DNA from: Candidatus Desulfovibrio intestinavium
Lineage (GTDB): Bacteria; Desulfobacterota; Desulfovibrionia; Desulfovibrionales; Desulfovibrionaceae
NCBI GenBank assembly: GCA_019118345.1
Contig: DWZD01000040.1
Location: 186,001-250,000, forward strand
Length of the DNA stretch: 64,000 nt
Direction of reading: 5' to 3'
The notes beneath the pieces are model-generated. The model was not told where the DNA came from. It made no database searches and worked only from the letters and a program-made list of their open reading frames with translations. Each line of letters begins with the position of its first letter. Position 1 is the first letter of the stretch. Below are positions 1 to 64,000 of this stretch, one piece after another. The position numbers and the translations under genes were made by a program.

Positions 1-35
1 GCATCCGAATCGCGTTATCGCCACACGGAGAACCC

Positions 36-2117
36 ATGCGGAAATGGAGTTACCGACCCTTCCTGCCCCTGCTGCTCGCTCTGGGCGTCATGCTGCTCGT
101 GCTTTACGGCCTCATGTTCAAACTGCGGGACGACGCCCGCGCGCAGGCGCTGGCCGAGGCCCGACAGCAGCTTGCTGCCCATGCCGCGGCGGGGCAGAGT
201 CTGACGCGCTTCTGGCTGGACACGCGGCGCAATGCCGTCCAGGCCCTGATCCGGCAGGACAATCCGCGCCTGCTGGCGGCCCGGATCAAGGAGGCTGCCC
301 TGCCCTCCCTGTTGATCCAGACCGTCGCCCGGGAAGCATGGCAGGGGGAAATCCGCAATCTTGCCGGACTGGCCGACGCACAGCAGCTGCAACAAATGCG
401 GGCGCTGGCCCCGCTCATCAGCCAGTTCCAGCGCCGGCTTGCCGCCTTCCTGATCCAGCAGGATCTGGCAGGGGCGGCCCTGCTCGACCAGAATTTCACG
501 CCCCTGATTCAGGCGGGGCAGGAATGCCTGCCCTCCCTGCAGCGCAACCTGCGCCAGCGGCATGAGCAAACGCCCCTGACGCTTATGCGCATCCTGCCCA
601 TTCGCCTGCTGGACGACAGCATTCTCCTCGATATCGTTTACCCGCTCATGGATGCCGAAGACGCCTCGCCTGACAGAAAGGCGCTGGGCTACCTGTGGAT
701 AACCTGCGACATTTCCTTTCTTCTGCAGGATTTGCAGAAGGCCGCCGGGCCGGATACCCGCAACATCCTCATGCGCCGGGAAGGCAATTCGGTGCAGACG
801 GTCTACTGGACAACGCGCCCGGTCATGCGCGAAGGCGTCTGGCCTTCCGGCCTGGAAAAGGGGGAGCTTGTCGGCATCACGCTCAAGGACACCGACGAAG
901 AACGGGAAATCGTGGCCATCGGCAAGCCTGTTCCCGAGAGCGACCTCTTTGCCGTGACGACCTGCGACAAGGCTGTTCTCTATCAGCAAAACGGCGGCCT
1001 GCACTGGCAGTATCTGGCCCTTGCCGGCGCCCTCTACCTTTGCCTGACCGTGGTGCTGCTGCTGATCTTCCGCTGGAACCTCACGCGAGAGTTCCGGCAG
1101 GAGCAGCAGGACATACGGCGGCTCTATACCCGGCTATCCCAGCAGCGCTTCTTGCTGGATACGGTCATCAGCGCCATGAATTCGGCACTGGTGCTCATTG
1201 ACAGCGAGCGCAGAATCGCCTTCGCCAATGCCGATTTTCTCCGCCTTGTCCAGCATGAGGGCGATATTCGCAACCTGCCGGTGCACCATCTTCCGGGTTT
1301 TCTGGCCCGCAGCCTGGAACTGCACGTGATGGGCGTGCTGGGTTCGGGGCAGGAAATGACGGATACCGAGGACATCATCATTGACGGGCAGTTGCGGCAT
1401 TATTATGTCCATTGTCTGCCCTACGAACTGGGAGAGAGCGAACTCCGCAGCGTGATCGTCGTCTACCGGGACGATACCGAGCGCGTGGAAGCCCAGAAGC
1501 GCGCCTCTGCCGCCCTGCAGCAATGCGTAAAAGCCTTCACCCATGCCGTGGAGGGGGTTGACCCCTACCTGCGCGGCCATTCCGGCAAGATGGCGGAATT
1601 GTCCCTGCAACTGCTGGCCTGGCTCGGCAAGGATGATCCGGACACGGTGGCCACCCTGCGCATTGCCGCCAGCCTCTCGCAGCTGGGCATGATCCGCCTG
1701 CCGCATAATCTGCTGACCAAGAGCGGCAAGCTCCTGCCGGAAGAACGCCGCCAGATGGAACGTCACGTGGAATATACCGCCGAGGCCATCAGCGGCCTCG
1801 ATTTCGGTTTGCCCGTTCAGGAAACCATCCTGCAGATGCACGAACGTCTGGACGGTTCCGGCTATCCCCGGCACCTTCAGGGCGACGCCATTCTGCCGCA
1901 GGCACGCATCCTGGCCGTGGCCAATACCTTCTGCGCCCTGGTGCGCCCCCGCTCCTACCGGACGCACTTCGAAGTGGGCGCGGCGCTGGCCATCCTGCGG
2001 GAAAAGCCCTTCAAGTATGATCAGGAAGTCGTTGACGCGCTGGAGGCTTTCCTCAACAGCAGGCAGGGCGAAGAATTCATCAAGAACATGCAGCAGGAGC
2101 CGAAGCAGGAGGCTTGA
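36..2117 (+). CDS. Membrane sensor with PAS-like region and C-terminal HD-GYP-like domain (HD doublet not conserved)
   Basis: N-terminal TM, second TM near aa 330 (LALAGALYLCLTVVLLLIF), PAS-like segment, then RGHSGKMAEL...MHERLDGSGYP...ILAVANTF typical of HD-GYP. Confidence 0.85.
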   Translation: MRKWSYRPFLPLLLALGVMLLVLYGLMFKLRDDARAQALAEARQQLAAHAAAGQSLTRFWLDTRRNAVQALIRQDNPRLLAARIKEAALPSLLIQTVAREAWQGEIRNLAGLADAQQLQQMRALAPLISQFQRRLAAFLIQQDLAGAALLDQNFTPLIQAGQECLPSLQRNLRQRHEQTPLTLMRILPIRLLDDSILLDIVYPLMDAEDASPDRKALGYLWITCDISFLLQDLQKAAGPDTRNILMRREGNSVQTVYWTTRPVMREGVWPSGLEKGELVGITLKDTDEEREIVAIGKPVPESDLFAVTTCDKAVLYQQNGGLHWQYLALAGALYLCLTVVLLLIFRWNLTREFRQEQQDIRRLYTRLSQQRFLLDTVISAMNSALVLIDSERRIAFANADFLRLVQHEGDIRNLPVHHLPGFLARSLELHVMGVLGSGQEMTDTEDIIIDGQLRHYYVHCLPYELGESELRSVIVVYRDDTERVEAQKRASAALQQCVKAFTHAVEGVDPYLRGHSGKMAELSLQLLAWLGKDDPDTVATLRIAASLSQLGMIRLPHNLLTKSGKLLPEERRQMERHVEYTAEAISGLDFGLPVQETILQMHERLDGSGYPRHLQGDAILPQARILAVANTFCALVRPRSYRTHFEVGAALAILREKPFKYDQEVVDALEAFLNSRQGEEFIKNMQQEPKQEA

Positions 2118-2269
2118 ACCCGGGCCGCCACGCGTGCCCCGCACAGCCGAACTTCCGCCGCCGGCCCGGCAGCGGCGGTCTGGCCGGTTCCGTCCATTGC
2201 GCCACTCCCCCGGAGCGCGGGCCGCTCAAGCACCGGGGCGGCGGCCTGCCGCCTGTCCCTTGCCCCAGC

Positions 2270-3712
2270 TCAGGAGCGCATCGCTTCCAGCCGGGTCAGA
2301 AGTGCGTCCACACGGGCTTGCGTGGCCTGCACGTCGCTTTCGAGGGCGATTGTCCGCTCCCGACAGCGCTGTGCCCGGCTCAGCAGACTGCCCGCGGCAG
2401 GCAGCAAATAGCGCGACGGCAACCAGACATGGCGGGCCAGCAGTTCGGCGCAGGGCACGCAACGGCTTACGCCGGGCATCTCCCGGCGCTCTGCCGCCAA
2501 TGCCAGCGCCTGCCTCACATGCGCTTCCTCAAAATGGGTCAGGCTCCTGCCGTGACGGCCCAGACCGGAAAGATCGGCCATGAACACCTGATCCCGGCCG
2601 GCCAGCGGCCCCGGGGATTCACGACGGCGATCAAACAGCAGAAGGGCCAGCGCCGCCGTGTGTTGCCGCACCACATTCCCGGGCAACTGGATGACGGCAT
2701 CCAGCAGATTGCGTTCCACCAGACGCGAGCGCACGAGGCCTTCCCCCTTTTCGCGAAACAGGGGGCCGAGCCGCGTCAGGAGGACGACCCTGCCCGTGGC
2801 GGCAAGGGCCTCGCTGATGTGGCGGCACATGTCGCCGGCATCCGCCTCGTCATCCGCCGCGCGCACAAAGGCCGGGCCGGCGCTGAGGCACACATGGGCG
2901 GTGCCGCTGTCCCCGATCTCGCCTTCGGTGGCGGCATCCGGCGGGAGCAGGCCCATGCTCCCGCCCTGTGCGGCAAAAACGGCCGGAACCCCGCTCAGCA
3001 GGAGCAGGAGGAGACCCAGCGGCGCGCTGGCCTCATGCGCCCGGCAGTAGACGCGATCCGCCAGCGGCAGCCGCAAGGCCGCCTCGGCCAGCAAACTGCC
3101 CTCGCCCGCCTGACAATCGCAGACGCTTTCCCCGGGCCGGACATCGGCCAGACCGATCATGAGCTGTGCCAGCCAGGCCGGCGTCACGCCAAAACACAGC
3201 GAACGACCGCGTGCGGCGGCGTAGTCGTTGAGCTTGTCCAGCAGCAGGCGCGCCGCCAGATCCCTGTCCAGCAGCGGCATGTCCTGAAAGGCCCGCAGGC
3301 AGACGGCCAGCGCTTCCGGCCCGCTCACATGCTCCGGACGGAACAGGCCTGTGCCCGCGCGCCCGAGGGCCGTGCGGCTCAGGGCCGCCAGCTGCGGCCA
3401 CTGGGCTTCCGTCCAGGGAGCGCCGTCTTCCGCCGCTGAGGCCTCGCGCAGCGGGCGGGGGAGGTTGCCCTGCTCCAGCAGCCGCAGCTGCCGCGCCAGA
3501 AAACCCGGGGGGCAGAGCTGCGAAAGGGCAAAAAAGGCCAGCGCGGTTTCCGCTTCCCGACTGTGGGCAAGGGCAGAATCCGGATGTTCGGCGGAACAAC
3601 GGCCGCAAAACAGGCTCCCCACCCGCTCGCATGCCGCATCAAGGCTCTCCCGTGCCCCGCGCAGCAGGTTTTCCCCAACCGGGAAGGCACCGCCTGCCGT
3701 GCGCCTGTCCAT
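2270..3712 (-). CDS. N-6 DNA methylase (HsdM)-like protein with degenerate motifs
   Basis: C-terminal pattern GRVVLLTRLGPLFREKGEGLVRSRLVERNLLDAVIQLPGNVVRQHTAALALLLFD matches HsdM architecture; motif I-like CDCQAGEGSLL; no NPPY/F. ATG at 3712 shares one base with the upstream TGA. Confidence 0.65.
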   Translation of the reverse strand: MDRRTAGGAFPVGENLLRGARESLDAACERVGSLFCGRCSAEHPDSALAHSREAETALAFFALSQLCPPGFLARQLRLLEQGNLPRPLREASAAEDGAPWTEAQWPQLAALSRTALGRAGTGLFRPEHVSGPEALAVCLRAFQDMPLLDRDLAARLLLDKLNDYAAARGRSLCFGVTPAWLAQLMIGLADVRPGESVCDCQAGEGSLLAEAALRLPLADRVYCRAHEASAPLGLLLLLLSGVPAVFAAQGGSMGLLPPDAATEGEIGDSGTAHVCLSAGPAFVRAADDEADAGDMCRHISEALAATGRVVLLTRLGPLFREKGEGLVRSRLVERNLLDAVIQLPGNVVRQHTAALALLLFDRRRESPGPLAGRDQVFMADLSGLGRHGRSLTHFEEAHVRQALALAAERREMPGVSRCVPCAELLARHVWLPSRYLLPAAGSLLSRAQRCRERTIALESDVQATQARVDALLTRLEAMRS

Positions 3713-4455
3713 CACCGATCCTCCTCCTGCGGCCTGTGCGCGCCGCTGGCGGCATTGCCGTCCGCCATGTCGCCGAACAGCAGCCCCTGCCGCAGCAATC
3801 GTCCTTCGGGCGCGGGCGGCGTATCCCGGGAGCGATCCGGCGTCCGGGCCTGATGCAGCAGCAGCGACAGCACCATATCGCGCCGCTCCTCCATGAGGCG
3901 GCGGCGCTGCCGCATTTCTCTTGCCAGCTCCGTGGCGGTTTCGACGATCAGATCCTGCACCTCGACCGGCGGCACAGGCAGAGAAAGCCCTTCCAGATCC
4001 CCCTTGCGCAGCACCTCGGCGCTGTGCCCCGTGCTTCGCGAGCGCAGATCAGCCTGCGTATGCGGATGATTCAGCAGCCAGTGCAGATAGCGGGGACGCA
4101 CCTCAGGCGCGCCGCCGCGTCCGTTCGGCGGCTGTCCCAAAGCCCGCATCCGGATGACCATGATGGGCGCTGCGGCCAGCACGCGCACAATGCCCGCCCC
4201 GGCCTCCACGGCGCTGACCAGTGTGGCGTCATTGACCTGCCCGCGCGCCCGAAAGAGAATATCCCCCGGCCTGAGCGGAAAATGCGCCCTCACGGAGCCA
4301 AGCTGCACGCGCACCAGACCGTCGGGGGACAGCTCGCCGCCGTTCAGATCGGCCAGCTGCACCAGCGCCGTTTCTCCCTGCGGATTCGGGATGACGCGGG
4401 TGCGAAACGGATAGCCGAGGCGAATATCCGCCAGTTCGCCAAGGGAAACGTCCAT
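3712..4455 (-). CDS. Type I restriction specificity (HsdS)-like half-subunit, single TRD
   Basis: ATG at 4455 preceded by AAGGAGC; VSLGELADIRLGYPFRTRV... and SAEVLRKGDLEGLSLPVPPVEVQDLIVE, typical HsdS TRD/helix boundary. Confidence 0.7.
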   Translation of the reverse strand: MDVSLGELADIRLGYPFRTRVIPNPQGETALVQLADLNGGELSPDGLVRVQLGSVRAHFPLRPGDILFRARGQVNDATLVSAVEAGAGIVRVLAAAPIMVIRMRALGQPPNGRGGAPEVRPRYLHWLLNHPHTQADLRSRSTGHSAEVLRKGDLEGLSLPVPPVEVQDLIVETATELAREMRQRRRLMEERRDMVLSLLLHQARTPDRSRDTPPAPEGRLLRQGLLFGDMADGNAASGAHRPQEEDR

Positions 4456-4597
4456 GCTTGCTCCTTGCGGCCCTGTCCGACAACCGCCTGTCAAAAAAGA
4501 ACCGCAAAAACTGTAAACGGATTTTGGGGCCGAAGCAAGCGCACGCGGCCTGCCGCTGCCCGCGCACAGGCCATTGCCGTCAACGGCATTTCGCCCC

Positions 4598-5974
4598 TCA
4601 GGGCGCGCCCTCCCTGCCGTCGTCGGGCAGGAAGGGCAGGCGGCAGAGTACGGAATCTCCGCGCAGGACAAGAAGATGCCCTTCATTCGGCAGCAGGGAG
4701 GCATCCTGCGGCGGGAGCACCGATTCCAGCGCCCAGCGCGAAGCGCCCGCATCCCGGCCCGGGGCAAGGGCATGCCGCTGCATTCTGGCCATCATGCCGC
4801 CCCACTGCATGACCAGAACATCCGCCGGTTCCAGCCCGTGCGGCAGATCCAGAACGCCCCGCACCCGACAGGCCTGCGTGCCCAGCCGGAACTGGCGCAG
4901 GCGCGCCGTCCCGCTGCTGGGTGGGGACAAGACGCGCTGCGCGGCCATGACCAGCCCCGCCTGCTGCTGATCGCAGGCAAAACGCTGCGGCAGGGCTGCG
5001 GCAAGGCGTTCAAGACGCCCCTCAAACGCTTCCCGCAGGGCCTGCCCCATGCCGTCCCCCCGGTTCAGCTCCCGCAGATCGCATGTCTCGCCAAGGCCGT
5101 AGAAAAAGGCGCTGCCGTCCGCATCCAGCCGCACGTCCCAGTAGCGTTGCGGCAACACCTTGCCCACGGCCACCGGCCCGGGGCTGTTGCGGCTGCGCAT
5201 GTTGGGCAGCGGCTCATGGACGGCCTGCCGCTGTTCAAACAGCTCCCGCCAGAGGCTGAAATCGCAGCTCACCGCCCCATGCGCGGCCGAAAGGCGCGGC
5301 AACAGGCTTTCCAGCTCGGCGCGGGTCAGGAGTTGCCGGACGGTATACGGCAAGCCCGGATGCTCGCCATAGACCGGCGTGCGCACTTCATGGGCGGCAG
5401 CGTGAAAACGCTCGGCGGCCAGCTGCACCAGAGAGGGGATTTCCTCGTAATTGTCGCGCAACACCAGACTGTGAAATTGCAGGGGCGGCGCATGCTCGCC
5501 CCGGGCCTCGCGCGCGCGGCAGGCTTCGCCCAGGCGCAGCAGATTGCTCAGGAGCCGTTCCACATGCCGTCCGCCGCACAGCCCGGCATACAGCTCCGGC
5601 TGCAGGGTATGCAGGGAAATGATGATGCGCCGCACCGGCGCGGCCGCCAGGGCCGCAATGGCCGCATCATCCATCTCGCAGGCCATGTTGGTGGAAAAAA
5701 CCGCCTTTTGCCTGGCAAGGGGCGGCAAGCCGGCCAAAATTTCCCCGAAATGCGGATGGAGGGTCGGCTCGTAAAAAAAGGAGAGGAAGAACGAGGCCTC
5801 CGGCACGAGATCGAAAAGACGGGGCAGGCCGCGGGCCAACGGCAGCGGCATGACCGCCCGGCTGGCCTGCCGGAAATCGGACGAACAGAAGCGGCAGCGC
5901 AAATTGCACAGACCGGTCATGTCGCCGAGAATGCGTCGAAACGCGTACGCATCCCTGATGCATCTGGGCCGCAT
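4598..5974 (-). CDS. Radical SAM protein of unknown specificity
   Basis: CNLRCRFC (CX3CX2C) near N-terminus, followed by radical SAM barrel-like sequence. Confidence 0.8.
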   Translation of the reverse strand: MRPRCIRDAYAFRRILGDMTGLCNLRCRFCSSDFRQASRAVMPLPLARGLPRLFDLVPEASFFLSFFYEPTLHPHFGEILAGLPPLARQKAVFSTNMACEMDDAAIAALAAAPVRRIIISLHTLQPELYAGLCGGRHVERLLSNLLRLGEACRAREARGEHAPPLQFHSLVLRDNYEEIPSLVQLAAERFHAAAHEVRTPVYGEHPGLPYTVRQLLTRAELESLLPRLSAAHGAVSCDFSLWRELFEQRQAVHEPLPNMRSRNSPGPVAVGKVLPQRYWDVRLDADGSAFFYGLGETCDLRELNRGDGMGQALREAFEGRLERLAAALPQRFACDQQQAGLVMAAQRVLSPPSSGTARLRQFRLGTQACRVRGVLDLPHGLEPADVLVMQWGGMMARMQRHALAPGRDAGASRWALESVLPPQDASLLPNEGHLLVLRGDSVLCRLPFLPDDGREGAP

Positions 5975-6169
5975 ATCCCCTCCCGGAAAATCGCTCTTTC
6001 CGCGCGGCAGGCTCCTGTTGCCGCCGGCGGCGAAACGTCCCGGCCCCGCCGGTCAGCGGGGCAATTCTCCTGCCATTCCTATCGGTCAGGCGAAAAACAT
6101 CTTGAGAGGCTGCGGCCCTGCGGCCTTCCCGCCCACGACGCCCCATCGCAGGGGCAAAGCATGACCGTA

Positions 6170-6598
6170 CTAGGTTTTGCCGAGGAAAAACCGGGCCAGA
6201 AGCCAGTCGGCGGCGGCGCTTGTCAGACTCATGATCCACAAAGCGGAGAAAGCATACCGCAGAAGAATGCCCAGCGGAATCCACCAAATCGGATCATCCT
6301 TGAGGGATACCCAGGGACGCCCCTCGTAAAGGGTCAGCAGGGCCGAGGCCGCGAAGGGCAGCCAGAAATGACAGACGGCCCGCCGGGGCGTCCTGGCAAA
6401 GCCCGCGAGACAGAGGGAAAGGAGCGTGCAGACCGTTCCCAGCACGGCGTCTTGCCTATTGTCCCCGGCGTCATAGAACATGTCGCCCATGAAGGCTTGT
6501 GAAGGCGCAAACGTCGCCTTGACGCAGGCCAGATACACGGCAAGTCCTGCCAGCAGGCCAAGGACCATGTGCAGGCGTTTCCGTTTATCCCCAGCCAT
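6170..6598 (-). CDS. Small integral membrane protein, unknown
   Basis: ATG at 6598 with GAGGGG upstream; ~4 hydrophobic segments. Confidence 0.55.
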   Translation of the reverse strand: MAGDKRKRLHMVLGLLAGLAVYLACVKATFAPSQAFMGDMFYDAGDNRQDAVLGTVCTLLSLCLAGFARTPRRAVCHFWLPFAASALLTLYEGRPWVSLKDDPIWWIPLGILLRYAFSALWIMSLTSAAADWLLARFFLGKT

Positions 6599-6713
6599 GT
6601 GCGTGCCCCTCGCCACAGTTTGTTGACCAGGCCCCGAAACGAATGTACGCACGGCCCCGGCAGGGGGGCGGGCGCGCCCCATGACCTGAGGCCCCGCACG
6701 CTTCCGAGCAGCC

Positions 6714-9410
6714 TCAATGCGCCGCGCCCCAGTCCGGGCCGGTACCGGCATCCACCAGCAGTGGCACGGAAAGCCGCTGACCGCCCGGAGCCACGGCGGC
6801 CATGAGAGCCGCCACCCGGCTGGCCGCAGCCGTTGCCGCGTCCTGCGGCACTTCGAGCAGGAGTTCGTCATGTACCTGCAAGAGCAGGCGCGCTTCCATG
6901 CCGCGCAGGACGGCGTCGGCATCCACGGCCAGCATGGCCAGCTTGATGATGTCCGCCGCCGACCCCTGAATGACGGTATTGATGGCCTGCCGCCGGGCCA
7001 ATGCCGAAGCCTGACCGTTGGCGGAATGGATGTCCGGCAGCAGACGGCGGCGGCCGCCGAGCGTGGTGACGAAGCCCTGCCGCCGGGCGGCGGCCTCCAC
7101 ATCCTCATAAAAGGCTTTCAGGCCGGTCAGGCGCTCGAAGTAGCGGGCAATGAAATCCTTGGCCTCATGGCTGCTGATCTTGAGTTCCTGCGCCAGCTTT
7201 TGCGCGCCCATGCCGTAGATCAGGCCGAAATTGATGGTCTTGGCGTTGCGGCGCTGATCCGGCGTCACGGCCTCGGGCGGGCAGTCATAGATCAGCGCCG
7301 CCGTGCGGGCATGAATGTCCTCCCCGTCGCGGAAGGCCGCCAGCAGGGCCGCGTCCTGCGACATATGGGCCAGTACCCGCAATTCCACCTGCGAATAGTC
7401 CGCCGAGACCAGCGCCCGGCCCGGCCCGGCCACGAAACAGGCGCGCATGCGCTTGCCCAGCGGCCCGCGCACCGGAATGTTTTGCAGATTGGGATTGCTG
7501 GACGACAACCGCCCGGTGGCCGTGGCCTTCTGATTGAAGGTGGTGTGCAGGCGGCCCCCGGCGTCCACCAGCCGCGGCAGGGGATCAAGGTAGGTGGAGC
7601 GCATCTTTTCCAGCTTGCGGAATTGCAGGATGCTTTCCACCACCGGATGACGGCCTGCCAGACGTTCCAGCGTCTCCTGACTGGTGGAGGCCTGCCCGCC
7701 GCGCGTCTTGCGCGGCGCGGGCAGCCCCAGCTCCCCGAACAGGATCTCGCCAAGCTGCTGCGCGGAACGGATGTTGAACGTTTTGCCCGCCGCCGCGTAA
7801 ACCGTTGCCGTCAGTTCATCCAGCTCGCCCTGCACATCGGCCAGAAAGTTGCCGAAGGCCCGCGCGTCAATGGCGATGCCCGCGGCCTCCATGCGCGCCA
7901 GCACCGGGGCCAGCGGTATTTCCAGAGCCGCATACAGCTCCAGCAGGCCGTCGCGGGCGAGCCGGTTTTCCAGCAGGCGCGCCATGTCCAGTGCCAGCGC
8001 GGCGGCGGCTCCCTGCCGCAGGGCCGCGCCCCAGCGCACCAGCAGACGGGGCCAGCCGTAGTCGTTTTCCTCGGGATTGAGCAGATAGGCGGCAATGCCC
8101 AGATCAAAAACCCGGGGGCCGCCCTCCTCCCGCAACAGGCCCCGTCGGTAGAGCTGCTTGGCATCCTCGCTCACCACCAGCCCGGCCCGGGCCAGCCAGT
8201 CCGCCAGCGCCTGCGCCTCGCCGCCCCAGCGGGCCGTCCACGGCGGCCTTTCGTCCGGGCCGTCGGGCGAAGCCACGGCCAGTTGCGGCGCGTCATCCGC
8301 GCCTTGCGCCCAGATGACGGCCACCCGCGCCCCGTCCGGGGCGGGCAGCTGCTGGACGCTGCGCACCAGCGGCGGCAGGGGCGGTTCGTCCGGCAGGCCC
8401 ATGTCCAGCAGGCTCAGCTGCCGCGCCGGGGCATTCTTCTCCGATCCTGAGGCGACAGCCTCACCTGCGGCGGGCGCGTCCTGCCGGGCGGACGGGGCAA
8501 GCGCCGCCCGCCCCTGCCCGGCCCGGCGCAAGAGGGCATCCATGTCCCGGCGCAGGGCATGCAGCTCGAACTCCGCGGCCAGTTCCGCGCAGGCCGCCGC
8601 ATCCGGCGGCTGCACGCGCATATCCTCCAGCGAAATGTCCTGACAGAAATCACGGCGCAGGGTCGTCAGCTCCCGCCAGATGAACATCTTGTCCAGATGA
8701 TCCTGCAATTTTTCCCGCAATTTTGGCGGAATCCTCTCAAAATTGTCCCGAATGTCCTCAAGGGAGGCGCAGACCTCGAAAATCTGCTGTGCCTTCTTGG
8801 GGCCGATGCCCGGCACGCCGGGGATATTGTCGCTGGTATCGCCGATCAGGGCCTGCACGTCGGCCCACTGTTCCGGCGACACTCCGCTTTCCAGCCGGAA
8901 GTCCTCGGCGGTGACGAGCTTTTCCTCCCGCGAACCGGGATCCCACATATACACATTGGGGCCGAGGCATTGCTTGAGATCCTTGTCGCCGCTCACGATG
9001 ACCACCGGACATTGCGCGGAAAAGCGCGCGGCCAGCGAGGCGATGCAGTCGTCGGCCTCACAGCCCTCGGAGATGATGAGGCGCAGGCCCAGCGCGCGCA
9101 CCATGCGCTGAATGGGATCGATCTGCCGCACGAGATCCTCGGGCGTGGCTTCCCGGTTGGCCTTGTAGAGCGGGAAAATCTCATGCCGGAAGTTCTTGCC
9201 CCGCCCATCCTGCACAAAGGCGAAGCGGCAGGGGGCTTCCTCGCGGAGAATGCGCAGCAGCACCCGGCTGACCACCACCAGCGCATTGGTGGGAAAGCCG
9301 TCCGAGCGCTGCATGTTGCGATTGGCAAAAAACCCGCGAAAGATGAATGCGGAGCCGTCCATCAGAAAAAGGGGGGCCGAATCAAGGCCGAGACGTTCTT
9401 GCAGCGACAT
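6714..9410 (-). CDS. polA: DNA polymerase I
   Basis: N-terminal FEN domain (VIVSGDKDLKQ), polymerase motifs SADYSQVELR, RRNAKTINFGLIYGMGA, LLQVHDELLLE. Confidence 0.97.
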   Translation of the reverse strand: MSLQERLGLDSAPLFLMDGSAFIFRGFFANRNMQRSDGFPTNALVVVSRVLLRILREEAPCRFAFVQDGRGKNFRHEIFPLYKANREATPEDLVRQIDPIQRMVRALGLRLIISEGCEADDCIASLAARFSAQCPVVIVSGDKDLKQCLGPNVYMWDPGSREEKLVTAEDFRLESGVSPEQWADVQALIGDTSDNIPGVPGIGPKKAQQIFEVCASLEDIRDNFERIPPKLREKLQDHLDKMFIWRELTTLRRDFCQDISLEDMRVQPPDAAACAELAAEFELHALRRDMDALLRRAGQGRAALAPSARQDAPAAGEAVASGSEKNAPARQLSLLDMGLPDEPPLPPLVRSVQQLPAPDGARVAVIWAQGADDAPQLAVASPDGPDERPPWTARWGGEAQALADWLARAGLVVSEDAKQLYRRGLLREEGGPRVFDLGIAAYLLNPEENDYGWPRLLVRWGAALRQGAAAALALDMARLLENRLARDGLLELYAALEIPLAPVLARMEAAGIAIDARAFGNFLADVQGELDELTATVYAAAGKTFNIRSAQQLGEILFGELGLPAPRKTRGGQASTSQETLERLAGRHPVVESILQFRKLEKMRSTYLDPLPRLVDAGGRLHTTFNQKATATGRLSSSNPNLQNIPVRGPLGKRMRACFVAGPGRALVSADYSQVELRVLAHMSQDAALLAAFRDGEDIHARTAALIYDCPPEAVTPDQRRNAKTINFGLIYGMGAQKLAQELKISSHEAKDFIARYFERLTGLKAFYEDVEAAARRQGFVTTLGGRRRLLPDIHSANGQASALARRQAINTVIQGSAADIIKLAMLAVDADAVLRGMEARLLLQVHDELLLEVPQDAATAAASRVAALMAAVAPGGQRLSVPLLVDAGTGPDWGAAH

Positions 9411-9488
9411 GGATTTTCGAGGGTTGAGGTCACGAGGGGACAATTCTTGACGCTTGCAGGCAATGCCGCCTGCGCGTATGATAAAAGG

Positions 9489-10616
9489 ATGGAAACAAGT
9501 CCGCAAGTCAACATTCGCCGTGCGGGGGAGGAACTTTCCGTCCGCGTGGGCGGCGCCTGGAAAATGGGCGCGACCCTGCCGCCGCAGGCCGGAGAGGCGC
9601 TTTCCGCCGTGCGGGAGGGCAGCGCGCGAACGCTGATCCTTGCCTGCGACGGGCTGACGGACTGGGATTCCAGCCTGCTGGTCTTTCTTGTGCAGCTTGT
9701 GCGGACGGCGCAGGAAACACATCTGACCGTACGGCGCGATCTGCCGCACGGGCTGGAGCGCCTGATTCAGCTGGCCTTTGCCGTGCCCGCCAAGCAAGGG
9801 GCCTCCCGCACGGCGCGCACGGAAGGGCTGCTGGCCTGCGTGGGTTCGGCCGTCCTGGCCCTGCCCGAAAAATTGCGGGAATTCACCGCCTTTCTGGGCG
9901 ACGTCACCCTGGCCGTCCTGCGCGTTCCGCTGGGGCGCTCGCAGATGCGGCGGCAGGATTTGCTGGCCGCCATGTATGAATGCGGCGTGCTGGCCCTGCC
10001 CATCATCTCCCTGACGAGTCTGCTGTTCGGCCTCATTCTCGCGTTTGTGGGGGCGGTGCAGCTTGCCCAGTTCGGGGCGCAGATCTATGTGGCCGGACTG
10101 GTGGGCATCGGCATGCTGCGCGTCATGGGGGCCATCATGGTGGGCGTGGTCATGTCGGGCCGGGTGGGAGCCTCCTTTGCGGCCCTCATCGGCACCATGC
10201 AGGTCAACGAGGAAGTGGACGCCCTGTCCACCCTCGGCATCTCGCCCGTGGATTTCCTTGTGCTGCCGCGCATGCTGGCCCTGACCGTCATGGTGCCCCT
10301 GCTGACCCTGTATGCCGATCTCATGGGCATTCTGGGCGGCTTTCTGGTGGGGGTGAGCATGCTTGATCTCAATGCGCTGGAATACCTCAATGCCACGGTG
10401 CGGATGGTCTCCTTCAAGCATGGCGTCATCGGTCTCTGTTATGCCACGGTCTTCGGCATCATCATCGCCCTGACCGGCTGCTATCAGGGCATTCGCTGCG
10501 GACGCAGCGCCCAGGCCGTGGGCCGGGCCACCACCACCGCCGTGGTGCACGGCATTGTGGGCATCATCGTGGCCACCGCCATTATTACCGTGATCTGCAA
10601 CGTGATCGGGGTCTAG
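9489..10616 (+). CDS. mlaE: MlaE-family ABC lipid transporter permease with N-terminal STAS-like domain
   Basis: MlaE signature region GIGMLRVMGAIMVGVVMSGRVGASFAALIGTMQVNEEVDALSTLGI; followed by MlaF and MCE genes. Confidence 0.92.
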   Translation: METSPQVNIRRAGEELSVRVGGAWKMGATLPPQAGEALSAVREGSARTLILACDGLTDWDSSLLVFLVQLVRTAQETHLTVRRDLPHGLERLIQLAFAVPAKQGASRTARTEGLLACVGSAVLALPEKLREFTAFLGDVTLAVLRVPLGRSQMRRQDLLAAMYECGVLALPIISLTSLLFGLILAFVGAVQLAQFGAQIYVAGLVGIGMLRVMGAIMVGVVMSGRVGASFAALIGTMQVNEEVDALSTLGISPVDFLVLPRMLALTVMVPLLTLYADLMGILGGFLVGVSMLDLNALEYLNATVRMVSFKHGVIGLCYATVFGIIIALTGCYQGIRCGRSAQAVGRATTTAVVHGIVGIIVATAIITVICNVIGV

Positions 10617-10621
10617 AGAAG

Positions 10622-11452
10622 ATGAGCCAATCCGCCCTCCCCTCCACAGCATCCGCCAGCCCGCCGCGCATCCGGGTACGCAATCTCACCGTGGGCTACG
10701 GTTCCTATGTGCTCATGCGGGATGTCAGCTTTGACGTGGCGGCGGACGATGTCTTTCTCATCATGGGCGGATCGGGCTGCGGCAAAAGCACCCTGCTGCG
10801 CGTGCTCATGGGCCTCAAGGAACCGCAGAGCGGTCAGGTATTTTACGGCGACACGGATTTCTGGGCCTGCGACGGCGAGGAACGACGGCGCCTCATGCAG
10901 CGCACCGGCGTGCTCTTTCAGGGCGGCGCGCTCTGGAGTTCCATGACCCTGGCCGAAAATGTGGGCCTGCCCCTGCAGCAGTATACGAATCTTTCGCCGG
11001 AAGAGGTGCGGGAACAGGCCTCGCTCAAGCTGGCCCTGGCCGGGCTGGCGGGCTTCGAGGACTACTACCCCTCGGAAATCAGCGGCGGCATGCGCAAACG
11101 GGCCGGGCTGGCCCGCGCCCTGGCCCTTGACCCGCAAATCCTCTTTCTGGACGAACCCTCGGCCGGCCTTGATCCGGTGAGTTCGCGCCTGCTGGATGAT
11201 CTCATTCTCGAGCTGCGTGATTCGCTGGGCACCACCTTTGTCATTGTCTCGCACGAGCTGGCCAGCATCTTCACCGTGGCCAGCAACAGCATTTTTCTGG
11301 ATGCCCAGACCCGCCGCGTGACCGCTGCAGGCAATCCTTCCCTGCTGGTAAAGGATCCCCATACTGAAGAACAGGCCCGGCGCTTCCTCACACGCGGCGC
11401 GCCGGACGCTTCCGCCGCCCCCGCAGACGGGACGGCAAGGATGGACGCATGA
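10622..11452 (+). CDS. mlaF: ABC transporter ATP-binding protein (MlaF-like)
   Basis: Walker A GGSGCGKST, signature ISGGMRKRAGLARALALDPQILFLDEPSAGLDP. Confidence 0.95.
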   Translation: MSQSALPSTASASPPRIRVRNLTVGYGSYVLMRDVSFDVAADDVFLIMGGSGCGKSTLLRVLMGLKEPQSGQVFYGDTDFWACDGEERRRLMQRTGVLFQGGALWSSMTLAENVGLPLQQYTNLSPEEVREQASLKLALAGLAGFEDYYPSEISGGMRKRAGLARALALDPQILFLDEPSAGLDPVSSRLLDDLILELRDSLGTTFVIVSHELASIFTVASNSIFLDAQTRRVTAAGNPSLLVKDPHTEEQARRFLTRGAPDASAAPADGTARMDA

Positions 11453-12402
11453 GTCAAACACGTTCCTCCGTGGCTGTCGGCGGCTTTGTCCTCGGCGGTC
11501 TGCTTCTCCTCGTCATCGGCATTGTGCTGCTGGGCGGCGGCAATCTGTTCAGCGACGATCTGGAATATACCCTGATTTTTGACGGCTCCGTGAGCGGCCT
11601 TTCCGTGGGCGCACCGGTGGTTTTCCGCGGGGTGCCCCTGGGGGCGGTGACGCGCATCCAGCTGCAGGCCAATCCCCGCGACGGCAGCGTAAGCATTCCG
11701 GTCAGCGTCCGCATCAACGAGAGCGCCATCAACGACGCCAGCTCCACGCGGAAACTTTCCGAAGAACAGCGGATGGACATTCTGGGACGGCTGGTGCAGC
11801 GGGGCCTGCGCGGTCGTCTGCAGCTTCAGAGTCTCATCACGGGCCAATACCGCATTGAGCTGGACTTCTACCCCGACTCGCCGGCGCTCTACCGCTCCTC
11901 AGACCCCACGCTGGAAATCCCCACCCTGCCCTCGCCCATCGATCAGCTGCAGCGCAATCTGGCGGCCCTGCCCCTCAAGGAACTGACCGCCACCTTCCAG
12001 GCGACCCTGCAGCGCGTTTCGGACATCCTTGCCTCGCCCGACATCGAGCGGGCCATCACCCAATTTGCCGACACCTTTGAGGAAGCCCACCACCTGCTGG
12101 TGGCGGGACGCGAAACGCAGCGGCTCATCAACCAGACCATGACCAATTTCTCGCAGGCCAGCGGCGTGGCATCACAGGAACTGCCCAAGGCGCTCGCGGC
12201 CATGACCACGGCCATGAACAGCTTTGCCACGGTCGCCAATTCCACGCAGGCGCTGGTGGGCCGCGACTCCCCGGCGGTGAGCGAATTGCGCCGCCTGCTG
12301 CGTGAAGCCACGGCGGCCATGCGCTCCCTGCGGTCGCTGGCCGATACCATTGAGCGCAACCCCGAATCCCTGCTCAAGGGCCGTCCCGGAGGTAACCGAT
12401 GA
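11449..12402 (+). CDS. mlaD: MCE-domain (MlaD-like) substrate-binding protein
   Basis: N-terminal TM followed by MCE domain (VSGLSVGAPVVFRGVPLGAVTRI); ATGA overlap with upstream gene. Confidence 0.92.
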   Translation: MSQTRSSVAVGGFVLGGLLLLVIGIVLLGGGNLFSDDLEYTLIFDGSVSGLSVGAPVVFRGVPLGAVTRIQLQANPRDGSVSIPVSVRINESAINDASSTRKLSEEQRMDILGRLVQRGLRGRLQLQSLITGQYRIELDFYPDSPALYRSSDPTLEIPTLPSPIDQLQRNLAALPLKELTATFQATLQRVSDILASPDIERAITQFADTFEEAHHLLVAGRETQRLINQTMTNFSQASGVASQELPKALAAMTTAMNSFATVANSTQALVGRDSPAVSELRRLLREATAAMRSLRSLADTIERNPESLLKGRPGGNR

Positions 12403-13052
12403 TTCTTCCGTTCCGTCTGTCGCGGCTGTGCCGCCCCGCCCTGCCCGTCCTGCTGCTCAGCTGCCTTGCGCTGACCCTCGCCGCCTGCGGCCAGAGCGCC
12501 CCCACGCGGTATTATGTGCTGGACAGCGGCCGGCCGGGCCTTGCCGCCGCCAGCCTGCCCACCGCCGGCCTGCGCATCGCCCATGTGGGCATCCCCGGCT
12601 ATCTGGATCGGCAGGGCGTGGTCAGCCGCCGGGACGGCGATCCCCTTCTTGAAGTCAACAATTTCGATATCTGGGCCGAACCGCTGGATCAGGGCATCCG
12701 CCGCGTCCTGCGCGAAGTGCTCAGCCCCGATCTGCTGGGCGAGGGCATTGCCGTGCAGAACAATGACGACAGCGGCTGGCTCATGGCGCTGGTGGTGGAT
12801 GTGCTGCGCCTTGACGGCGCGCCCGGCGAAGCCGTGCATCTGGAAGCGCGCTGGAGCCTGCTGGACAGCAAGGACCATGTGCTGGCGCGCGGCAGCTTTG
12901 CCGACAGCGCCGACTGCCCGGCAGCCCAGCCCGGCGCGGCGGCCACCGGCAAGCTCGTGGCAAGCCAGAGCCTGCTTGTGCAGCGCCTGGGGCAGGCCCT
13001 GACGCCCGAAATCGTCCGGGCCATGCGTTCGCTGCGGCGCACGAACGATTAG
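12399..13052 (+). CDS. ABC-type transport auxiliary lipoprotein
   Basis: Lipobox LTLAAC, PTRYYVLDS motif; overlaps mlaD stop. Confidence 0.85.
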   Translation: MILPFRLSRLCRPALPVLLLSCLALTLAACGQSAPTRYYVLDSGRPGLAAASLPTAGLRIAHVGIPGYLDRQGVVSRRDGDPLLEVNNFDIWAEPLDQGIRRVLREVLSPDLLGEGIAVQNNDDSGWLMALVVDVLRLDGAPGEAVHLEARWSLLDSKDHVLARGSFADSADCPAAQPGAAATGKLVASQSLLVQRLGQALTPEIVRAMRSLRRTND

Positions 13053-13148
13053 CCCCGACGGGGCAAGGTTCCGGAGCCGGCCGCTTCCTGCCGGACAACG
13101 GCGCGCGGGCATGCCCTGCCGGACATGCCGCCAGCCGAACGCAAAACA

Positions 13149-13183
13149 CGCCGCCGTACGGTCGCAAAAACCATACGGCGGCG
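13149..13183. terminator. Intergenic hairpin between convergent genes (possible bidirectional terminator)
   Basis: CGCCGCCGTACGGT-CGCAAAA-ACCATACGGCGGCG; no clear U-tract. Confidence 0.4.
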
Positions 13184-13269
13184 CCTCATTTGCCGGAGAT
13201 GACCGCCGGAACGCGCAAACAGCAGAGCCGCCTTCTGGCCCCATGCGCCGCCAGTCCCGGAAGCGATCC

Positions 13270-13902
13270 CTAGACCTGATTGATCATGACCTTGGCCGGA
13301 CGCAGCAGGCGTTCGCCCAGCTTGTAGCCGCGTTGCAGCACCCGCGCCACGCAGCCGGGCGCCAGCTCGGGACGGGCATCAAAACCGACGGCCTCGTGCA
13401 GCTCGGGGGTGAAATCCTCACCTTCCTCGCCCACGGGCGTCAGGCCATGCTTGTTCATGGCCTCCAGCATGAGCTTGTGGGTCATGGCCACCCCGGTCAG
13501 CATATCCTGACAGGCCGCATCCCGGCTGCCGTATTGCAGGGCCAGTTCCAGATTGTCCAGCCCGGGGAGCATGTCCCGCAGGATCTTTTCCGCCGCATAG
13601 CGCATCTGCTCCTCGTGTTCGCGGGCAAGGCGCTTCTTGAAATTCTCCATTTCCGCCACGGCGCGCAAACGAGCCTCATCCGCGGCCTTCTTTTCCTCAC
13701 AGTCGGGGCACAGCTGCTCACGGCAACGTTCGGCCAGCTCCTCGGGCGACAACGGCCCGGCCTCTGCCGGGGCTTCGGCGCCCGCCTCATCCTGACCGGC
13801 GGCGGCTGCAGCAGCGGCTGCGGCAGCCTCGGCGGCGGCTTCCATTTCAGCGGCTTCGGCGGCTTTCTTGTAGGTATCATGGACTTTGTTATGATGATGC
13901 AT
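13270..13902 (-). CDS. grpE: GrpE nucleotide exchange factor
   Basis: RAVAEMENFKKRLAREHEEQMRYAAEKILRDMLPGLDNLELAL and C-terminal GRVLQRGYKLGERLLRPAKVMI-like signature; GGGAGGATAT upstream of ATG. Confidence 0.93.
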   Translation of the reverse strand: MHHHNKVHDTYKKAAEAAEMEAAAEAAAAAAAAAAGQDEAGAEAPAEAGPLSPEELAERCREQLCPDCEEKKAADEARLRAVAEMENFKKRLAREHEEQMRYAAEKILRDMLPGLDNLELALQYGSRDAACQDMLTGVAMTHKLMLEAMNKHGLTPVGEEGEDFTPELHEAVGFDARPELAPGCVARVLQRGYKLGERLLRPAKVMINQV

Positions 13903-14092
13903 ATATCCTCCCGAGGCCAGCCCGCGCCGGTACAGCGTGCGAAGGCAGCGAATGCTTGGCGGAAATTTCTTGCAGATGCGCTTATGGGTAAGTTCGCCCC
14001 GTGGCCCTGTCAAGAGCGAAAGGCACTTTTCCCGCCTCGACATTCTGGCGAACCTCGGCTATGGTTGATCGCTTTTCAATGGGAGGAAGCCT

Positions 14093-15409
14093 ATGACGTG
14101 TCGCAGCATTTCGCTCCAGTCGGCGCAGGACTGGCCCCGGGCCGCCCAATGGCTGGCAGCCCGGCGCAACCCCGGCGACAATGTGGAACATGCCGTGCGG
14201 GCCATCATCGACGATGTGCGCGCCCGGGGTGACGAGGCCCTGCTGGAGTATACCCGGCGCTTTGACTGTGCGGACTTTGCGCCGCCCCTGCGCCTCAGCG
14301 AGCAGGACATCGCCCGCAGCGCGGCTTCCGTCTCTCCCGAATGCCACGCCCACATCGGCGACGCCGCCCGCAATATCCGCCGTTTTCATGAGGCGCAAAA
14401 GGAAAAGTCCTGGTTCGAGACCCTGCCCGACGGCAGCATTCTCGGCCAGCGCGTGCTGCCCGTGGACAGCGTGGGCCTGTATGTGCCCGGCGGACAGGGC
14501 GGCAGCACGCCGCTCATTTCCAGTCTGCTCATGAATGCCATTCCCGCCCAGGTGGCCGGCGTGCGCCGCATTGCCGTCTGCACGCCGCCCCGCGCCGACG
14601 GCAGCATCGATCCCGCCATTCTGGCGGCGGCGCACCTGCTGGATATTGATGAGGTCTACCGCGTGGGCAGCGCCTGGGCCATTGCCGCCCTGGCCTGCGG
14701 CACGCCCTCCCTGCCCGCCGTGGATGTTATCGCCGGGCCGGGCAATATTTATGTGGCCACGGCCAAACGCCTGTTGCAGGGCATCGTGGGCATCGACATG
14801 ATTGCCGGCCCCAGCGAGGTGCTCATCCTGGCCGACAGTTCTGCCCGCCCGGACTGGGTGGCGGCGGACATGCTCTCCCAGGCCGAGCATGATCCGCTGG
14901 CCGCCGCCCTCTGCCTCACCACCGACATCCCCCTGGGCGAACGCATCCGCGAGGAGCTGGACAGGCAATGCGCCAGCCTGCCCAAGGCGCAGATCGCGGC
15001 CAAGTCCCTGCAGGACTGGGGCGCGGTCATCACCGTCCCCCACATGGATGTGGCCGTGGCCGTAGCCAATATGATCGCGCCGGAACATCTGGAACTCTGC
15101 GTGCGCGATCCCTGGGCCGTCCTGCCCGGCATCCGGCACGCCGGGGCCGTCTTCATGGGGCATCACTGCCCCGAACCGGTGGGCGACTACTTTGCCGGGC
15201 CGAATCATGTGCTGCCCACCCTGGGGACGGCGCGTTTTTCCTCCGCGCTGTCGGTGCAGACATTTTGCAAAAAAACCAGCATCGTGGCCACTTCCGCCGC
15301 CTTTCTCCAGCAAAGCCGGGAGGCCATTGCCGCCCTGGCCCGCATGGAGGGTCTGGAAGCCCACGCCCGTTCCGCCGAAATTCGCGGCCAGCATCTGCCG
15401 CGCGCCTAA
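14093..15409 (+). CDS. hisD: Histidinol dehydrogenase
   Basis: VIAGPGNIYVATAKRLLQGIVGIDMIAGPSEVLILAD; full-length. Confidence 0.97.
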   Translation: MTCRSISLQSAQDWPRAAQWLAARRNPGDNVEHAVRAIIDDVRARGDEALLEYTRRFDCADFAPPLRLSEQDIARSAASVSPECHAHIGDAARNIRRFHEAQKEKSWFETLPDGSILGQRVLPVDSVGLYVPGGQGGSTPLISSLLMNAIPAQVAGVRRIAVCTPPRADGSIDPAILAAAHLLDIDEVYRVGSAWAIAALACGTPSLPAVDVIAGPGNIYVATAKRLLQGIVGIDMIAGPSEVLILADSSARPDWVAADMLSQAEHDPLAAALCLTTDIPLGERIREELDRQCASLPKAQIAAKSLQDWGAVITVPHMDVAVAVANMIAPEHLELCVRDPWAVLPGIRHAGAVFMGHHCPEPVGDYFAGPNHVLPTLGTARFSSALSVQTFCKKTSIVATSAAFLQQSREAIAALARMEGLEAHARSAEIRGQHLPRA

Positions 15410-15418
15410 GGAGCTGCC

Positions 15419-16315
15419 ATGCGCATCGTCACCCAAACCGCCATTACGGCCTGCCCCCTGCGTTCCCGCGGCAAAGTTCGCGACATTTATGACGTGGACG
15501 CGGAAACCCTGCTCATCGTCACCACCGACCGCATGTCGGCTTATGATGTCATCATGGGCGAGGCCATTCCGTACAAGGGCGTTATCCTCAATCAGATTAC
15601 CCTGTTCTGGATGGAGAAATTCCGGGACATCATTCCCAATCATCTGGTGGAAAGCGACGTGAACCGCTTTCCGTCCATCCTCGCGCCCTGGGCCGATGAG
15701 CTGGAAGGCCGCGCCGTGCTCGTGCGCAAGGCCAAACCCCTGCCCGTGGAATGCATCGTGCGCGGCTATCTGAGCGGTTCCGGCTGGAAGGACTATCAGG
15801 CCACGGGCAAGCTCTGCGGTTATGACCTGCCCGCCGGTCTGCGCGAATCCGACAAGCTGGAACCGGCCCTCTTTACCCCGTCCACCAAGGCCGAACTGGG
15901 CGAACATGACGAAAACATCAGCGTGGCCCGGGCCGCAGCCCTGCTCGGCAGCGAGGTGGCGCAACAGGCGCAGGACGTCTCCCTGCGCATCTATGAGGCC
16001 GGACGCGCCTATGCCGCGGGCAGGGGCATCATCGTGGCCGATACCAAGTTCGAATTTGGCTTCATCGACGGCAAGCTGCACATCATCGACGAGGTGCTGA
16101 CGCCGGATTCCTCCCGCTTCTGGCCCGCCGACAAATATGTTCCCGGTCAGGGCCAGCCCAGCTTCGACAAGCAATACCTGCGCGACTGGCTCAAAAGCCA
16201 GCCGTGGAACATGCAGCCTCCCGCGCCGGCCCTGCCGCAGGAGATCATCGACAATACGGCGGCCCGCTACCGGGAAGCCTACGAAATTCTGACAGGCAAA
16301 CGCCTTACCGTCTAA
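15419..16315 (+). CDS. purC: SAICAR synthase
   Basis: SRGKVRDIYDVDAETLLIVTTDRMSAYDV; VECIVRGYLSGSGWKDYQ. Confidence 0.97.
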   Translation: MRIVTQTAITACPLRSRGKVRDIYDVDAETLLIVTTDRMSAYDVIMGEAIPYKGVILNQITLFWMEKFRDIIPNHLVESDVNRFPSILAPWADELEGRAVLVRKAKPLPVECIVRGYLSGSGWKDYQATGKLCGYDLPAGLRESDKLEPALFTPSTKAELGEHDENISVARAAALLGSEVAQQAQDVSLRIYEAGRAYAAGRGIIVADTKFEFGFIDGKLHIIDEVLTPDSSRFWPADKYVPGQGQPSFDKQYLRDWLKSQPWNMQPPAPALPQEIIDNTAARYREAYEILTGKRLTV

Positions 16316-16387
16316 TCCGTTCCGTCGTGCCGGACGGGGCAACGCAATGAAAGGCCGGCCACCATCCGGCCTCCAAGGAGAATTACC

Positions 16388-17152
16388 ATGCTGCTGCAAG
16401 GAAAAAAAGCTCTCATCCTCGGTCTTGCCAACAACAAGAGCATTGCCTACGGCATTGCCTCCTGCTTCAAGGAACAGGGCGCGCGTCTGGCCTTCAACTA
16501 TGTGGGCGACGCCATCAAGAAGCGGGTGGAACCCCTGAGCGAGGAACTGGGCGGTGAATTCACCTTCCAGTGCGACGTGAGCGACGACGCCCAGATCGCC
16601 GCCGCCGCCGATCTCGTCAAGGAAAAATGGGGCGACGTGGACATCATCGTTCACTCCATCGCCTTTGCCAACCGCGAGGATCTCACCGGCCGCTTTGTGG
16701 ATACCACGCGCGAAGGCTTCCATCTGGCGCTGGACATTTCCGCCTACTCCCTGACCGGCATCTGCCGCGCCTTTGAGCCGCTCCTGCATGAAGGATCCTC
16801 GGTGCTCACCATGACCTATCACGGCTCCACCAAGGTCATCCCCGGCTACAATGTCATGGGGGTGGCCAAGGCGGCCCTGGAAGCCTCGGTGCGCTATCTG
16901 GCCTTTGAACTCGGCGAAAAGGGCGTGCGCGTCAACGCCATCAGCGCCGGCCCCATCAAGACCCTGGCCGCCTCCGCAGTTTCCGGCCTGAAAAACATCT
17001 TCAACCGGGTGGAGGAATCCGCCCCCCTGCGCCGCAACGTCACCACCCACGATGTGGGCGGTCTGGCCGCCTTCCTGGCCTCCGATCTTGCGCACGGGGT
17101 CACCGGCAGCGTCATCTACGCCGACAGCGGCTTCAGTCAGATGGGCATCTAA
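16388..17152 (+). CDS. fabI: Enoyl-ACP reductase (NADH)
   Basis: LLQGKKALILGLANNKSIAYGIA; YNVMGVAKAALEASVRYLA. Confidence 0.97.
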   Translation: MLLQGKKALILGLANNKSIAYGIASCFKEQGARLAFNYVGDAIKKRVEPLSEELGGEFTFQCDVSDDAQIAAAADLVKEKWGDVDIIVHSIAFANREDLTGRFVDTTREGFHLALDISAYSLTGICRAFEPLLHEGSSVLTMTYHGSTKVIPGYNVMGVAKAALEASVRYLAFELGEKGVRVNAISAGPIKTLAASAVSGLKNIFNRVEESAPLRRNVTTHDVGGLAAFLASDLAHGVTGSVIYADSGFSQMGI

Positions 17153-17193
17153 ACATGCCGCGCTGACCACAGTGCAGGCGGCATGGCAAGGTC

Positions 17194-17214
17194 GGGCCGC
17201 GAAAAACGCGGCCC
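17194..17214 (+). terminator. Hairpin downstream of fabI
   Basis: GGGCCGCG-AAAAA-CGCGGCCC; weak U-tract. Confidence 0.4.
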
Positions 17215-17304
17215 GCTCCGCTTTGGGCCTGTCCTCCTGACAGCGGCTGCCCCGACAGCCACAAGGCCTGAAAGACCGGCTGCGCCCGTCCACAAGGAAA
17301 ACGC

Positions 17305-17574
17305 ATGGATATTTCCTTCTACACCTTCGCCAATGCCTTGGGCATTACCTGTGCGGCGGCTGCCTTCCTGATCTTTCTGCGTCGCACGGCCCGCAACCAG
17401 CAGGAGGATGAGGATGACGGGCAGGCGGAACAGCCCGCCGCCCCGCCCCCGCAGACACGAGGCCATGCGAAGGCAAAGGCAGAGCCGGCGTCCGACGCCG
17501 CCCGGCAGGTGGAGCAGCCGCCCTGCGCCCCTCCCGTTGCCGGCGGCGACCCGACGCCCGGCAAACGCCCCTGA
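17305..17574 (+). CDS. Small single-TM protein, unknown
   Basis: N-terminal hydrophobic segment, charged/proline-rich tail; plausible but weak. Confidence 0.45.
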   Translation: MDISFYTFANALGITCAAAAFLIFLRRTARNQQEDEDDGQAEQPAAPPPQTRGHAKAKAEPASDAARQVEQPPCAPPVAGGDPTPGKRP

Positions 17575-17734
17575 CACCTCCTGCCGGGTCTGCGCGGGAA
17601 AAATCCGATCCTGCTCTATTCGCCGCCGCATTCCCTGCCGCCATTTTTCCCGCTTCGGCAAAAAATTTTGTTTTTGCGCTTTTTTCTCTTGCCATCATGG
17701 ACAAGCAGGCGTATATGAAGTGGGCTTTGAGCGC

Positions 17735-17826
17735 GGAGAGGTGTCCGAGCTGGTCGAAGGAGCACGATTGGAAATCGTGTGTACGTTAAAAGCGTACCGA
17801 GAGTTCGAATCTCTCCCTCTCCGCCA
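17735..17826 (+). tRNA. tRNA-Ser (anticodon GGA), CCA encoded
   Basis: Acceptor GGAGAGG/CCTCTCC, anticodon arm CACGATTGGAAATCGTG, long variable arm, T arm GAGAGTTCGAATCTCTC, G discriminator + CCA. Confidence 0.95.
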
Positions 17827-17870
17827 GCAAGAAAGTAAACCCGTTGAGCAATCAACGGGTTTTTTCTTTT
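17816..17870 (+). repeat. Direct repeat copy 1: tRNA-Ser 3' end plus terminator
   Basis: CCTCTCC GCCAGCAAGAAAG taaa CCCGTTGA gc AATCAACG gg TTTTTTCTTTT; matched by 20941-21002. Confidence 0.8.
17837..17866 (+). terminator. Rho-independent terminator of tRNA-Ser
   Basis: AAACCCGTTGA-GCAA-TCAACGGGTTT followed by T-run. Confidence 0.85.
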
Positions 17871-18097
17871 GGGCTGCAATGGGTCGCGGGGCACCCCGGA
17901 ACCCTGCCCGGTAGGACATGCCGCCGGAACGGCAGGCGCCCCAGCCCTTTCCTGTGAGCGCGGGGCGGAAAAGCCCCGCCTTTGGGAAGCCAACGGGCAG
18001 GGATGCCGGGGCCATGCGGCAACGGCTCCCAACGCCTTGCCATTTCTGTTTGATCACGCTTTATGACTCTGCCTCAATGCCCATCAAGGAGTGGGAT

Positions 18098-18841
18098 ATG
18101 TTCATAAAAACTCTTTGTGTCGCAGCGGCTCTACTGGCTATCACAGCTTCAGCTTTTGCCGAACCGCATACGGTGGAGATGGAGACGGGCGCCGTCCCCG
18201 GCTTCGATGGGGGGAATGTCTCCCTGCTCTCCCAGCCCGGTGTTCTGGAGGAGCTTGAAAGGCAAAAAGATATTGCCGCAGATAGGGCATGGAAGGCGGA
18301 GCAGCGGGCCTGGACGCGGCGACAGCAAGCCCGACAGCTCGCTGTGGAGGAAGCCCGCAAGATGGGTTTTGCCGATGGAGACGCCCAGACGCCCAAGACA
18401 AGAGAGCAGTTTCTTTCGGCGGGCGGTAGTGAACTGGCCTATGGCGAATACATCGCTGCCTTTACATTTGCCTCGGAGGCACAAGCCAATCCCCTGCCCA
18501 CAAACCCCCTTGGCATGAAGGAAATCGCCGAACTGGAGAGCGATCTGAGCACAGGCACCCTCGGCCTCGAAACCTTGCCAGTCTACAAGGACAGGCTTAC
18601 CAGCGAAGATTTCAGCCGTCTGCTGCAGGCAGCGAAAAAAAGAGACCTGCCCCCCAGCTTTACTCGAGCCTCTCACATGGGCCTCTTGGACGGAACCTTT
18701 CAGAGCGTAAAGACTCTGGAGCAATTTGTGGATGCCGGAGGAGTGCCGGAATATTACCCCGAGTACATGAGGCAGGCGGAATTTGCTTCCCGGCTAAAGG
18801 CACAAGAGAAACAGCAGATTATGAATACCACGGGCCAATGA
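18098..18841 (+). CDS. Secreted protein, unknown, with internal duplicated motif
   Basis: AAGGAGTGGGATATG start; signal peptide MFIKTLCVAAALLAITASAFAE; two ~44-aa related segments. Confidence 0.75.
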   Translation: MFIKTLCVAAALLAITASAFAEPHTVEMETGAVPGFDGGNVSLLSQPGVLEELERQKDIAADRAWKAEQRAWTRRQQARQLAVEEARKMGFADGDAQTPKTREQFLSAGGSELAYGEYIAAFTFASEAQANPLPTNPLGMKEIAELESDLSTGTLGLETLPVYKDRLTSEDFSRLLQAAKKRDLPPSFTRASHMGLLDGTFQSVKTLEQFVDAGGVPEYYPEYMRQAEFASRLKAQEKQQIMNTTGQ

Positions 18842-19326
18842 CCCTTCTGTTCATGACGGCAAAATTCCGTCTTTGTCCTTATGGGCAATGTTTTACTTCC
18901 GCATGGAATTTTCTTTCTTCACGCTCTACATGCACGCATCTTTCCCACTGCATACCCGCACATGATGGGGCTACGCTCTGCGCTGCGCCGGGCGGGAATG
19001 GCGGCGGCGATTGCCCGTCTCCGGCACGGCTGCGCCTGCGATTTCGCCGCACATTCCGGCCCGCTTCCGTTATGCCCAACAAGGCGGCGGTGGAAGCGGC
19101 GGGAGGAGCATTGCAGGAAAGCGGGAAAGAGGAAGCGCCGGGCGTTCCCGGGAACAGCTCCGAGGATTTCATCTTTCAGCGCATTGACGGCGTGAAGTGT
19201 GAAATCCCATGACGGGCACGACGTTGCGGAGAGGATGGACAGGGAGGAATTTCAGGGGGCGCAGCCACGAAATCTTCAGCAGGAAAAGCGTGACGCGCCG
19301 ACCAGCGGACATCTCGCCCGGATTCC

Positions 19327-19359
19327 GCCCGCCCGGACAGTTCCCGGGCGGGCTTTTTT
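19327..19359 (+). terminator. Strong Rho-independent terminator, + strand
   Basis: GCCCGCCCGG-loop-CCGGGCGGGC-TTTTTT; no convincing + strand gene ends nearby. Confidence 0.85.
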
Positions 19360-19382
19360 GTGCTCATTGGCGGTATGCCGTT

Positions 19383-20402
19383 CTACTTCGCACCGTACTG
19401 TTCAAGCAGCTTGACGACTTCCGCACGTTCCCGGCTACGCGCCAGATCCAGGGCCGTCGTCCCATCATTTCGCTTTGCACGAAGATCGGCCTTGTTTTCC
19501 AATAACATCCTGACCGTTTGGATGGAGGCACGCTCTGCCGCCAGCATCAGGGCCGTCGCGCCATTCCCGGTTCGCGCATGAATGTCGGCCCCGTTGTCCA
19601 GCAACAGTTGCACAGCTTCGTTGTTGCTGCGTTTTGCCGCCCACATCAGGGCTGTGAGGCCCTGCTTGTCTCGTGCATGGATGTCGGCCTTGTTGTTCAG
19701 CAGCGTTTGCATGGCTTCGACATTGCCGCTTTCTGCCGCCAGCATCAGAACGGTGAGGCCGTCCTTGTCCTGCGCATTGATGTCGGCCCCGTTGTCCAGC
19801 AACAATTGCATGGCCTGGTTGGGGGTGGTCTTGTTGTCGCTCAGCAGGGACAGGACGTTCGGGCCGCGATACGAGGGTTCTGCCACCATCAGGGCTGTCC
19901 TGCCTTTTTTATCCCGCGCATGGATGTCGGCCTTGTTGCTCAGCAGCGTTTGAATGGCCTGACTGTGACCCGAGGCAGCCGCCAGCAGCAGGGCTGTGAG
20001 GCCATCCTTTTCCCGCAGATTGATGTCGGCCCCGTTGTCCAGCAGCGTCCGAATGGCCTGACTGTGCCCCTCCTTCGCCGCAACCATCAGGGCTGTCATG
20101 CCATTTTTGGCCTGTGCATTGACGTCGGCCCCGTTATCCAGCAGCGTTTGAATGGCCTGACTGTGGCCCTTTGCCACCGCAAACAGCAGGGCTGTCATAC
20201 CATTTTTGGCCTGTGCACGGATGTCGGCCCCGTTGTCCAGCAGTGCTTGAATGGCCTGGCTGTTGCCCTCCCTTGCCGCTGCCATCAGGGGTGTCACGCC
20301 CATTCTGGCATCGCGCGCACTGAGATCCGCGCAATTTCCCTTGAGCGGTACACAGAGGGTAACAAACAAGGCCAACAAAAAGGCAGCACGGAATCCCCGC
20401 AT
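19383..20402 (-). CDS. Secreted ankyrin-repeat protein
   Basis: GGAGG upstream of ATG; signal peptide MRGFRAAFLLALFVTLCVPLKGNCA; nine 33-aa repeats of the type GxTALMxAAxxGHSQAIQTLLDNGADIxAxxK. Confidence 0.92.
   Translation of the reverse strand: MRGFRAAFLLALFVTLCVPLKGNCADLSARDARMGVTPLMAAAREGNSQAIQALLDNGADIRAQAKNGMTALLFAVAKGHSQAIQTLLDNGADVNAQAKNGMTALMVAAKEGHSQAIRTLLDNGADINLREKDGLTALLLAAASGHSQAIQTLLSNKADIHARDKKGRTALMVAEPSYRGPNVLSLLSDNKTTPNQAMQLLLDNGADINAQDKDGLTVLMLAAESGNVEAMQTLLNNKADIHARDKQGLTALMWAAKRSNNEAVQLLLDNGADIHARTGNGATALMLAAERASIQTVRMLLENKADLRAKRNDGTTALDLARSRERAEVVKLLEQYGAK
19430..20320 (-). repeat. Tandem ankyrin-encoding repeats, ~99-bp period
   Basis: Recurring ATGTCGGCCCCGTTGTCCAGCAGCGTTTGAATGGCCTGACTGTGGCCC-like units. 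Confidence 0.85.
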
Positions 20403-20574
20403 ATGACAACCTCCGTTGAAAAAAGATTTGCTCACATGGCACACATCCGCATGACCAAAGCGTAACGGCATGCAAAGACATTTCCCCATGCCGTCCCCCT
20501 TCAGCCCTCCCTGTACGGCATTCCACGCCTTAGCATAGGCCGCATGCCAGCGGCAAGCGGCCGCAGACATCTCA

Positions 20575-20840
20575 GCCTGCAAGGCCTGGCCGACTCATTG
20601 AAAATCCAAACGCCCGCGCCGTGGCCCCGTTTGCACCCGCCATGCTACGCGAACGCCAGAGGGAAGAATTGCCATTGTCCGGGCAGAAGGAGAGTACAAG
20701 GGCCGCAAGCCCACCCTGACGACGGAACAAGCAAAACAGCCCCGGCAATGACTCCCCGGCGAGACAAGGCAGGCACGACATGACACACGACTCCGGCATC
20801 AGCCGGGCGGCGCTCGATATGGCCATGCGCCTGCGGCTGC
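20575..20840 (+). pseudogene. Decayed serine recombinase (resolvase/invertase) C-terminal half
   Basis: Frame 3: GLADSLKIQTP; frame 2 (from 20642): MLRERQREE; frame 1 (20668-20748): IAIVRAEGEYKGRKPTLTTEQAKQPRQ*; frame 2 (from 20780): THDSGISRAALDM. Together these read as the C-terminal half of a Hin/resolvase-type recombinase broken by frameshifts and a stop. Confidence 0.75.
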
Positions 20841-20940
20841 TTGTCATGGGCGCGACCGTTCACCCGGGAAAATGGCTGCACGCAACATGACAGAATAAAA
20901 ACAGCGCAATATCGTTTCACTCATTGCTGGGATGACATCC

Positions 20941-21002
20941 CCTCTCCCCTTCACAGCCAGCAAGAAAGCAGGCCCGTTGAACAATCAACGTTTTTTTCTT
21001 TT
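20941..21002 (+). repeat. Direct repeat copy 2: tRNA-Ser 3' end/terminator remnant
   Basis: CCTCTCC...GCCAGCAAGAAAG cagg CCCGTTGA ac AATCAACG TTTTTTTCTTTT, matching 17816-17870. Confidence 0.8.
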
Positions 21003-21203
21003 CCGGTGGCCCGTTCCGTCCCACCCGCCGCTCTGGCTGAAGCGGCGCGGATTATCCATGCGTCCCTGCCGCCTCATACCTTGACAAAGCATTTTTCTTG
21101 AGGCATTTTTGCGTGATGGATGCCTTCCTCTGCTTGTGTGCAAGCAAGACTGGGCCAAGATCCTTGCTCCTGCGGCGGGGTCAAACGCATTCAGCACTGC
21201 ATG

Positions 21204-21243
21204 AGGCACTTTTCCCGAACTGGAAAAAGTGCCTTTTTATTTT
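21204..21243 (+). terminator. Terminator-like hairpin immediately upstream of the Nif3-family gene
   Basis: AGGCACTTTT-CCCGAACTGGA-AAAAGTGCCT followed by TTTTTATTTT; ends 12 nt before ATG. Confidence 0.8.
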
Positions 21244-21254
21244 GCGAGATATCC

Positions 21255-22046
21255 ATGCAACTATTTGAAATTATTGATGCCGTTGAAAAAATTGCCCCCA
21301 TTGCCGCCCAGGCCTCCTGGGATTGCTCGGGCCTGCAGGTGGCTGCCCGGCGCAGCGAGGCGGTGCGTCTGGGCGTCTGCCTTGATCCGTCTCCTGCCTC
21401 CGTGGCCGCGGCGCTGGACAAGGGGGCCGAGTGCATTGTGAGCCACCATCCGCTGCTGCTCAAGCCGCGCCTGCCGCGCCGCCTGGACGGCTACCACGAG
21501 GTGCTGCGCCTGCTGCTGACGGCGGATGTGCCGCTCTATGCCTGCCATACCTCGCTGGATGTCAACAGCGCCGGCCCCGCCGCCTGGGTCGCGGACGAGC
21601 TGGGTCTGACGGGACGCACGGTCATCGAACCCACCGCGCCGCCGCCGGACGGGGCGGCACTGCCGCTGGGCTTCGGGCTGGCAGGCGATCTGCCCGCGCC
21701 GCAGGCGCCGGCGGACATTCTGCGCCGTCTCGGCAAGTGGATAGATCTGACCACGGCCACCCTGTGCGGGCCTTCCCCTGCCGGCGTTCGACGAATCGGC
21801 TACTGCACGGGTTCCGGATCCTCCCTGCTGGATGATGCCCGCCGCTGCGGCGTGGAATTTTTCATTACCGGGGATGTCAAATATCACAGCGCGCTGGATG
21901 CGGAAATCTGCACGGCAGATGTGGGACATCACAGTCTTGAAGAAGAGATGATGCGCCGCATGTGCGCCCTGCTGCAACATGCGCTGCCGCATATGGAAGT
22001 TTTTTTCGTGCCTTCGCAGTCGCCTCTGCGCCCCTTGACGGCCTGA
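21255..22046 (+). CDS. Nif3-like dinuclear metal centre protein
   Basis: WDCSGLQVAARR, CIVSHHPLLLKP, YACHTSLDVNSAG, FFITGDVKYHSALDA. Confidence 0.93.
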   Translation: MQLFEIIDAVEKIAPIAAQASWDCSGLQVAARRSEAVRLGVCLDPSPASVAAALDKGAECIVSHHPLLLKPRLPRRLDGYHEVLRLLLTADVPLYACHTSLDVNSAGPAAWVADELGLTGRTVIEPTAPPPDGAALPLGFGLAGDLPAPQAPADILRRLGKWIDLTTATLCGPSPAGVRRIGYCTGSGSSLLDDARRCGVEFFITGDVKYHSALDAEICTADVGHHSLEEEMMRRMCALLQHALPHMEVFFVPSQSPLRPLTA

Positions 22047-22078
22047 TTGCGACGCCATGCCATGCTCAGGAGGAAAAT

Positions 22079-22855
22079 ATGAGTACCGCCGTCTATCTTG
22101 ACCAGATCCGGCAGCTTGTGGAGCTGCAAAAAATAGATGATGCCATTTTTGCCGTGCGGCAGGAACTGGAGCGCGCTCCCCGCGAGCTGGAAGAACTGCA
22201 GCAGCGTTTTGACGCCAGCAATACCCAGCGTGAACGGGTGCTGGAAAAGCTGACCCATCTGCAGGAACAGCAGAAGCGCCTTGATTTTGAAATCGACGAC
22301 GACACGGCCCGCATCAAGAAAAGCAAGAACAAGCTCATGCAGGTGGAGAATCAGCGGGAACACCATGCCATGATGCGTGAAATGGACAGCATCGAAAAGG
22401 TCATCCGTTCCCGCGAAGAAGAAAAAATGGCCCTCATGGAGGAATTGCAGCTCCAGAAGGAACGGCTGGCCCAGATCGACACCACCCACACCGGTCTGCA
22501 GGCCGAGCTGGAAGTGCGGCGCGACAGTCTGGAAGAAAAGCTGGCCGAATCCCGCGCCCGGCTGGCCGATCTCGAGCACAAGCGCACCGCCGCCGCCGGC
22601 GCCATTCCCCACCCCATTTTCGTGCGTTACGAATTCATCCGCAAACGCCTTGAGCATCCCGTCATCGTAGCCGTGCGGGAAGGCATCTGCTCCGGCTGCC
22701 ACATTGCCGTCCCGCCGCAGTCCTACATCGAGCTGCAGCGCGGTCAGCAAATTCTGAGCTGCCCCAACTGTCAGCGGCTCATTTTCTGGAACGAGCACTT
22801 CGATTTCCCCGAAACGCCCGTCATTCCCGAAAAGCCGAAAACGCTGGTGGATTAA
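22079..22855 (+). CDS. Coiled-coil protein with C-terminal C4-type zinc ribbon
   Basis: Long coiled coil, then CSGCHIAVPPQ...ILSCPNCQRLIFW; AGGAGG RBS. Confidence 0.93.
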   Translation: MSTAVYLDQIRQLVELQKIDDAIFAVRQELERAPRELEELQQRFDASNTQRERVLEKLTHLQEQQKRLDFEIDDDTARIKKSKNKLMQVENQREHHAMMREMDSIEKVIRSREEEKMALMEELQLQKERLAQIDTTHTGLQAELEVRRDSLEEKLAESRARLADLEHKRTAAAGAIPHPIFVRYEFIRKRLEHPVIVAVREGICSGCHIAVPPQSYIELQRGQQILSCPNCQRLIFWNEHFDFPETPVIPEKPKTLVD

Positions 22856-22970
22856 CCGATGCCGTACGCACCGGGCGCGGCGCGATTGCCCCGTGTCCGG
22901 CGCGTTGTCTGCGGGCGCGCCTGCCGCGCGCCGCACGACGGTTGCCTGCCGTCGGAAATTTCAGGCACAC

Positions 22971-23320
22971 GGGAGTCGGCCGGGCCACCGCCGCGAAGCG
23001 ATTCGGGGAGGAAAGTCCGGGCTCCGCAGGGCAGGACGCTGGGTAATCCCCAGGAAGGGCGACCTTCGGACAGCGCCACAGAAAGCAAACCGCCCCCCTC
23101 GGGGGGTAAGGGTGAAACGGTAGGGTAAGAGCCTACCAGATGCCGCGGCGACGCGGCATGCTCGGCATACCCCGTCTGGAGCAAGACCAAATAGGGAAGG
23201 AGGCTGGCCCGGCCCATCCTTCCGGGTAGGTTGCTTGAGGGTGCGGGCAACCGCACTCCTAGAGGAATGGTGGCCTCATGCGCCCGCGCATGACAGAACC
23301 CGGCTTACAGGCCGACTCCC
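22971..23320 (+). ncRNA. rnpB: RNase P RNA (class A)
   Basis: GAGGAAAGTCCGGGCTCC...GGGTAAGGGTGAAACGGTAGGGTAAGAGCCTACC...AGGAATGGTGGCC...ACAGAACCCGGCTTACAGGCCGACTCCC; ends pair GGGAGTCGGC/GCCGACTCCC. Confidence 0.95.
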
Positions 23321-23347
23321 GTTTGCGTGAAACGTGTCGAAACAACC

Positions 23348-24658
23348 ATGATGCCAGAACACACCGACCAGCCTTCCGCCCCGACCTCTGTCTGCCGGGC
23401 TTCGTCCCTGCGCCCCTGGGCGCTGCTGCTCGCAGCGGGACGCGGTTCGCGCATGGCCGCCGCCACCGGCGGCACGGCCAAGCAGTTCCTGCTCTGGAAA
23501 GGCCTGCCGCTCTACTGGCACAGCGCGCTGACCTTCAGCCGCAGCGCTGCGGTGGCGGGCGTGGTCTTTGTCTTTCCCCCGGACGAATTGCCCGCTCGCG
23601 AAGCCGAACTGCGCACGCTCGACGCTCACGCCGCCCTGGGCCTGCCGTGGAAGGTCGCCTGCGGCGGCGCGGAACGCCATGATTCCGTGCGCAACGGCTT
23701 GGCCGTCCTGCCCCGGGAGGCGACGCATGTGCTGGTGCACGATGCGGCCCGCCCCTTTGTCAGCGCCCGCCTTGTGCGCGAGGTGCGGGATGCTCTGGCC
23801 GACGGCGCGCAAGCCGTCATTCCGGGCCTGCCGGTCACGGATACCATCAAGCTGGTGGAGGGCGAGCGCGTGAGCGCCACCCTGCCCCGGCATCGCCTCA
23901 TGGCGGTACAAACCCCGCAGGGCTTCGCCCTGGACGCGCTGAAGGCCGCCCATGCCGCCCATGCGGCTGCCGCCGCCGAGGGCGGGGCCGCGCCGGTCAC
24001 CGACGACGCCATGCTCATGGAGGCTGCGGGCCATACGGTGCGCATCGTGGCGGGAGAAAAAACCAACCTCAAGATCACCACGGCGGAAGATATGGCTGCC
24101 CTTGCCCCCCCGCAAGCCCTGCTGCCCCGTACGGGCATGGGCTATGACGTGCACCGCTTTGCCCCGGATCCGACCGGCCCCGGGGCGCGCCCCATGAAGC
24201 TGGGCGGCCTGCTCATCGACAAGGCCCCGGCCGTGCTGGCCCACTCCGACGGCGACGTGCTCCTGCATGCCCTGTGCGACGCGCTGCTGGGCTGCGCCTG
24301 CCTGGGCGACATCGGCGATCATTTTCCCGATGCCGATGCCGCGTTCGACAATATTTCCTCGGCCCTTTTGCTGGACAGGGTGCTGACGCTCTTTCACCGG
24401 AGCGGCCTGCAGCTCTGCCATGCCGATCTGACCATTGTGGCCCAAAAGCCCCGCCTGGCCGCCCACAAGGATGCCATACGCAAGAACGTGGCGCGCCTGC
24501 TGCACCTCCCTCCGACTTCCGTGAACCTCAAGGCCACCACTGAAGAACGTCTGGGCTTTACCGGGCGCGAGGAGGGAATCAAGGCGTATGCCGTTGTCAG
24601 CGCGCTGGGCGCTTCCTCCGCAACATCCGACGCAGAACGAGATAGCCATGCCTGTTGA
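23348..24658 (+). CDS. ispDF: Bifunctional IspD-IspF
   Basis: IspD LLAAGRGSRM...VLVHDAARPFV, fused to IspF GMGYDVHRFAP...AHSDGDVLLHALCDALLG. Confidence 0.96.
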   Translation: MMPEHTDQPSAPTSVCRASSLRPWALLLAAGRGSRMAAATGGTAKQFLLWKGLPLYWHSALTFSRSAAVAGVVFVFPPDELPAREAELRTLDAHAALGLPWKVACGGAERHDSVRNGLAVLPREATHVLVHDAARPFVSARLVREVRDALADGAQAVIPGLPVTDTIKLVEGERVSATLPRHRLMAVQTPQGFALDALKAAHAAHAAAAAEGGAAPVTDDAMLMEAAGHTVRIVAGEKTNLKITTAEDMAALAPPQALLPRTGMGYDVHRFAPDPTGPGARPMKLGGLLIDKAPAVLAHSDGDVLLHALCDALLGCACLGDIGDHFPDADAAFDNISSALLLDRVLTLFHRSGLQLCHADLTIVAQKPRLAAHKDAIRKNVARLLHLPPTSVNLKATTEERLGFTGREEGIKAYAVVSALGASSATSDAERDSHAC

Positions 24659-26402
24659 TTTTCCCCGTCCGTGGCTGGCCCATTACGAAGAAGGCGTCAG
24701 CGCCGATATTCCCGCCTACGGCAAACCGCTTTTCCACTTTCTGGACGAAGCGGCGCGACGGTATCCGGATCGCGCGGCCATTCGCTTTCAGAACACGCTG
24801 ATCACCTACCGCCAGCTCAAGCGTCGCGCCGAACAGATGGCGGGCAAACTGCGCGACATGGGCGTGGGCGACGGCGACCGCGTGGCGGTCATGTTGCCCA
24901 ACCTGCCGCAGACCATTCTCATCTTCTGGGCCATTCTCAAGGCCGGCGGCGTGGTGGTGATGCTCAACCCGCTCTACATGGAGTCGGAACTGCTCACCAT
25001 CCTCAATGATGCCCGGCCGCGCCACATGTTCCTGCTGGATCTGCTCTGGCCCCGGGTCAGCGTCCTGCGGGACAGGCTGCCGGTGGAAACCTTCTGCATC
25101 ACCGATGTGGGCGATTCGCTCTCCTTCCCCCTCAACGTCCTCTACCGCCTGAAGGCCTGGCGTGGCCGGCAGGCGCCCCGCATCGACTACGGCCCCTCTG
25201 TCCTGCGCTGGAAGGACGTGATGGGGCGGAGCGACCCCTATGTGACCAATATCGCCACGCCCGACGAGACCCCCGCCCTGCTCCAGTACACCGGCGGCAC
25301 CACCGGTCTGCCCAAGGGCGTGCCGCTCACGCACGGCAACCTCGGTTCCAATGCCCTGCAGGTGCTGGAAGTCATCCGGGATCTGCGCCACGAGCGGCAC
25401 AGCATGGTGGGCCTGCTGCCGTTCTTCCATGTGTACGGGCTTTGTCTGGGCATCACCCTGCCCGCCGTGCTCTCCGCCACCAGCCTGCCCCTGCCGCGCT
25501 ATGTGCCGCAGGACGTGCTGCACCTCATCAACCGGCACAAGCCCACCATCTTCCCCGGCGCGCCCTCGGTCTACGCTTCGCTTCTGCAACAGAAGAATCT
25601 CGCGAAATTCGACCTCAAGAGCATCCGGCTCTGCATTTCCGGTTCCGCTCCGCTGTCACGGGAGCTGCGCCGGCAATTCCATGCCCTGACCGGCGCGTCG
25701 CTGCTGGAAGGCTACGGCCTGACCGAGGCCTCGCCGGTGACCCATCTCAATCCCCTGATCCCGGAGCAGCAGAAGGATGGCTCCATCGGCATGCCCATGC
25801 CCGGTACCGACGCCATGATCGTGGCTGAGGACGACATGACGCCCCTGCCGCCCCATACGGTGGGCGAGCTGCTCATCCGCGGGCCACAGGTCATGCACGG
25901 CTACTGGAATCGCCCGGAAGACACGGCGGCCACCCTGCGGGACGGCTGGCTGCGAACCGGCGATCTGGCCAGCATGGATGAAGACGGCTTTTTCTACATT
26001 GTGGATCGCAAGAAGGATCTTGTGCTGGTGGGCGGCTACAACGTCTATCCGCGTGAGGTGGAGGAAGTCGTCATGGAGCATGAAGGCGTGCAGGAAGCCG
26101 TCTGCATCGGCCTCCGTGATCCCCTGCGCGGCGAGGTGCTCAAATGCTATGTGGTGCCGCGTCCCCAGGCGGCGGCCACCCTGGACAAGCGCGAAATCAT
26201 CGCCTGGTGCCGCAGCAAACTGGCCAATTACAAGGTGCCGCGTCATGTGGAATTTCGCCAGGAGCTGCCCAAATCGCCCATCGGCAAGGTGCTGCGCCGC
26301 ACGCTGCGCGAGGAGGAGGAACGCAAGGCCGCCTCTCGCGCCTCGCGCCGGGCGGGTTCTGAACGAGCGGAACGTTCCGCCTCGCCGGAGGCGGATGCCT
26401 GA
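24648..26402 (+). CDS. fadD: Long-chain fatty acid--CoA ligase
   Basis: LLQYTGGTTGLPKGVPLTHGNL, GYGLTEASPV, WLRTGDLASMDEDGFFYIVDRKKDLVLVGGYNVYPREVE. Confidence 0.95.
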   Translation: MPVDFPRPWLAHYEEGVSADIPAYGKPLFHFLDEAARRYPDRAAIRFQNTLITYRQLKRRAEQMAGKLRDMGVGDGDRVAVMLPNLPQTILIFWAILKAGGVVVMLNPLYMESELLTILNDARPRHMFLLDLLWPRVSVLRDRLPVETFCITDVGDSLSFPLNVLYRLKAWRGRQAPRIDYGPSVLRWKDVMGRSDPYVTNIATPDETPALLQYTGGTTGLPKGVPLTHGNLGSNALQVLEVIRDLRHERHSMVGLLPFFHVYGLCLGITLPAVLSATSLPLPRYVPQDVLHLINRHKPTIFPGAPSVYASLLQQKNLAKFDLKSIRLCISGSAPLSRELRRQFHALTGASLLEGYGLTEASPVTHLNPLIPEQQKDGSIGMPMPGTDAMIVAEDDMTPLPPHTVGELLIRGPQVMHGYWNRPEDTAATLRDGWLRTGDLASMDEDGFFYIVDRKKDLVLVGGYNVYPREVEEVVMEHEGVQEAVCIGLRDPLRGEVLKCYVVPRPQAAATLDKREIIAWCRSKLANYKVPRHVEFRQELPKSPIGKVLRRTLREEEERKAASRASRRAGSERAERSASPEADA

Positions 26403-26890
26403 TGCGTCTCTGTATCCAGCGGGTTCTTGAGGGTTCCGTCAGCGTGGACGGCCAATGCGTCGCCGCCATCGGCACGGGGCTTGTGGTGCTGGTGGGCTTC
26501 GGACGCGGGGAGGAGCCGGCCTTTGCCGCCAGCGCGGCCTTTGCCGGCATGGCCCGCAAGCTGGCGGAACTGCGCGTCTTTCCCGGTGAAGGCCCGTACG
26601 AGCACAAGATGCACTGCAATGTTGTCGAGGCCGGCGGCAGCGTCCTGCTTGTGCCGCAGTTCACCCTCTATGCCGACTTCCGGCGCGGTCGCCGCCCGGA
26701 CTTTGCCGGCGCCGCCGCGCCCGATGCCGCACGGGAGCTGTTTGCCGCCTTTGTGCAGCGTGTTGACGGACTCATGCCGGGTAACGTACACTCAGGTATA
26801 TTTGGGGCAGATATGCGGGTATCTCTCTGCAACTGGGGGCCTGTGACCCTCTGGCTGGATTCCGCGGAACTCTTTCCCACCCCTGTTTAG
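26402..26890 (+). CDS. dtd: D-aminoacyl-tRNA deacylase
   Basis: MRLCIQRVLEGSVSVDG; SVLLVPQFTLYADFRRGRRPDF. Confidence 0.95.
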   Translation: MRLCIQRVLEGSVSVDGQCVAAIGTGLVVLVGFGRGEEPAFAASAAFAGMARKLAELRVFPGEGPYEHKMHCNVVEAGGSVLLVPQFTLYADFRRGRRPDFAGAAAPDAARELFAAFVQRVDGLMPGNVHSGIFGADMRVSLCNWGPVTLWLDSAELFPTPV

Positions 26891-26898
26891 GAGGCGGC

Positions 26899-27252
26899 AT
26901 GTTCACGCTGGACACAGAAAGCCACAACAAGACGATTATCGTTCGCTACCAGGGAACGCTGCTCTTGCAAGATGCCATTGCCCTGCGTGACGAACTGGAA
27001 AAACTCCTGCTTGCCGACAATGTTGCCCAGGTTGTCATTGACTTGAGCGAGGTGCATGAAGTGGACAGTTCCGGCATCGGGGCCTTGGTCAGCGCCGATA
27101 CCCTGGGGCGGAGCCGCGGGCGGGGACTCATCCTGCTGTCCCCGTCCCAACAGGTTGAGCAGATTCTCAAGGATGTGGACATCGAGGGTTTCCTGCCCTC
27201 GCTTGCCAATGAGCACGAACTGGAAAGTCAGCTTCCCGACGTGCTGGAATAA
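26899..27252 (+). CDS. STAS-domain protein (anti-sigma factor antagonist-like)
   Basis: VVIDLSEVHEVDSSGIGALVSADTLGRSRGRGLILLSPSQQV. Confidence 0.9.
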   Translation: MFTLDTESHNKTIIVRYQGTLLLQDAIALRDELEKLLLADNVAQVVIDLSEVHEVDSSGIGALVSADTLGRSRGRGLILLSPSQQVEQILKDVDIEGFLPSLANEHELESQLPDVLE

Positions 27253-27345
27253 GGGCGTGCAGCTCCCGCATGGGCTGTCCCGCCGCAATCCGCGGGCGGC
27301 CCGCTGTCCGGCGTCAGACAGAAAAGGAAGAAGGGAGGGGATCCC

Positions 27346-28476
27346 GTGTCATTCTATCTGAAGCACTTTTTCAACCCGGATCAGCATTACCTGAATCTCA
27401 AGCCCAGCAGGGAAACACCGCGTGCCGGCAGCGATCTGTACAATCTCGGCTATGTGCAAAATGTGGTCAAAGGGCAGGTGCTGGCCGAGGTCATCCCGCT
27501 GAGCGAAGCCGGGCCTGATCCGGATCCGCGCTTTGTCCTGCAAAGCGAGGATCCGCCGCTGGGCTTCAACACGGTTGTGGATCCGGCCCACCCCAACTAC
27601 ATACTTGCCGCCGTCAACGGCTATGTCTTTTACAGCGAAGGCCGCATCACCGTGAAACATTTGCTCAATGTCCGGCAGGATGTGAGCTTTCAGACGGGCA
27701 ATATCCACTTTGTGGGGGATATGTGCGTTCACGGTTCGGTGCGGGCCGGCTTCAGCGTGCATGCCAACAACGTGCGCATCATGGGCATGGTGGAAGGCGG
27801 CTGTGTGAAGGCTCGCCGCGATCTCGTCATTGACGTCGGCGCGCGCGGCGGCACCGGGCAGCATTGCGTTCTGGATGCCGGCGGCAAGATTCTCAGCCCC
27901 TTTCTGGAAAAGGTGGAAATCCGCTCGCGCAGCCATGTCATCACGGAAAAATATTGCCTCTACTGCACCACCTATGTGGGCGGCAACCTTGTGGTGCGCG
28001 AAAGTCTCTATGGCACCACGGCCAATGCGTACGGCAGCGTTTTTGTGGGGCGGCAGCTCGGCAACCGGGCCGGGATAAGCACTCGTGTCTTTCTGGGCTA
28101 TGATCCCGACAATATCCGGGAACTGGAAGAACTGGATACCGCCATATCCACGCTTTCACAGACCCTGGTGCATCTGCGGGCCGTGGCCGGTCATCTGCCG
28201 CCCGACGCCACCGAGGCCAGCCGCAAGCTCGTGCGAACGCAGAAACAGCGTGCCCAGCTCATCGAAAAGCGGGAAAGCCTCTGGAAAAAGCTCAGCAATG
28301 ACGAGGCGAGCATGTCCACCTGCCGCCTTATCGTGCCCGGCACGGTGTATCCCGGTGTGGAAATTTCCATCGGTCGCACCTTCATGCAAGTGGAACGCAT
28401 GTATCAGAACGTGACGTTCATGCTCTCGCAGGATGACATTATTGTCGTGCCCAACAACAGGGACGACCTCCTGTGA
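27346..28476 (+). CDS. FapA/DUF342-family protein
   Basis: [40 protein letters not shown] beta-helix pattern; C-terminal coiled coil; GTG start. Confidence 0.85.
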
Positions 28477-30311
28477 GCACAGGCGCCCCCTCCTCCGCAG
28501 GCCGCGCCGCACCGCCTGCCGCGAACACGCCGGCGGAGGATGCGGCGCTCGCGTCGCGCGTGGAAGTCATCGGCGACCCGGGAAGCCCCGCCGACATTCG
28601 TGTGCATCTGCCTTCCCGCAGTCTGACCATGCTGGGCGAGGGCGGCGCGCAACGCGAGCTGGATGCCCTGCGCCCGCTCTTTGCCGCTGCCGGGACAGGC
28701 GGCGCTCATACCCCATCCGCACCGGCCCCATCCGGGCCTGACGGCCTGCCGGTACTCTTGGGTTGCGGCATGGGCCATGCCCTGCGCGCCTTGCTGGCCC
28801 GCCTGCCCGGCCCGCTGGCCGTTGTGGAAAAGGAAACGGACATTCAGCGGGCCAGCGGCGTGCTGGCCGCCCTGACGCCCGAGCAGCGCGAGCGCATCCT
28901 GCTGGTGGATGATGCCGATCCCGCCAAGGCCCTGAACCGTCTTTCCCGCTGGCAGGCCCAGCAGCAGGGCAAACGCTTTCTGCCAATCGCCCTGCCCTTC
29001 TACCTGCGCCTTGACCGGGCCTATTATGGCTACCTGCGCGAACAGCTCACGGCCAGCGAACAGTTCGACTTCTGGCGTCGCGCGGTTCAGCCCCGCTTTC
29101 GCGGCCCCACGCCGCGCGTTCTCCTGCTGGCCAGCAAATATTTTCTCATCGGCGAGATCATCGGCGCCTGTCAGGCCCTGGGCATCGACTATCACCTGCT
29201 TCAGCTCGAGGACGACACCCTGGCGCAAGCCGACTTTGTGCAGCAGCTTTTGCACGCCGTGCTGACCTTCCGGCCCGACTGCTGCATCACGCTCAACCAC
29301 ATGGGCGTGGACGTGGAAGGCGTGCTCATGGATTTGCTGGCCCGGCTGCAGTTGCCGCTGGCCTCCTGGTTTGTGGACAATCCCCACCTCATCATCCACC
29401 TCTACAGCCGTTGCGTCAGCCCCTGGACGGCCCTCTTCACCTGGGATGCCGATAACGTGGACAGCCTGCGCGCCGCCGGATTCCGCCATGTGTCCTATCT
29501 GCCGCTCGGAACCGACCCGCGGCGCTTCTCCCCGCATGCCGGGCAGGCGCCCGCCGCCTGGCGCAGCGAGGTTTCCTTTGTGGGCAACTCCATGATCCAC
29601 AAGGTGGGCGCCCGCCTCAAGAAAGGCCGTTTCCCCCGCCCGCTGCTCCTTGCCTTCTACCGCTGCGCCGCCGCCTTCATGCAGAGCGACACCCGTTCCG
29701 TTGCCGACTTTCTGCGCAAAGAACGGCCCGAGGTTTACGCCCATTATGCGGCCCTGCCGGATAACGAGGCCCGTCTCGCCTACGAAACCGCCATCACCTG
29801 GCAGGCCACACGCCTCTATCGCAACGGCTGCGTGCGCGAGCTTCTGCCCTTTTCGCCGCTCATTGTGGGCGACAGCGGCTGGAATATCGAATTTCGCCAT
29901 GATGCCCGCAAGCCGCGCCTTTTGCCGCCCATCACCTATTATACGGATCTGCCGCGCTTCTACCCCTGCTCGACCATCAATTTCAACTGCACCAGCAAAC
30001 AGATGAAAGGGGCCGTCAATCAGCGCATCTTCGACGTCCCGGCCAGCGGAGCCTTTGTCCTGACCGACTGGCGCCCGCAAATGGAGGCCCTCTTCGATCC
30101 CGGCGAAATGGCCTGCTACCACGACAAGGAGGAAATTCCCCATCTCGTGCGCCACTACCTCAGCCATCCGCGGGAGCGCGAAGCCGTGGCCGATGCCGGA
30201 CGCCGCCGCGTCCTGCGCTGCCACACCTGGGCGCACAGGCTCAAGGACATGCTGGACGAAATGCGCCGCATCTACGCCACGCCGGCGGTCGATGCCCCCC
30301 GGACATGCTGA
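28473..30311 (+). CDS. Glycosyltransferase-like protein (CgeB-type)
   Basis: [26 protein letters not shown]-like core and C-terminal [38 protein letters not shown]. Confidence 0.8.
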
Positions 30312-30312
30312 C

Positions 30313-31707
30313 ATGGCTCCCGTTCTCGTACTCCAGATGCAGCGTCTGGGCGATCTTGTCCTGAGCTTTCCGCTGCTGCACTTCCTGCGCAAACGCTATC
30401 CCGCGCAGGCCACATGGGTCGTGGCCGAACCCGCCTTCTTCCGGCCGCTCATGCGCCTTGCGCCGACCGCCGTCTTCTTTCCGGCGGATCAGTGCGAAGC
30501 CATTGTCGTTTCCCAGCCCTACGCCCTGGGCATCAATCTCAGCACGCGCCCGGCGGCCGCCCGCAGCCTGGCCGCCATGTGGACAAAACAGCGCCTCGGC
30601 CCGGCCATCACCCCTGAGGGAATGCACATTCACGGCTTCTGGCAGCTGTACCGTCAGGCCCTGACCCAGAACAACCGAGGCAATCCCTTTCACTGGTCAG
30701 ATCTGAACCTGCTGGATCTCGCACCGGATGCCGACATCCACCAGAGCGGCCACAGCCTGCCGCGTCCGGCGCGTACCGGCCGCGTAGGCCTCGTTCTCGG
30801 GGCCAGCGAACGCGCCAAGCATCCTTCGGCCAGCTTCTGGGCGCGCCTTGCCCGCCGACTGGCCGCTGCCGGCTGCATGCCCCTTTTTCTGGGCGGCGAG
30901 GCGGAAAAGGCGCTCGGGGAGGAAACCGCCCGGCTCAGCGGGCTACCGCAGGCCAATCTTTGCGGCAAACTCCCGCTGGACAGTCTGGTGGCCGTCATGC
31001 GCCGCCTGGATCTCTGCATCACGCCGGACACCGGCCCCATGCATCTGGCCAACTGGCTGGGCGTGCCTGTCCTCAATCTTTCTCTCGGCCCGGTACATGC
31101 GCGTGAAACCGGCCCAAGCTCACCGGGACAGTGGATTCTGCGCGCCGCCCTCAGCTGTACCGGCTGCTGGCAGTGCCGCAATGCCAAGCTCCGTTGTCAC
31201 GGCGCCTTTGCCCCCAACGCCGTGGCGCACATTGCCCTGAGCATCATCCGCTACGGCGACGCCCTCCAGCATCATGCCGACATCCTGCCGCCCGGGCTGG
31301 AACTCTTCCGCACGGAACGCAATGACCTCGGCCTGCACCAGTTGCGCCCTGTCGGCCCGCACCGTCAATCCGTGCGGCCCCTGCTGGAAAATTTCTGGCA
31401 GGCCTTCTTTTTGGGCCTCTATCAGCCCGCCCTTGCCCCGCTACTGCCTGCCGCCATGCTTCCGCTGGCCGATAGCGCCCCGGCGTTGCACCAACGCCTC
31501 CAGAGCGGCCTGCACCAGATATACGCCGCCTGCGCCCGGCATACGGCCGGCAGGCAGGCCCTGCCCGGCAATTACTGGCGCGCCCATCCGCCGCTTCTGC
31601 GTCTTGCGGCGGGCTTCTGCCAGATGTGGCTGGAAAATCAGCAGGGATCCCGCCAGCAACAGGAGCATCTGCTGCACGGGCTGGAGACGGCCTTGCACCA
31701 TATCTGA
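30313..31707 (+). CDS. Glycosyltransferase family 9 (heptosyltransferase-like)
   Basis: LVLQMQRLGDLVLSFPLLHFLRKRYP; CITPDTGPMHLANWLGVPVLNLSLGPVHARETGP. Confidence 0.92.
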   Translation: MAPVLVLQMQRLGDLVLSFPLLHFLRKRYPAQATWVVAEPAFFRPLMRLAPTAVFFPADQCEAIVVSQPYALGINLSTRPAAARSLAAMWTKQRLGPAITPEGMHIHGFWQLYRQALTQNNRGNPFHWSDLNLLDLAPDADIHQSGHSLPRPARTGRVGLVLGASERAKHPSASFWARLARRLAAAGCMPLFLGGEAEKALGEETARLSGLPQANLCGKLPLDSLVAVMRRLDLCITPDTGPMHLANWLGVPVLNLSLGPVHARETGPSSPGQWILRAALSCTGCWQCRNAKLRCHGAFAPNAVAHIALSIIRYGDALQHHADILPPGLELFRTERNDLGLHQLRPVGPHRQSVRPLLENFWQAFFLGLYQPALAPLLPAAMLPLADSAPALHQRLQSGLHQIYAACARHTAGRQALPGNYWRAHPPLLRLAAGFCQMWLENQQGSRQQQEHLLHGLETALHHI

Positions 31708-31766
31708 TATGCGCGCCCCGTGCGCGCACGGTTCGCCGGGCAGGCATGGGCGGCAATGCCCCCAAC

Positions 31767-31799
31767 ATCACAACCGCCTGCAAGGCGGGCGGTTGTGAT
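31767..31799. other. Perfect inverted repeat, 12-bp arms
   Basis: ATCACAACCGCC-TGCAAGGCG-GGCGGTTGTGAT. Confidence 0.7.
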
Positions 31800-31842
31800 T
31801 CGCGTCTGTCAGGCGCTCAGCAGACCAGCGTCCGTGCGCCGC

Positions 31843-31870
31843 GTCCATTACGTCCCGCGACGTAACGGAC
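31843..31870. other. Inverted repeat, 12-bp arms with one mismatch
   Basis: GTCCATTACGTC-CCGC-GACGTAACGGAC. Confidence 0.65.
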
Positions 31871-31927
31871 AGCGGGCAAGAAAGTCGCGGCTGCTCCCTC
31901 GCAATGCCGCCTCATGGACGCGCGGCC

Positions 31928-33703
31928 CTAGAACAGGCCGATGACCTGCCCGGTTTCCACATCCACATCCACCTTGCGGAAGGCCGGTCGCGAACCGGTA
32001 CCGGGCATGAGGCTGATATCCCCGGCCACGGGCACCACCAGACCGGCCCCGCCGTAGAAGAGCACATCCCGCACGCCGAGCCGCCAGCCGCGAGGCGCGC
32101 CCTTGCGGGAGGGATCGTCGGACAGGGAATACTGGGTCTTGACCATGCAGATGCCCAGCTCGGCGGCATCGGGGCGTTCCTGCAATTCGGCCAGCCGCTT
32201 GCGGGCCGTGGAGCTGAAGTCCACGCCATCCGCGCCGTAGACCTCGATGGCAATGCGTTCCACCCGCTCGGCAAAGGGCAGCGCGCCGTCATACAGGGGC
32301 GTGAAGCGACGCTCGTCCTGACAGGCGTCCAGCACGGCGTCGGCCAGTTCCAGCGCGCCCTCGCCGCCCTTGCGCCAGTGTTCGGACAGGGCCACACGCG
32401 CGCCGGCAGCCTCGCAGGCCCGACGCACGGCCGCAATTTCCGCCGCCGTATCCGAGGCAAAGGCATTGATGCAGACCACCGGCGAAATGCCGGAACGGCG
32501 CACGATGCCGATATGGTGCAGCAGATTGGCGCAACCGGCCTCGACCAGCCCCACGTCCTCGCGGGTATAGGCCTCGGGCAGGGGCCGTCCCGGCTGGGGC
32601 TGGGGCGCGCCGCCGTGATTCTTGAGCGCGCGGATGGTGGCCACGATGACCGCCGCATCGGGCACCAGCCCGCTGATGCGGCATTTGACGTTCCAGAACT
32701 TTTCGTAGCCCATTTCCGAGCCGAAGCCGGATTCCGTCACATGAATGTCGCTCAATTTGAGGGCCACGCGGTCGGCAATGATGGAGCTTTGGCCGAGGGC
32801 AATATTGGCAAAGGGGCCGGCATGCACGAGCACGGGCTGCCCCTCGATGGTCTGGATGAGATTGGGCTTGGCAGCATCCACGAGCCAGGCCGTCATGGCC
32901 CCCGCCACCTCCAGGTCGGCGGCGGTGACCGGATTGCCGTCCCGATCGCGGGCCAGCACCATGCGGGCCAGCCGCGCCCGCAGATCGGCCAGATCGCGCG
33001 CCACGGACAAAATGGACATGACTTCCGAAGCGGCGGTAATGTCAAAGCGCGAACGCATCATGAAGCCGTCATTGCGGCGACCGTTCTCTTCCAGACCGAT
33101 GACGACATGCCGCAGCGACTGGGCACAAAAATCCATGACCCAGCCCATGTCCACGCGCGTGGGGTCGATGTTGAGGCGCCGCATGCCGGACAGCCGGGCC
33201 AATGCCTCATCATCATAATTGCGTTCATGCTGCATGCGCGCGGTCAGGGCCGTCATGGCCAGATTGTGCGCCGCGGTGACGGCGTGCATGTCGCCGGTGA
33301 AATTGAGCGAATAGGGCGTGAGGGGGATGCACTGGGCGCGCCCGCCGCCCGCCGCCGAGCCTTTCATGCCCATGGTCGGGCCGCCCGACGGCTGACGGAT
33401 GGCGGCCGAGGAGCGCTGTCCGCGCCGGGCAAGGCCCTGCACCAGCCCGATGGTGGTGGTGGATTTGCCTTCCCCGAGAGGCGTGGGAGTAATGGCCGTC
33501 ACATCCACATATTTGCCGTCAGGCCGGTTCTCCAGACGCCGCAGCACGGCATGTTGCTCGATTTTTGCCATATGCCGCCCATAGGCAAGCACTTCTTCCG
33601 GCAACAGGCCGAACTCCTGCGCCAGCGTCTCGATGGGCTTCATGCGCGTTTCCGCATCCTGGGCTATTTCCCAGTCGGGGTGTTGGGTGGGATCAAGAAC
33701 CAT
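31928..33703 (-). CDS. fhs: Formate--tetrahydrofolate ligase
   Basis: TPTPLGEGKSTTTIGLVQGL; QPSGGPTMGMKGSAAGGGRAQCIPL; FNLHFTGD-type region. Confidence 0.96.
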   Translation of the reverse strand: MVLDPTQHPDWEIAQDAETRMKPIETLAQEFGLLPEEVLAYGRHMAKIEQHAVLRRLENRPDGKYVDVTAITPTPLGEGKSTTTIGLVQGLARRGQRSSAAIRQPSGGPTMGMKGSAAGGGRAQCIPLTPYSLNFTGDMHAVTAAHNLAMTALTARMQHERNYDDEALARLSGMRRLNIDPTRVDMGWVMDFCAQSLRHVVIGLEENGRRNDGFMMRSRFDITAASEVMSILSVARDLADLRARLARMVLARDRDGNPVTAADLEVAGAMTAWLVDAAKPNLIQTIEGQPVLVHAGPFANIALGQSSIIADRVALKLSDIHVTESGFGSEMGYEKFWNVKCRISGLVPDAAVIVATIRALKNHGGAPQPQPGRPLPEAYTREDVGLVEAGCANLLHHIGIVRRSGISPVVCINAFASDTAAEIAAVRRACEAAGARVALSEHWRKGGEGALELADAVLDACQDERRFTPLYDGALPFAERVERIAIEVYGADGVDFSSTARKRLAELQERPDAAELGICMVKTQYSLSDDPSRKGAPRGWRLGVRDVLFYGGAGLVVPVAGDISLMPGTGSRPAFRKVDVDVETGQVIGLF

Positions 33704-33986
33704 GACGTACTCCTTTACCGGAAGCGTTTCCGGAGCAATGCCGCGCCGCGCGTCGGGCTTTCAGCAAGGATGAGGGCTTGATCCTCCGGTCGCGATGGGG
33801 GTACATGCGGCGCGGAACGGACGCCACCCGGCAGCCTCGCCGTATCAGGAAATTTGCCAGAACTGTCGGGTACAGGATAGCCGTTTTGAACGCTGAGCTG
33901 AAGCGGATGAAATACATTGATTCATGCACGAACTTTCAACCGGGCTGGCGCCTTTCACCACCACCCTTTATCCGGCAAAACCAACC

Positions 33987-34397
33987 ATGATGATTCACAA
34001 TCGCCCTCAGATGCCCTGCGAAAAGCATTTTGAACGACAGTGCGGCCGTCTGCACCTGCGTCTTGACCTGTACGCCCAGGGGGCGGACTGGCTGGCCCTG
34101 CTGCGAGGGGGCGCGCCCCATATCGGCGCGACGGCACTGGGTCTGCCGCCGGTTGAGCGGCATGCCGCCGCTGCCTTTCCCGCCCCGCTGGGCCGCCCCG
34201 GACACCGGGAAGCGGCGCTGGCGCAGCAGGTGGCCTATCGGCTGGCAGAGGCTGGCGAAAGCGCCGTCTGCTGTTGCGCGGGCATTCATTATGAGGCCAT
34301 CACGGCGGAAGAAATCGACCTTGTGCTGCGCCTTGTAAAGGAACTGACCGAAGAGGCCGCCCGGCAACTGCGTCACGACAGGCTTGCCCGGCCCTGA
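33987..34397 (+). CDS. Small conserved protein, possibly LpdD-like (prenylated-flavin chaperone family)
   Basis: LLRGGAPHIGATALGLPP...LGRPGHREAALAQQVAYRLAEAGESAVCCCAGIHYEAITAEEIDLV; family assignment from memory of motif pattern only. Confidence 0.45.
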   Translation: MMIHNRPQMPCEKHFERQCGRLHLRLDLYAQGADWLALLRGGAPHIGATALGLPPVERHAAAAFPAPLGRPGHREAALAQQVAYRLAEAGESAVCCCAGIHYEAITAEEIDLVLRLVKELTEEAARQLRHDRLARP

Positions 34398-34417
34398 CCG
34401 CCGCCACGGGCCTCAGC

Positions 34418-36499
34418 TCAGGCGGGCAGATGCAGGCCCTGTCGCACGGCCTCGCAGACAGCGGCGCACAGCCGCTCCACATCCGCTTCGGGCGTCACAT
34501 AGGGCGGCATGAGATAGATGAGGCGCGCAAAGGGGCGAATCCAGACGCCCTGATCCACAAAAAAGGCCTGCAAACGGGCCACGGGCACGGGATCCACGGT
34601 TTCCACCACCCCGATGCCGCCCAGCACGCGCACATCGGCCACGCCGGGCAGAGCGCGGCAGGGGGCCAGCCCCCGACGCAGAGCGTCTTCCAGCGCGATC
34701 ACCCGTTCACGCCAATTCTCTTCCTCCAGCAGGCGCAGACTGGCCAGAGCCACGGCGCAGGCCAGCGGATTGCCCATGAAGGTCGGCCCGTGCATGAAGG
34801 CCTGCCCATCCCGGCAGATGCCCCCGGCCACCTCGTCGGTGCAGACCGTGGCGGCCAGGGTCAGCACGCCGCCGGTCAACGCCTTGCCGCAACAGAGAAT
34901 GTCCGGCGTCACATCCGCCCATTCGGCGGCAAAAAGCCTGCCCGTGCGGCCAAAACCGGTGGCGATCTCGTCAAAAATGAGCAGCGCGCCCGCCTCGCGG
35001 CAAAGCCGCGCCAGCCCGCGCAGATAGTCGGGATGGTAGAACCACATGCCGCCCGCTCCCTGCACCACGGGTTCCAGAATGACTGCCGCCACCTCGTGCC
35101 CGTGTGCGGCCAGCATGCGCCGGGCATCGTCCAGACTGGCGGGATCAAAGGGCTGATCAAAACGGCAGGCCGGTCGCTCCATGAAGAGCTGTTGCGGCAG
35201 AAAGCGCGCAAACAGGCCGTGCATGCCATTCACGGGATCGCAGACGCTCATGGCCCCGGTGGTATCGCCGTGATAGCCGCCACGCGGCGTCAGAAAGCGT
35301 GTGCGCTGCCTCTGTCCCGTGCCCTGCTGGTACTGGAGGGCCATTTTCATGGCCACCTCCACGGATACGGAACCCGAGTCCGCCGGAAAGACGCGGGCCA
35401 GCCCGCGCGGCAGCATTTCCAGCAGACGTTCGGCCAGTTCCACGGCAGGAGCATGGGTCAGCCCGCCGAACATGACGTGCGGCATGCGCCCGGCCTGCGC
35501 CCGCAGGGCCGCCAGCAGGCGCGGATGGTTGTAGCCGTGAATGGCCGCCCACCATGAGGACATGCCGTCAATGAGTTCCTTTCCGCCGCGCAGTACCAGC
35601 CGGTTGCGACGGCTGCGCTCGGCCACAAAGACCGGCAGGGGGGCCACCGTGGAAGTATAGGGATGCCAGAGCACCTTCGTGTCGCGCCGAATCAGGGCGT
35701 CCGGCCCGACGGCGGGCGTGCGCAGCAGCGCCAGCAGGGCCTGCGCCACAGGCCGCACGGCCTGCGCCAGCCTGTCCCAGCCCCCGGCATCCAGCTCCAC
35801 CCACGGCAGGACGGCCAGCGGCGCGCCCAGATCATCCAGCCAGTTCCGCAGCGTCCGCTCATTGTCGGCAAGGACAAGACGCTCGCCCTCATTGTCCGTT
35901 TCCGGCGGCTGCACCAGCACAAAACCCGCCATGACAAGGCCCCGGTCGCGTACGGCGTCCAGCGTCAGGCGCGCCGCGTTGAGCGCCCCCAGACCGTTGC
36001 GCGCCACCAGCAGCACCGGTACGGCCAGCGCGGCCATGAGGTCAAGCGTGTCTTCCCGCTCATTGAGCGGTACGCATACGCCGCCGGCCCCTTCCAGCAG
36101 CAGGGCACAGGCCGCCCCCTCGCCGGACAGGGGGGCCGTCTCGGCCTGCCAGTGAGCCAGAATGTCCCGCCGCAAGCCGGCAACGCTCAGGCAGCGCCCT
36201 TCGCGGGCGGCGGCCAGATGGGGCGAGGCAGGCAGGCGAAAACTGTGCAGGGTGGCAGCGGGAGCAAGCGCGGCAGCGGGCAGATCCGCCACGGCCTGCG
36301 CATACAGGGCGGCGTCCCCCTGCCGGGCGGCGTCCTCCACGCCGGTCTGCACGGGCTTGACGGCCTGCGCCGCCAGCCCGGCCTGCCGCAGGGCGCGCAG
36401 GAGCGCCGCCGTGGCCACGCTCTTGCCCACGTCCGTACCGGTGCCGCTGACAAAGAAGGCCGCGTCGGCAAATGCGGCGGGCGTGGCGTTTATGCGCAT
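34418..36499 (-). CDS. bioDA: Fused dethiobiotin synthetase - adenosylmethionine-8-amino-7-oxononanoate aminotransferase
   Basis: N-term BioD FFVSGTGTDVGKSVATAALLRAL...LLLEGAGGVCVPL; C-term BioA LWHPYTST...DGMSSWWAAIHGYNHP...FDEIATGFGRTG...GPTFMGNPLACAVA; one uninterrupted 694-codon frame. Confidence 0.95.
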   Translation of the reverse strand: MRINATPAAFADAAFFVSGTGTDVGKSVATAALLRALRQAGLAAQAVKPVQTGVEDAARQGDAALYAQAVADLPAAALAPAATLHSFRLPASPHLAAAREGRCLSVAGLRRDILAHWQAETAPLSGEGAACALLLEGAGGVCVPLNEREDTLDLMAALAVPVLLVARNGLGALNAARLTLDAVRDRGLVMAGFVLVQPPETDNEGERLVLADNERTLRNWLDDLGAPLAVLPWVELDAGGWDRLAQAVRPVAQALLALLRTPAVGPDALIRRDTKVLWHPYTSTVAPLPVFVAERSRRNRLVLRGGKELIDGMSSWWAAIHGYNHPRLLAALRAQAGRMPHVMFGGLTHAPAVELAERLLEMLPRGLARVFPADSGSVSVEVAMKMALQYQQGTGQRQRTRFLTPRGGYHGDTTGAMSVCDPVNGMHGLFARFLPQQLFMERPACRFDQPFDPASLDDARRMLAAHGHEVAAVILEPVVQGAGGMWFYHPDYLRGLARLCREAGALLIFDEIATGFGRTGRLFAAEWADVTPDILCCGKALTGGVLTLAATVCTDEVAGGICRDGQAFMHGPTFMGNPLACAVALASLRLLEEENWRERVIALEDALRRGLAPCRALPGVADVRVLGGIGVVETVDPVPVARLQAFFVDQGVWIRPFARLIYLMPPYVTPEADVERLCAAVCEAVRQGLHLPA

Positions 36500-37464
36500 G
36501 GCGCTGTCACCTCCAGACCGGCGGCGGCAATCATGGCGCAATCCCGCTCCACGGCACAGCCGTGGGTGGTCAGATAGTCGCCGGTCATCAGGGCGTTGGC
36601 CCCGGCGCGAAAGATGTCCGGCTGCCGATCCCCCAGGGTTTCGGGCCGTCCCCCGCAGACGCGCAGGGTGGTCGTGGGCAGGATGTGTCGAAAGACGGCA
36701 ATGATGCGCAGGGCCTCATTGGCCGCCAGGAGCGGACGGTCGGCAAGGGGAGTTTGCGGATGGGGATGCAGAAAGTTGATGGGCACGCTGTCCACCCCCA
36801 GCTCGCGCAGGCTGAAGGCCAGATCAATGCGATCCTCCCAGCTCTCGCCCAGACCGAACAGGCCGCCCGTACAGGCGGAGAGACCCGCCTCCCGCACATG
36901 GCGCACGGTATCCCGCCGCTGTTCCCATTGTTGCGTGCTGCAAATCCGGGGATAGAAGGCTCGGGAGCTTTCCAGATTGTGATGAAAGCGCCGCACGCCT
37001 CCCCGGGCCAACGAGCGCAGGGCATCGGGCGACAGACGCCCGAACGAGGTGCAGACACGGCCCCGCACCGCTTCCGGCAAGGCGGCGAGCACGCGCAGCA
37101 CGCTGGCCAGTTCCTCGGCCTGCAGAGCGCCGCCGCTGGTCACAATGCCGATATGCCCGACCGGCCAGCGGGCCAAATCCAGAATCCGCTGCCGCAAAAG
37201 CCCTTCGTCCAGCAGGGGAAAGCGATCGATGGGCGTGTCATTATGGCGGCTTTGCGCGCAGAAGCGGCAGTCCATGCCGCAATTGCCGCTGCGGGCATTG
37301 ATAATGGCGCAGAGGCTGATCCGTGTACCAAAGGCGGCCCGCCGCAGGCGTTCCGCACCGGCGAAGAGTTCTTCATCCGGCAGTTGGAGCAGTTGCAGCG
37401 CCTGCGCGGGCGTGGCCGCGCCGCTCAAAATTTCGGCAGAGACAGCGGAGGAAAGATGTGGCAT
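36490..37464 (-). CDS. bioB: Biotin synthase
   Basis: ARSGNCGMDCRFCAQS; HHNLESSRAFYPRICSTQQWEQR. Confidence 0.96.
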   Translation of the reverse strand: MPHLSSAVSAEILSGAATPAQALQLLQLPDEELFAGAERLRRAAFGTRISLCAIINARSGNCGMDCRFCAQSRHNDTPIDRFPLLDEGLLRQRILDLARWPVGHIGIVTSGGALQAEELASVLRVLAALPEAVRGRVCTSFGRLSPDALRSLARGGVRRFHHNLESSRAFYPRICSTQQWEQRRDTVRHVREAGLSACTGGLFGLGESWEDRIDLAFSLRELGVDSVPINFLHPHPQTPLADRPLLAANEALRIIAVFRHILPTTTLRVCGGRPETLGDRQPDIFRAGANALMTGDYLTTHGCAVERDCAMIAAAGLEVTAPCA

Positions 37465-37605
37465 ATTTTTTTGCGCGGGTAAGATGGTCAATGTGTCGGA
37501 TTGTCGTATGCCATGCCCCATTTTTTTGCAAGACGGGGCAACGGTGGGCTTACGACCGCATACCCGGCACAGCCCGCCGTTTTGGCGACATCGGAGAATG
37601 AGCGC

Positions 37606-38757
37606 ATGTTTTCCCTCTTTCAGAGTGTCAGTCGCGTACGTTACGGCAGGGGCGCGGCCTTGTGCCTGCCTGAGGAAATCCGGCGTCTGGGCGGACGGCG
37701 CGTCGGCATCCTCCTCGGCAGGCAAGCCCTGCACTCGGGACGGCTGGCCCATCTTTTTTCGGCCCTCGCCGCGGCGGGCATTGCCGCCCTGCCCTCTGAC
37801 GCCCCACAGACGGATCCCGATCCCGACTGTGTCGCCCGCTGCGGCCAGTGGGCCAGAGAAAATGAACGGGATCTGCTGATCGGCATCGGCGGCGGCAGCG
37901 TGCTGGACTGCACCAAGGCCGCTGCCCTGCTGGCCTGCCACGACGGCCCCATCGAACGCTATTATGGCGTGGACAAGGTGCCCGGCCCCTGCCTGCCCAC
38001 CATCCTGCTGCCGACCACAGCCGGAACAGGCAGCGAAATGACCTCCAATACCGTGATCAGCGACACGGCTGTCCAGCGCAAGGTGGGCGTGGTGAGCCAT
38101 TATCTGTACGCCCGCAGCGTCATCCTCGATCCGGAACTCACCCGCAGCCTGCCGTCCTTCCAGACAGCCGTCACCGGTCTGGATGCGCTGGTGCATGCCG
38201 TGGAATCCTTTGTCAGCCGCCATGCCACGCCCTTTACCGATGCGCTCAATCTGCAGGCCATGCGCATGATCCTCGGGAATATCCGGCGCGCCGTGACGGA
38301 CGGACAGGATATGGCAGCCCGGGAACAGATGCTCTATGGCGCGGCGTTGAGTGGCATGGCCTTTTCCAATACCCAAAACGGCATCATCCACGCGCTGGGC
38401 ATGTCCGTTCCGCAGGAGCATCATTTGCCGCACGGTCTGGTCATGGCCATCTTCGCGCCGGCCGGGCTGACCTTCAATGCGCCGTTCGCCCGGGAGAAAT
38501 TTGCGCGCATGGCCGAACTCTTCGGCAGCGCGCCGGACAATGCGCCCGCGGAAGTCAAGGCGGCCTCCGTGGCCGAAGGATTTTGCGCGCTCATGCGGGA
38601 TCTGGGCATCACGCCGGGCCTTGCGGCCAACGGTCTCCCGGCGGAAGAGCTGCCGGGCATTGCCCGTCGCGGCGCGGCCTATGACCGGCTTATGGACAGC
38701 AACCCCTGCAGCGCCACGGCACAGGAGCTGGAAGCCCTGCTGCGGCGCTTCCTGTAG
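37606..38757 (+). CDS. Iron-containing alcohol dehydrogenase
   Basis: LLIGIGGGSVLDCTKAAALL; LLPTTAGTGSEMTSNTVISD; GIIHALGMSVPQEHHLPHGL. Confidence 0.93.
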   Translation: MFSLFQSVSRVRYGRGAALCLPEEIRRLGGRRVGILLGRQALHSGRLAHLFSALAAAGIAALPSDAPQTDPDPDCVARCGQWARENERDLLIGIGGGSVLDCTKAAALLACHDGPIERYYGVDKVPGPCLPTILLPTTAGTGSEMTSNTVISDTAVQRKVGVVSHYLYARSVILDPELTRSLPSFQTAVTGLDALVHAVESFVSRHATPFTDALNLQAMRMILGNIRRAVTDGQDMAAREQMLYGAALSGMAFSNTQNGIIHALGMSVPQEHHLPHGLVMAIFAPAGLTFNAPFAREKFARMAELFGSAPDNAPAEVKAASVAEGFCALMRDLGITPGLAANGLPAEELPGIARRGAAYDRLMDSNPCSATAQELEALLRRFL

Positions 38758-38832
38758 GGCAGCAACCTTGCCTCAGCCCGGATGAACGGGCACGCCACGC
38801 CCCGGACGGCGATCCCAGGAGAGAACGAAGTC

Positions 38833-39534
38833 ATGTCAACACCGGAACATCCCGATATTCCCCCTTATGACGCCATCCTCGCCCGTACCGGCCGCATTGC
38901 CGGACTCAATCGCTGCTGGGAGGAAATTCTGCATCATGCCACGCGGCGCGATTTTGAAAAGGATGCCGTCATCCCCCATACCCGCTGGCGCGGCATGTAC
39001 TATCTGGCGCGGGGCAGCGTGTCCATCGCCTATATTGCCGCCTGCGGGCGCGAGCGGCTGACCCTGCGCGTCGGCCCGGGCTGTCTGTTCAACGAGGCCC
39101 GCAGCGTGTCGAACTATGAACCGGGCGTTGTCTTCCAGTGTCTGGAGCCCTCGGAAATCTGGCGTTTTCCGCAAGAACTCCTGCAGGATACGGATTTTCT
39201 TTCCGCCTACCCCCGGCAGGTGGCCAGCCTGCTGCATTCCATGGGCATCAAGATTCTCATCCATTATACCTTTCTGGCCGACATGGGCACCGGCAGCCGC
39301 GAATCCCACGTCTGCCGCTTCATTCTCAATCTCTCCCGCCAGAACGGCAATGCCCCGCGCTTTCCCTGCCCCATGCGGCAGCAGGATGTGGCCGCCCTGC
39401 TGGGCATCCATCGGGCCACCCTGGCCCGCATTCTCCGCCAGCTCAAGGACAAGGGCATCATTGCCGCCTTTTCCTGCAAGGAAGTGCGGATCAGCGACGC
39501 CCGCCGTCTGGAAGAACTGGCCCTGAACAACTGA
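38833..39534 (+). CDS. Crp/Fnr-family transcriptional regulator
   Basis: cNMP-binding-like beta region and HTH PMRQQDVAALLGIHRATLARILRQLKDKGII. Confidence 0.88.
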   Translation: MSTPEHPDIPPYDAILARTGRIAGLNRCWEEILHHATRRDFEKDAVIPHTRWRGMYYLARGSVSIAYIAACGRERLTLRVGPGCLFNEARSVSNYEPGVVFQCLEPSEIWRFPQELLQDTDFLSAYPRQVASLLHSMGIKILIHYTFLADMGTGSRESHVCRFILNLSRQNGNAPRFPCPMRQQDVAALLGIHRATLARILRQLKDKGIIAAFSCKEVRISDARRLEELALNN

Positions 39535-39772
39535 GCCGGCGGGGAAAGCGCCCTGCCAAGGCTGCGGACACGCCCCTGCCGCCCGCGCATTTCCCTTTTC
39601 CGGCTGCCTCCCGACGCCTGATGCTGCCGCCACGCCCGATGCGGGCAAAAGGCGGGCGCATGCCGTGCCCCGATGCCGCACGCGCACGCGGAGAGCGCCC
39701 TGTGGGGCAACGCGGCCACGCAAGCGGCCACGCGCCAAGAGGGAGACGGCTGAGCGCAGCCAAATGCGGAAA

Positions 39773-39812
39773 GGGGGAAGCGGAGAACCCTGTTGCGGTT
39801 CCCGCTTCCCCC
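39773..39812. terminator. Hairpin between convergent genes, likely bidirectional terminator
   Basis: GGGGGAAGCGGAGAACC-CTGTTGC-GGTTCCCGCTTCCCCC. Confidence 0.6.
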
Positions 39813-39837
39813 GTTGTGCCAGATTATCAATTGCGGC

Positions 39838-42800
39838 TTAGAAGTCCATCTTGCGGCATTCTTCCAGCGCCGCCGCCTGTTCGTCGAAATTGGCGAAACC
39901 GGCCTGATGCAGGGCATCCTCCACCGTGCTGCTCCAGTCCCAGGTCGCGTAGATGACGGGCTTGTGGAACATGGCCCGGAAGCCTTCCAGCTCGGTGCGG
40001 TAGAAGTCTTCCTTGGGCGTGTCCAGATGCTCGCGCAGCTGTTCGTGACGGCGCTGCAATTCGCCTTCGTACCACTCCTGAATGTCCTGCGGCAGGGTGT
40101 ACTTCTTGAGAATGTGCCCGTAGCCGGCTTCTTCCATGAGCGCGGCCAGATGTTTGTGATGCTGCTTGCCGAGCCATTCGCCGAGCCGGGAGGTGGGGAT
40201 GTTCTCCGCTTCCACGGCCGCGATGTCCTTGACGGTCTGGAAGTAGGTATCCGGCACCACCGAGGCGGAGACGATGCCCGCAATGGCCACCAGACCGCGC
40301 AGGATGACGCTGTTGGAAACCCCCTGACCGCAGAAGCCCACCTTCTTGCGGTACTTCTGACCGGCAAAGATGCTCACCAGAATGGCCCAGACCACGGCGG
40401 GATCTTCCTCGTCGTAGATGTGGGACAGGCGGGCATTGTCGCGGTCGGTGGCCAGCACCATCTGGGTCATGTCGTTGGAGCCGATGGAGAAGCCGTCAAA
40501 CTCGCTGATGAACTGCTTGGCCAGAATGGCATTGGACGGAATTTCGGACATGAGGATGATCTTGAGTCCGTCCTCGCCGCTCTTGAGCTTGTGTACCTGC
40601 TCGAGATAGCTGCGCATGGAGCGGGCTTCCTCAAGGGTGCGCACAAAGGGCAGCATCATCTGCAGGTTGCTGCCGCCGTACACGCCGCGCGCCAGCTTGA
40701 AGGCCTCGATTTCCCAGTCGTGAATATTGCGGGACACGCCGCGATAGCCCAGCATGGGATTGGCCTCGTGATGCTCGAAGAGGCTGCCGCCGATGAGGTT
40801 GCGGTATTCGTTGCTCTTGAAGTCCGTGGTGCGGTAGACAATGCTCTTGCCGTAGAAGGCCATGGCAAAGAGGGCCAGGTTCTGGGCAAGGGTCTGCACA
40901 TAGTGCTCCTTGCCGGTGCGGTAGCCGCGAGCCTTGATGATGCCGCGAATCTTGTTGGGCAGATTGCGCACATCGTCCATTTCCTTCTTGAGGCCGGCAC
41001 GCAGGCTCACTTCCTCGCGCAGGCGGCAGATATTGTCCAGCAGGGCGCGGACAGCGGGCAGATCCTTCACCTTTTCCACGCGGTCGGCCACGCTGGCCTC
41101 GATTTCGGCCATGCGCTTGGCCGCTTCGGGATCGGAGGGATTGAGCAGAGCCAGCTCATCGTCATAGCCCATGATGATCCGCACATGATCAGCCAGATCG
41201 TCGGAAGTTTTCAGCACTTCCAGACGCCGCGAGGCGATTTCGAGGTGCTGGTCGATCTTGTGATCCAGTTCGCGCATCTTGCGGTGCAGGAGGAGCACTT
41301 CCTCGGCATTGGCGCTGGTGTCCGTGGCGGCCAGGGCTGCCGCTTCGGCAGACAGGCCGGTGATCTCCCCGACATATTCGCGCAGGTTGAAATTGAAGGC
41401 AATGAGACCGGCGGCCATCTGTTCGCGCAGAACCTTGGAGAGGTTGCCCGCCAGCTCGCGCAGTTTGGCCTGCACGATGTTTTCCAGCTCGCCGTTGTCA
41501 AAGGCTTCCAGCGCCTGGGGATGAATGCTGATGTTGCCCAGCATGAACTCGGCGCGCAGGAGGCCCACTTCAAATTTGGGGAAGTTGCGCAGGCGCGAGA
41601 GGAAGAGCGCCTGCCCCACGTCGGCCAGCACAAGGCCCACCTTGGTACGCGTCTCGGGCAGCTGGGCCACGTCCATCTCGCCGCCCACTTCCTTGAGGGG
41701 CAGCAGGCCGCGATAGACGCGCCCGCGCGTGCCGTCCACGGTCACTTCCGCGCCGTCCAGGGCGCGCAGCACATCCAGGCGCTGAATGCCGATAACGGCG
41801 GCAATGCCCAGTTCGCGCGAGGTGATGGCCGCATGGCTCGTATCGCCGCCCACGTCGGCCATGATGGCCGAGGCCACGCGCATGCCCGGCACCATGTCCG
41901 GGTCGGTGCGTTCGGCGGCCAGCACGTCGCCCTTTTCCACCTTGTTCAGCTCAAGGGCCGAACGCAGGAAGCGCACCGTGCCATGACCGGCCCCGCGGGA
42001 GGCGCCGTTGCCTTCCACCAGCACTTCCGCCGCGGCCGCCGCCTTGGGATCCACCTCGCGCCGGCGCATGAAGATGGTGGTGGGATGATTTTCCAGTTCC
42101 TCATTCCAGCGGGTTTCGGGCCGGGCCTGCACGAACCAGAGCTTGTCGTTGGCGTCGATGCAGAACTCGGTGTCCATGATCATGCCGCCATAGGCCTTGC
42201 TCACGGCGCGCACGCCCTTGGCCACGCGCTCGGCCTGACTGAGGGACAGGGCCCAGCGCAGGGCTTCCAGCTCGGGCACTTCCACCTCGCGGGTGCCGCC
42301 CTTCTCGTCATAGACGATTTTCATGTCCTTGCAGCCCATCTGACGGATGACCACGTCGCTGCCGTCGTCGCGCTGGAAGACATAGAGCTTGTCCGGCGTC
42401 ACCTTGCCGCCCACCACGGCCTCACCGAGGCCGTAGCTCGTGTCGATGCTCACGAGATCCCGCCGATCCGTACCCCGGCAGCCGGTGGCCGTATCGGCGG
42501 AGAAGGCCGTGCCCGACACCACCGGATTGATCATCTGCATCATGCAGACGGACAGGGAGGTGTTTTCGATGGCCCATTCCTTCTTGGCCGTTTCGGCGAT
42601 GGACTCGTCGCCCGTTTCCTCGGCGCGGGCCACGGCATCAAGGATGGCTTCGCGACGATAGGTCATGGAACGCAGATTGTAGGCCGAGGAGCAGTCCCAG
42701 TGATAGGCTTCCACCACCCTGTCGCCGCCCACCATGTTGAGATAGGTATCCTGCAGGCCGGCAAAGGCTTTCTTGCGGGAGTCCTCGCCGGCGGCGGAGG

Positions 42801-43413
42801 AACGCACGGCCACGGGCGTCATGTCGTCGCCGTTGTCCGTACATATGGCCTCGTAGGCTCCGCGCACGGCGGCATTCACGTCAGCGGGCAGATCCACGGA
42901 AAGAATGGCGGCCTGCACCATGACCGAGCGCTTGCGCAGCTGGTCGATGCCTTCCGGCGAGGTGGCAAAGCCGTCCACCACATTGTTGATGAAGGTTCTG
43001 AGCTTGGTATGCCCCTGCTCGGCCTCGGCCTTGGCGGCGTCGTGAATCTGGCGGCCGAGCTGGCGCACGAATTTTTGCAGAAAATCGGGATCCTGATTGA
43101 TTTCGGGGTCATTCCAGTCGATCCGACCGTATTCCTTGTCCACCACGCTGCGGACGACACGACCGCTCACCTTGGTTTCATCCAGCAGTTGATGGAAGGC
43201 CCGCGACGAAATGGCGCGGAAATAGGGAGCCTGAATCCCCTCAATCTGGCTGATGAGCGCCGTATTATAGTTCTTGCCGCCCACAAGCAGCTCGGCTTCT
43301 TCACCCAGCGCAACAATGTCCGCGCCGGTGAGAACCAGCTTCTGACGAATGGCGTCAAGGCTTTCCTTGTCGTTTTTGCCGCCTGATTTGGTGACAGGGG
43401 TCTTGTTGGGCAT
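39838..43413 (-). CDS. Phosphoenolpyruvate synthase-like protein with large insertion
   Basis: VAVRSSAAGEDSRKKAFAGLQDTYLN, GGDTSHAAITSRELGI, DFKSNEYRNLIGGSLFEHHEANPMLGYRGVSR, GSNDMTQMVLATDRDNARLSH; 1191 aa. Confidence 0.88.
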   Translation of the reverse strand: MPNKTPVTKSGGKNDKESLDAIRQKLVLTGADIVALGEEAELLVGGKNYNTALISQIEGIQAPYFRAISSRAFHQLLDETKVSGRVVRSVVDKEYGRIDWNDPEINQDPDFLQKFVRQLGRQIHDAAKAEAEQGHTKLRTFINNVVDGFATSPEGIDQLRKRSVMVQAAILSVDLPADVNAAVRGAYEAICTDNGDDMTPVAVRSSAAGEDSRKKAFAGLQDTYLNMVGGDRVVEAYHWDCSSAYNLRSMTYRREAILDAVARAEETGDESIAETAKKEWAIENTSLSVCMMQMINPVVSGTAFSADTATGCRGTDRRDLVSIDTSYGLGEAVVGGKVTPDKLYVFQRDDGSDVVIRQMGCKDMKIVYDEKGGTREVEVPELEALRWALSLSQAERVAKGVRAVSKAYGGMIMDTEFCIDANDKLWFVQARPETRWNEELENHPTTIFMRRREVDPKAAAAAEVLVEGNGASRGAGHGTVRFLRSALELNKVEKGDVLAAERTDPDMVPGMRVASAIMADVGGDTSHAAITSRELGIAAVIGIQRLDVLRALDGAEVTVDGTRGRVYRGLLPLKEVGGEMDVAQLPETRTKVGLVLADVGQALFLSRLRNFPKFEVGLLRAEFMLGNISIHPQALEAFDNGELENIVQAKLRELAGNLSKVLREQMAAGLIAFNFNLREYVGEITGLSAEAAALAATDTSANAEEVLLLHRKMRELDHKIDQHLEIASRRLEVLKTSDDLADHVRIIMGYDDELALLNPSDPEAAKRMAEIEASVADRVEKVKDLPAVRALLDNICRLREEVSLRAGLKKEMDDVRNLPNKIRGIIKARGYRTGKEHYVQTLAQNLALFAMAFYGKSIVYRTTDFKSNEYRNLIGGSLFEHHEANPMLGYRGVSRNIHDWEIEAFKLARGVYGGSNLQMMLPFVRTLEEARSMRSYLEQVHKLKSGEDGLKIILMSEIPSNAILAKQFISEFDGFSIGSNDMTQMVLATDRDNARLSHIYDEEDPAVVWAILVSIFAGQKYRKKVGFCGQGVSNSVILRGLVAIAGIVSASVVPDTYFQTVKDIAAVEAENIPTSRLGEWLGKQHHKHLAALMEEAGYGHILKKYTLPQDIQEWYEGELQRRHEQLREHLDTPKEDFYRTELEGFRAMFHKPVIYATWDWSSTVEDALHQAGFANFDEQAAALEECRKMDF

Positions 43414-43460
43414 GACGTCCTCCGGTTGGGTATGGGATGGATGACCTTTTTATCCTAGCG

Positions 43461-43496
43461 CGCCTGCCCGCAACTGTCCACTGTTGCGGGCGGGCG
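43461..43496 (-). terminator. Hairpin downstream of pyc
   Basis: CGCCTGCCCGCAAC-TGTCCACT-GTTGCGGGCGGGCG; followed on minus strand by GCGCTAGGATAAAAAGG. Confidence 0.5.
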
Positions 43497-43507
43497 GGCG
43501 GCAAGGC

Positions 43508-46500
43508 TTACACGGGCGAACCGCAGTAGGGGCAGAAGGAGATGTTGTCCATGGGAATGGGCTGGCCGCAGGCCTCGTTGCGGCAGGTGCGCGGCACGGG
43601 GCCAAGCTCCACGATAAGCTCCCCTTCCCGCACGGACACCATTTGCTTGTTCTCCTTGAAGTCGGCCGTCTTGAGCACGCGCTTGACCATGGCGTCCGCA
43701 GGGGCGAGCACGGCCTTTTCCTGCTTCATGATGGAGACGTTGAAGAGTTCCTCGCCCTCCTTCACGATGTCGCCGGGATGGACGTACATGACCCACAAAT
43801 CGCCATTGCTGGGCGCGGCCACATGATACTTGTTGTTGGGGTCGGCCATGGTGAGGCCGCGCTTGGCCTGCCCGGCCCTGTCGCTGACCTGCACCTCGCA
43901 GCTCATGATTTCGGAATCCAGCACATAGCGGCAGATGGACACGCCCGCCTCATTGGGGCGCGCGATGCTGAGCAGGGCCAGATGGTGCGGCTTGCCGCTC
44001 GTGTCGTTGAAGTTCAGATCCTGACCGGGCTTGAGGCCCTCGAACCAGACATGCAGCGGCAGGTTGTTGGGATCGCCGTACTTGGCCCGGAACTGCATGG
44101 TCTTGAGCGCGTCGCCGGGGTGGTTGAGGTACATGACGAATTCCTCTTCCGTGGGCTGGCGCTTGATGAGATCCGCGCAGGCCTTGTGTTCCACGGCCAG
44201 ATTCACGTCAGCCAGCGATTCCAGCGGCGAGGCTTCGGTGCGGTTGGCCACCGCGCCCTTCCATTCGCTGCCGAAGGCGCTCTCGTACACCCAGTCCGGC
44301 GGGAAGCCCAGCGGCAGGCGACCGAACTTGCCCAGCAGCAGATTGCGGAAGGCGTCGTTGCAATCCTGATAGATGTTCAGGCGGGAATGACGCATCTGCT
44401 CGCTCAGCTCGTTTTCAGGACGGCTGGTCACCTCGTGCAGCACTTCCAGCAGGTAGCGCACCTCTTCCTCGCCGCCGCGCTTCCAGGCGCCGGTCACGGC
44501 CAGGAAGGCCGTATTCCACGTCACCTGCGAGCCGGGCGTCACGTCATGGTAGCGCACGATCTGCCGCGTGCCCTCAAGGAACTTGAGCATATAGGGCAAA
44601 AGGTGGATATAGCCCTGCTTCATGGCCCCCTCCTGCGAGGAGGAGGTCGCGCCGCCGGGCATGCCGTGCAGGGTCACGTCGTAGTCGATGCCCTTGAAGT
44701 ACGGCGAGCAGTAGCGGTCATAATAGGGCATGATCTGCTTGCAAACGAAGTTGGCGTCGCGAATGGCGTCCTTGTTGAGCTGGCAGGTGAGACCGAGTTC
44801 GTCCTCCATGTAGGCCATGGTCGAAAGGACGTCGCCCTGCCCGTAGGAGCGCACCGCCGAGCCAAGACCCACGTCCACGATGTGCGCGCCGGCCTTGGCC
44901 GCCGCGCCGCAGGCCGGGACAAAGAGGCCGTCGGTATAGTGGCGATGCACATGCAGCACCAGTTCGGGCCAGGCCTTGCGCAGGGCGCTCACCAGTTCGG
45001 TCATGAAGCGGGGCGGGCAGACCCCGGCCATATCCTTGAGGCCGAGGATGATGTGGCGCGAGGCCTCGCGCGGATCAACGCCCATGATATTGCCCATCAT
45101 GCGCAAAATGGCCTCGGTGACGCCCAGATAATGGGGCACGTCAAAACCCCTGGCCCAAGACATGGACAGGGCCGGCTCAAAGACCACGTCCTTGCGGGAC
45201 ATGACCACTTCCGCAATGGGCCGCATGTTTTCCACATGGTTGAGGAAGTCGAAGCAGCGCACCACTGAGTAGTGATCGCAGATCATTTCCCCGGTCAGGC
45301 GCATGAGGTTGCGCGGCTGGGGCGTATAGCCCAGCACGTTGGTGGAGCGCACAAGCAGCTGTTTGTGGGTCTTGGGCGCAAAGCTGTTCCATTCGCGGGC
45401 TTCACGGAAGGGATAGGTCATGTTGGCCATCATGGCCACATGGAAATGCGCGCCGCCGCCGTTTTCGATGGAGAAATACCCCACATTGTCAAGGTACGGC
45501 CCGATGAGCCGATCCTCGGCCAGACGGAAGCGGTTGCCCGAATTGGACTGGGTGAAGTCGCGGGGCGTGGTGTCGGTGAAGTGGACGCGGCCCGAATCGC
45601 GCACATAGTCCAGCAGGGCCAGGCGGTCGCCGTGCGGATAGGGCGAGGGCTGGCGGCGCATCTGGGACGTGATGGCCGGCAGCACCGGGTCAAAGACGCC
45701 CAGTTCCGGCGTGGTGCTGGAACGGTATTCGCCGAGCTGCAGGAAGGGATTGTAGCCGCGGGCGGAGATTTCCGCCACGAGGCGGGCAAGGCGTTCGCTT
45801 TCCGGCGCAAGATCCATGTACTGCATGAGTTCGGGATGCGCCGCGATGAAGTTGGTGTTGACCGTGCCGTTGCGGAACAGGGGATGCTTGAGCACCTGCC
45901 GGAAGAAGGGAATGGTCGTCTTCAGGCCGCCGATGATGTATTCGCCCAGAGCGCGTTCCATGATGCCCACGGTCTTTTCCCAGTCCGTGGCATAGGTGAT
46001 GAGCAGCGCGCCCGCCGAGTCGTAGTTGGCCGGGAATTCGTAGCCCGCGCAGATATTGGAATCCAGACGCACGCCCGGGCCGCCGGGGGAGACATAGCGG
46101 CTGACCAGACCGGAATTGGGGGCAAAGTTGTCCTGCGGATTTTCCAGATTGATGCGCACCTGCATGGCCCAGTAGGTCGGACGGAGCTGATCTTCGCGGT
46201 AGCGCAGCTCGGCCCCGAAGGCCACGGCGATCTGTTCCTCCACGAGGTCGATGCCATAACGGGATTCGGTGATGCCGTGTTCCACCTGCAGGCGGGTATT
46301 GACCTCGATAAGGTAGGGCTGCCCGTCGGGCGTGACGAGAAATTCCACCGTGGCCAGCGAGTGATAGCCCACGGCGCGCACCAGACGCCGGGCATAGTCC
46401 TTGAGCTGCTCGCGCAGATTGCGGGTGATGCCCTTCCAGGGCGAGGGCGTGATTTCGATGAGCTTCTGATGATTGCGCTGCACCGAGCAGTCGCGTTCAT

Positions 46501-47206
46501 CAAAGGCAAAGACATTGCCGTACATGTCGGCAATGACCTGAATCTCGATGTGGCGCACGTTGTCGAGGAATTTTTCCACAAAGAGGCGCGGATTGCCGAA
46601 GGAGGCCTGCGCCATGGTCGAGGCCTTGAAAAAGGCGTCGTCCAGTTCGGCCTCGTTGTGGATGGCGAAGATGCCGCGGCCGCCGCCGCCGCCCTCGGCC
46701 TTGAGCATGATGGGCAGGCCCATTTCGCTGATGAGGCGACGGGCCGTGGGAATGTCCACCGCGCCGTCGGAACCGGGCACCACCGGGATGCCCAGCTTGC
46801 GGGCCACGGTGCGGGCCTGCACCTTGTTGCCCAGCAGGTTCATGGCCTCGGCCGTGGCGCCGATGAAGGTCAGCCCGGCCTCCTTGCAGCGCTGGGGAAA
46901 GCGCGTGTCCTCGGAGGCAAAGCCCCAGCCGGGGTGAATGCCCACCACGCCGTGCTGTTTGGCCTTGTCGATGATGCGGTCAATATCCAGATAGGCGCGC
47001 GGATCGGAACCCAGCAGGATGAGTTCCTGCGCGGCTGAGGCCGCCGGAGCCGTCTTGTCCACATCCGTGGCGGTCATGGCCGCCACGGCCTCGAAACGTT
47101 CGCGAATGGAGCGGCAGATGCGGCGCGCGGGAATACCGCGGTTCGCCACCAGGATGGTCTTGCCCCTGAGAAACTCCTGAACCTCAGCAAAGCTCTTGTT
47201 GGCCAT
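43508..47206 (-). CDS. pyc: Pyruvate carboxylase (BC-CT-BCCP) with C-terminal zinc-ribbon-like tail
   Basis: BC domain HPGWGFASED...KAEGGGGGRGI...DERDCSVQRNHQKLIE; CT domain with MPGGATSSSQEG; BCCP-like VSIMKQEKAVLAPADAMVKRVL; tail CRNEACGQPIPMDNISFCPYCGSPV. Confidence 0.92.
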   Translation of the reverse strand: MANKSFAEVQEFLRGKTILVANRGIPARRICRSIRERFEAVAAMTATDVDKTAPAASAAQELILLGSDPRAYLDIDRIIDKAKQHGVVGIHPGWGFASEDTRFPQRCKEAGLTFIGATAEAMNLLGNKVQARTVARKLGIPVVPGSDGAVDIPTARRLISEMGLPIMLKAEGGGGGRGIFAIHNEAELDDAFFKASTMAQASFGNPRLFVEKFLDNVRHIEIQVIADMYGNVFAFDERDCSVQRNHQKLIEITPSPWKGITRNLREQLKDYARRLVRAVGYHSLATVEFLVTPDGQPYLIEVNTRLQVEHGITESRYGIDLVEEQIAVAFGAELRYREDQLRPTYWAMQVRINLENPQDNFAPNSGLVSRYVSPGGPGVRLDSNICAGYEFPANYDSAGALLITYATDWEKTVGIMERALGEYIIGGLKTTIPFFRQVLKHPLFRNGTVNTNFIAAHPELMQYMDLAPESERLARLVAEISARGYNPFLQLGEYRSSTTPELGVFDPVLPAITSQMRRQPSPYPHGDRLALLDYVRDSGRVHFTDTTPRDFTQSNSGNRFRLAEDRLIGPYLDNVGYFSIENGGGAHFHVAMMANMTYPFREAREWNSFAPKTHKQLLVRSTNVLGYTPQPRNLMRLTGEMICDHYSVVRCFDFLNHVENMRPIAEVVMSRKDVVFEPALSMSWARGFDVPHYLGVTEAILRMMGNIMGVDPREASRHIILGLKDMAGVCPPRFMTELVSALRKAWPELVLHVHRHYTDGLFVPACGAAAKAGAHIVDVGLGSAVRSYGQGDVLSTMAYMEDELGLTCQLNKDAIRDANFVCKQIMPYYDRYCSPYFKGIDYDVTLHGMPGGATSSSQEGAMKQGYIHLLPYMLKFLEGTRQIVRYHDVTPGSQVTWNTAFLAVTGAWKRGGEEEVRYLLEVLHEVTSRPENELSEQMRHSRLNIYQDCNDAFRNLLLGKFGRLPLGFPPDWVYESAFGSEWKGAVANRTEASPLESLADVNLAVEHKACADLIKRQPTEEEFVMYLNHPGDALKTMQFRAKYGDPNNLPLHVWFEGLKPGQDLNFNDTSGKPHHLALLSIARPNEAGVSICRYVLDSEIMSCEVQVSDRAGQAKRGLTMADPNNKYHVAAPSNGDLWVMYVHPGDIVKEGEELFNVSIMKQEKAVLAPADAMVKRVLKTADFKENKQMVSVREGELIVELGPVPRTCRNEACGQPIPMDNISFCPYCGSPV

Positions 47207-48059
47207 GTAGTACGCCCTTGTGATTGTCGTCCGGGAGACGCAGGCTCCCGCTGTAAAATATTCTTTCCCCGTCTCCGCACAGCAGGCGCGCGCCGCCGTC
47301 GGGGTGCAGGCCGGCAAGAATGCCCGAAACCCTTTCTTCTCCGTCCTCGATGACCACCTGCCGCCCCTGCCAGAGCAAATGGCGGGAAACCGCCTCGTGA
47401 CAGCGGATCATGGGGGAACGGCGACTACTATATGCGGAATACAAGGACTTTACAAGCAGGGGCCAGAGCCTTTCCGCGCCGGGGCAGCGGCCGGCACCGC
47501 CGGGCCAGATTTCCGTCAGGCAGGCGGCGGGCATGGCCGCCCCGGCCCGCAGGGCGGCCGGTTCAGGACGCCAGACCACATTGATGCCGATGCCGGCGGA
47601 CAGTATGCCGCCCCGCTCCTCCATGAGGATGCCGGCGATCTTGCGCGCCTCCCCGTCTTTTTCGACCACCAGATCATTGGGCCATTTCACCCGCACGGCA
47701 AGCCCCCATTGCGCGAAGGCCGCCGCCAGCATGAGACTCAGGGCGGGTGTGGCCTCCGTGCCCCGGAAAGGCTCGCTCGCCGGCAGGCGCAGGGTAGCGT
47801 AGATATTGCCCGCCGGCGAAAGCCACTGCCGCCGCAGCTGCCCCCGACCGTTACGCTGCCGTACGGCCTGCAGGCTTTCCCACGGGCCAAGATGCCCGGC
47901 GGCCATCAGGGCCTGAGCCGCGTCCAGGGTGCTGGACACTTCCCCCAAGCGCCAGACAAAGGGGCAGCCCGCGCTGTCCGTCAGGGGGGCTGCCGCCAGC
48001 ACTCCACCCTCAGTCCTCCCGTGGACAGGGAGGATGCATTCGGCATGAACTTCTGTCAT
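47184..48059 (-). CDS. birA: Biotin--[acetyl-CoA-carboxylase] ligase
   Basis: STLDAAQALMAAG; RQRNGRGQLRRQWLSPAGNIYATLRLP; VKWPNDLVV; KIAGILMEERG; overlaps pyc start. Confidence 0.92.
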   Translation of the reverse strand: MTEVHAECILPVHGRTEGGVLAAAPLTDSAGCPFVWRLGEVSSTLDAAQALMAAGHLGPWESLQAVRQRNGRGQLRRQWLSPAGNIYATLRLPASEPFRGTEATPALSLMLAAAFAQWGLAVRVKWPNDLVVEKDGEARKIAGILMEERGGILSAGIGINVVWRPEPAALRAGAAMPAACLTEIWPGGAGRCPGAERLWPLLVKSLYSAYSSRRSPMIRCHEAVSRHLLWQGRQVVIEDGEERVSGILAGLHPDGGARLLCGDGERIFYSGSLRLPDDNHKGVLHGQQELC

Positions 48060-48068
48060 AGTACGTCC

Positions 48069-49190
48069 ATGAACATCTATCTTGTGGGGGGCGCGGTGCG
48101 CGACCTGCTGCTGGGCCGCCTGCCCCGTGAATGGGATTATGCCTTTGAAGGAACCCGGGACGATTTCCTGCGGGAATACCCCGATGCCTGCGCCGTGGGC
48201 GCCGTTCAGGTCTGCCTGCGTCAGGGCCGCGAGTTCATGCCCCTGCGCGGCGCAACCATTCAGGAAGATCTGCACCACCGCGATCTCACCGTCAACGCTC
48301 TGGCCCTGGATGCGGCGGGCCGCCTCCACGCCCATCCGCAGGCCGTGGACGATCTGCGGAATCATGTCCTGCGTCCGGCCTCCCCGTCGGCGCTGGCCGA
48401 TGACCCCGGCCGGATCTTCCGGCTGGCGCGCTTTGCCGCCTGCTGGCCGGACTGGCGACTTGCACCCGAGGCCTGGGAACAGCTGAGCCGGCAGGAGGCG
48501 GCGGCACTGGCCGCCCTGCCTGCCGAGCGGGTGGGCAGGGAGCTGCTCAAGGCGCTGGCCGGGCCTGTGCCCGGCCGCTTTCTGCGCGTGCTGGCGGAAG
48601 GCAACTGCCTGCGGCCGTGGTTTGCCGAACTGGCCGAGGCCGCGCGCATCCCCGCCGGGCCGCCCCGCTGGCATGGCAACAATTCCGTGCTGGATCACAC
48701 CTGCGAGGTCATGGATCGCTGCGCCGGGGATGCCCTTGCCGTCTGGATGGCGCTCTGTCACGATCTCGGCAAATTGCGCACCCCGCCGGACAGCTGGCCG
48801 CACCATTACGGGCATGACGCCCTTGGCGTGCCGCTGGCCCGGGCGCTGTGCGAGCGGCTGGCCCTCTCGAGCCTGCATGGCAAGGCCGCAGAAACGGCCT
48901 GCGCCGACCACATGCGCGCGGGCCGCTATGACGAGCTGCGCACGGGCACGCGGCGGGATCTGCTCTGGCGGGTGGACCGACGCGGCCTGAGCCGCCCCTT
49001 CTGGCGGCTGACCGATGCCGACAGCCGCTCCCCCTTCAGCGTGCGGGCGGAACGGGAACTGACCATCCTGCGCGCCGTACGTCTGCCGGACGAATGGCGC
49101 AATCGCGGCCCGGACTCGGCGCGGCATCTGCGCGACCTGCATTGCGCGGCCCTTGCGGCGGCGCGGACGACGGACGAAACGAAAAACTGA
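48069..49190 (+). CDS. cca: CCA-adding/tRNA nucleotidyltransferase family protein
   Basis: MNIYLVGGAVRDLLLGRLPREWDYAFEG; HHRDLTVNALALD; DDPGRIFRLARFAA; HD-type ALCHDLGKLRTPP. Confidence 0.9.
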   Translation: MNIYLVGGAVRDLLLGRLPREWDYAFEGTRDDFLREYPDACAVGAVQVCLRQGREFMPLRGATIQEDLHHRDLTVNALALDAAGRLHAHPQAVDDLRNHVLRPASPSALADDPGRIFRLARFAACWPDWRLAPEAWEQLSRQEAAALAALPAERVGRELLKALAGPVPGRFLRVLAEGNCLRPWFAELAEAARIPAGPPRWHGNNSVLDHTCEVMDRCAGDALAVWMALCHDLGKLRTPPDSWPHHYGHDALGVPLARALCERLALSSLHGKAAETACADHMRAGRYDELRTGTRRDLLWRVDRRGLSRPFWRLTDADSRSPFSVRAERELTILRAVRLPDEWRNRGPDSARHLRDLHCAALAAARTTDETKN

Positions 49191-49258
49191 CCCCCCGCCG
49201 CGACCGCCGGGAAGGACGCGCCCCTTGCGCGCTCCGACCGCAGGGACGCGGTGCCGCC

Positions 49259-49684
49259 CTATCCCGAAGCCGCGCAGGCGGCCTGCAGGCAGCGCGCGGA
49301 CAGTGCGTCCATGTCCGGCCCATGATCCAGCCCGGCCAGATGGGCCATGCCGTGCGCCAGCAGGCGCAGCAGATGTTCCGTGCCATCCTGCCCATAGATC
49401 AGACATTCCCGCCGCCAGGTGGGCAGGGAAAGCAGAAGCTGCCCGGGCAGGGAGGCGTCCCCCGGAAAGGACAGCACATTGGTCGGCCCGATGCAGCCCA
49501 GATGGCGGGCATTGGCCCGCGCCATGCCGCCGTCGTCCACCAGATGCAGAACCACCGACGGCAGGGCATGGCCGCAGGCCTCGATTTCCCGCCGCATGCG
49601 CTCCAGCATCCGCCGCACCTGCCGCACATCCGGCTCGCACAGCCAGGCGTGGGCGGGGGTATGCGCAATGATTTCCACAGTCAT
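49259..49684 (-). CDS. ybeY: Endoribonuclease YbeY
   Basis: HGMAHLAGLDHG metal-binding motif; TNVLSFPGD. Confidence 0.93.
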   Translation of the reverse strand: MTVEIIAHTPAHAWLCEPDVRQVRRMLERMRREIEACGHALPSVVLHLVDDGGMARANARHLGCIGPTNVLSFPGDASLPGQLLLSLPTWRRECLIYGQDGTEHLLRLLAHGMAHLAGLDHGPDMDALSARCLQAACAASG

Positions 49685-49882
49685 GGTTTTCCTCCGGCCT
49701 GCCGGCCGCCGTCAGGGCCAGAAGGCATCCGCGCGCCGCCCGCGAAAACCTGAACCTTTCGCCGGGCAAGGCGACGGAAAAACCGGTCGAAGCGGCATCG
49801 GCAGACTTCGGATCCGACCTTTCCCGGCAACAACGCATGCGGCCAAAACGGCTTTGCGGCAGTTGGCCAGTGCGTCCCGCTC

Positions 49883-52345
49883 CTAGCGCGGCGCGCTCCC
49901 GCTCTCCGGCCCCCGGGGCGCGGATTCGCTGCCCGCCCGTTCCGCCGTGTGCGCGGGGCCGGGCATATCCGTGCCGTAGAGGCCCCCGGCCCCAAAGGCG
50001 GCGGACGGAGGCGGCGGCGCGGGCACCGTGGCCGCCGCAGGACGGGGCGCGGCCTGCGGCTGAACCCGCGCTTCAGTCCGGCTTTCCGGCCTGTTCTCGG
50101 CCTTGGCCGCCGCACCGCCCTTGAGCTTGTCGTCGGGGTAGACGATGCGCTGGTGGAAGATGCCGGTCAGGATGCGCTGGAAGTTCTCGCTCAGGAAATG
50201 CAGATCCTTGAAGGTCAGCTCGGATTCGTCCAGCTGGCCCTCGGAAAAGATGCCCTTGATGATGGTGTCGATATGCGAGCGGATACGCGCGGGCGTGGGA
50301 TCGGTCAGGGTGCGGCTGGAGGCCTCCACCGAATCGGCCAGCATGAGAATGGCGGCTTCCTTGGTTTGGGGGCGCGGCCCGGGATAGCAGAAGTCGGACT
50401 CGCGGGGCTTTTCGCCCAGATTGATGGCCTTCTGATAGAAGTAGCGGATGATGCGCGTACCGTGATGCTGGCGGATGATGTCGATGATTTCCTGTCCCAG
50501 GTTGTAGCGTTCGGCCAGTTCCGTCCCCTTCTTGACGTGGGAGATGAGGATGAGCGCGCTCATGGACGGCGCGAGCTTGTCGTGCTTGTTGGGGCCGCCG
50601 AACTGGTTTTCGATGAAGTATTCGGGATAGGCGATCTTGCCCGCATCATGGTAGAGGGCCGCCACCTTGCACAAGAGGCTGTTGGCGCCGATGGCCTTGG
50701 CCCCGGCCTCCACCATGTTGGCCACCACCAGCGAATGGTGATAGGTGCCGGGAATGGTGACCATGAGTTCCTGCATGAGCGGATGCTCAAGACTCATGAG
50801 TTCCATGAGGCGGAAGCGCGTACTGTAGCTGAAGGTCAGCTCCAGCACCGGACTCAGGGCAAAGAGCAGGATGAGCGACACCATGCTGTTGACAAGTACG
50901 GCCACGGCATGGGCCGGATAAAGATCCAGCGGCACACTGGAGGAAAGCAGCAGGCCCAGACAGATGATGGCCTGACCGATGGTCAGGGGGATGATGCTCC
51001 AGACCACGTCCTGCCGGTTCTGGGCGCTGGTCACGAGCCAGGTGGCCAGCATGCCGCCGAGGAAATGAAACAGGAAGATTTGATAGCCCTGCTGGAACAT
51101 GAGGGTCACGAAAAGGCAGAGCAGAAGCCCCATGGTGCAGTAGCGCCGGGCGGCAAAGACCATGGCCACCAGCCCCACGGCCCCGGCCACGGGATAGGCC
51201 ACGGCAAAGGCCGTGAGATGATTGAGATCGCTCACCACGAGGCTCAGGCCATAGAAGGCCTTGGCCCCGATGCCGAAGATCAGGAGAACGAGCGAAATGA
51301 GCAGCATGTCCTTGCAGCGCAGGGGCGTGCCCGGCTTGCCGCTGGGGGCCATGAAAAAGCCGATGGCCAGAATGAGGGAAAAGAGAAAGGCCCCGCCGGC
51401 CACGCTCCAGTGCATGCCTTCGGTGGCCTGATCATAGAGGGCCTGAATCTTGATCTGCTGTTCGCGGCTGACGCGCGCGCCCTTGCGGACGATAAGCTCG
51501 CCCTTCTGTATCTGGTAGAAAACCGGCTCCACATTTTCGGCCACCGCATTGCCGCGCTTCTGCGTGGCCTCGCGGTTGAGGGTCAGGGTCGGGGGCAGGG
51601 TGGCCGCCAGAAAGGCGCTCAGGGCGCGGCGGGCATGGGCGCTCAGGCTCTTTTCCCGCTGCATGAGCGACGAGACTTCCGCCAGAAAGGACTGCACGTC
51701 CGGCAGGCTGGTCACATCCGGGCGCAGGAGTTCCGAACCGTTGTCCAGATTGTGGATGATGGCCCCGGCCCGTCCTACCCGCGCCACACGAATATCGCTG
51801 ACAAGCCCCTCGGTCAGGCGGCTGCTGGCAAGCGGCACCAGCGTCTTGAGCAGATAGGCCTGCACTTCGGGCTGAGCCAGCTGCTGCAGGATATCCTCGG
51901 CCACGCCCGGCGACATTTCGGCGGTCAGCCGCTGCAGCACCCGTTCGGCTGAGGGCGGCGCATCCGGGGTTTCCGGCGGGCGAACGCCCCCCTCTCCCGA
52001 CAGTTCCCTGATCACGGCCAGCACAAGGCTCTGAAAATGGGTCAGCGGTTCGAGGCTGAGATCGTACACCGGCGGCTGCAGCATGAGCACCTGCTTGCGC
52101 CGGGCGGCGGTCGCCTGCGAGTCCTCCACCTGCATGTCGCGGTCGGCCACCACATCATGATCGGCCACCTGGCCGGCCACATAGAAATGGCGGCCCCCCT
52201 CGAAGTTGGCCCCGGCCAGCAGCGACAGGAGAAAAAGCGCCCCCACCAGCACAAGCAGCCCCTGCCCGCAATGATGCCGGGCGCGGATGGTGCGGACAAG
52301 CGCGGAGAAGCTAGAGGGGCGAACAGCTTTTTTCGGCGTCGTCAT
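49883..52345 (-). CDS. 7TM-HD family phosphohydrolase (PgpH-like)
   Basis: Extracellular domain, 7 TMs, then HPLMQELMVTIPGTYHHSLVVANMVEAGAKAIGANSLLCKVAALYHDAGKIAYPEYFIENQ. Confidence 0.93.
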   Translation of the reverse strand: MTTPKKAVRPSSFSALVRTIRARHHCGQGLLVLVGALFLLSLLAGANFEGGRHFYVAGQVADHDVVADRDMQVEDSQATAARRKQVLMLQPPVYDLSLEPLTHFQSLVLAVIRELSGEGGVRPPETPDAPPSAERVLQRLTAEMSPGVAEDILQQLAQPEVQAYLLKTLVPLASSRLTEGLVSDIRVARVGRAGAIIHNLDNGSELLRPDVTSLPDVQSFLAEVSSLMQREKSLSAHARRALSAFLAATLPPTLTLNREATQKRGNAVAENVEPVFYQIQKGELIVRKGARVSREQQIKIQALYDQATEGMHWSVAGGAFLFSLILAIGFFMAPSGKPGTPLRCKDMLLISLVLLIFGIGAKAFYGLSLVVSDLNHLTAFAVAYPVAGAVGLVAMVFAARRYCTMGLLLCLFVTLMFQQGYQIFLFHFLGGMLATWLVTSAQNRQDVVWSIIPLTIGQAIICLGLLLSSSVPLDLYPAHAVAVLVNSMVSLILLFALSPVLELTFSYSTRFRLMELMSLEHPLMQELMVTIPGTYHHSLVVANMVEAGAKAIGANSLLCKVAALYHDAGKIAYPEYFIENQFGGPNKHDKLAPSMSALILISHVKKGTELAERYNLGQEIIDIIRQHHGTRIIRYFYQKAINLGEKPRESDFCYPGPRPQTKEAAILMLADSVEASSRTLTDPTPARIRSHIDTIIKGIFSEGQLDESELTFKDLHFLSENFQRILTGIFHQRIVYPDDKLKGGAAAKAENRPESRTEARVQPQAAPRPAAATVPAPPPPSAAFGAGGLYGTDMPGPAHTAERAGSESAPRGPESGSAPR

Positions 52346-53309
52346 AAGCGCTCACAATTGCCCCCACCAGAGGATGCCGCACCACGTCAGCCTTGCTGAA
52401 GGCATGTACGGCAAGCCCAGGAACATCGTGCAGCACCTGCAGGGCATGCACCAGGCCGGAACGTCCGTGGGGGGTCGCGTCCCGGGCAGGCAGATCGATT
52501 TGCGTGGTGTCGCCGGTGACGACCACCCGCGAACCGAAACCCATGCGGGTCAGAAACATCTTCATCTGCTCATGCGTGGTATTCTGGGCTTCGTCCAGAA
52601 TGATGAAGGCGTCATTGAGCGTCCGGCCGCGCATGAAAGCCAGCGGCGCAACCTCGATAATGCCGGTTTCCAGCATGGACGCCACCCTGGGCTGCGGCAT
52701 CATGTCATGCAGGGCGTCGTAGAGGGGACGCAGATAGGGATTGACCTTTTCCGCCAGATCGCCGGGCAGGAAACCCAGACGCTCCCCGGCCTCCACGGCC
52801 GGACGGGTAAGGACAATGCGCTTGACCTTGTGCTGCTGCAGGAGGGAAAGGGCCATGGCCACGGCCAGATAGGTCTTGCCCGTGCCCGCCGGGCCGACGG
52901 CAAAGACCAGCTCATGGCGGCGCAGGACATCCAGATAACGCTTCTGGGCCGTGTTGCGGGCCGCCACGCTCTTGCGCGGCGTATTGACAAAGACGGCCTC
53001 GCGGAACACCTGCCGCAGATCAAGGCCCGGATCGCCGCTCAGCATGGCATAGCTGCGCAGCACGTCCTGCCGGCTGATGTCCACGCCCTCGCGCAGCAGC
53101 GCGTACAGCTGGATGAGCACATTGCAGACCCGCTGCCGCACCTGCCCGTCGGGCGCGTCCACCCAGAGATGGGAACCGCGACTGCCCAGCCGTGCGCCGC
53201 TGGCCTCGGCCAGCAGATCGAGATGCAGGTTCTGCGGGCCGAACAGCGCCGCCGCCAGCACGGGGTCGTCAAAATCCACCGTTTCCACATGTTCCGAATG
53301 CAACACCAT
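52311..53309 (-). CDS. phoH: PhoH family protein
   Basis: VGPAGTGKTYLAVAMAL; RPAVEAGERLGFLPGDLAEKVNPYLRPLYDAL; FIILDEAQNTTHEQMKMFLTRMGFGSRVVVTGD. Confidence 0.96.
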   Translation of the reverse strand: MVLHSEHVETVDFDDPVLAAALFGPQNLHLDLLAEASGARLGSRGSHLWVDAPDGQVRQRVCNVLIQLYALLREGVDISRQDVLRSYAMLSGDPGLDLRQVFREAVFVNTPRKSVAARNTAQKRYLDVLRRHELVFAVGPAGTGKTYLAVAMALSLLQQHKVKRIVLTRPAVEAGERLGFLPGDLAEKVNPYLRPLYDALHDMMPQPRVASMLETGIIEVAPLAFMRGRTLNDAFIILDEAQNTTHEQMKMFLTRMGFGSRVVVTGDTTQIDLPARDATPHGRSGLVHALQVLHDVPGLAVHAFSKADVVRHPLVGAIVSAYDDAEKSCSPL

Positions 53310-53454
53310 AGGCAGCCAACATAGCCCATTTCCCCTCCCCTGTCCATGCCGCCCTCCCCCCGGCGGCAAAGAGTTCCCCGGCACAGGTATTGCAGGCGGC
53401 ATCGGCGATCCGCCGCCGCCGTTTCGGGCGGCAAAAATTGCAGGAGTTTCCCCC

Positions 53455-54675
53455 ATGAGCATTTCCGGCCTCGGCCTCTATACCGGCAGCAGTTACCAGT
53501 GGCAGGCCCTGCAGAGCCATTCCGCCTCCGGCACAGGCGGCGGCCAAAACAGCCTCAGCAGCCTCAACGCCTACAATGCGGACATGACCAGCCAGATTGC
53601 GGGCATGGTCGAGCTGGTGCAATACGCCATGCAGGCCATGGGACTTTCCGAGGACAGCCGGGTGACCTTCAGCCAGATCACCAAGTATCAGCAGCAGCTT
53701 GAAAAGCAGTTTGACGATTCCCTCAAGAAGGCGCTGGAAGAATCCTCCATCGGCGATCTGTCCGGCCTGACCTTCACCCTCGCTCCTGACGGCACCCTGA
53801 CCGCCGCCGGCGCCACGGAAACGGATGCCGCCAAGGCGCAAGGCTATCTGGACGAGCATCCCGAACTGGCGCAGACGCTCCTGCAGCGCCTGCAGGATGC
53901 CGGCATCGAGCTGACGGAAGAACTGACCTTCTCCGTATCCTCCAACGGCACATTGAATCTGCTCAGCGGTTCCGCCAACGATCTTCAGGCCCTGCTCGAC
54001 GAACAGGCGGAACTCGTGAACGAATTGCGCGCGGGCCTCGAGGGCATCAACGTCAATCTGGACGATCTCACGCTGGTCTTTGACGATGCGGGCAATCTCG
54101 TGGCCGACGGGGATCATCCGCAGGCTTATGACATCAACAGCTGGCTGCGGCAGCATGAGGAACTGCAGGATCTGCTTGCGGCCAAGCTGGAAGAGGCAGG
54201 CATCGACCGCGCCGATGTGTCCCTTGCCCTGCCCGCCGGGGGCGGCATGACCGTCGCCCTGTCCGCCGACGACACGGCCGGGATTCAGGAAGTGCTCAGC
54301 CAGCAGAGCGAAACGGGCAAGGCCCTGTATGACGGCCTTGCCGATGTGGGCATCGATCCGGACATCACCTTTTCCCTGCAGGTGGAAAGCGACGGCAGCG
54401 TCACCATCAACAGCGCCCACCCCGATGCCGACAAGCTGCGGCAACTTTTCGAGAACAATGCGGAACTGAGCAAGCAGTATGCGCAGGTGCAGGCCCTGTC
54501 GGGCATCGAGGACGCCCGGGCCGCCCTGCAGATCAATCCTTCGGCCATGCGCACCCGCCTGCAGATGGAAACCATTGCCACATCCTGGTTTTCCAGCCAG
54601 TCCGCCAGCAGCTTCGGCACCTATTCCGGCTCGAGCGGCCTGAGCCTGCTGACCGGCCTGAACCTGAACGTCTAG
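53455..54675 (+). CDS. Repeat protein of unknown function (about five degenerate 50-aa repeats, no Cys)
   Basis: Recurring [LI]TFxLxxDGxLxxxxxxxxDxxxxQxxLxxxxELxxxLxxxLxxxGI; ends at a strong terminator. Confidence 0.8.
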   Translation: MSISGLGLYTGSSYQWQALQSHSASGTGGGQNSLSSLNAYNADMTSQIAGMVELVQYAMQAMGLSEDSRVTFSQITKYQQQLEKQFDDSLKKALEESSIGDLSGLTFTLAPDGTLTAAGATETDAAKAQGYLDEHPELAQTLLQRLQDAGIELTEELTFSVSSNGTLNLLSGSANDLQALLDEQAELVNELRAGLEGINVNLDDLTLVFDDAGNLVADGDHPQAYDINSWLRQHEELQDLLAAKLEEAGIDRADVSLALPAGGGMTVALSADDTAGIQEVLSQQSETGKALYDGLADVGIDPDITFSLQVESDGSVTINSAHPDADKLRQLFENNAELSKQYAQVQALSGIEDARAALQINPSAMRTRLQMETIATSWFSSQSASSFGTYSGSSGLSLLTGLNLNV

Positions 54676-54699
54676 ACCCGGCGCGAGCCGAAACCGTCC

Positions 54700-54724
54700 G
54701 GCGGGGGAAACCCCGCCTTTTTTT
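54700..54724 (+). terminator. Rho-independent terminator
   Basis: GGCGGGG-GAAA-CCCCGCC-TTTTTTT. Confidence 0.93.
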
Positions 54725-54937
54725 GTGCGCACTCCCCCTGTCCGGGCCGCATGCGGACGTTTCGCCCACCGTCATCGCTCAAGGCGGGGCATCCGCAAAA
54801 AAGTTTCCTTCATCCGCAAAAAAAGGGGTGACAAGCCCCGTTTCTCTGCCTATTCATGGGCCATACCCGCCCCTTTTTTCGTCGGCCCGGCGGGCAAGAC
54901 AGGCCGATGCCACCGCATCCCCACAAAGGAGCATCCA

Positions 54938-56134
54938 TTGGAGAACACGGAACGCCAGTTCAGCACCCTCAATCATTTCATTCTCTGGTTCGGCGCCTCC
55001 ATTTCCATCGCCGAAATCGTCACCGGCACCCTGCTCGCCCCCCTGGGGCTGGAACAGGGGCTGAAAAGCATTCTGCTCGGCCATGTCATCGGCGCCTCCA
55101 TCCTGACGCTGGCCGGCCTGATCGGCGCCTGCAGCGGTCTTTCGGCCACGGCCTCCTTCCGCATTTCCTTCGGCCGCTACGGCTCCTATGTCTTTTCCGT
55201 CCTCAACATGGTGCAGCTGCTGGGCTGGACGGCGGTGATGATCATTTGCGGCTCCAAGGCCATTGACGGCATCAGCCGGGTGCTGCTGGGCTTCGAGAAT
55301 GAACGCTTGTGGTGCCTTTTCATCGGCGGCCTGATCCTCATCTGGATTTCGCGCGGCCTGCAGGCCATTTTCCGTATTCACACCGTTGTGGTGGCAGCCC
55401 TCTTTCTCTGCTTCATGGCCCTGGCCTGGCAGGTCATCAGCTCGCCCGTGCCCACGACCGGCGGGGGCGGAGAAGGCATCAGCTTCGGCAGCGGCGTGGA
55501 ACTGAGCGTAACCATGTGCCTTTCGTGGCTGCCGCTCATCTCAGACTATTCCCGCATTCTCAAAAAGCCGGTCAGCGGCACCATCATCGGCGTCACGGGC
55601 TATTTTCTGGGCAGCATGCTCATGTTTTCCATCGGCCTCGGCGCGGCCCTGCTGGCCGGCACCTCAGAAATCAGCGAAATGCTGCTCGGCGCGGGTCTCG
55701 GGCTGGCCGGTCTCTTCATCGTGGCCTTTTCCACGGTGACCAATACCTTTCTGGACGCGCACTCTTCCGGGGTCAGCGCGGCCAATATCCTGCCCGGGAT
55801 CAACGAACGCCGTGTGGGGGTCTGCGTCTGCGCGCTGGGCACGCTGGTGGCCCTCTTCGTGCCCCTGAGCAGCTATGAGGACTTTCTCTACTTCATCGGT
55901 TCGGTCTTTGCGCCGCTCTTTGCCATCCTGCTCGTGGACTTCTTCCTTTTCCGGCGGCGGGACATCGGGCAAAGCCTCAACGTGCCCAATCTCCTGCTCT
56001 GGCTGGCGGGCTTCATCGTCTATCGCCTGCTGCTCTCCACGAGCATCTTCCTCGGCACGACCTTCCCGGTCATGTGCATCATCGCCCTGGCCTGCGTGCT
56101 CATGAATCTTGCGCTGGGCAAACGGCGCGCCTGA
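54938..56134 (+). CDS. NCS1-family permease, cytosine/hydroxymethylpyrimidine (CytX-like)
   Basis: TTG start with AAAGGAGC upstream; ~12 TMs; LGHVIGASILTLAGLIGACSGLSATASFRISFGRYGSYVFSVLN. Confidence 0.82.
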   Translation: MENTERQFSTLNHFILWFGASISIAEIVTGTLLAPLGLEQGLKSILLGHVIGASILTLAGLIGACSGLSATASFRISFGRYGSYVFSVLNMVQLLGWTAVMIICGSKAIDGISRVLLGFENERLWCLFIGGLILIWISRGLQAIFRIHTVVVAALFLCFMALAWQVISSPVPTTGGGGEGISFGSGVELSVTMCLSWLPLISDYSRILKKPVSGTIIGVTGYFLGSMLMFSIGLGAALLAGTSEISEMLLGAGLGLAGLFIVAFSTVTNTFLDAHSSGVSAANILPGINERRVGVCVCALGTLVALFVPLSSYEDFLYFIGSVFAPLFAILLVDFFLFRRRDIGQSLNVPNLLLWLAGFIVYRLLLSTSIFLGTTFPVMCIIALACVLMNLALGKRRA

Positions 56135-56196
56135 ACGCCCGCCCGGCAGGCCAGCATGCCCCGACTGACGGCGTCGGTTGACGGCTTTGGATAGCA

Positions 56197-56230
56197 AAGG
56201 GGGAGGAACCGCAGAAAGTTCCTCCCCCTT
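56197..56230. terminator. Bidirectional terminator between convergent genes
   Basis: AAGGGGGAGGAAC-CGCAGAAA-GTTCCTCCCCCTT. Confidence 0.75.
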
Positions 56231-56262
56231 CTCATGAGATGCGCCTTCACGGCACAAGCGGG

Positions 56263-56961
56263 CTACCAGCCCCCCTGCTCCCCGGCGGGCATGGTATATT
56301 CCCGAACCTCGTTGAAAATGCGTCCGTCCGGCTCAAGGCCCATACCGCGCGCCTTGTCGTACCATTGCGCGGACTGGGCGGGATCCTCGCTCACGCCCAC
56401 GCCGTGCTCGTAGCAGGCCCCCACATACAGCATGGCCTGCCCGTAACCGGCCTGCGCGGCCTTGAGCGCCCAGTCGAAAGCGGTCTGCGGATTCTTTTCC
56501 ACAAAGCGGCCCTTGGCGTAATACTGCGACAGGGCATAGGCCGCTTCCGGCAGACCGCCGTCAGCCGCCCGCCGCATCCAGTGCAGGGCCTTGGCCCCGT
56601 CCTGCGGCACGCCGATGCCCGACTGATAGGCGTAGGCCAGCAGGAGCTGCGCCTCCAGATCGTTCTGCTCAGCGGCCAGCGCGTACCATTGCAGGGCCGT
56701 TTCCATGTTCTGCTCGACGCCCAGACCGCTTTCGTAGCAACGCCCCAGCATGACCTGCGCCCGGGGGTTGCCCTCCGAGGCCAGAGGCTGGATCAGCCGC
56801 AGGGTTTTGGCATACTGACCGATGTTGAAGGCCGTCCAGGCCTGATTGAGCGTGTCCTCCACCGAGGCGGCCCGCACAGGCTCCGCCCCCGCCAGCAACA
56901 GCCCGACCGCCAGCGCCGCCGCGCAGGCCCTGCAGACATATTTGCGGATTTTCCCTTTCAT
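56263..56961 (-). CDS. Secreted Sel1-repeat protein
   Basis: Signal peptide; repeats AxxxLGxxYExGxGVxxxxxxAxxWYxxAAxxxxxxA. Confidence 0.9.
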   Translation of the reverse strand: MKGKIRKYVCRACAAALAVGLLLAGAEPVRAASVEDTLNQAWTAFNIGQYAKTLRLIQPLASEGNPRAQVMLGRCYESGLGVEQNMETALQWYALAAEQNDLEAQLLLAYAYQSGIGVPQDGAKALHWMRRAADGGLPEAAYALSQYYAKGRFVEKNPQTAFDWALKAAQAGYGQAMLYVGACYEHGVGVSEDPAQSAQWYDKARGMGLEPDGRIFNEVREYTMPAGEQGGW

Positions 56962-57080
56962 GCTAATACTCCTTTGCGGGCAAGATGATGCCCACCGCCA
57001 GCATATAAGCATGGCGGCGTCTTTCACAAGGGGGGCGCGGCACCTTCCCGCCGGCATCGGAATCGAAAACGCTTTTTCAC

Positions 57081-57908
57081 ATGACGCAACAGCCCAGAAT
57101 ACTTGTACGCGGCGCAGGGGAAATGGCCACGGGCATTGCCCTGCGGCTGAAGGCGGCGGGCTTTCGCCTGCTGGCCCTGCAGGAACGCGCCCGGCCCACG
57201 GCCGTGCGCCGGGGCGTCAGCTTTTCCGAGGCCGTCCATGAGGGCGTGTGGCGCGTTCAGGGGCTGACGGCGCGTCACCTGCCCGGCCCGCAGGGCTGTT
57301 CGGCCTGCTGGCGCAATGACGAGATTCCCGTATTGACCTGCCCCGAAACGGAAAGCCTGGCCGTCCTGCGACCGGATATCTTCATCGAAGCCACCCTGCG
57401 CAAGCGTCCGGCCCCGCTCGGACGCGAACTGGCCGCGCTGGTGCTGGCCCTCGGCCCCGGATTTACGGCGGGATGCGACGCCCATCTTGTCATGGAGACC
57501 CATCCCGATCTGTGCGGGCGGATCCTGTCCAGCGGGCAGGCCCTCGCACCGCAACGGCCAGCGGACGGACAAGCCGACCGGCGGCATCTCTACGCGCCCG
57601 GGGACGGCCTGTTTCGAACCGCCGCCCGGTTGGGCGACCGGTATGAACGCGGTCAGCCTGTGGGCTTTTTGCATACCGCCACGGATACGCTGGCCCTGCC
57701 CGCGCCCATGACGGGCATGCTGCGCGGCCTGCTGCGCGACAAAACTCCCGTGCGGCGCGGCGTCAAGCTGGCCGACATGGACGACAGGCCGCACATCACT
57801 CCCTATACCCCATCCACACGCGCCGCCACCCTGGGACAGGCCGTCGCCCGCCTTGTCCGGCAGTGGCAGCAAGGAGAATTGCATGACCCCGACCGATCCC
57901 CGGCCTGA
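57081..57908 (+). CDS. yqeB: YqeB family (selenium-dependent molybdenum hydroxylase maturation) protein
   Basis: ILVRGAGEMATGIALRLKAAGF; PDIFIEATLRKR; ALGPGFTAGCDAHLVMET. Confidence 0.85.
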   Translation: MTQQPRILVRGAGEMATGIALRLKAAGFRLLALQERARPTAVRRGVSFSEAVHEGVWRVQGLTARHLPGPQGCSACWRNDEIPVLTCPETESLAVLRPDIFIEATLRKRPAPLGRELAALVLALGPGFTAGCDAHLVMETHPDLCGRILSSGQALAPQRPADGQADRRHLYAPGDGLFRTAARLGDRYERGQPVGFLHTATDTLALPAPMTGMLRGLLRDKTPVRRGVKLADMDDRPHITPYTPSTRAATLGQAVARLVRQWQQGELHDPDRSPA

Positions 57909-58311
57909 TGCGGATGCCCCCCGGCAGACGCCTGTCCATGATCCCGAAATCCTGCACGATGCGCCCACATACGGCGACGGACGGCACGGCGATGACGCTC
58001 GCGGGCGGCACGCGGCCCAAAGCGTGCGCTTCATCCACTTCCGGCAAGTCGGTTTCGGGCCGGGCAATGCCGACGGTTGCCTTGCCCCGGCCATCACCTT
58101 CGGTCTCTTTCTGGGCTGCCTGTTCAGCCTGGGCCTGCTGGCGGCCATCGGCTTTGTGGTCTTCTGGTGCATCGGCGCGGTGCTGGGCGCCCTGCTGCAG
58201 GTGCGCCGCACCCTGAACCGCCAGCCCACCAATCCGTGGTACTGGCGCATTGCCAACTGGCTGGTCTGCCTGTTGCTGGTCTATTGGCTGGCGGGAGGCA
58301 AGCTGCTGTGA
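57883..58311 (+). CDS. Small membrane protein, unknown
   Basis: AAGGAG upstream of ATG; two TM segments; overlaps flanking genes in an operon-like arrangement. Confidence 0.7.
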   Translation: MTPTDPRPDADAPRQTPVHDPEILHDAPTYGDGRHGDDARGRHAAQSVRFIHFRQVGFGPGNADGCLAPAITFGLFLGCLFSLGLLAAIGFVVFWCIGAVLGALLQVRRTLNRQPTNPWYWRIANWLVCLLLVYWLAGGKLL

Positions 58312-58574
58312 CGCCGCAAAGCTGGCAGGTCTATCTTGTGCGTTGCGCCGACGACAGCCTGTACTGCGGCGTGACGACGGACATGGAACGCCGTCTGGCC
58401 CAGCACAACGGACTGCGATCCGGCGGGGCGCGCTACACCCGCTCGCGGCGGCCCGTCCGTCTGGAAGCCAGCCGCACCTGCACCAGCCTGTCCGAGGCCC
58501 TGCGCCTTGAGGCGCTTGTCAAACGGACGCCGCGCGCCCGCAAACATCTTCTTCTGCAATCCGCCGACCTATGA
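58308..58574 (+). CDS. GIY-YIG nuclease domain protein (YhbQ-like)
   Basis: WQVYLVRCADDSLYCGVTTDMERRLAQHN...GARYTRSRRPVRL; GTG start. Confidence 0.88.
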   Translation: MTPQSWQVYLVRCADDSLYCGVTTDMERRLAQHNGLRSGGARYTRSRRPVRLEASRTCTSLSEALRLEALVKRTPRARKHLLLQSADL

Positions 58575-59194
58575 TCAGCCTGCAAACCGCCCTCACCTTC
58601 TTTGTCATTGCCGCCGGTCTGGCCGTGACTCCCGGCCCGGACATCCTTTTTGTTCTCACGCAATCGGCCCTTTATGGGGCGCGGGCGGGCCTTGCCACCA
58701 CCCTTGGCCTCATGAGCGGCCTCTTTGTGCATACCTCGCTGGTGGCCCTCGGCGTGGCCGCCTTTTTTCAGCACTCGCCCACGGCCTTTCTGCTGCTCAA
58801 GATCGCCGGAGCCGTCTATCTGCTCTATCTGGCCTGGCTGTCCTTCCGGGCCGGGGCCATGCTGGCCCTGGGCGAACAGGGCAATTTCATCGGCTATGCG
58901 GCCCTGTACCGGCGCGGTCTGTTCATGAACGTCACCAATCCCAAGGTCTCCCTGTTTTTCCTTGCCTTTCTGCCGCAGTTCTGCTCCCCTGAACGCGGCA
59001 GCATGGCCGCGCAGGTCATTCAGCTGGGCCTGCTGTTTCTGCTGGCGACCTGTCTGGTGTTCGGCCTGACGGCCCTGCTGAGCGGGCGGCTGGCCCGCCG
59101 CTTCAACGACAGCCCGAAGGCGCAGATGATCATGCACCGGCTGGCCGGACTGGTTTTCGTTGGTCTGGCGGCCTGCCTTGCCTTCACAGCCTGA
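58571..59194 (+). CDS. LysE/RhtB family translocator
   Basis: AVTPGPDILFVLTQSALYGARAGLATTLGLMSGLFVHTSLVALGVAA; FMNVTNPKVSLFFLAFLPQF. Confidence 0.92.
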   Translation: MISLQTALTFFVIAAGLAVTPGPDILFVLTQSALYGARAGLATTLGLMSGLFVHTSLVALGVAAFFQHSPTAFLLLKIAGAVYLLYLAWLSFRAGAMLALGEQGNFIGYAALYRRGLFMNVTNPKVSLFFLAFLPQFCSPERGSMAAQVIQLGLLFLLATCLVFGLTALLSGRLARRFNDSPKAQMIMHRLAGLVFVGLAACLAFTA

Positions 59195-59241
59195 GTCGCC
59201 TTGACATGCGGGGCCGGCCTGAGTATGTACGCAATCGCGAG

Positions 59242-59787
59242 ATGAACATGCAAAACACCTTTCTCCTCCCCCTCAATGATCTGCCCCCGGAAGGCAGAAA
59301 TATCGTCGTTGATGATGCCCGCCTCTGGGCGGCGAACCTGCGGGAATTTCAGATGGATTGCCGCGTGACCGCCCCCTTGCGCGCCGAGCTGCGCATCATG
59401 CCGCTGGAAGACGGCTGGCTGGTGCGGGGAGAACTGCGCGGCGAGGTGGTCGTGCCCTGCAACCGCTGCGCCGAGGATGTGGCCGTGACCATCGACAGCC
59501 GCTTCGAGGAATTTGAGGATGTTCCCGAGGCCACGACCGGCGACGACGGCGGACAGCCGGGCGACAGCCATATCGTTCTGGACAAGGGCGTGCCCCTGCT
59601 GGATACGGCGGCCCTCTGCTGGGAAGAATTCGTGCTGGCCCTGCCCATGAATCCACTCTGCGCCGAGGACTGCAAGGGCCTGTGCCCGCAGTGCGGGGCC
59701 AACCTCAATGAAGGCGGCTGCGCCTGTGCGCGGGACGAGGGCGATCCCCGTCTGGCGGTTTTGCGCGGTCTGACCCTGAAAAAATAA
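59242..59787 (+). CDS. yceD: YceD/DUF177 family protein
   Basis: VPCNRCAEDV and CKGLCPQCGANLNEGGCAC, upstream of rpmF-plsX. Confidence 0.9.
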   Translation: MNMQNTFLLPLNDLPPEGRNIVVDDARLWAANLREFQMDCRVTAPLRAELRIMPLEDGWLVRGELRGEVVVPCNRCAEDVAVTIDSRFEEFEDVPEATTGDDGGQPGDSHIVLDKGVPLLDTAALCWEEFVLALPMNPLCAEDCKGLCPQCGANLNEGGCACARDEGDPRLAVLRGLTLKK

Positions 59788-59890
59788 TTGGACAGATGCA
59801 AAAAAAGAGGCTAGGGTTACAGCCCTTGAGCGCAATCCATCCTCATAATGACCGATAACATTTTCCGCTCCGGCGGAGAAGGAGAAGATC

Positions 59891-60073
59891 ATGGCCGTCC
59901 AGCAAAACAAGAAATCCCGTTCCCGCAAGGGCATGCGCCGCTCCCACGACCGCGTGGCCGTGCCCGCCGTCATCTATTGCTCCTGCGGCGAACCGACGGT
60001 TCCCCACAGCGTCTGCCCCAATTGCGGCACCTACAAGGGCCGTCAGGTGGTTGCCAAGAACGACGCGGAATAA
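59891..60073 (+). CDS. rpmF: 50S ribosomal protein L32
   Basis: MAVQQNKKSRSRKGMRRSHDRVAVP...CSCGEPTVPHSVCPNCGTYKGRQV. Confidence 0.97.
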   Translation: MAVQQNKKSRSRKGMRRSHDRVAVPAVIYCSCGEPTVPHSVCPNCGTYKGRQVVAKNDAE

Positions 60074-61107
60074 TGGACACACGCCCCATCATAGCCGTGG
60101 ATGCCATGGGAGGCGATTTTGGGCCTTCCGTGGTGGTGCCGGGCGCCATCGAGGCTGCCCGGCTTCACGATCTGCATGTTCTGCTGGTGGGCGATACGCC
60201 CAAGATCGAAGCGGAACTGGACAAGCTCGATCTTGCCAATGTGCAGTTTGACATTGTTCACGCCGATGATGTGGTTCACATGAACGAAAAGCCGTCGGAC
60301 ATTCTCCGGCGCAAGAAAAACGCCTCCATTCAGGTGGCCTGCCGCCTCGTCAAGGAAGGTGCGGCCCAGAGCGTGGTCAGCGCGGGGCATTCCGGCGCGA
60401 CGGTGGCCTGCGGCATGTTCATCATGGGCCGGCTGCCCGGCGTGGAGCGTCCGGCCCTGGCCGCCCTCCTGCCCACGGAAAAGAATCCGGTGGTGGTGCT
60501 GGACGCCGGCGCCAACGTGGACTGCCGCCCCTACCATCTCTTTCAGTTCGGCCTCATGGGCGACGCCTTTGCCCGCGACCTCCTGAACTATGCCTCGCCG
60601 CGCGTCAGCCTGCTCAGCATCGGCGAGGAGGAAGGCAAGGGCAACAGCCAGGTCAAGGAGGCGTACGAGCTGCTCAAGCTGGCCCAGAACCTGAACTTCA
60701 TCGGCAATGCCGAAGGCCGCGACATCTTTACCGGCGATGTGGATGTGGTGGTGTGCGACGGATTTGTGGGCAATGTGGTCGTCAAGATGAGTGAAGGCCT
60801 TGCCAGCTCGCTGGTTCGTATGCTCAAGCGCGTCTTTACCTCCGGCCTTCTGCCCGCTCTGGGGGGGATGCTGGCCAAGGGCGCTTTCAAAAAATTCGCC
60901 ACCACCATCGATTATGCCGAATATGGCGGCGCGCCGCTCCTGGGCCTGCAGGGCCTGGCCATCGTCTGTCACGGGCGCTCCAATTCCCGCGCCATGATGA
61001 ATGCCATCAAGATGAGCGGCAACTTTGTCCGCAAGAGCACCAATACCCGTCTTGCGGAAACCATACTTGCCAACGAGGAGCTGACGCGCTTCTCTCGCGC
61101 CATCTAA
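60073..61107 (+). CDS. plsX: Phosphate acyltransferase PlsX
   Basis: IIAVDAMGGDFGPSVVVPGA; SAGHSGATVACGMFIMGRLPGVERPALAALLPT; TAATG overlap with rpmF. Confidence 0.97.
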   Translation: MDTRPIIAVDAMGGDFGPSVVVPGAIEAARLHDLHVLLVGDTPKIEAELDKLDLANVQFDIVHADDVVHMNEKPSDILRRKKNASIQVACRLVKEGAAQSVVSAGHSGATVACGMFIMGRLPGVERPALAALLPTEKNPVVVLDAGANVDCRPYHLFQFGLMGDAFARDLLNYASPRVSLLSIGEEEGKGNSQVKEAYELLKLAQNLNFIGNAEGRDIFTGDVDVVVCDGFVGNVVVKMSEGLASSLVRMLKRVFTSGLLPALGGMLAKGAFKKFATTIDYAEYGGAPLLGLQGLAIVCHGRSNSRAMMNAIKMSGNFVRKSTNTRLAETILANEELTRFSRAI

Positions 61108-61128
61108 CCCACTCCACGAGTTTTCTCT

Positions 61129-62115
61129 ATGAATGCACGCTGCAACCTCCTGTCCCTGAGCAGTCATGTGCCGTCTCAGGTGCTGACCAATGACGATCTG
61201 GCCAAGATGGTCGATACCAGCGACGAGTGGATCACCACCCGCACGGGCATCAAGGAAAGGCGGCGGCTGGCCGCGACCGAAAACGCGTCGGATCTGGGCT
61301 GCAAGGCCGCGCTCAAGGCCCTTGACGAAGCGGGGATCAAAGCCTCCGCCCTGACGCACATCATTGCCGCCACCTGCACGCCGGACAGTCTCTGCCCCTC
61401 GGTAGCCTGCATCATCAGCGGCAAGCTGGGCGCCGGCGCGGTCATGGCCTTTGACGTGAGCGCCGCCTGCTCAGGCTTTCTCTATGGTCTTTCCCTCTGC
61501 CGCAGCATCCTGGCCCAGGATCCCGCCGCCAAGATTCTCTTTGTCTGCACCGAAGCCCTCACCCGCCGCTCCGACTGGACGGATCGCAGCACCTGCGTCC
61601 TCTTCGGCGACGGCGCCGGAGCCTGCGTGCTCACGGCCGACGAACGCCCCTCCCTGGCCGCGCTGGAGGATGTGCTGTGCAAGAGCGACGGCAGCCTCAA
61701 CAATCTCATCGTGGTCGGGGGCGGCACCGCCACCCAGTACAAGCAGGGCGACACCGTGGGCAGCGACTTTTTCATCCACATGCAGGGCCGCGAAGTCTAC
61801 CGCCACGCTGTCCGCCAGATGTCCGGCATCTGTGAGGAAATTCTCCAACGCAACGGAATGGGCATCAAGGATGTGGATCTCTTTGTGCCCCATCAGGCCA
61901 ATTTGCGCATCATCGAGGCCGTGGGCAGCCGTCTGGACGTTGCCCCCGAAAAGGTCTTCACCAACGTGGATCGCTATGGCAATACCTCATCGGCCTCCGT
62001 GCCCCTGGCTCTGGCCGAAGCCCGCGCGCAAGGCCGCCTTGAGCCGGGCATGCGCGTCCTGATGACGGCCTTCGGGGGCGGTCTGACGGTCGGGGCCGCA
62101 CTGCTGCGCTTTTAA
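61129..62115 (+). CDS. fabH: 3-oxoacyl-ACP synthase III
   Basis: DTSDEWITTRTGIKERRR; FDVSAACSGFLYGLS; VPHQANLRIIEAV; GNTSSASVPLAL. Confidence 0.97.
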   Translation: MNARCNLLSLSSHVPSQVLTNDDLAKMVDTSDEWITTRTGIKERRRLAATENASDLGCKAALKALDEAGIKASALTHIIAATCTPDSLCPSVACIISGKLGAGAVMAFDVSAACSGFLYGLSLCRSILAQDPAAKILFVCTEALTRRSDWTDRSTCVLFGDGAGACVLTADERPSLAALEDVLCKSDGSLNNLIVVGGGTATQYKQGDTVGSDFFIHMQGREVYRHAVRQMSGICEEILQRNGMGIKDVDLFVPHQANLRIIEAVGSRLDVAPEKVFTNVDRYGNTSSASVPLALAEARAQGRLEPGMRVLMTAFGGGLTVGAALLRF

Positions 62116-62260
62116 CGGCGTCGCGGGCCACGGTCTGCGCCGTCGCCTGCCCTGTCGCACCCTGTCCGTCCCCCGGCCACGACCGGACGGCAGAGACAGC
62201 CGAGCCGCGAGGCCCATGCCCGCGCGCTCGCCGCGAACAGGGTGCTTCCTCCGCAGCACA

Positions 62261-62289
62261 TTGCCTTTGTCGTCCCTTTTGTGTAGACT
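62261..62289 (+). promoter_or_regulatory. Candidate sigma70 promoter for fabG-acpP-fabF
   Basis: TTGCCT - 17 nt - TAGACT, 28 nt upstream of fabG ATG. Confidence 0.4.
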
Positions 62290-62317
62290 CGAAAAAATTT
62301 TTTCACGAGGTATCCGC

Positions 62318-63070
62318 ATGAGCGCACTTTCCCCCAGCGTCCCGACGGCACTGGTTACCGGCGGTTCGCGCGGCATTGGCCGTGCCATTGCCCTCACTCT
62401 GGCCCGGGACGGATTTCAGGTTCTGCTGACCTATGTGAGCCGGCCCGAGGAGGCGCAGGAAACGGTGGACGCCATTGTCCGGGAAGGCGGCAGCGCCCGG
62501 GCTGAGGCCCTCAACGTGGGCGACGGCGAAGCCGTGAGCGCCTTTTTTGCCGAGCAGGTCAAGGACAAGGTGCGGCTGGCGGCGCTGGTCAACAATGCGG
62601 GCATCACCAAGGACGGCTTTCTGGTGCGCATGAAGGATGAGGACTTTGACCGCGTGCTGACCATCAATCTGCGCGGCGCCTTCCTCTGTACCCGGGAAGC
62701 CGCGAAAATCATGAGCAAAAACCGTTATGGCCGCATTGTGAACATTTCTTCCGTCGTCGGCCAGATGGGCAACGCCGGCCAGATCAACTACGCGGCCGCC
62801 AAGGCCGGGCTGCTGGGCCTGACCAAATCCTGCGCCAAGGAACTGGCGGCCCGCAACATCACGGTCAATGCCGTGGCGCCGGGCTTCATCGAAACGGACA
62901 TGACCGCCGGGCTTGCCGATGACGTGCGTGCTGCCTATGCCGAAGCCATACCGCTCAAACGCATGGGAACGGCACAGGAAATCGCGGATGCCGTTTCCTT
63001 CCTTGTCTCGGACAAGGCCGCCTACATCACCGGTCAGGTGCTGGGCGTCAACGGCGGCATGTACTGCTAG
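62318..63070 (+). CDS. fabG: 3-oxoacyl-ACP reductase
   Basis: [56 protein letters not shown]. Confidence 0.97.
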
Positions 63071-63137
63071 CAGCACGCTGACAAGCGGCGTTATGGCCGC
63101 TTCCCCTATGCAAAAACCACTCAATTTGGAGGAAACC

Positions 63138-63374
63138 ATGTCTGATGTCGCTGAGAAGGTGAAAAAAATCATTGTGGATCAGCTCGGAGCCAATGCCGAC
63201 GACGTGAAGCCCGAAGCCTCCTTCGTGGAAGATCTGGGCGCTGACTCCCTTGATCTGACCGAACTGATCATGGCCATGGAAGAAGAGTTCGACATTGAAA
63301 TCGCCGATGAAGATGCCCAGAAGATCCTGAAGGTGCAGGACGCCATCAGCTATATCGAAAGCAAGCAGGGCTAA
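63138..63374 (+). CDS. acpP: Acyl carrier protein
   Basis: [27 protein letters not shown]. Confidence 0.98.
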
Positions 63375-63469
63375 TTCGTCCTGCCATTCGCGGGCTGCGG
63401 GCCGCAAGGCTCGTTGCCCGCGCGCCCTTGATCGGCCAACGCCCTGCCGGGCTGCAAGAAGGAGCATAC

Positions 63470-64000
63470 ATGAGCCGCCCCCGCGTCGTCATTACCGGTC
63501 TGTCGGGACTGACTCCCCTCGCCAACGATATCGAGACCACCTGGAAACGCCTTGTTGCGGGCGAATCCGGCCTGGGTCCCATTACCCATTTCGACTGCTC
63601 GGCCTATGATTCGCGCATCGCGGGCGAAGTGAAGGATTTTGTCCCCGAGGATGTCATTCCCGCCAAGCAGGCCCGGCGCATGGATCGCTTCACGCAGTTT
63701 GCCGTGGCTGCGGCGCAAATGCTGATGCGGGACGCCGACTTCCGCATCACCGAGGACAATGCCTACGATGTGGGCGTCATTCTGGGCGTGGGACTCGGGG
63801 GCTTGCAGACCATTGAAACCTATCACGCCAAGCTCCTGCAGAGCGGCCCCTCCAAGGTTTCTCCCTTCCTCATTCCCATGCTCATCTCCAACATGGGGCC
63901 GGGACAGATCGCCATGTTCACCGGCGCCATGGGGCCGAACATCGTGACCACCACGGCCTGTGCCTCGGCCATTCACGGCATCGGCACGGCCTACAGCGAA
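63470..64000 (+). CDS. fabF: 3-oxoacyl-ACP synthase II (partial, cut by window end)
   Basis: RVVITGLSGLTPLANDIETTW...ITHFDCSAYDSRIAGEVKDF...TTTACASAIHGIG. Confidence 0.95.
   Translation, partial: MSRPRVVITGLSGLTPLANDIETTWKRLVAGESGLGPITHFDCSAYDSRIAGEVKDFVPEDVIPAKQARRMDRFTQFAVAAAQMLMRDADFRITEDNAYDVGVILGVGLGGLQTIETYHAKLLQSGPSKVSPFLIPMLISNMGPGQIAMFTGAMGPNIVTTTACASAIHGIGTAYSE

Follow-up and report, generated by a model that had tools for sequence, protein, structure and literature searches.

The locus raises the question of what a protein built of internal repeats and free of cysteine does in a Desulfovibrio cell, and why related genomes keep its gene or lack it. The window, that is, the whole 64,000-nucleotide stretch of Candidatus Desulfovibrio intestinavium analyzed here, carries the gene at 53455..54675 (+), and the open reading frame (406 aa plus stop) together with its homologs marks the product as a member of an unnamed Desulfovibrionales family. 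Translation is assigned to the ATG at 53455 on the basis of an AGGAG ribosome-binding site (53442..53446, +) and of an MSIS-type N-terminus that is conserved in relatives; an upstream ATG at 53077 also lies in open frame with this ORF. Beyond the stop codon, a hairpin resembling an intrinsic terminator (GGCGGGG, loop, CCCCGCC, then a T run) occupies 54700..54725 (+).

A preliminary description, made from the letters of the DNA alone, had placed the gene divergent from phoH-pgpH-ybeY, and this is how it lies in the window, with pgpH and ybeY coming after phoH. The same placement occurs in most genus members with phoH in the examined flank and in genera g21, g26 and g17, and in one genome (G135) the gene is divergent from ybeY. 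The PhoH frame as listed, 52311-53462 (-), overlaps the start of the repeat-protein gene; because PhoH homologs align only from about residue 50, the true start is probably further in, near 53309, which would leave an intergenic region of about 145 bases. The neighbors of the repeat-protein gene are non-flagellar, with the exception of G225, where fliR is close by. In another genome (G243), two family genes stand in tandem (L085, 5886-7256, -), indicating a local duplication.

Searches for known relatives bear out the earlier statement that the family is not a known one, in that no curated family or fold match was obtained in Pfam, NCBIfam, PDB or Foldseek. Sequence searches of Pfam, NCBIfam and PDB returned matches at chance level only; Foldseek, run with the full-length model (pLDDT 62) and with a two-unit model (pLDDT 82), gave none at E <= 0.001 in PDB, and the two-unit model had no match in the viral library. 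Neither the window protein nor the family members carry Flagellin_N, Flg_bb_rod or a similar Pfam domain. The hook-length control protein FliK is flagellar, as is the role proposed below, but the match of the window protein to it is not significant (Flg_hook, PF02120: 10.1 bits against a Pfam cut-off of 29.8, E 0.74), and a clear FliK is encoded elsewhere in this genome, on contig C32; we therefore rejected this identity. Those relatives that carry a name, at about 70% identity, come from uncultured Desulfovibrio. A plasmid search gave two weak alphaproteobacterial matches, both to one paralog only and in an uninformative context.

A profile search recovered the family in 125 of 247 Desulfovibrionales genomes, distributed over 27 of 51 genera, and in a phylum-wide sample only one match fell outside the own genus; the family is almost confined to Desulfovibrionales. 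What we see is a real, previously unnamed protein family that is tied to flagella in this order. In the same 247 genomes, with flagellin (PF00669) as the sole marker of flagella and the comparison decided upon once the data had been inspected, flagellin was found in 215 genomes, and 124 of the 125 carriers of the family have it, the exception being a fragmented genome. Within the own genus, the gene is present in 36/36 flagellin-positive and 0/11 flagellin-negative genomes (Fisher 6e-11). In a first, smaller sample of the genus (37 genomes), only two flagellin-positive genomes were without a hit (G019 and G020); both assemblies are incomplete, and phoH was likewise not found in either. Across the order, 91 flagellin-positive genomes have no detectable member, including the whole sampled genera g14 and g31 and most other families; therefore the protein is not a core part of the flagellum and is not required for flagella as such.

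An association of this kind could also arise indirectly, if host-restricted lineages had shed the gene as part of a wider gene loss and its promoter-like site (described below) served some other function. To assess joint changes, we used a PhoH tree as a stand-in for the species tree, with 51 genomes, 40 with the gene and 11 with neither the gene nor flagellin. The tree forces at least five changes of the presence/absence label, each of which may represent a loss or a gain; one non-carrier (G008) stands close to the clade of the window genome. All 11 absences are flagellin-negative genomes that retain phoH. Some flagellin-negative genomes are indeed reduced (1.4-1.6 Mb), as an indirect link would have it, but most of those in the tree measure 2.0-3.2 Mb, and flagellin-positive genomes of 1.7-2.1 Mb retain the gene. 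Of 16 flagellin-negative genomes, 15 were found to have the sigma54 factor RpoN; this argues against an indirect link as well and leads us to reject sigma54 loss as a general cause of gene loss. Taken with these points, we regard the indirect explanation as very unlikely. In the remaining flagellin-negative genome, G030, the RpoN DNA-binding domain was not found. The phoH genes of two flagellin-negative genomes, G030 and G188, each contain one in-frame stop (L135, L138), and G188 also has a weak, remnant-like family match near phoH (E 3e-4).

The upstream region points in the same direction. A site resembling a sigma54 (-24/-12) promoter, CGGCACAGGTATTGCA, is located 76 nt 5' of the ATG (53379..53394, +). 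It was first noticed by visual inspection of the window and of relatives and scored afterwards, with a consensus chosen post hoc, hand-set weights, obligatory GG and GC, and a search range of 150 bases upstream. Equivalents are found upstream of 46 of 52 homologs, mostly 48-106 bases 5' of the ATG and typically at about 75 nt, as compared with 7/52 on the opposite strand and 0-1/52 inside the gene; at a stricter threshold of 20, the upstream count is 29 and the controls give 0, 0 and 0. The shuffle fractions for these sites come from mononucleotide shuffles, in which dinucleotide composition is not kept, and the strand and in-gene controls are the better guard. Membership of the gene in the flagellar regulon is, as judged from sequence, well supported.

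A second element, supportive but weaker as regulon evidence, is a putative activator box. Rajeev et al. (PMC3333781) describe DVU1063 as homologous to FlbD, print its site as GGCAxxxxTGCC, and note its resemblance to the Caulobacter FlbD site, in which the spacer is five bases. Such a box is present at the window gene, GGCA-AAAAT-TGCA (53430..53442, +), which at -25 matches GGCA-N5-TGCC at 7/8 positions (shuffle fraction 0.07). Matches of 7-8/8, mostly at -22 to -26, occur in most long-form orthologs of the genus; in many other genera the match is weak or lacking. Even exact boxes are frequent enough to arise by chance, and the box is thus supportive rather than decisive. According to Kazakov et al. 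(PMC4641369), few sites lie 40-70 bp downstream of the promoter, and these are mostly DVU1063 sites; at the window gene the distance from promoter-like site to box is about 51. A flagellin gene on C32 in this genome carries a sigma54 site, TGGCATGTGATCTGCA, a short distance 5' of its ATG, and about 110 bases further upstream lies an 8/8 box. A single-box scan of this genome gave 11 sites at <=1 mismatch, and none of the others lies at a gene recognizable as flagellar, so that the box taken alone is weak. Two further box-bearing loci of this genome, one near a TPR-like protein (L038, G000:C12:27341; 14/14) and one near a Ser/Gln-rich protein containing MNTPSLLSADTPQQ (L045, G000:C32:7704; 13/14), are possible additional members of the regulon.

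Gene order suggests a counterpart in D. vulgaris Hildenborough. In G172 the repeat-protein gene is followed by genes for a glycosyltransferase, a threonine-aldolase-type enzyme, an uncertain ORF, DnaJ and a MerR-type regulator; in D. vulgaris, DnaJ is DVU1876, DafA is DVU1875 and ClpB is DVU1874. Because the count from dnaJ in the G172 order points there, the ortholog may be DVU1880, an assignment from gene order and not sequence, with a count that is approximate because of the uncertain ORF. Kazakov et al. (PMC4641369) list DVU1880 among the flagellar targets of DVU1063. The two systems are alike in having a sigma54-type promoter, a similar GGCA...TGCC box and a flagellar association; unlike the window gene, DVU1880 is expected to encode a one-unit form, and the cited passages describe neither structure nor repeats.

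The repeats themselves were examined in an alignment of 15 five-unit orthologs, with boundaries set by eye from sequence and predicted secondary structure. The five internal repeats of about 50 aa proposed earlier were recovered, since all ten pairings of units match by hhalign (probability 84-98%, E 8e-6 to 4e-14), as compared with at most 39% for the N-terminal and 0.7% for the C-terminal region as controls. The best pairs are U1-U3 and U2-U4, and the array therefore alternates two unit types: U1 (type A, aa 102-152, 53758..53910, +), U2 (type B, aa 153-203, 53911..54063, +), U3 (type A, aa 204-252, 54064..54210, +) and U4 (type B, aa 253-303, 54211..54363, +). The initial layout needs correction at the fifth unit (U5, aa 304-357, 54364..54525, +), which is common to all family members, including the one-unit forms, and is the ancestral unit. 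It is fused to a C-terminal region, likewise conserved (aa 358-406, 54526..54672, +), with a helix at 362-381 and a Ser/Gly tail ending LSLLTGLNLNV; together the two span about 100 aa. AlphaFold predicts each unit as a beta-hairpin of two strands plus two helices, with modest confidence for the full-length model and better scores for the two-unit fragment modeled from a 14-row alignment (pTM 0.69).

Homologs examined in other genera measure about 188-225 aa and have one unit, and because this form is present across genera, the ancestral protein was, as we infer, of about 205 aa with a single unit. Among 43 genomes of the own genus, unit number is 1 in six, 3 in 19, 5 in 17 and 7 in one, with even numbers never seen, so that two, four or six units, always an even number, have been added to the one-unit form. 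These numbers are assigned by length, and in most members they are borne out by the unit profile; in some it misses weak units or picks up extra low-scoring fragments. On the PhoH tree unit number changes at least eight times. This even-only growth provides a natural length series for experiment.

Genus members also contain paralogs of about 176-234 aa (L116, 4039-4653, -; L117, 4235-4771, -; L118, 4003-4533, +; L119, 3929-4633, +). Near-consensus sigma54 sites are seen for the paralogs in L116-L121 and L125, and those of L116-L119 are each near-perfect, such as TGGCACTTATTTTGCT. Three of the latter four adjoin a RecN-like gene, as recognized by eye.

Where the product acts is suggested by its composition. 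The cysteine-free claim holds, with zero cysteine in 406 aa, and the family as a whole has 12 cysteines in 15,763 residues versus 34 in 2,077 for five neighboring gene products. The N-terminal region (aa 1-100, 53455..53754, +) begins with about 45 Ser/Gln-rich residues, probably disordered as judged by composition and by pLDDT values of 24-40 across residues 1-50, with predicted helices at 35-61 and 72-97; in 54 family members the first 45 aa are 48% Ser/Thr/Asn/Gln and 11% charged. As for the reported lack of a signal peptide and transmembrane segment, the protein has no strongly hydrophobic segment (maximum 19-residue Kyte-Doolittle mean 1.16), a result that speaks to hydropathy only. Flagellar axial proteins are likewise cysteine-poor. 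The flagellar link that the preliminary description had offered as speculation has gained support from flagellin co-occurrence, the joint differences on the PhoH tree, the sigma54 promoter-like site and the FlbD-like box.

We lean, with some confidence, towards a member of the flagellar regulon that is probably exported by the flagellar apparatus and serves as an accessory or secreted protein, with its units as a spacer. The cysteine-poor sequence and low-charge, Ser/Gln-rich N-terminus, together with regulation and co-occurrence, are what favor export, and the variation of unit number between conserved ends is what favors a spacer. A regulon protein that is not exported and works in the cytoplasm as assembly factor, chaperone or motility regulator would fit the same regulatory and co-occurrence evidence, and the soluble alpha/beta units and missing hydrophobic signal agree with it; yet the scarcity of cysteine throughout the family, and termini that are low in charge and rich in Ser/Gln, would be unusual in a cytosolic protein, and a length varying from one to seven units is odd for a chaperone, so that we consider a cytoplasmic role rather unlikely.

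On the favored reading, RNA polymerase with sigma54 would transcribe the gene along with flagellar genes, an activator, presumably of the FlbD/DVU1063 enhancer-binding type, would act from the box beside the start codon, and the flagellar type III apparatus would export the product, whose accessory or secreted function may lie at the flagellum or beyond it. Activity would reside in the conserved N- and C-terminal regions, while the beta-hairpin/two-helix units, stacked on one another, may form the spacer, lengthened by two units each time. An unannotated family, known here from at least 27 genera of sulfate reducers and their relatives, is thereby given a role that can be tested; if the protein is exported, gut Desulfovibrio would have a flagellum-linked secreted protein of a new class.

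A narrower version, not fully exclusive of the favored one, is that the protein uses the flagellar regulon and export route to reach the outside for colonization or biofilm formation and has no part in motility. Its absence from many flagellated relatives, the variable repeat number and the paralogs with their own sigma54 sites would suit such a role, for which the export of non-flagellar proteins by the flagellar system provides precedent (PMC2764114). The Campylobacter proteins of this kind, such as CiaI, follow the same proposed logic of coregulation with flagella and export without a Sec signal, although they belong to a different phylum and the likeness is one of logic, with export described there and proposed here. 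Presence of the family in many genera of varied genome size speaks against a colonization role, as does the lack of adhesin or effector similarity in the family searches, and we entertain it only tentatively. A more specific form of the favored reading, in which an exported array with no detected fold relative and growing pairwise serves the Desulfovibrio flagellum as a spacer or length gauge outside the cell, seems to us a distinctly long shot.

Tracking of unit number by FliK length was considered and rejected, as no trend is visible among three- and five-unit genomes, whose FliK frame lengths overlap. Three one-unit genomes, possibly of one clade, have long FliK frames of 889-1044 aa (G225:C17:72839-73651; G001:C134; G028:C69), and the frame in G225 has two Flg_hook matches.
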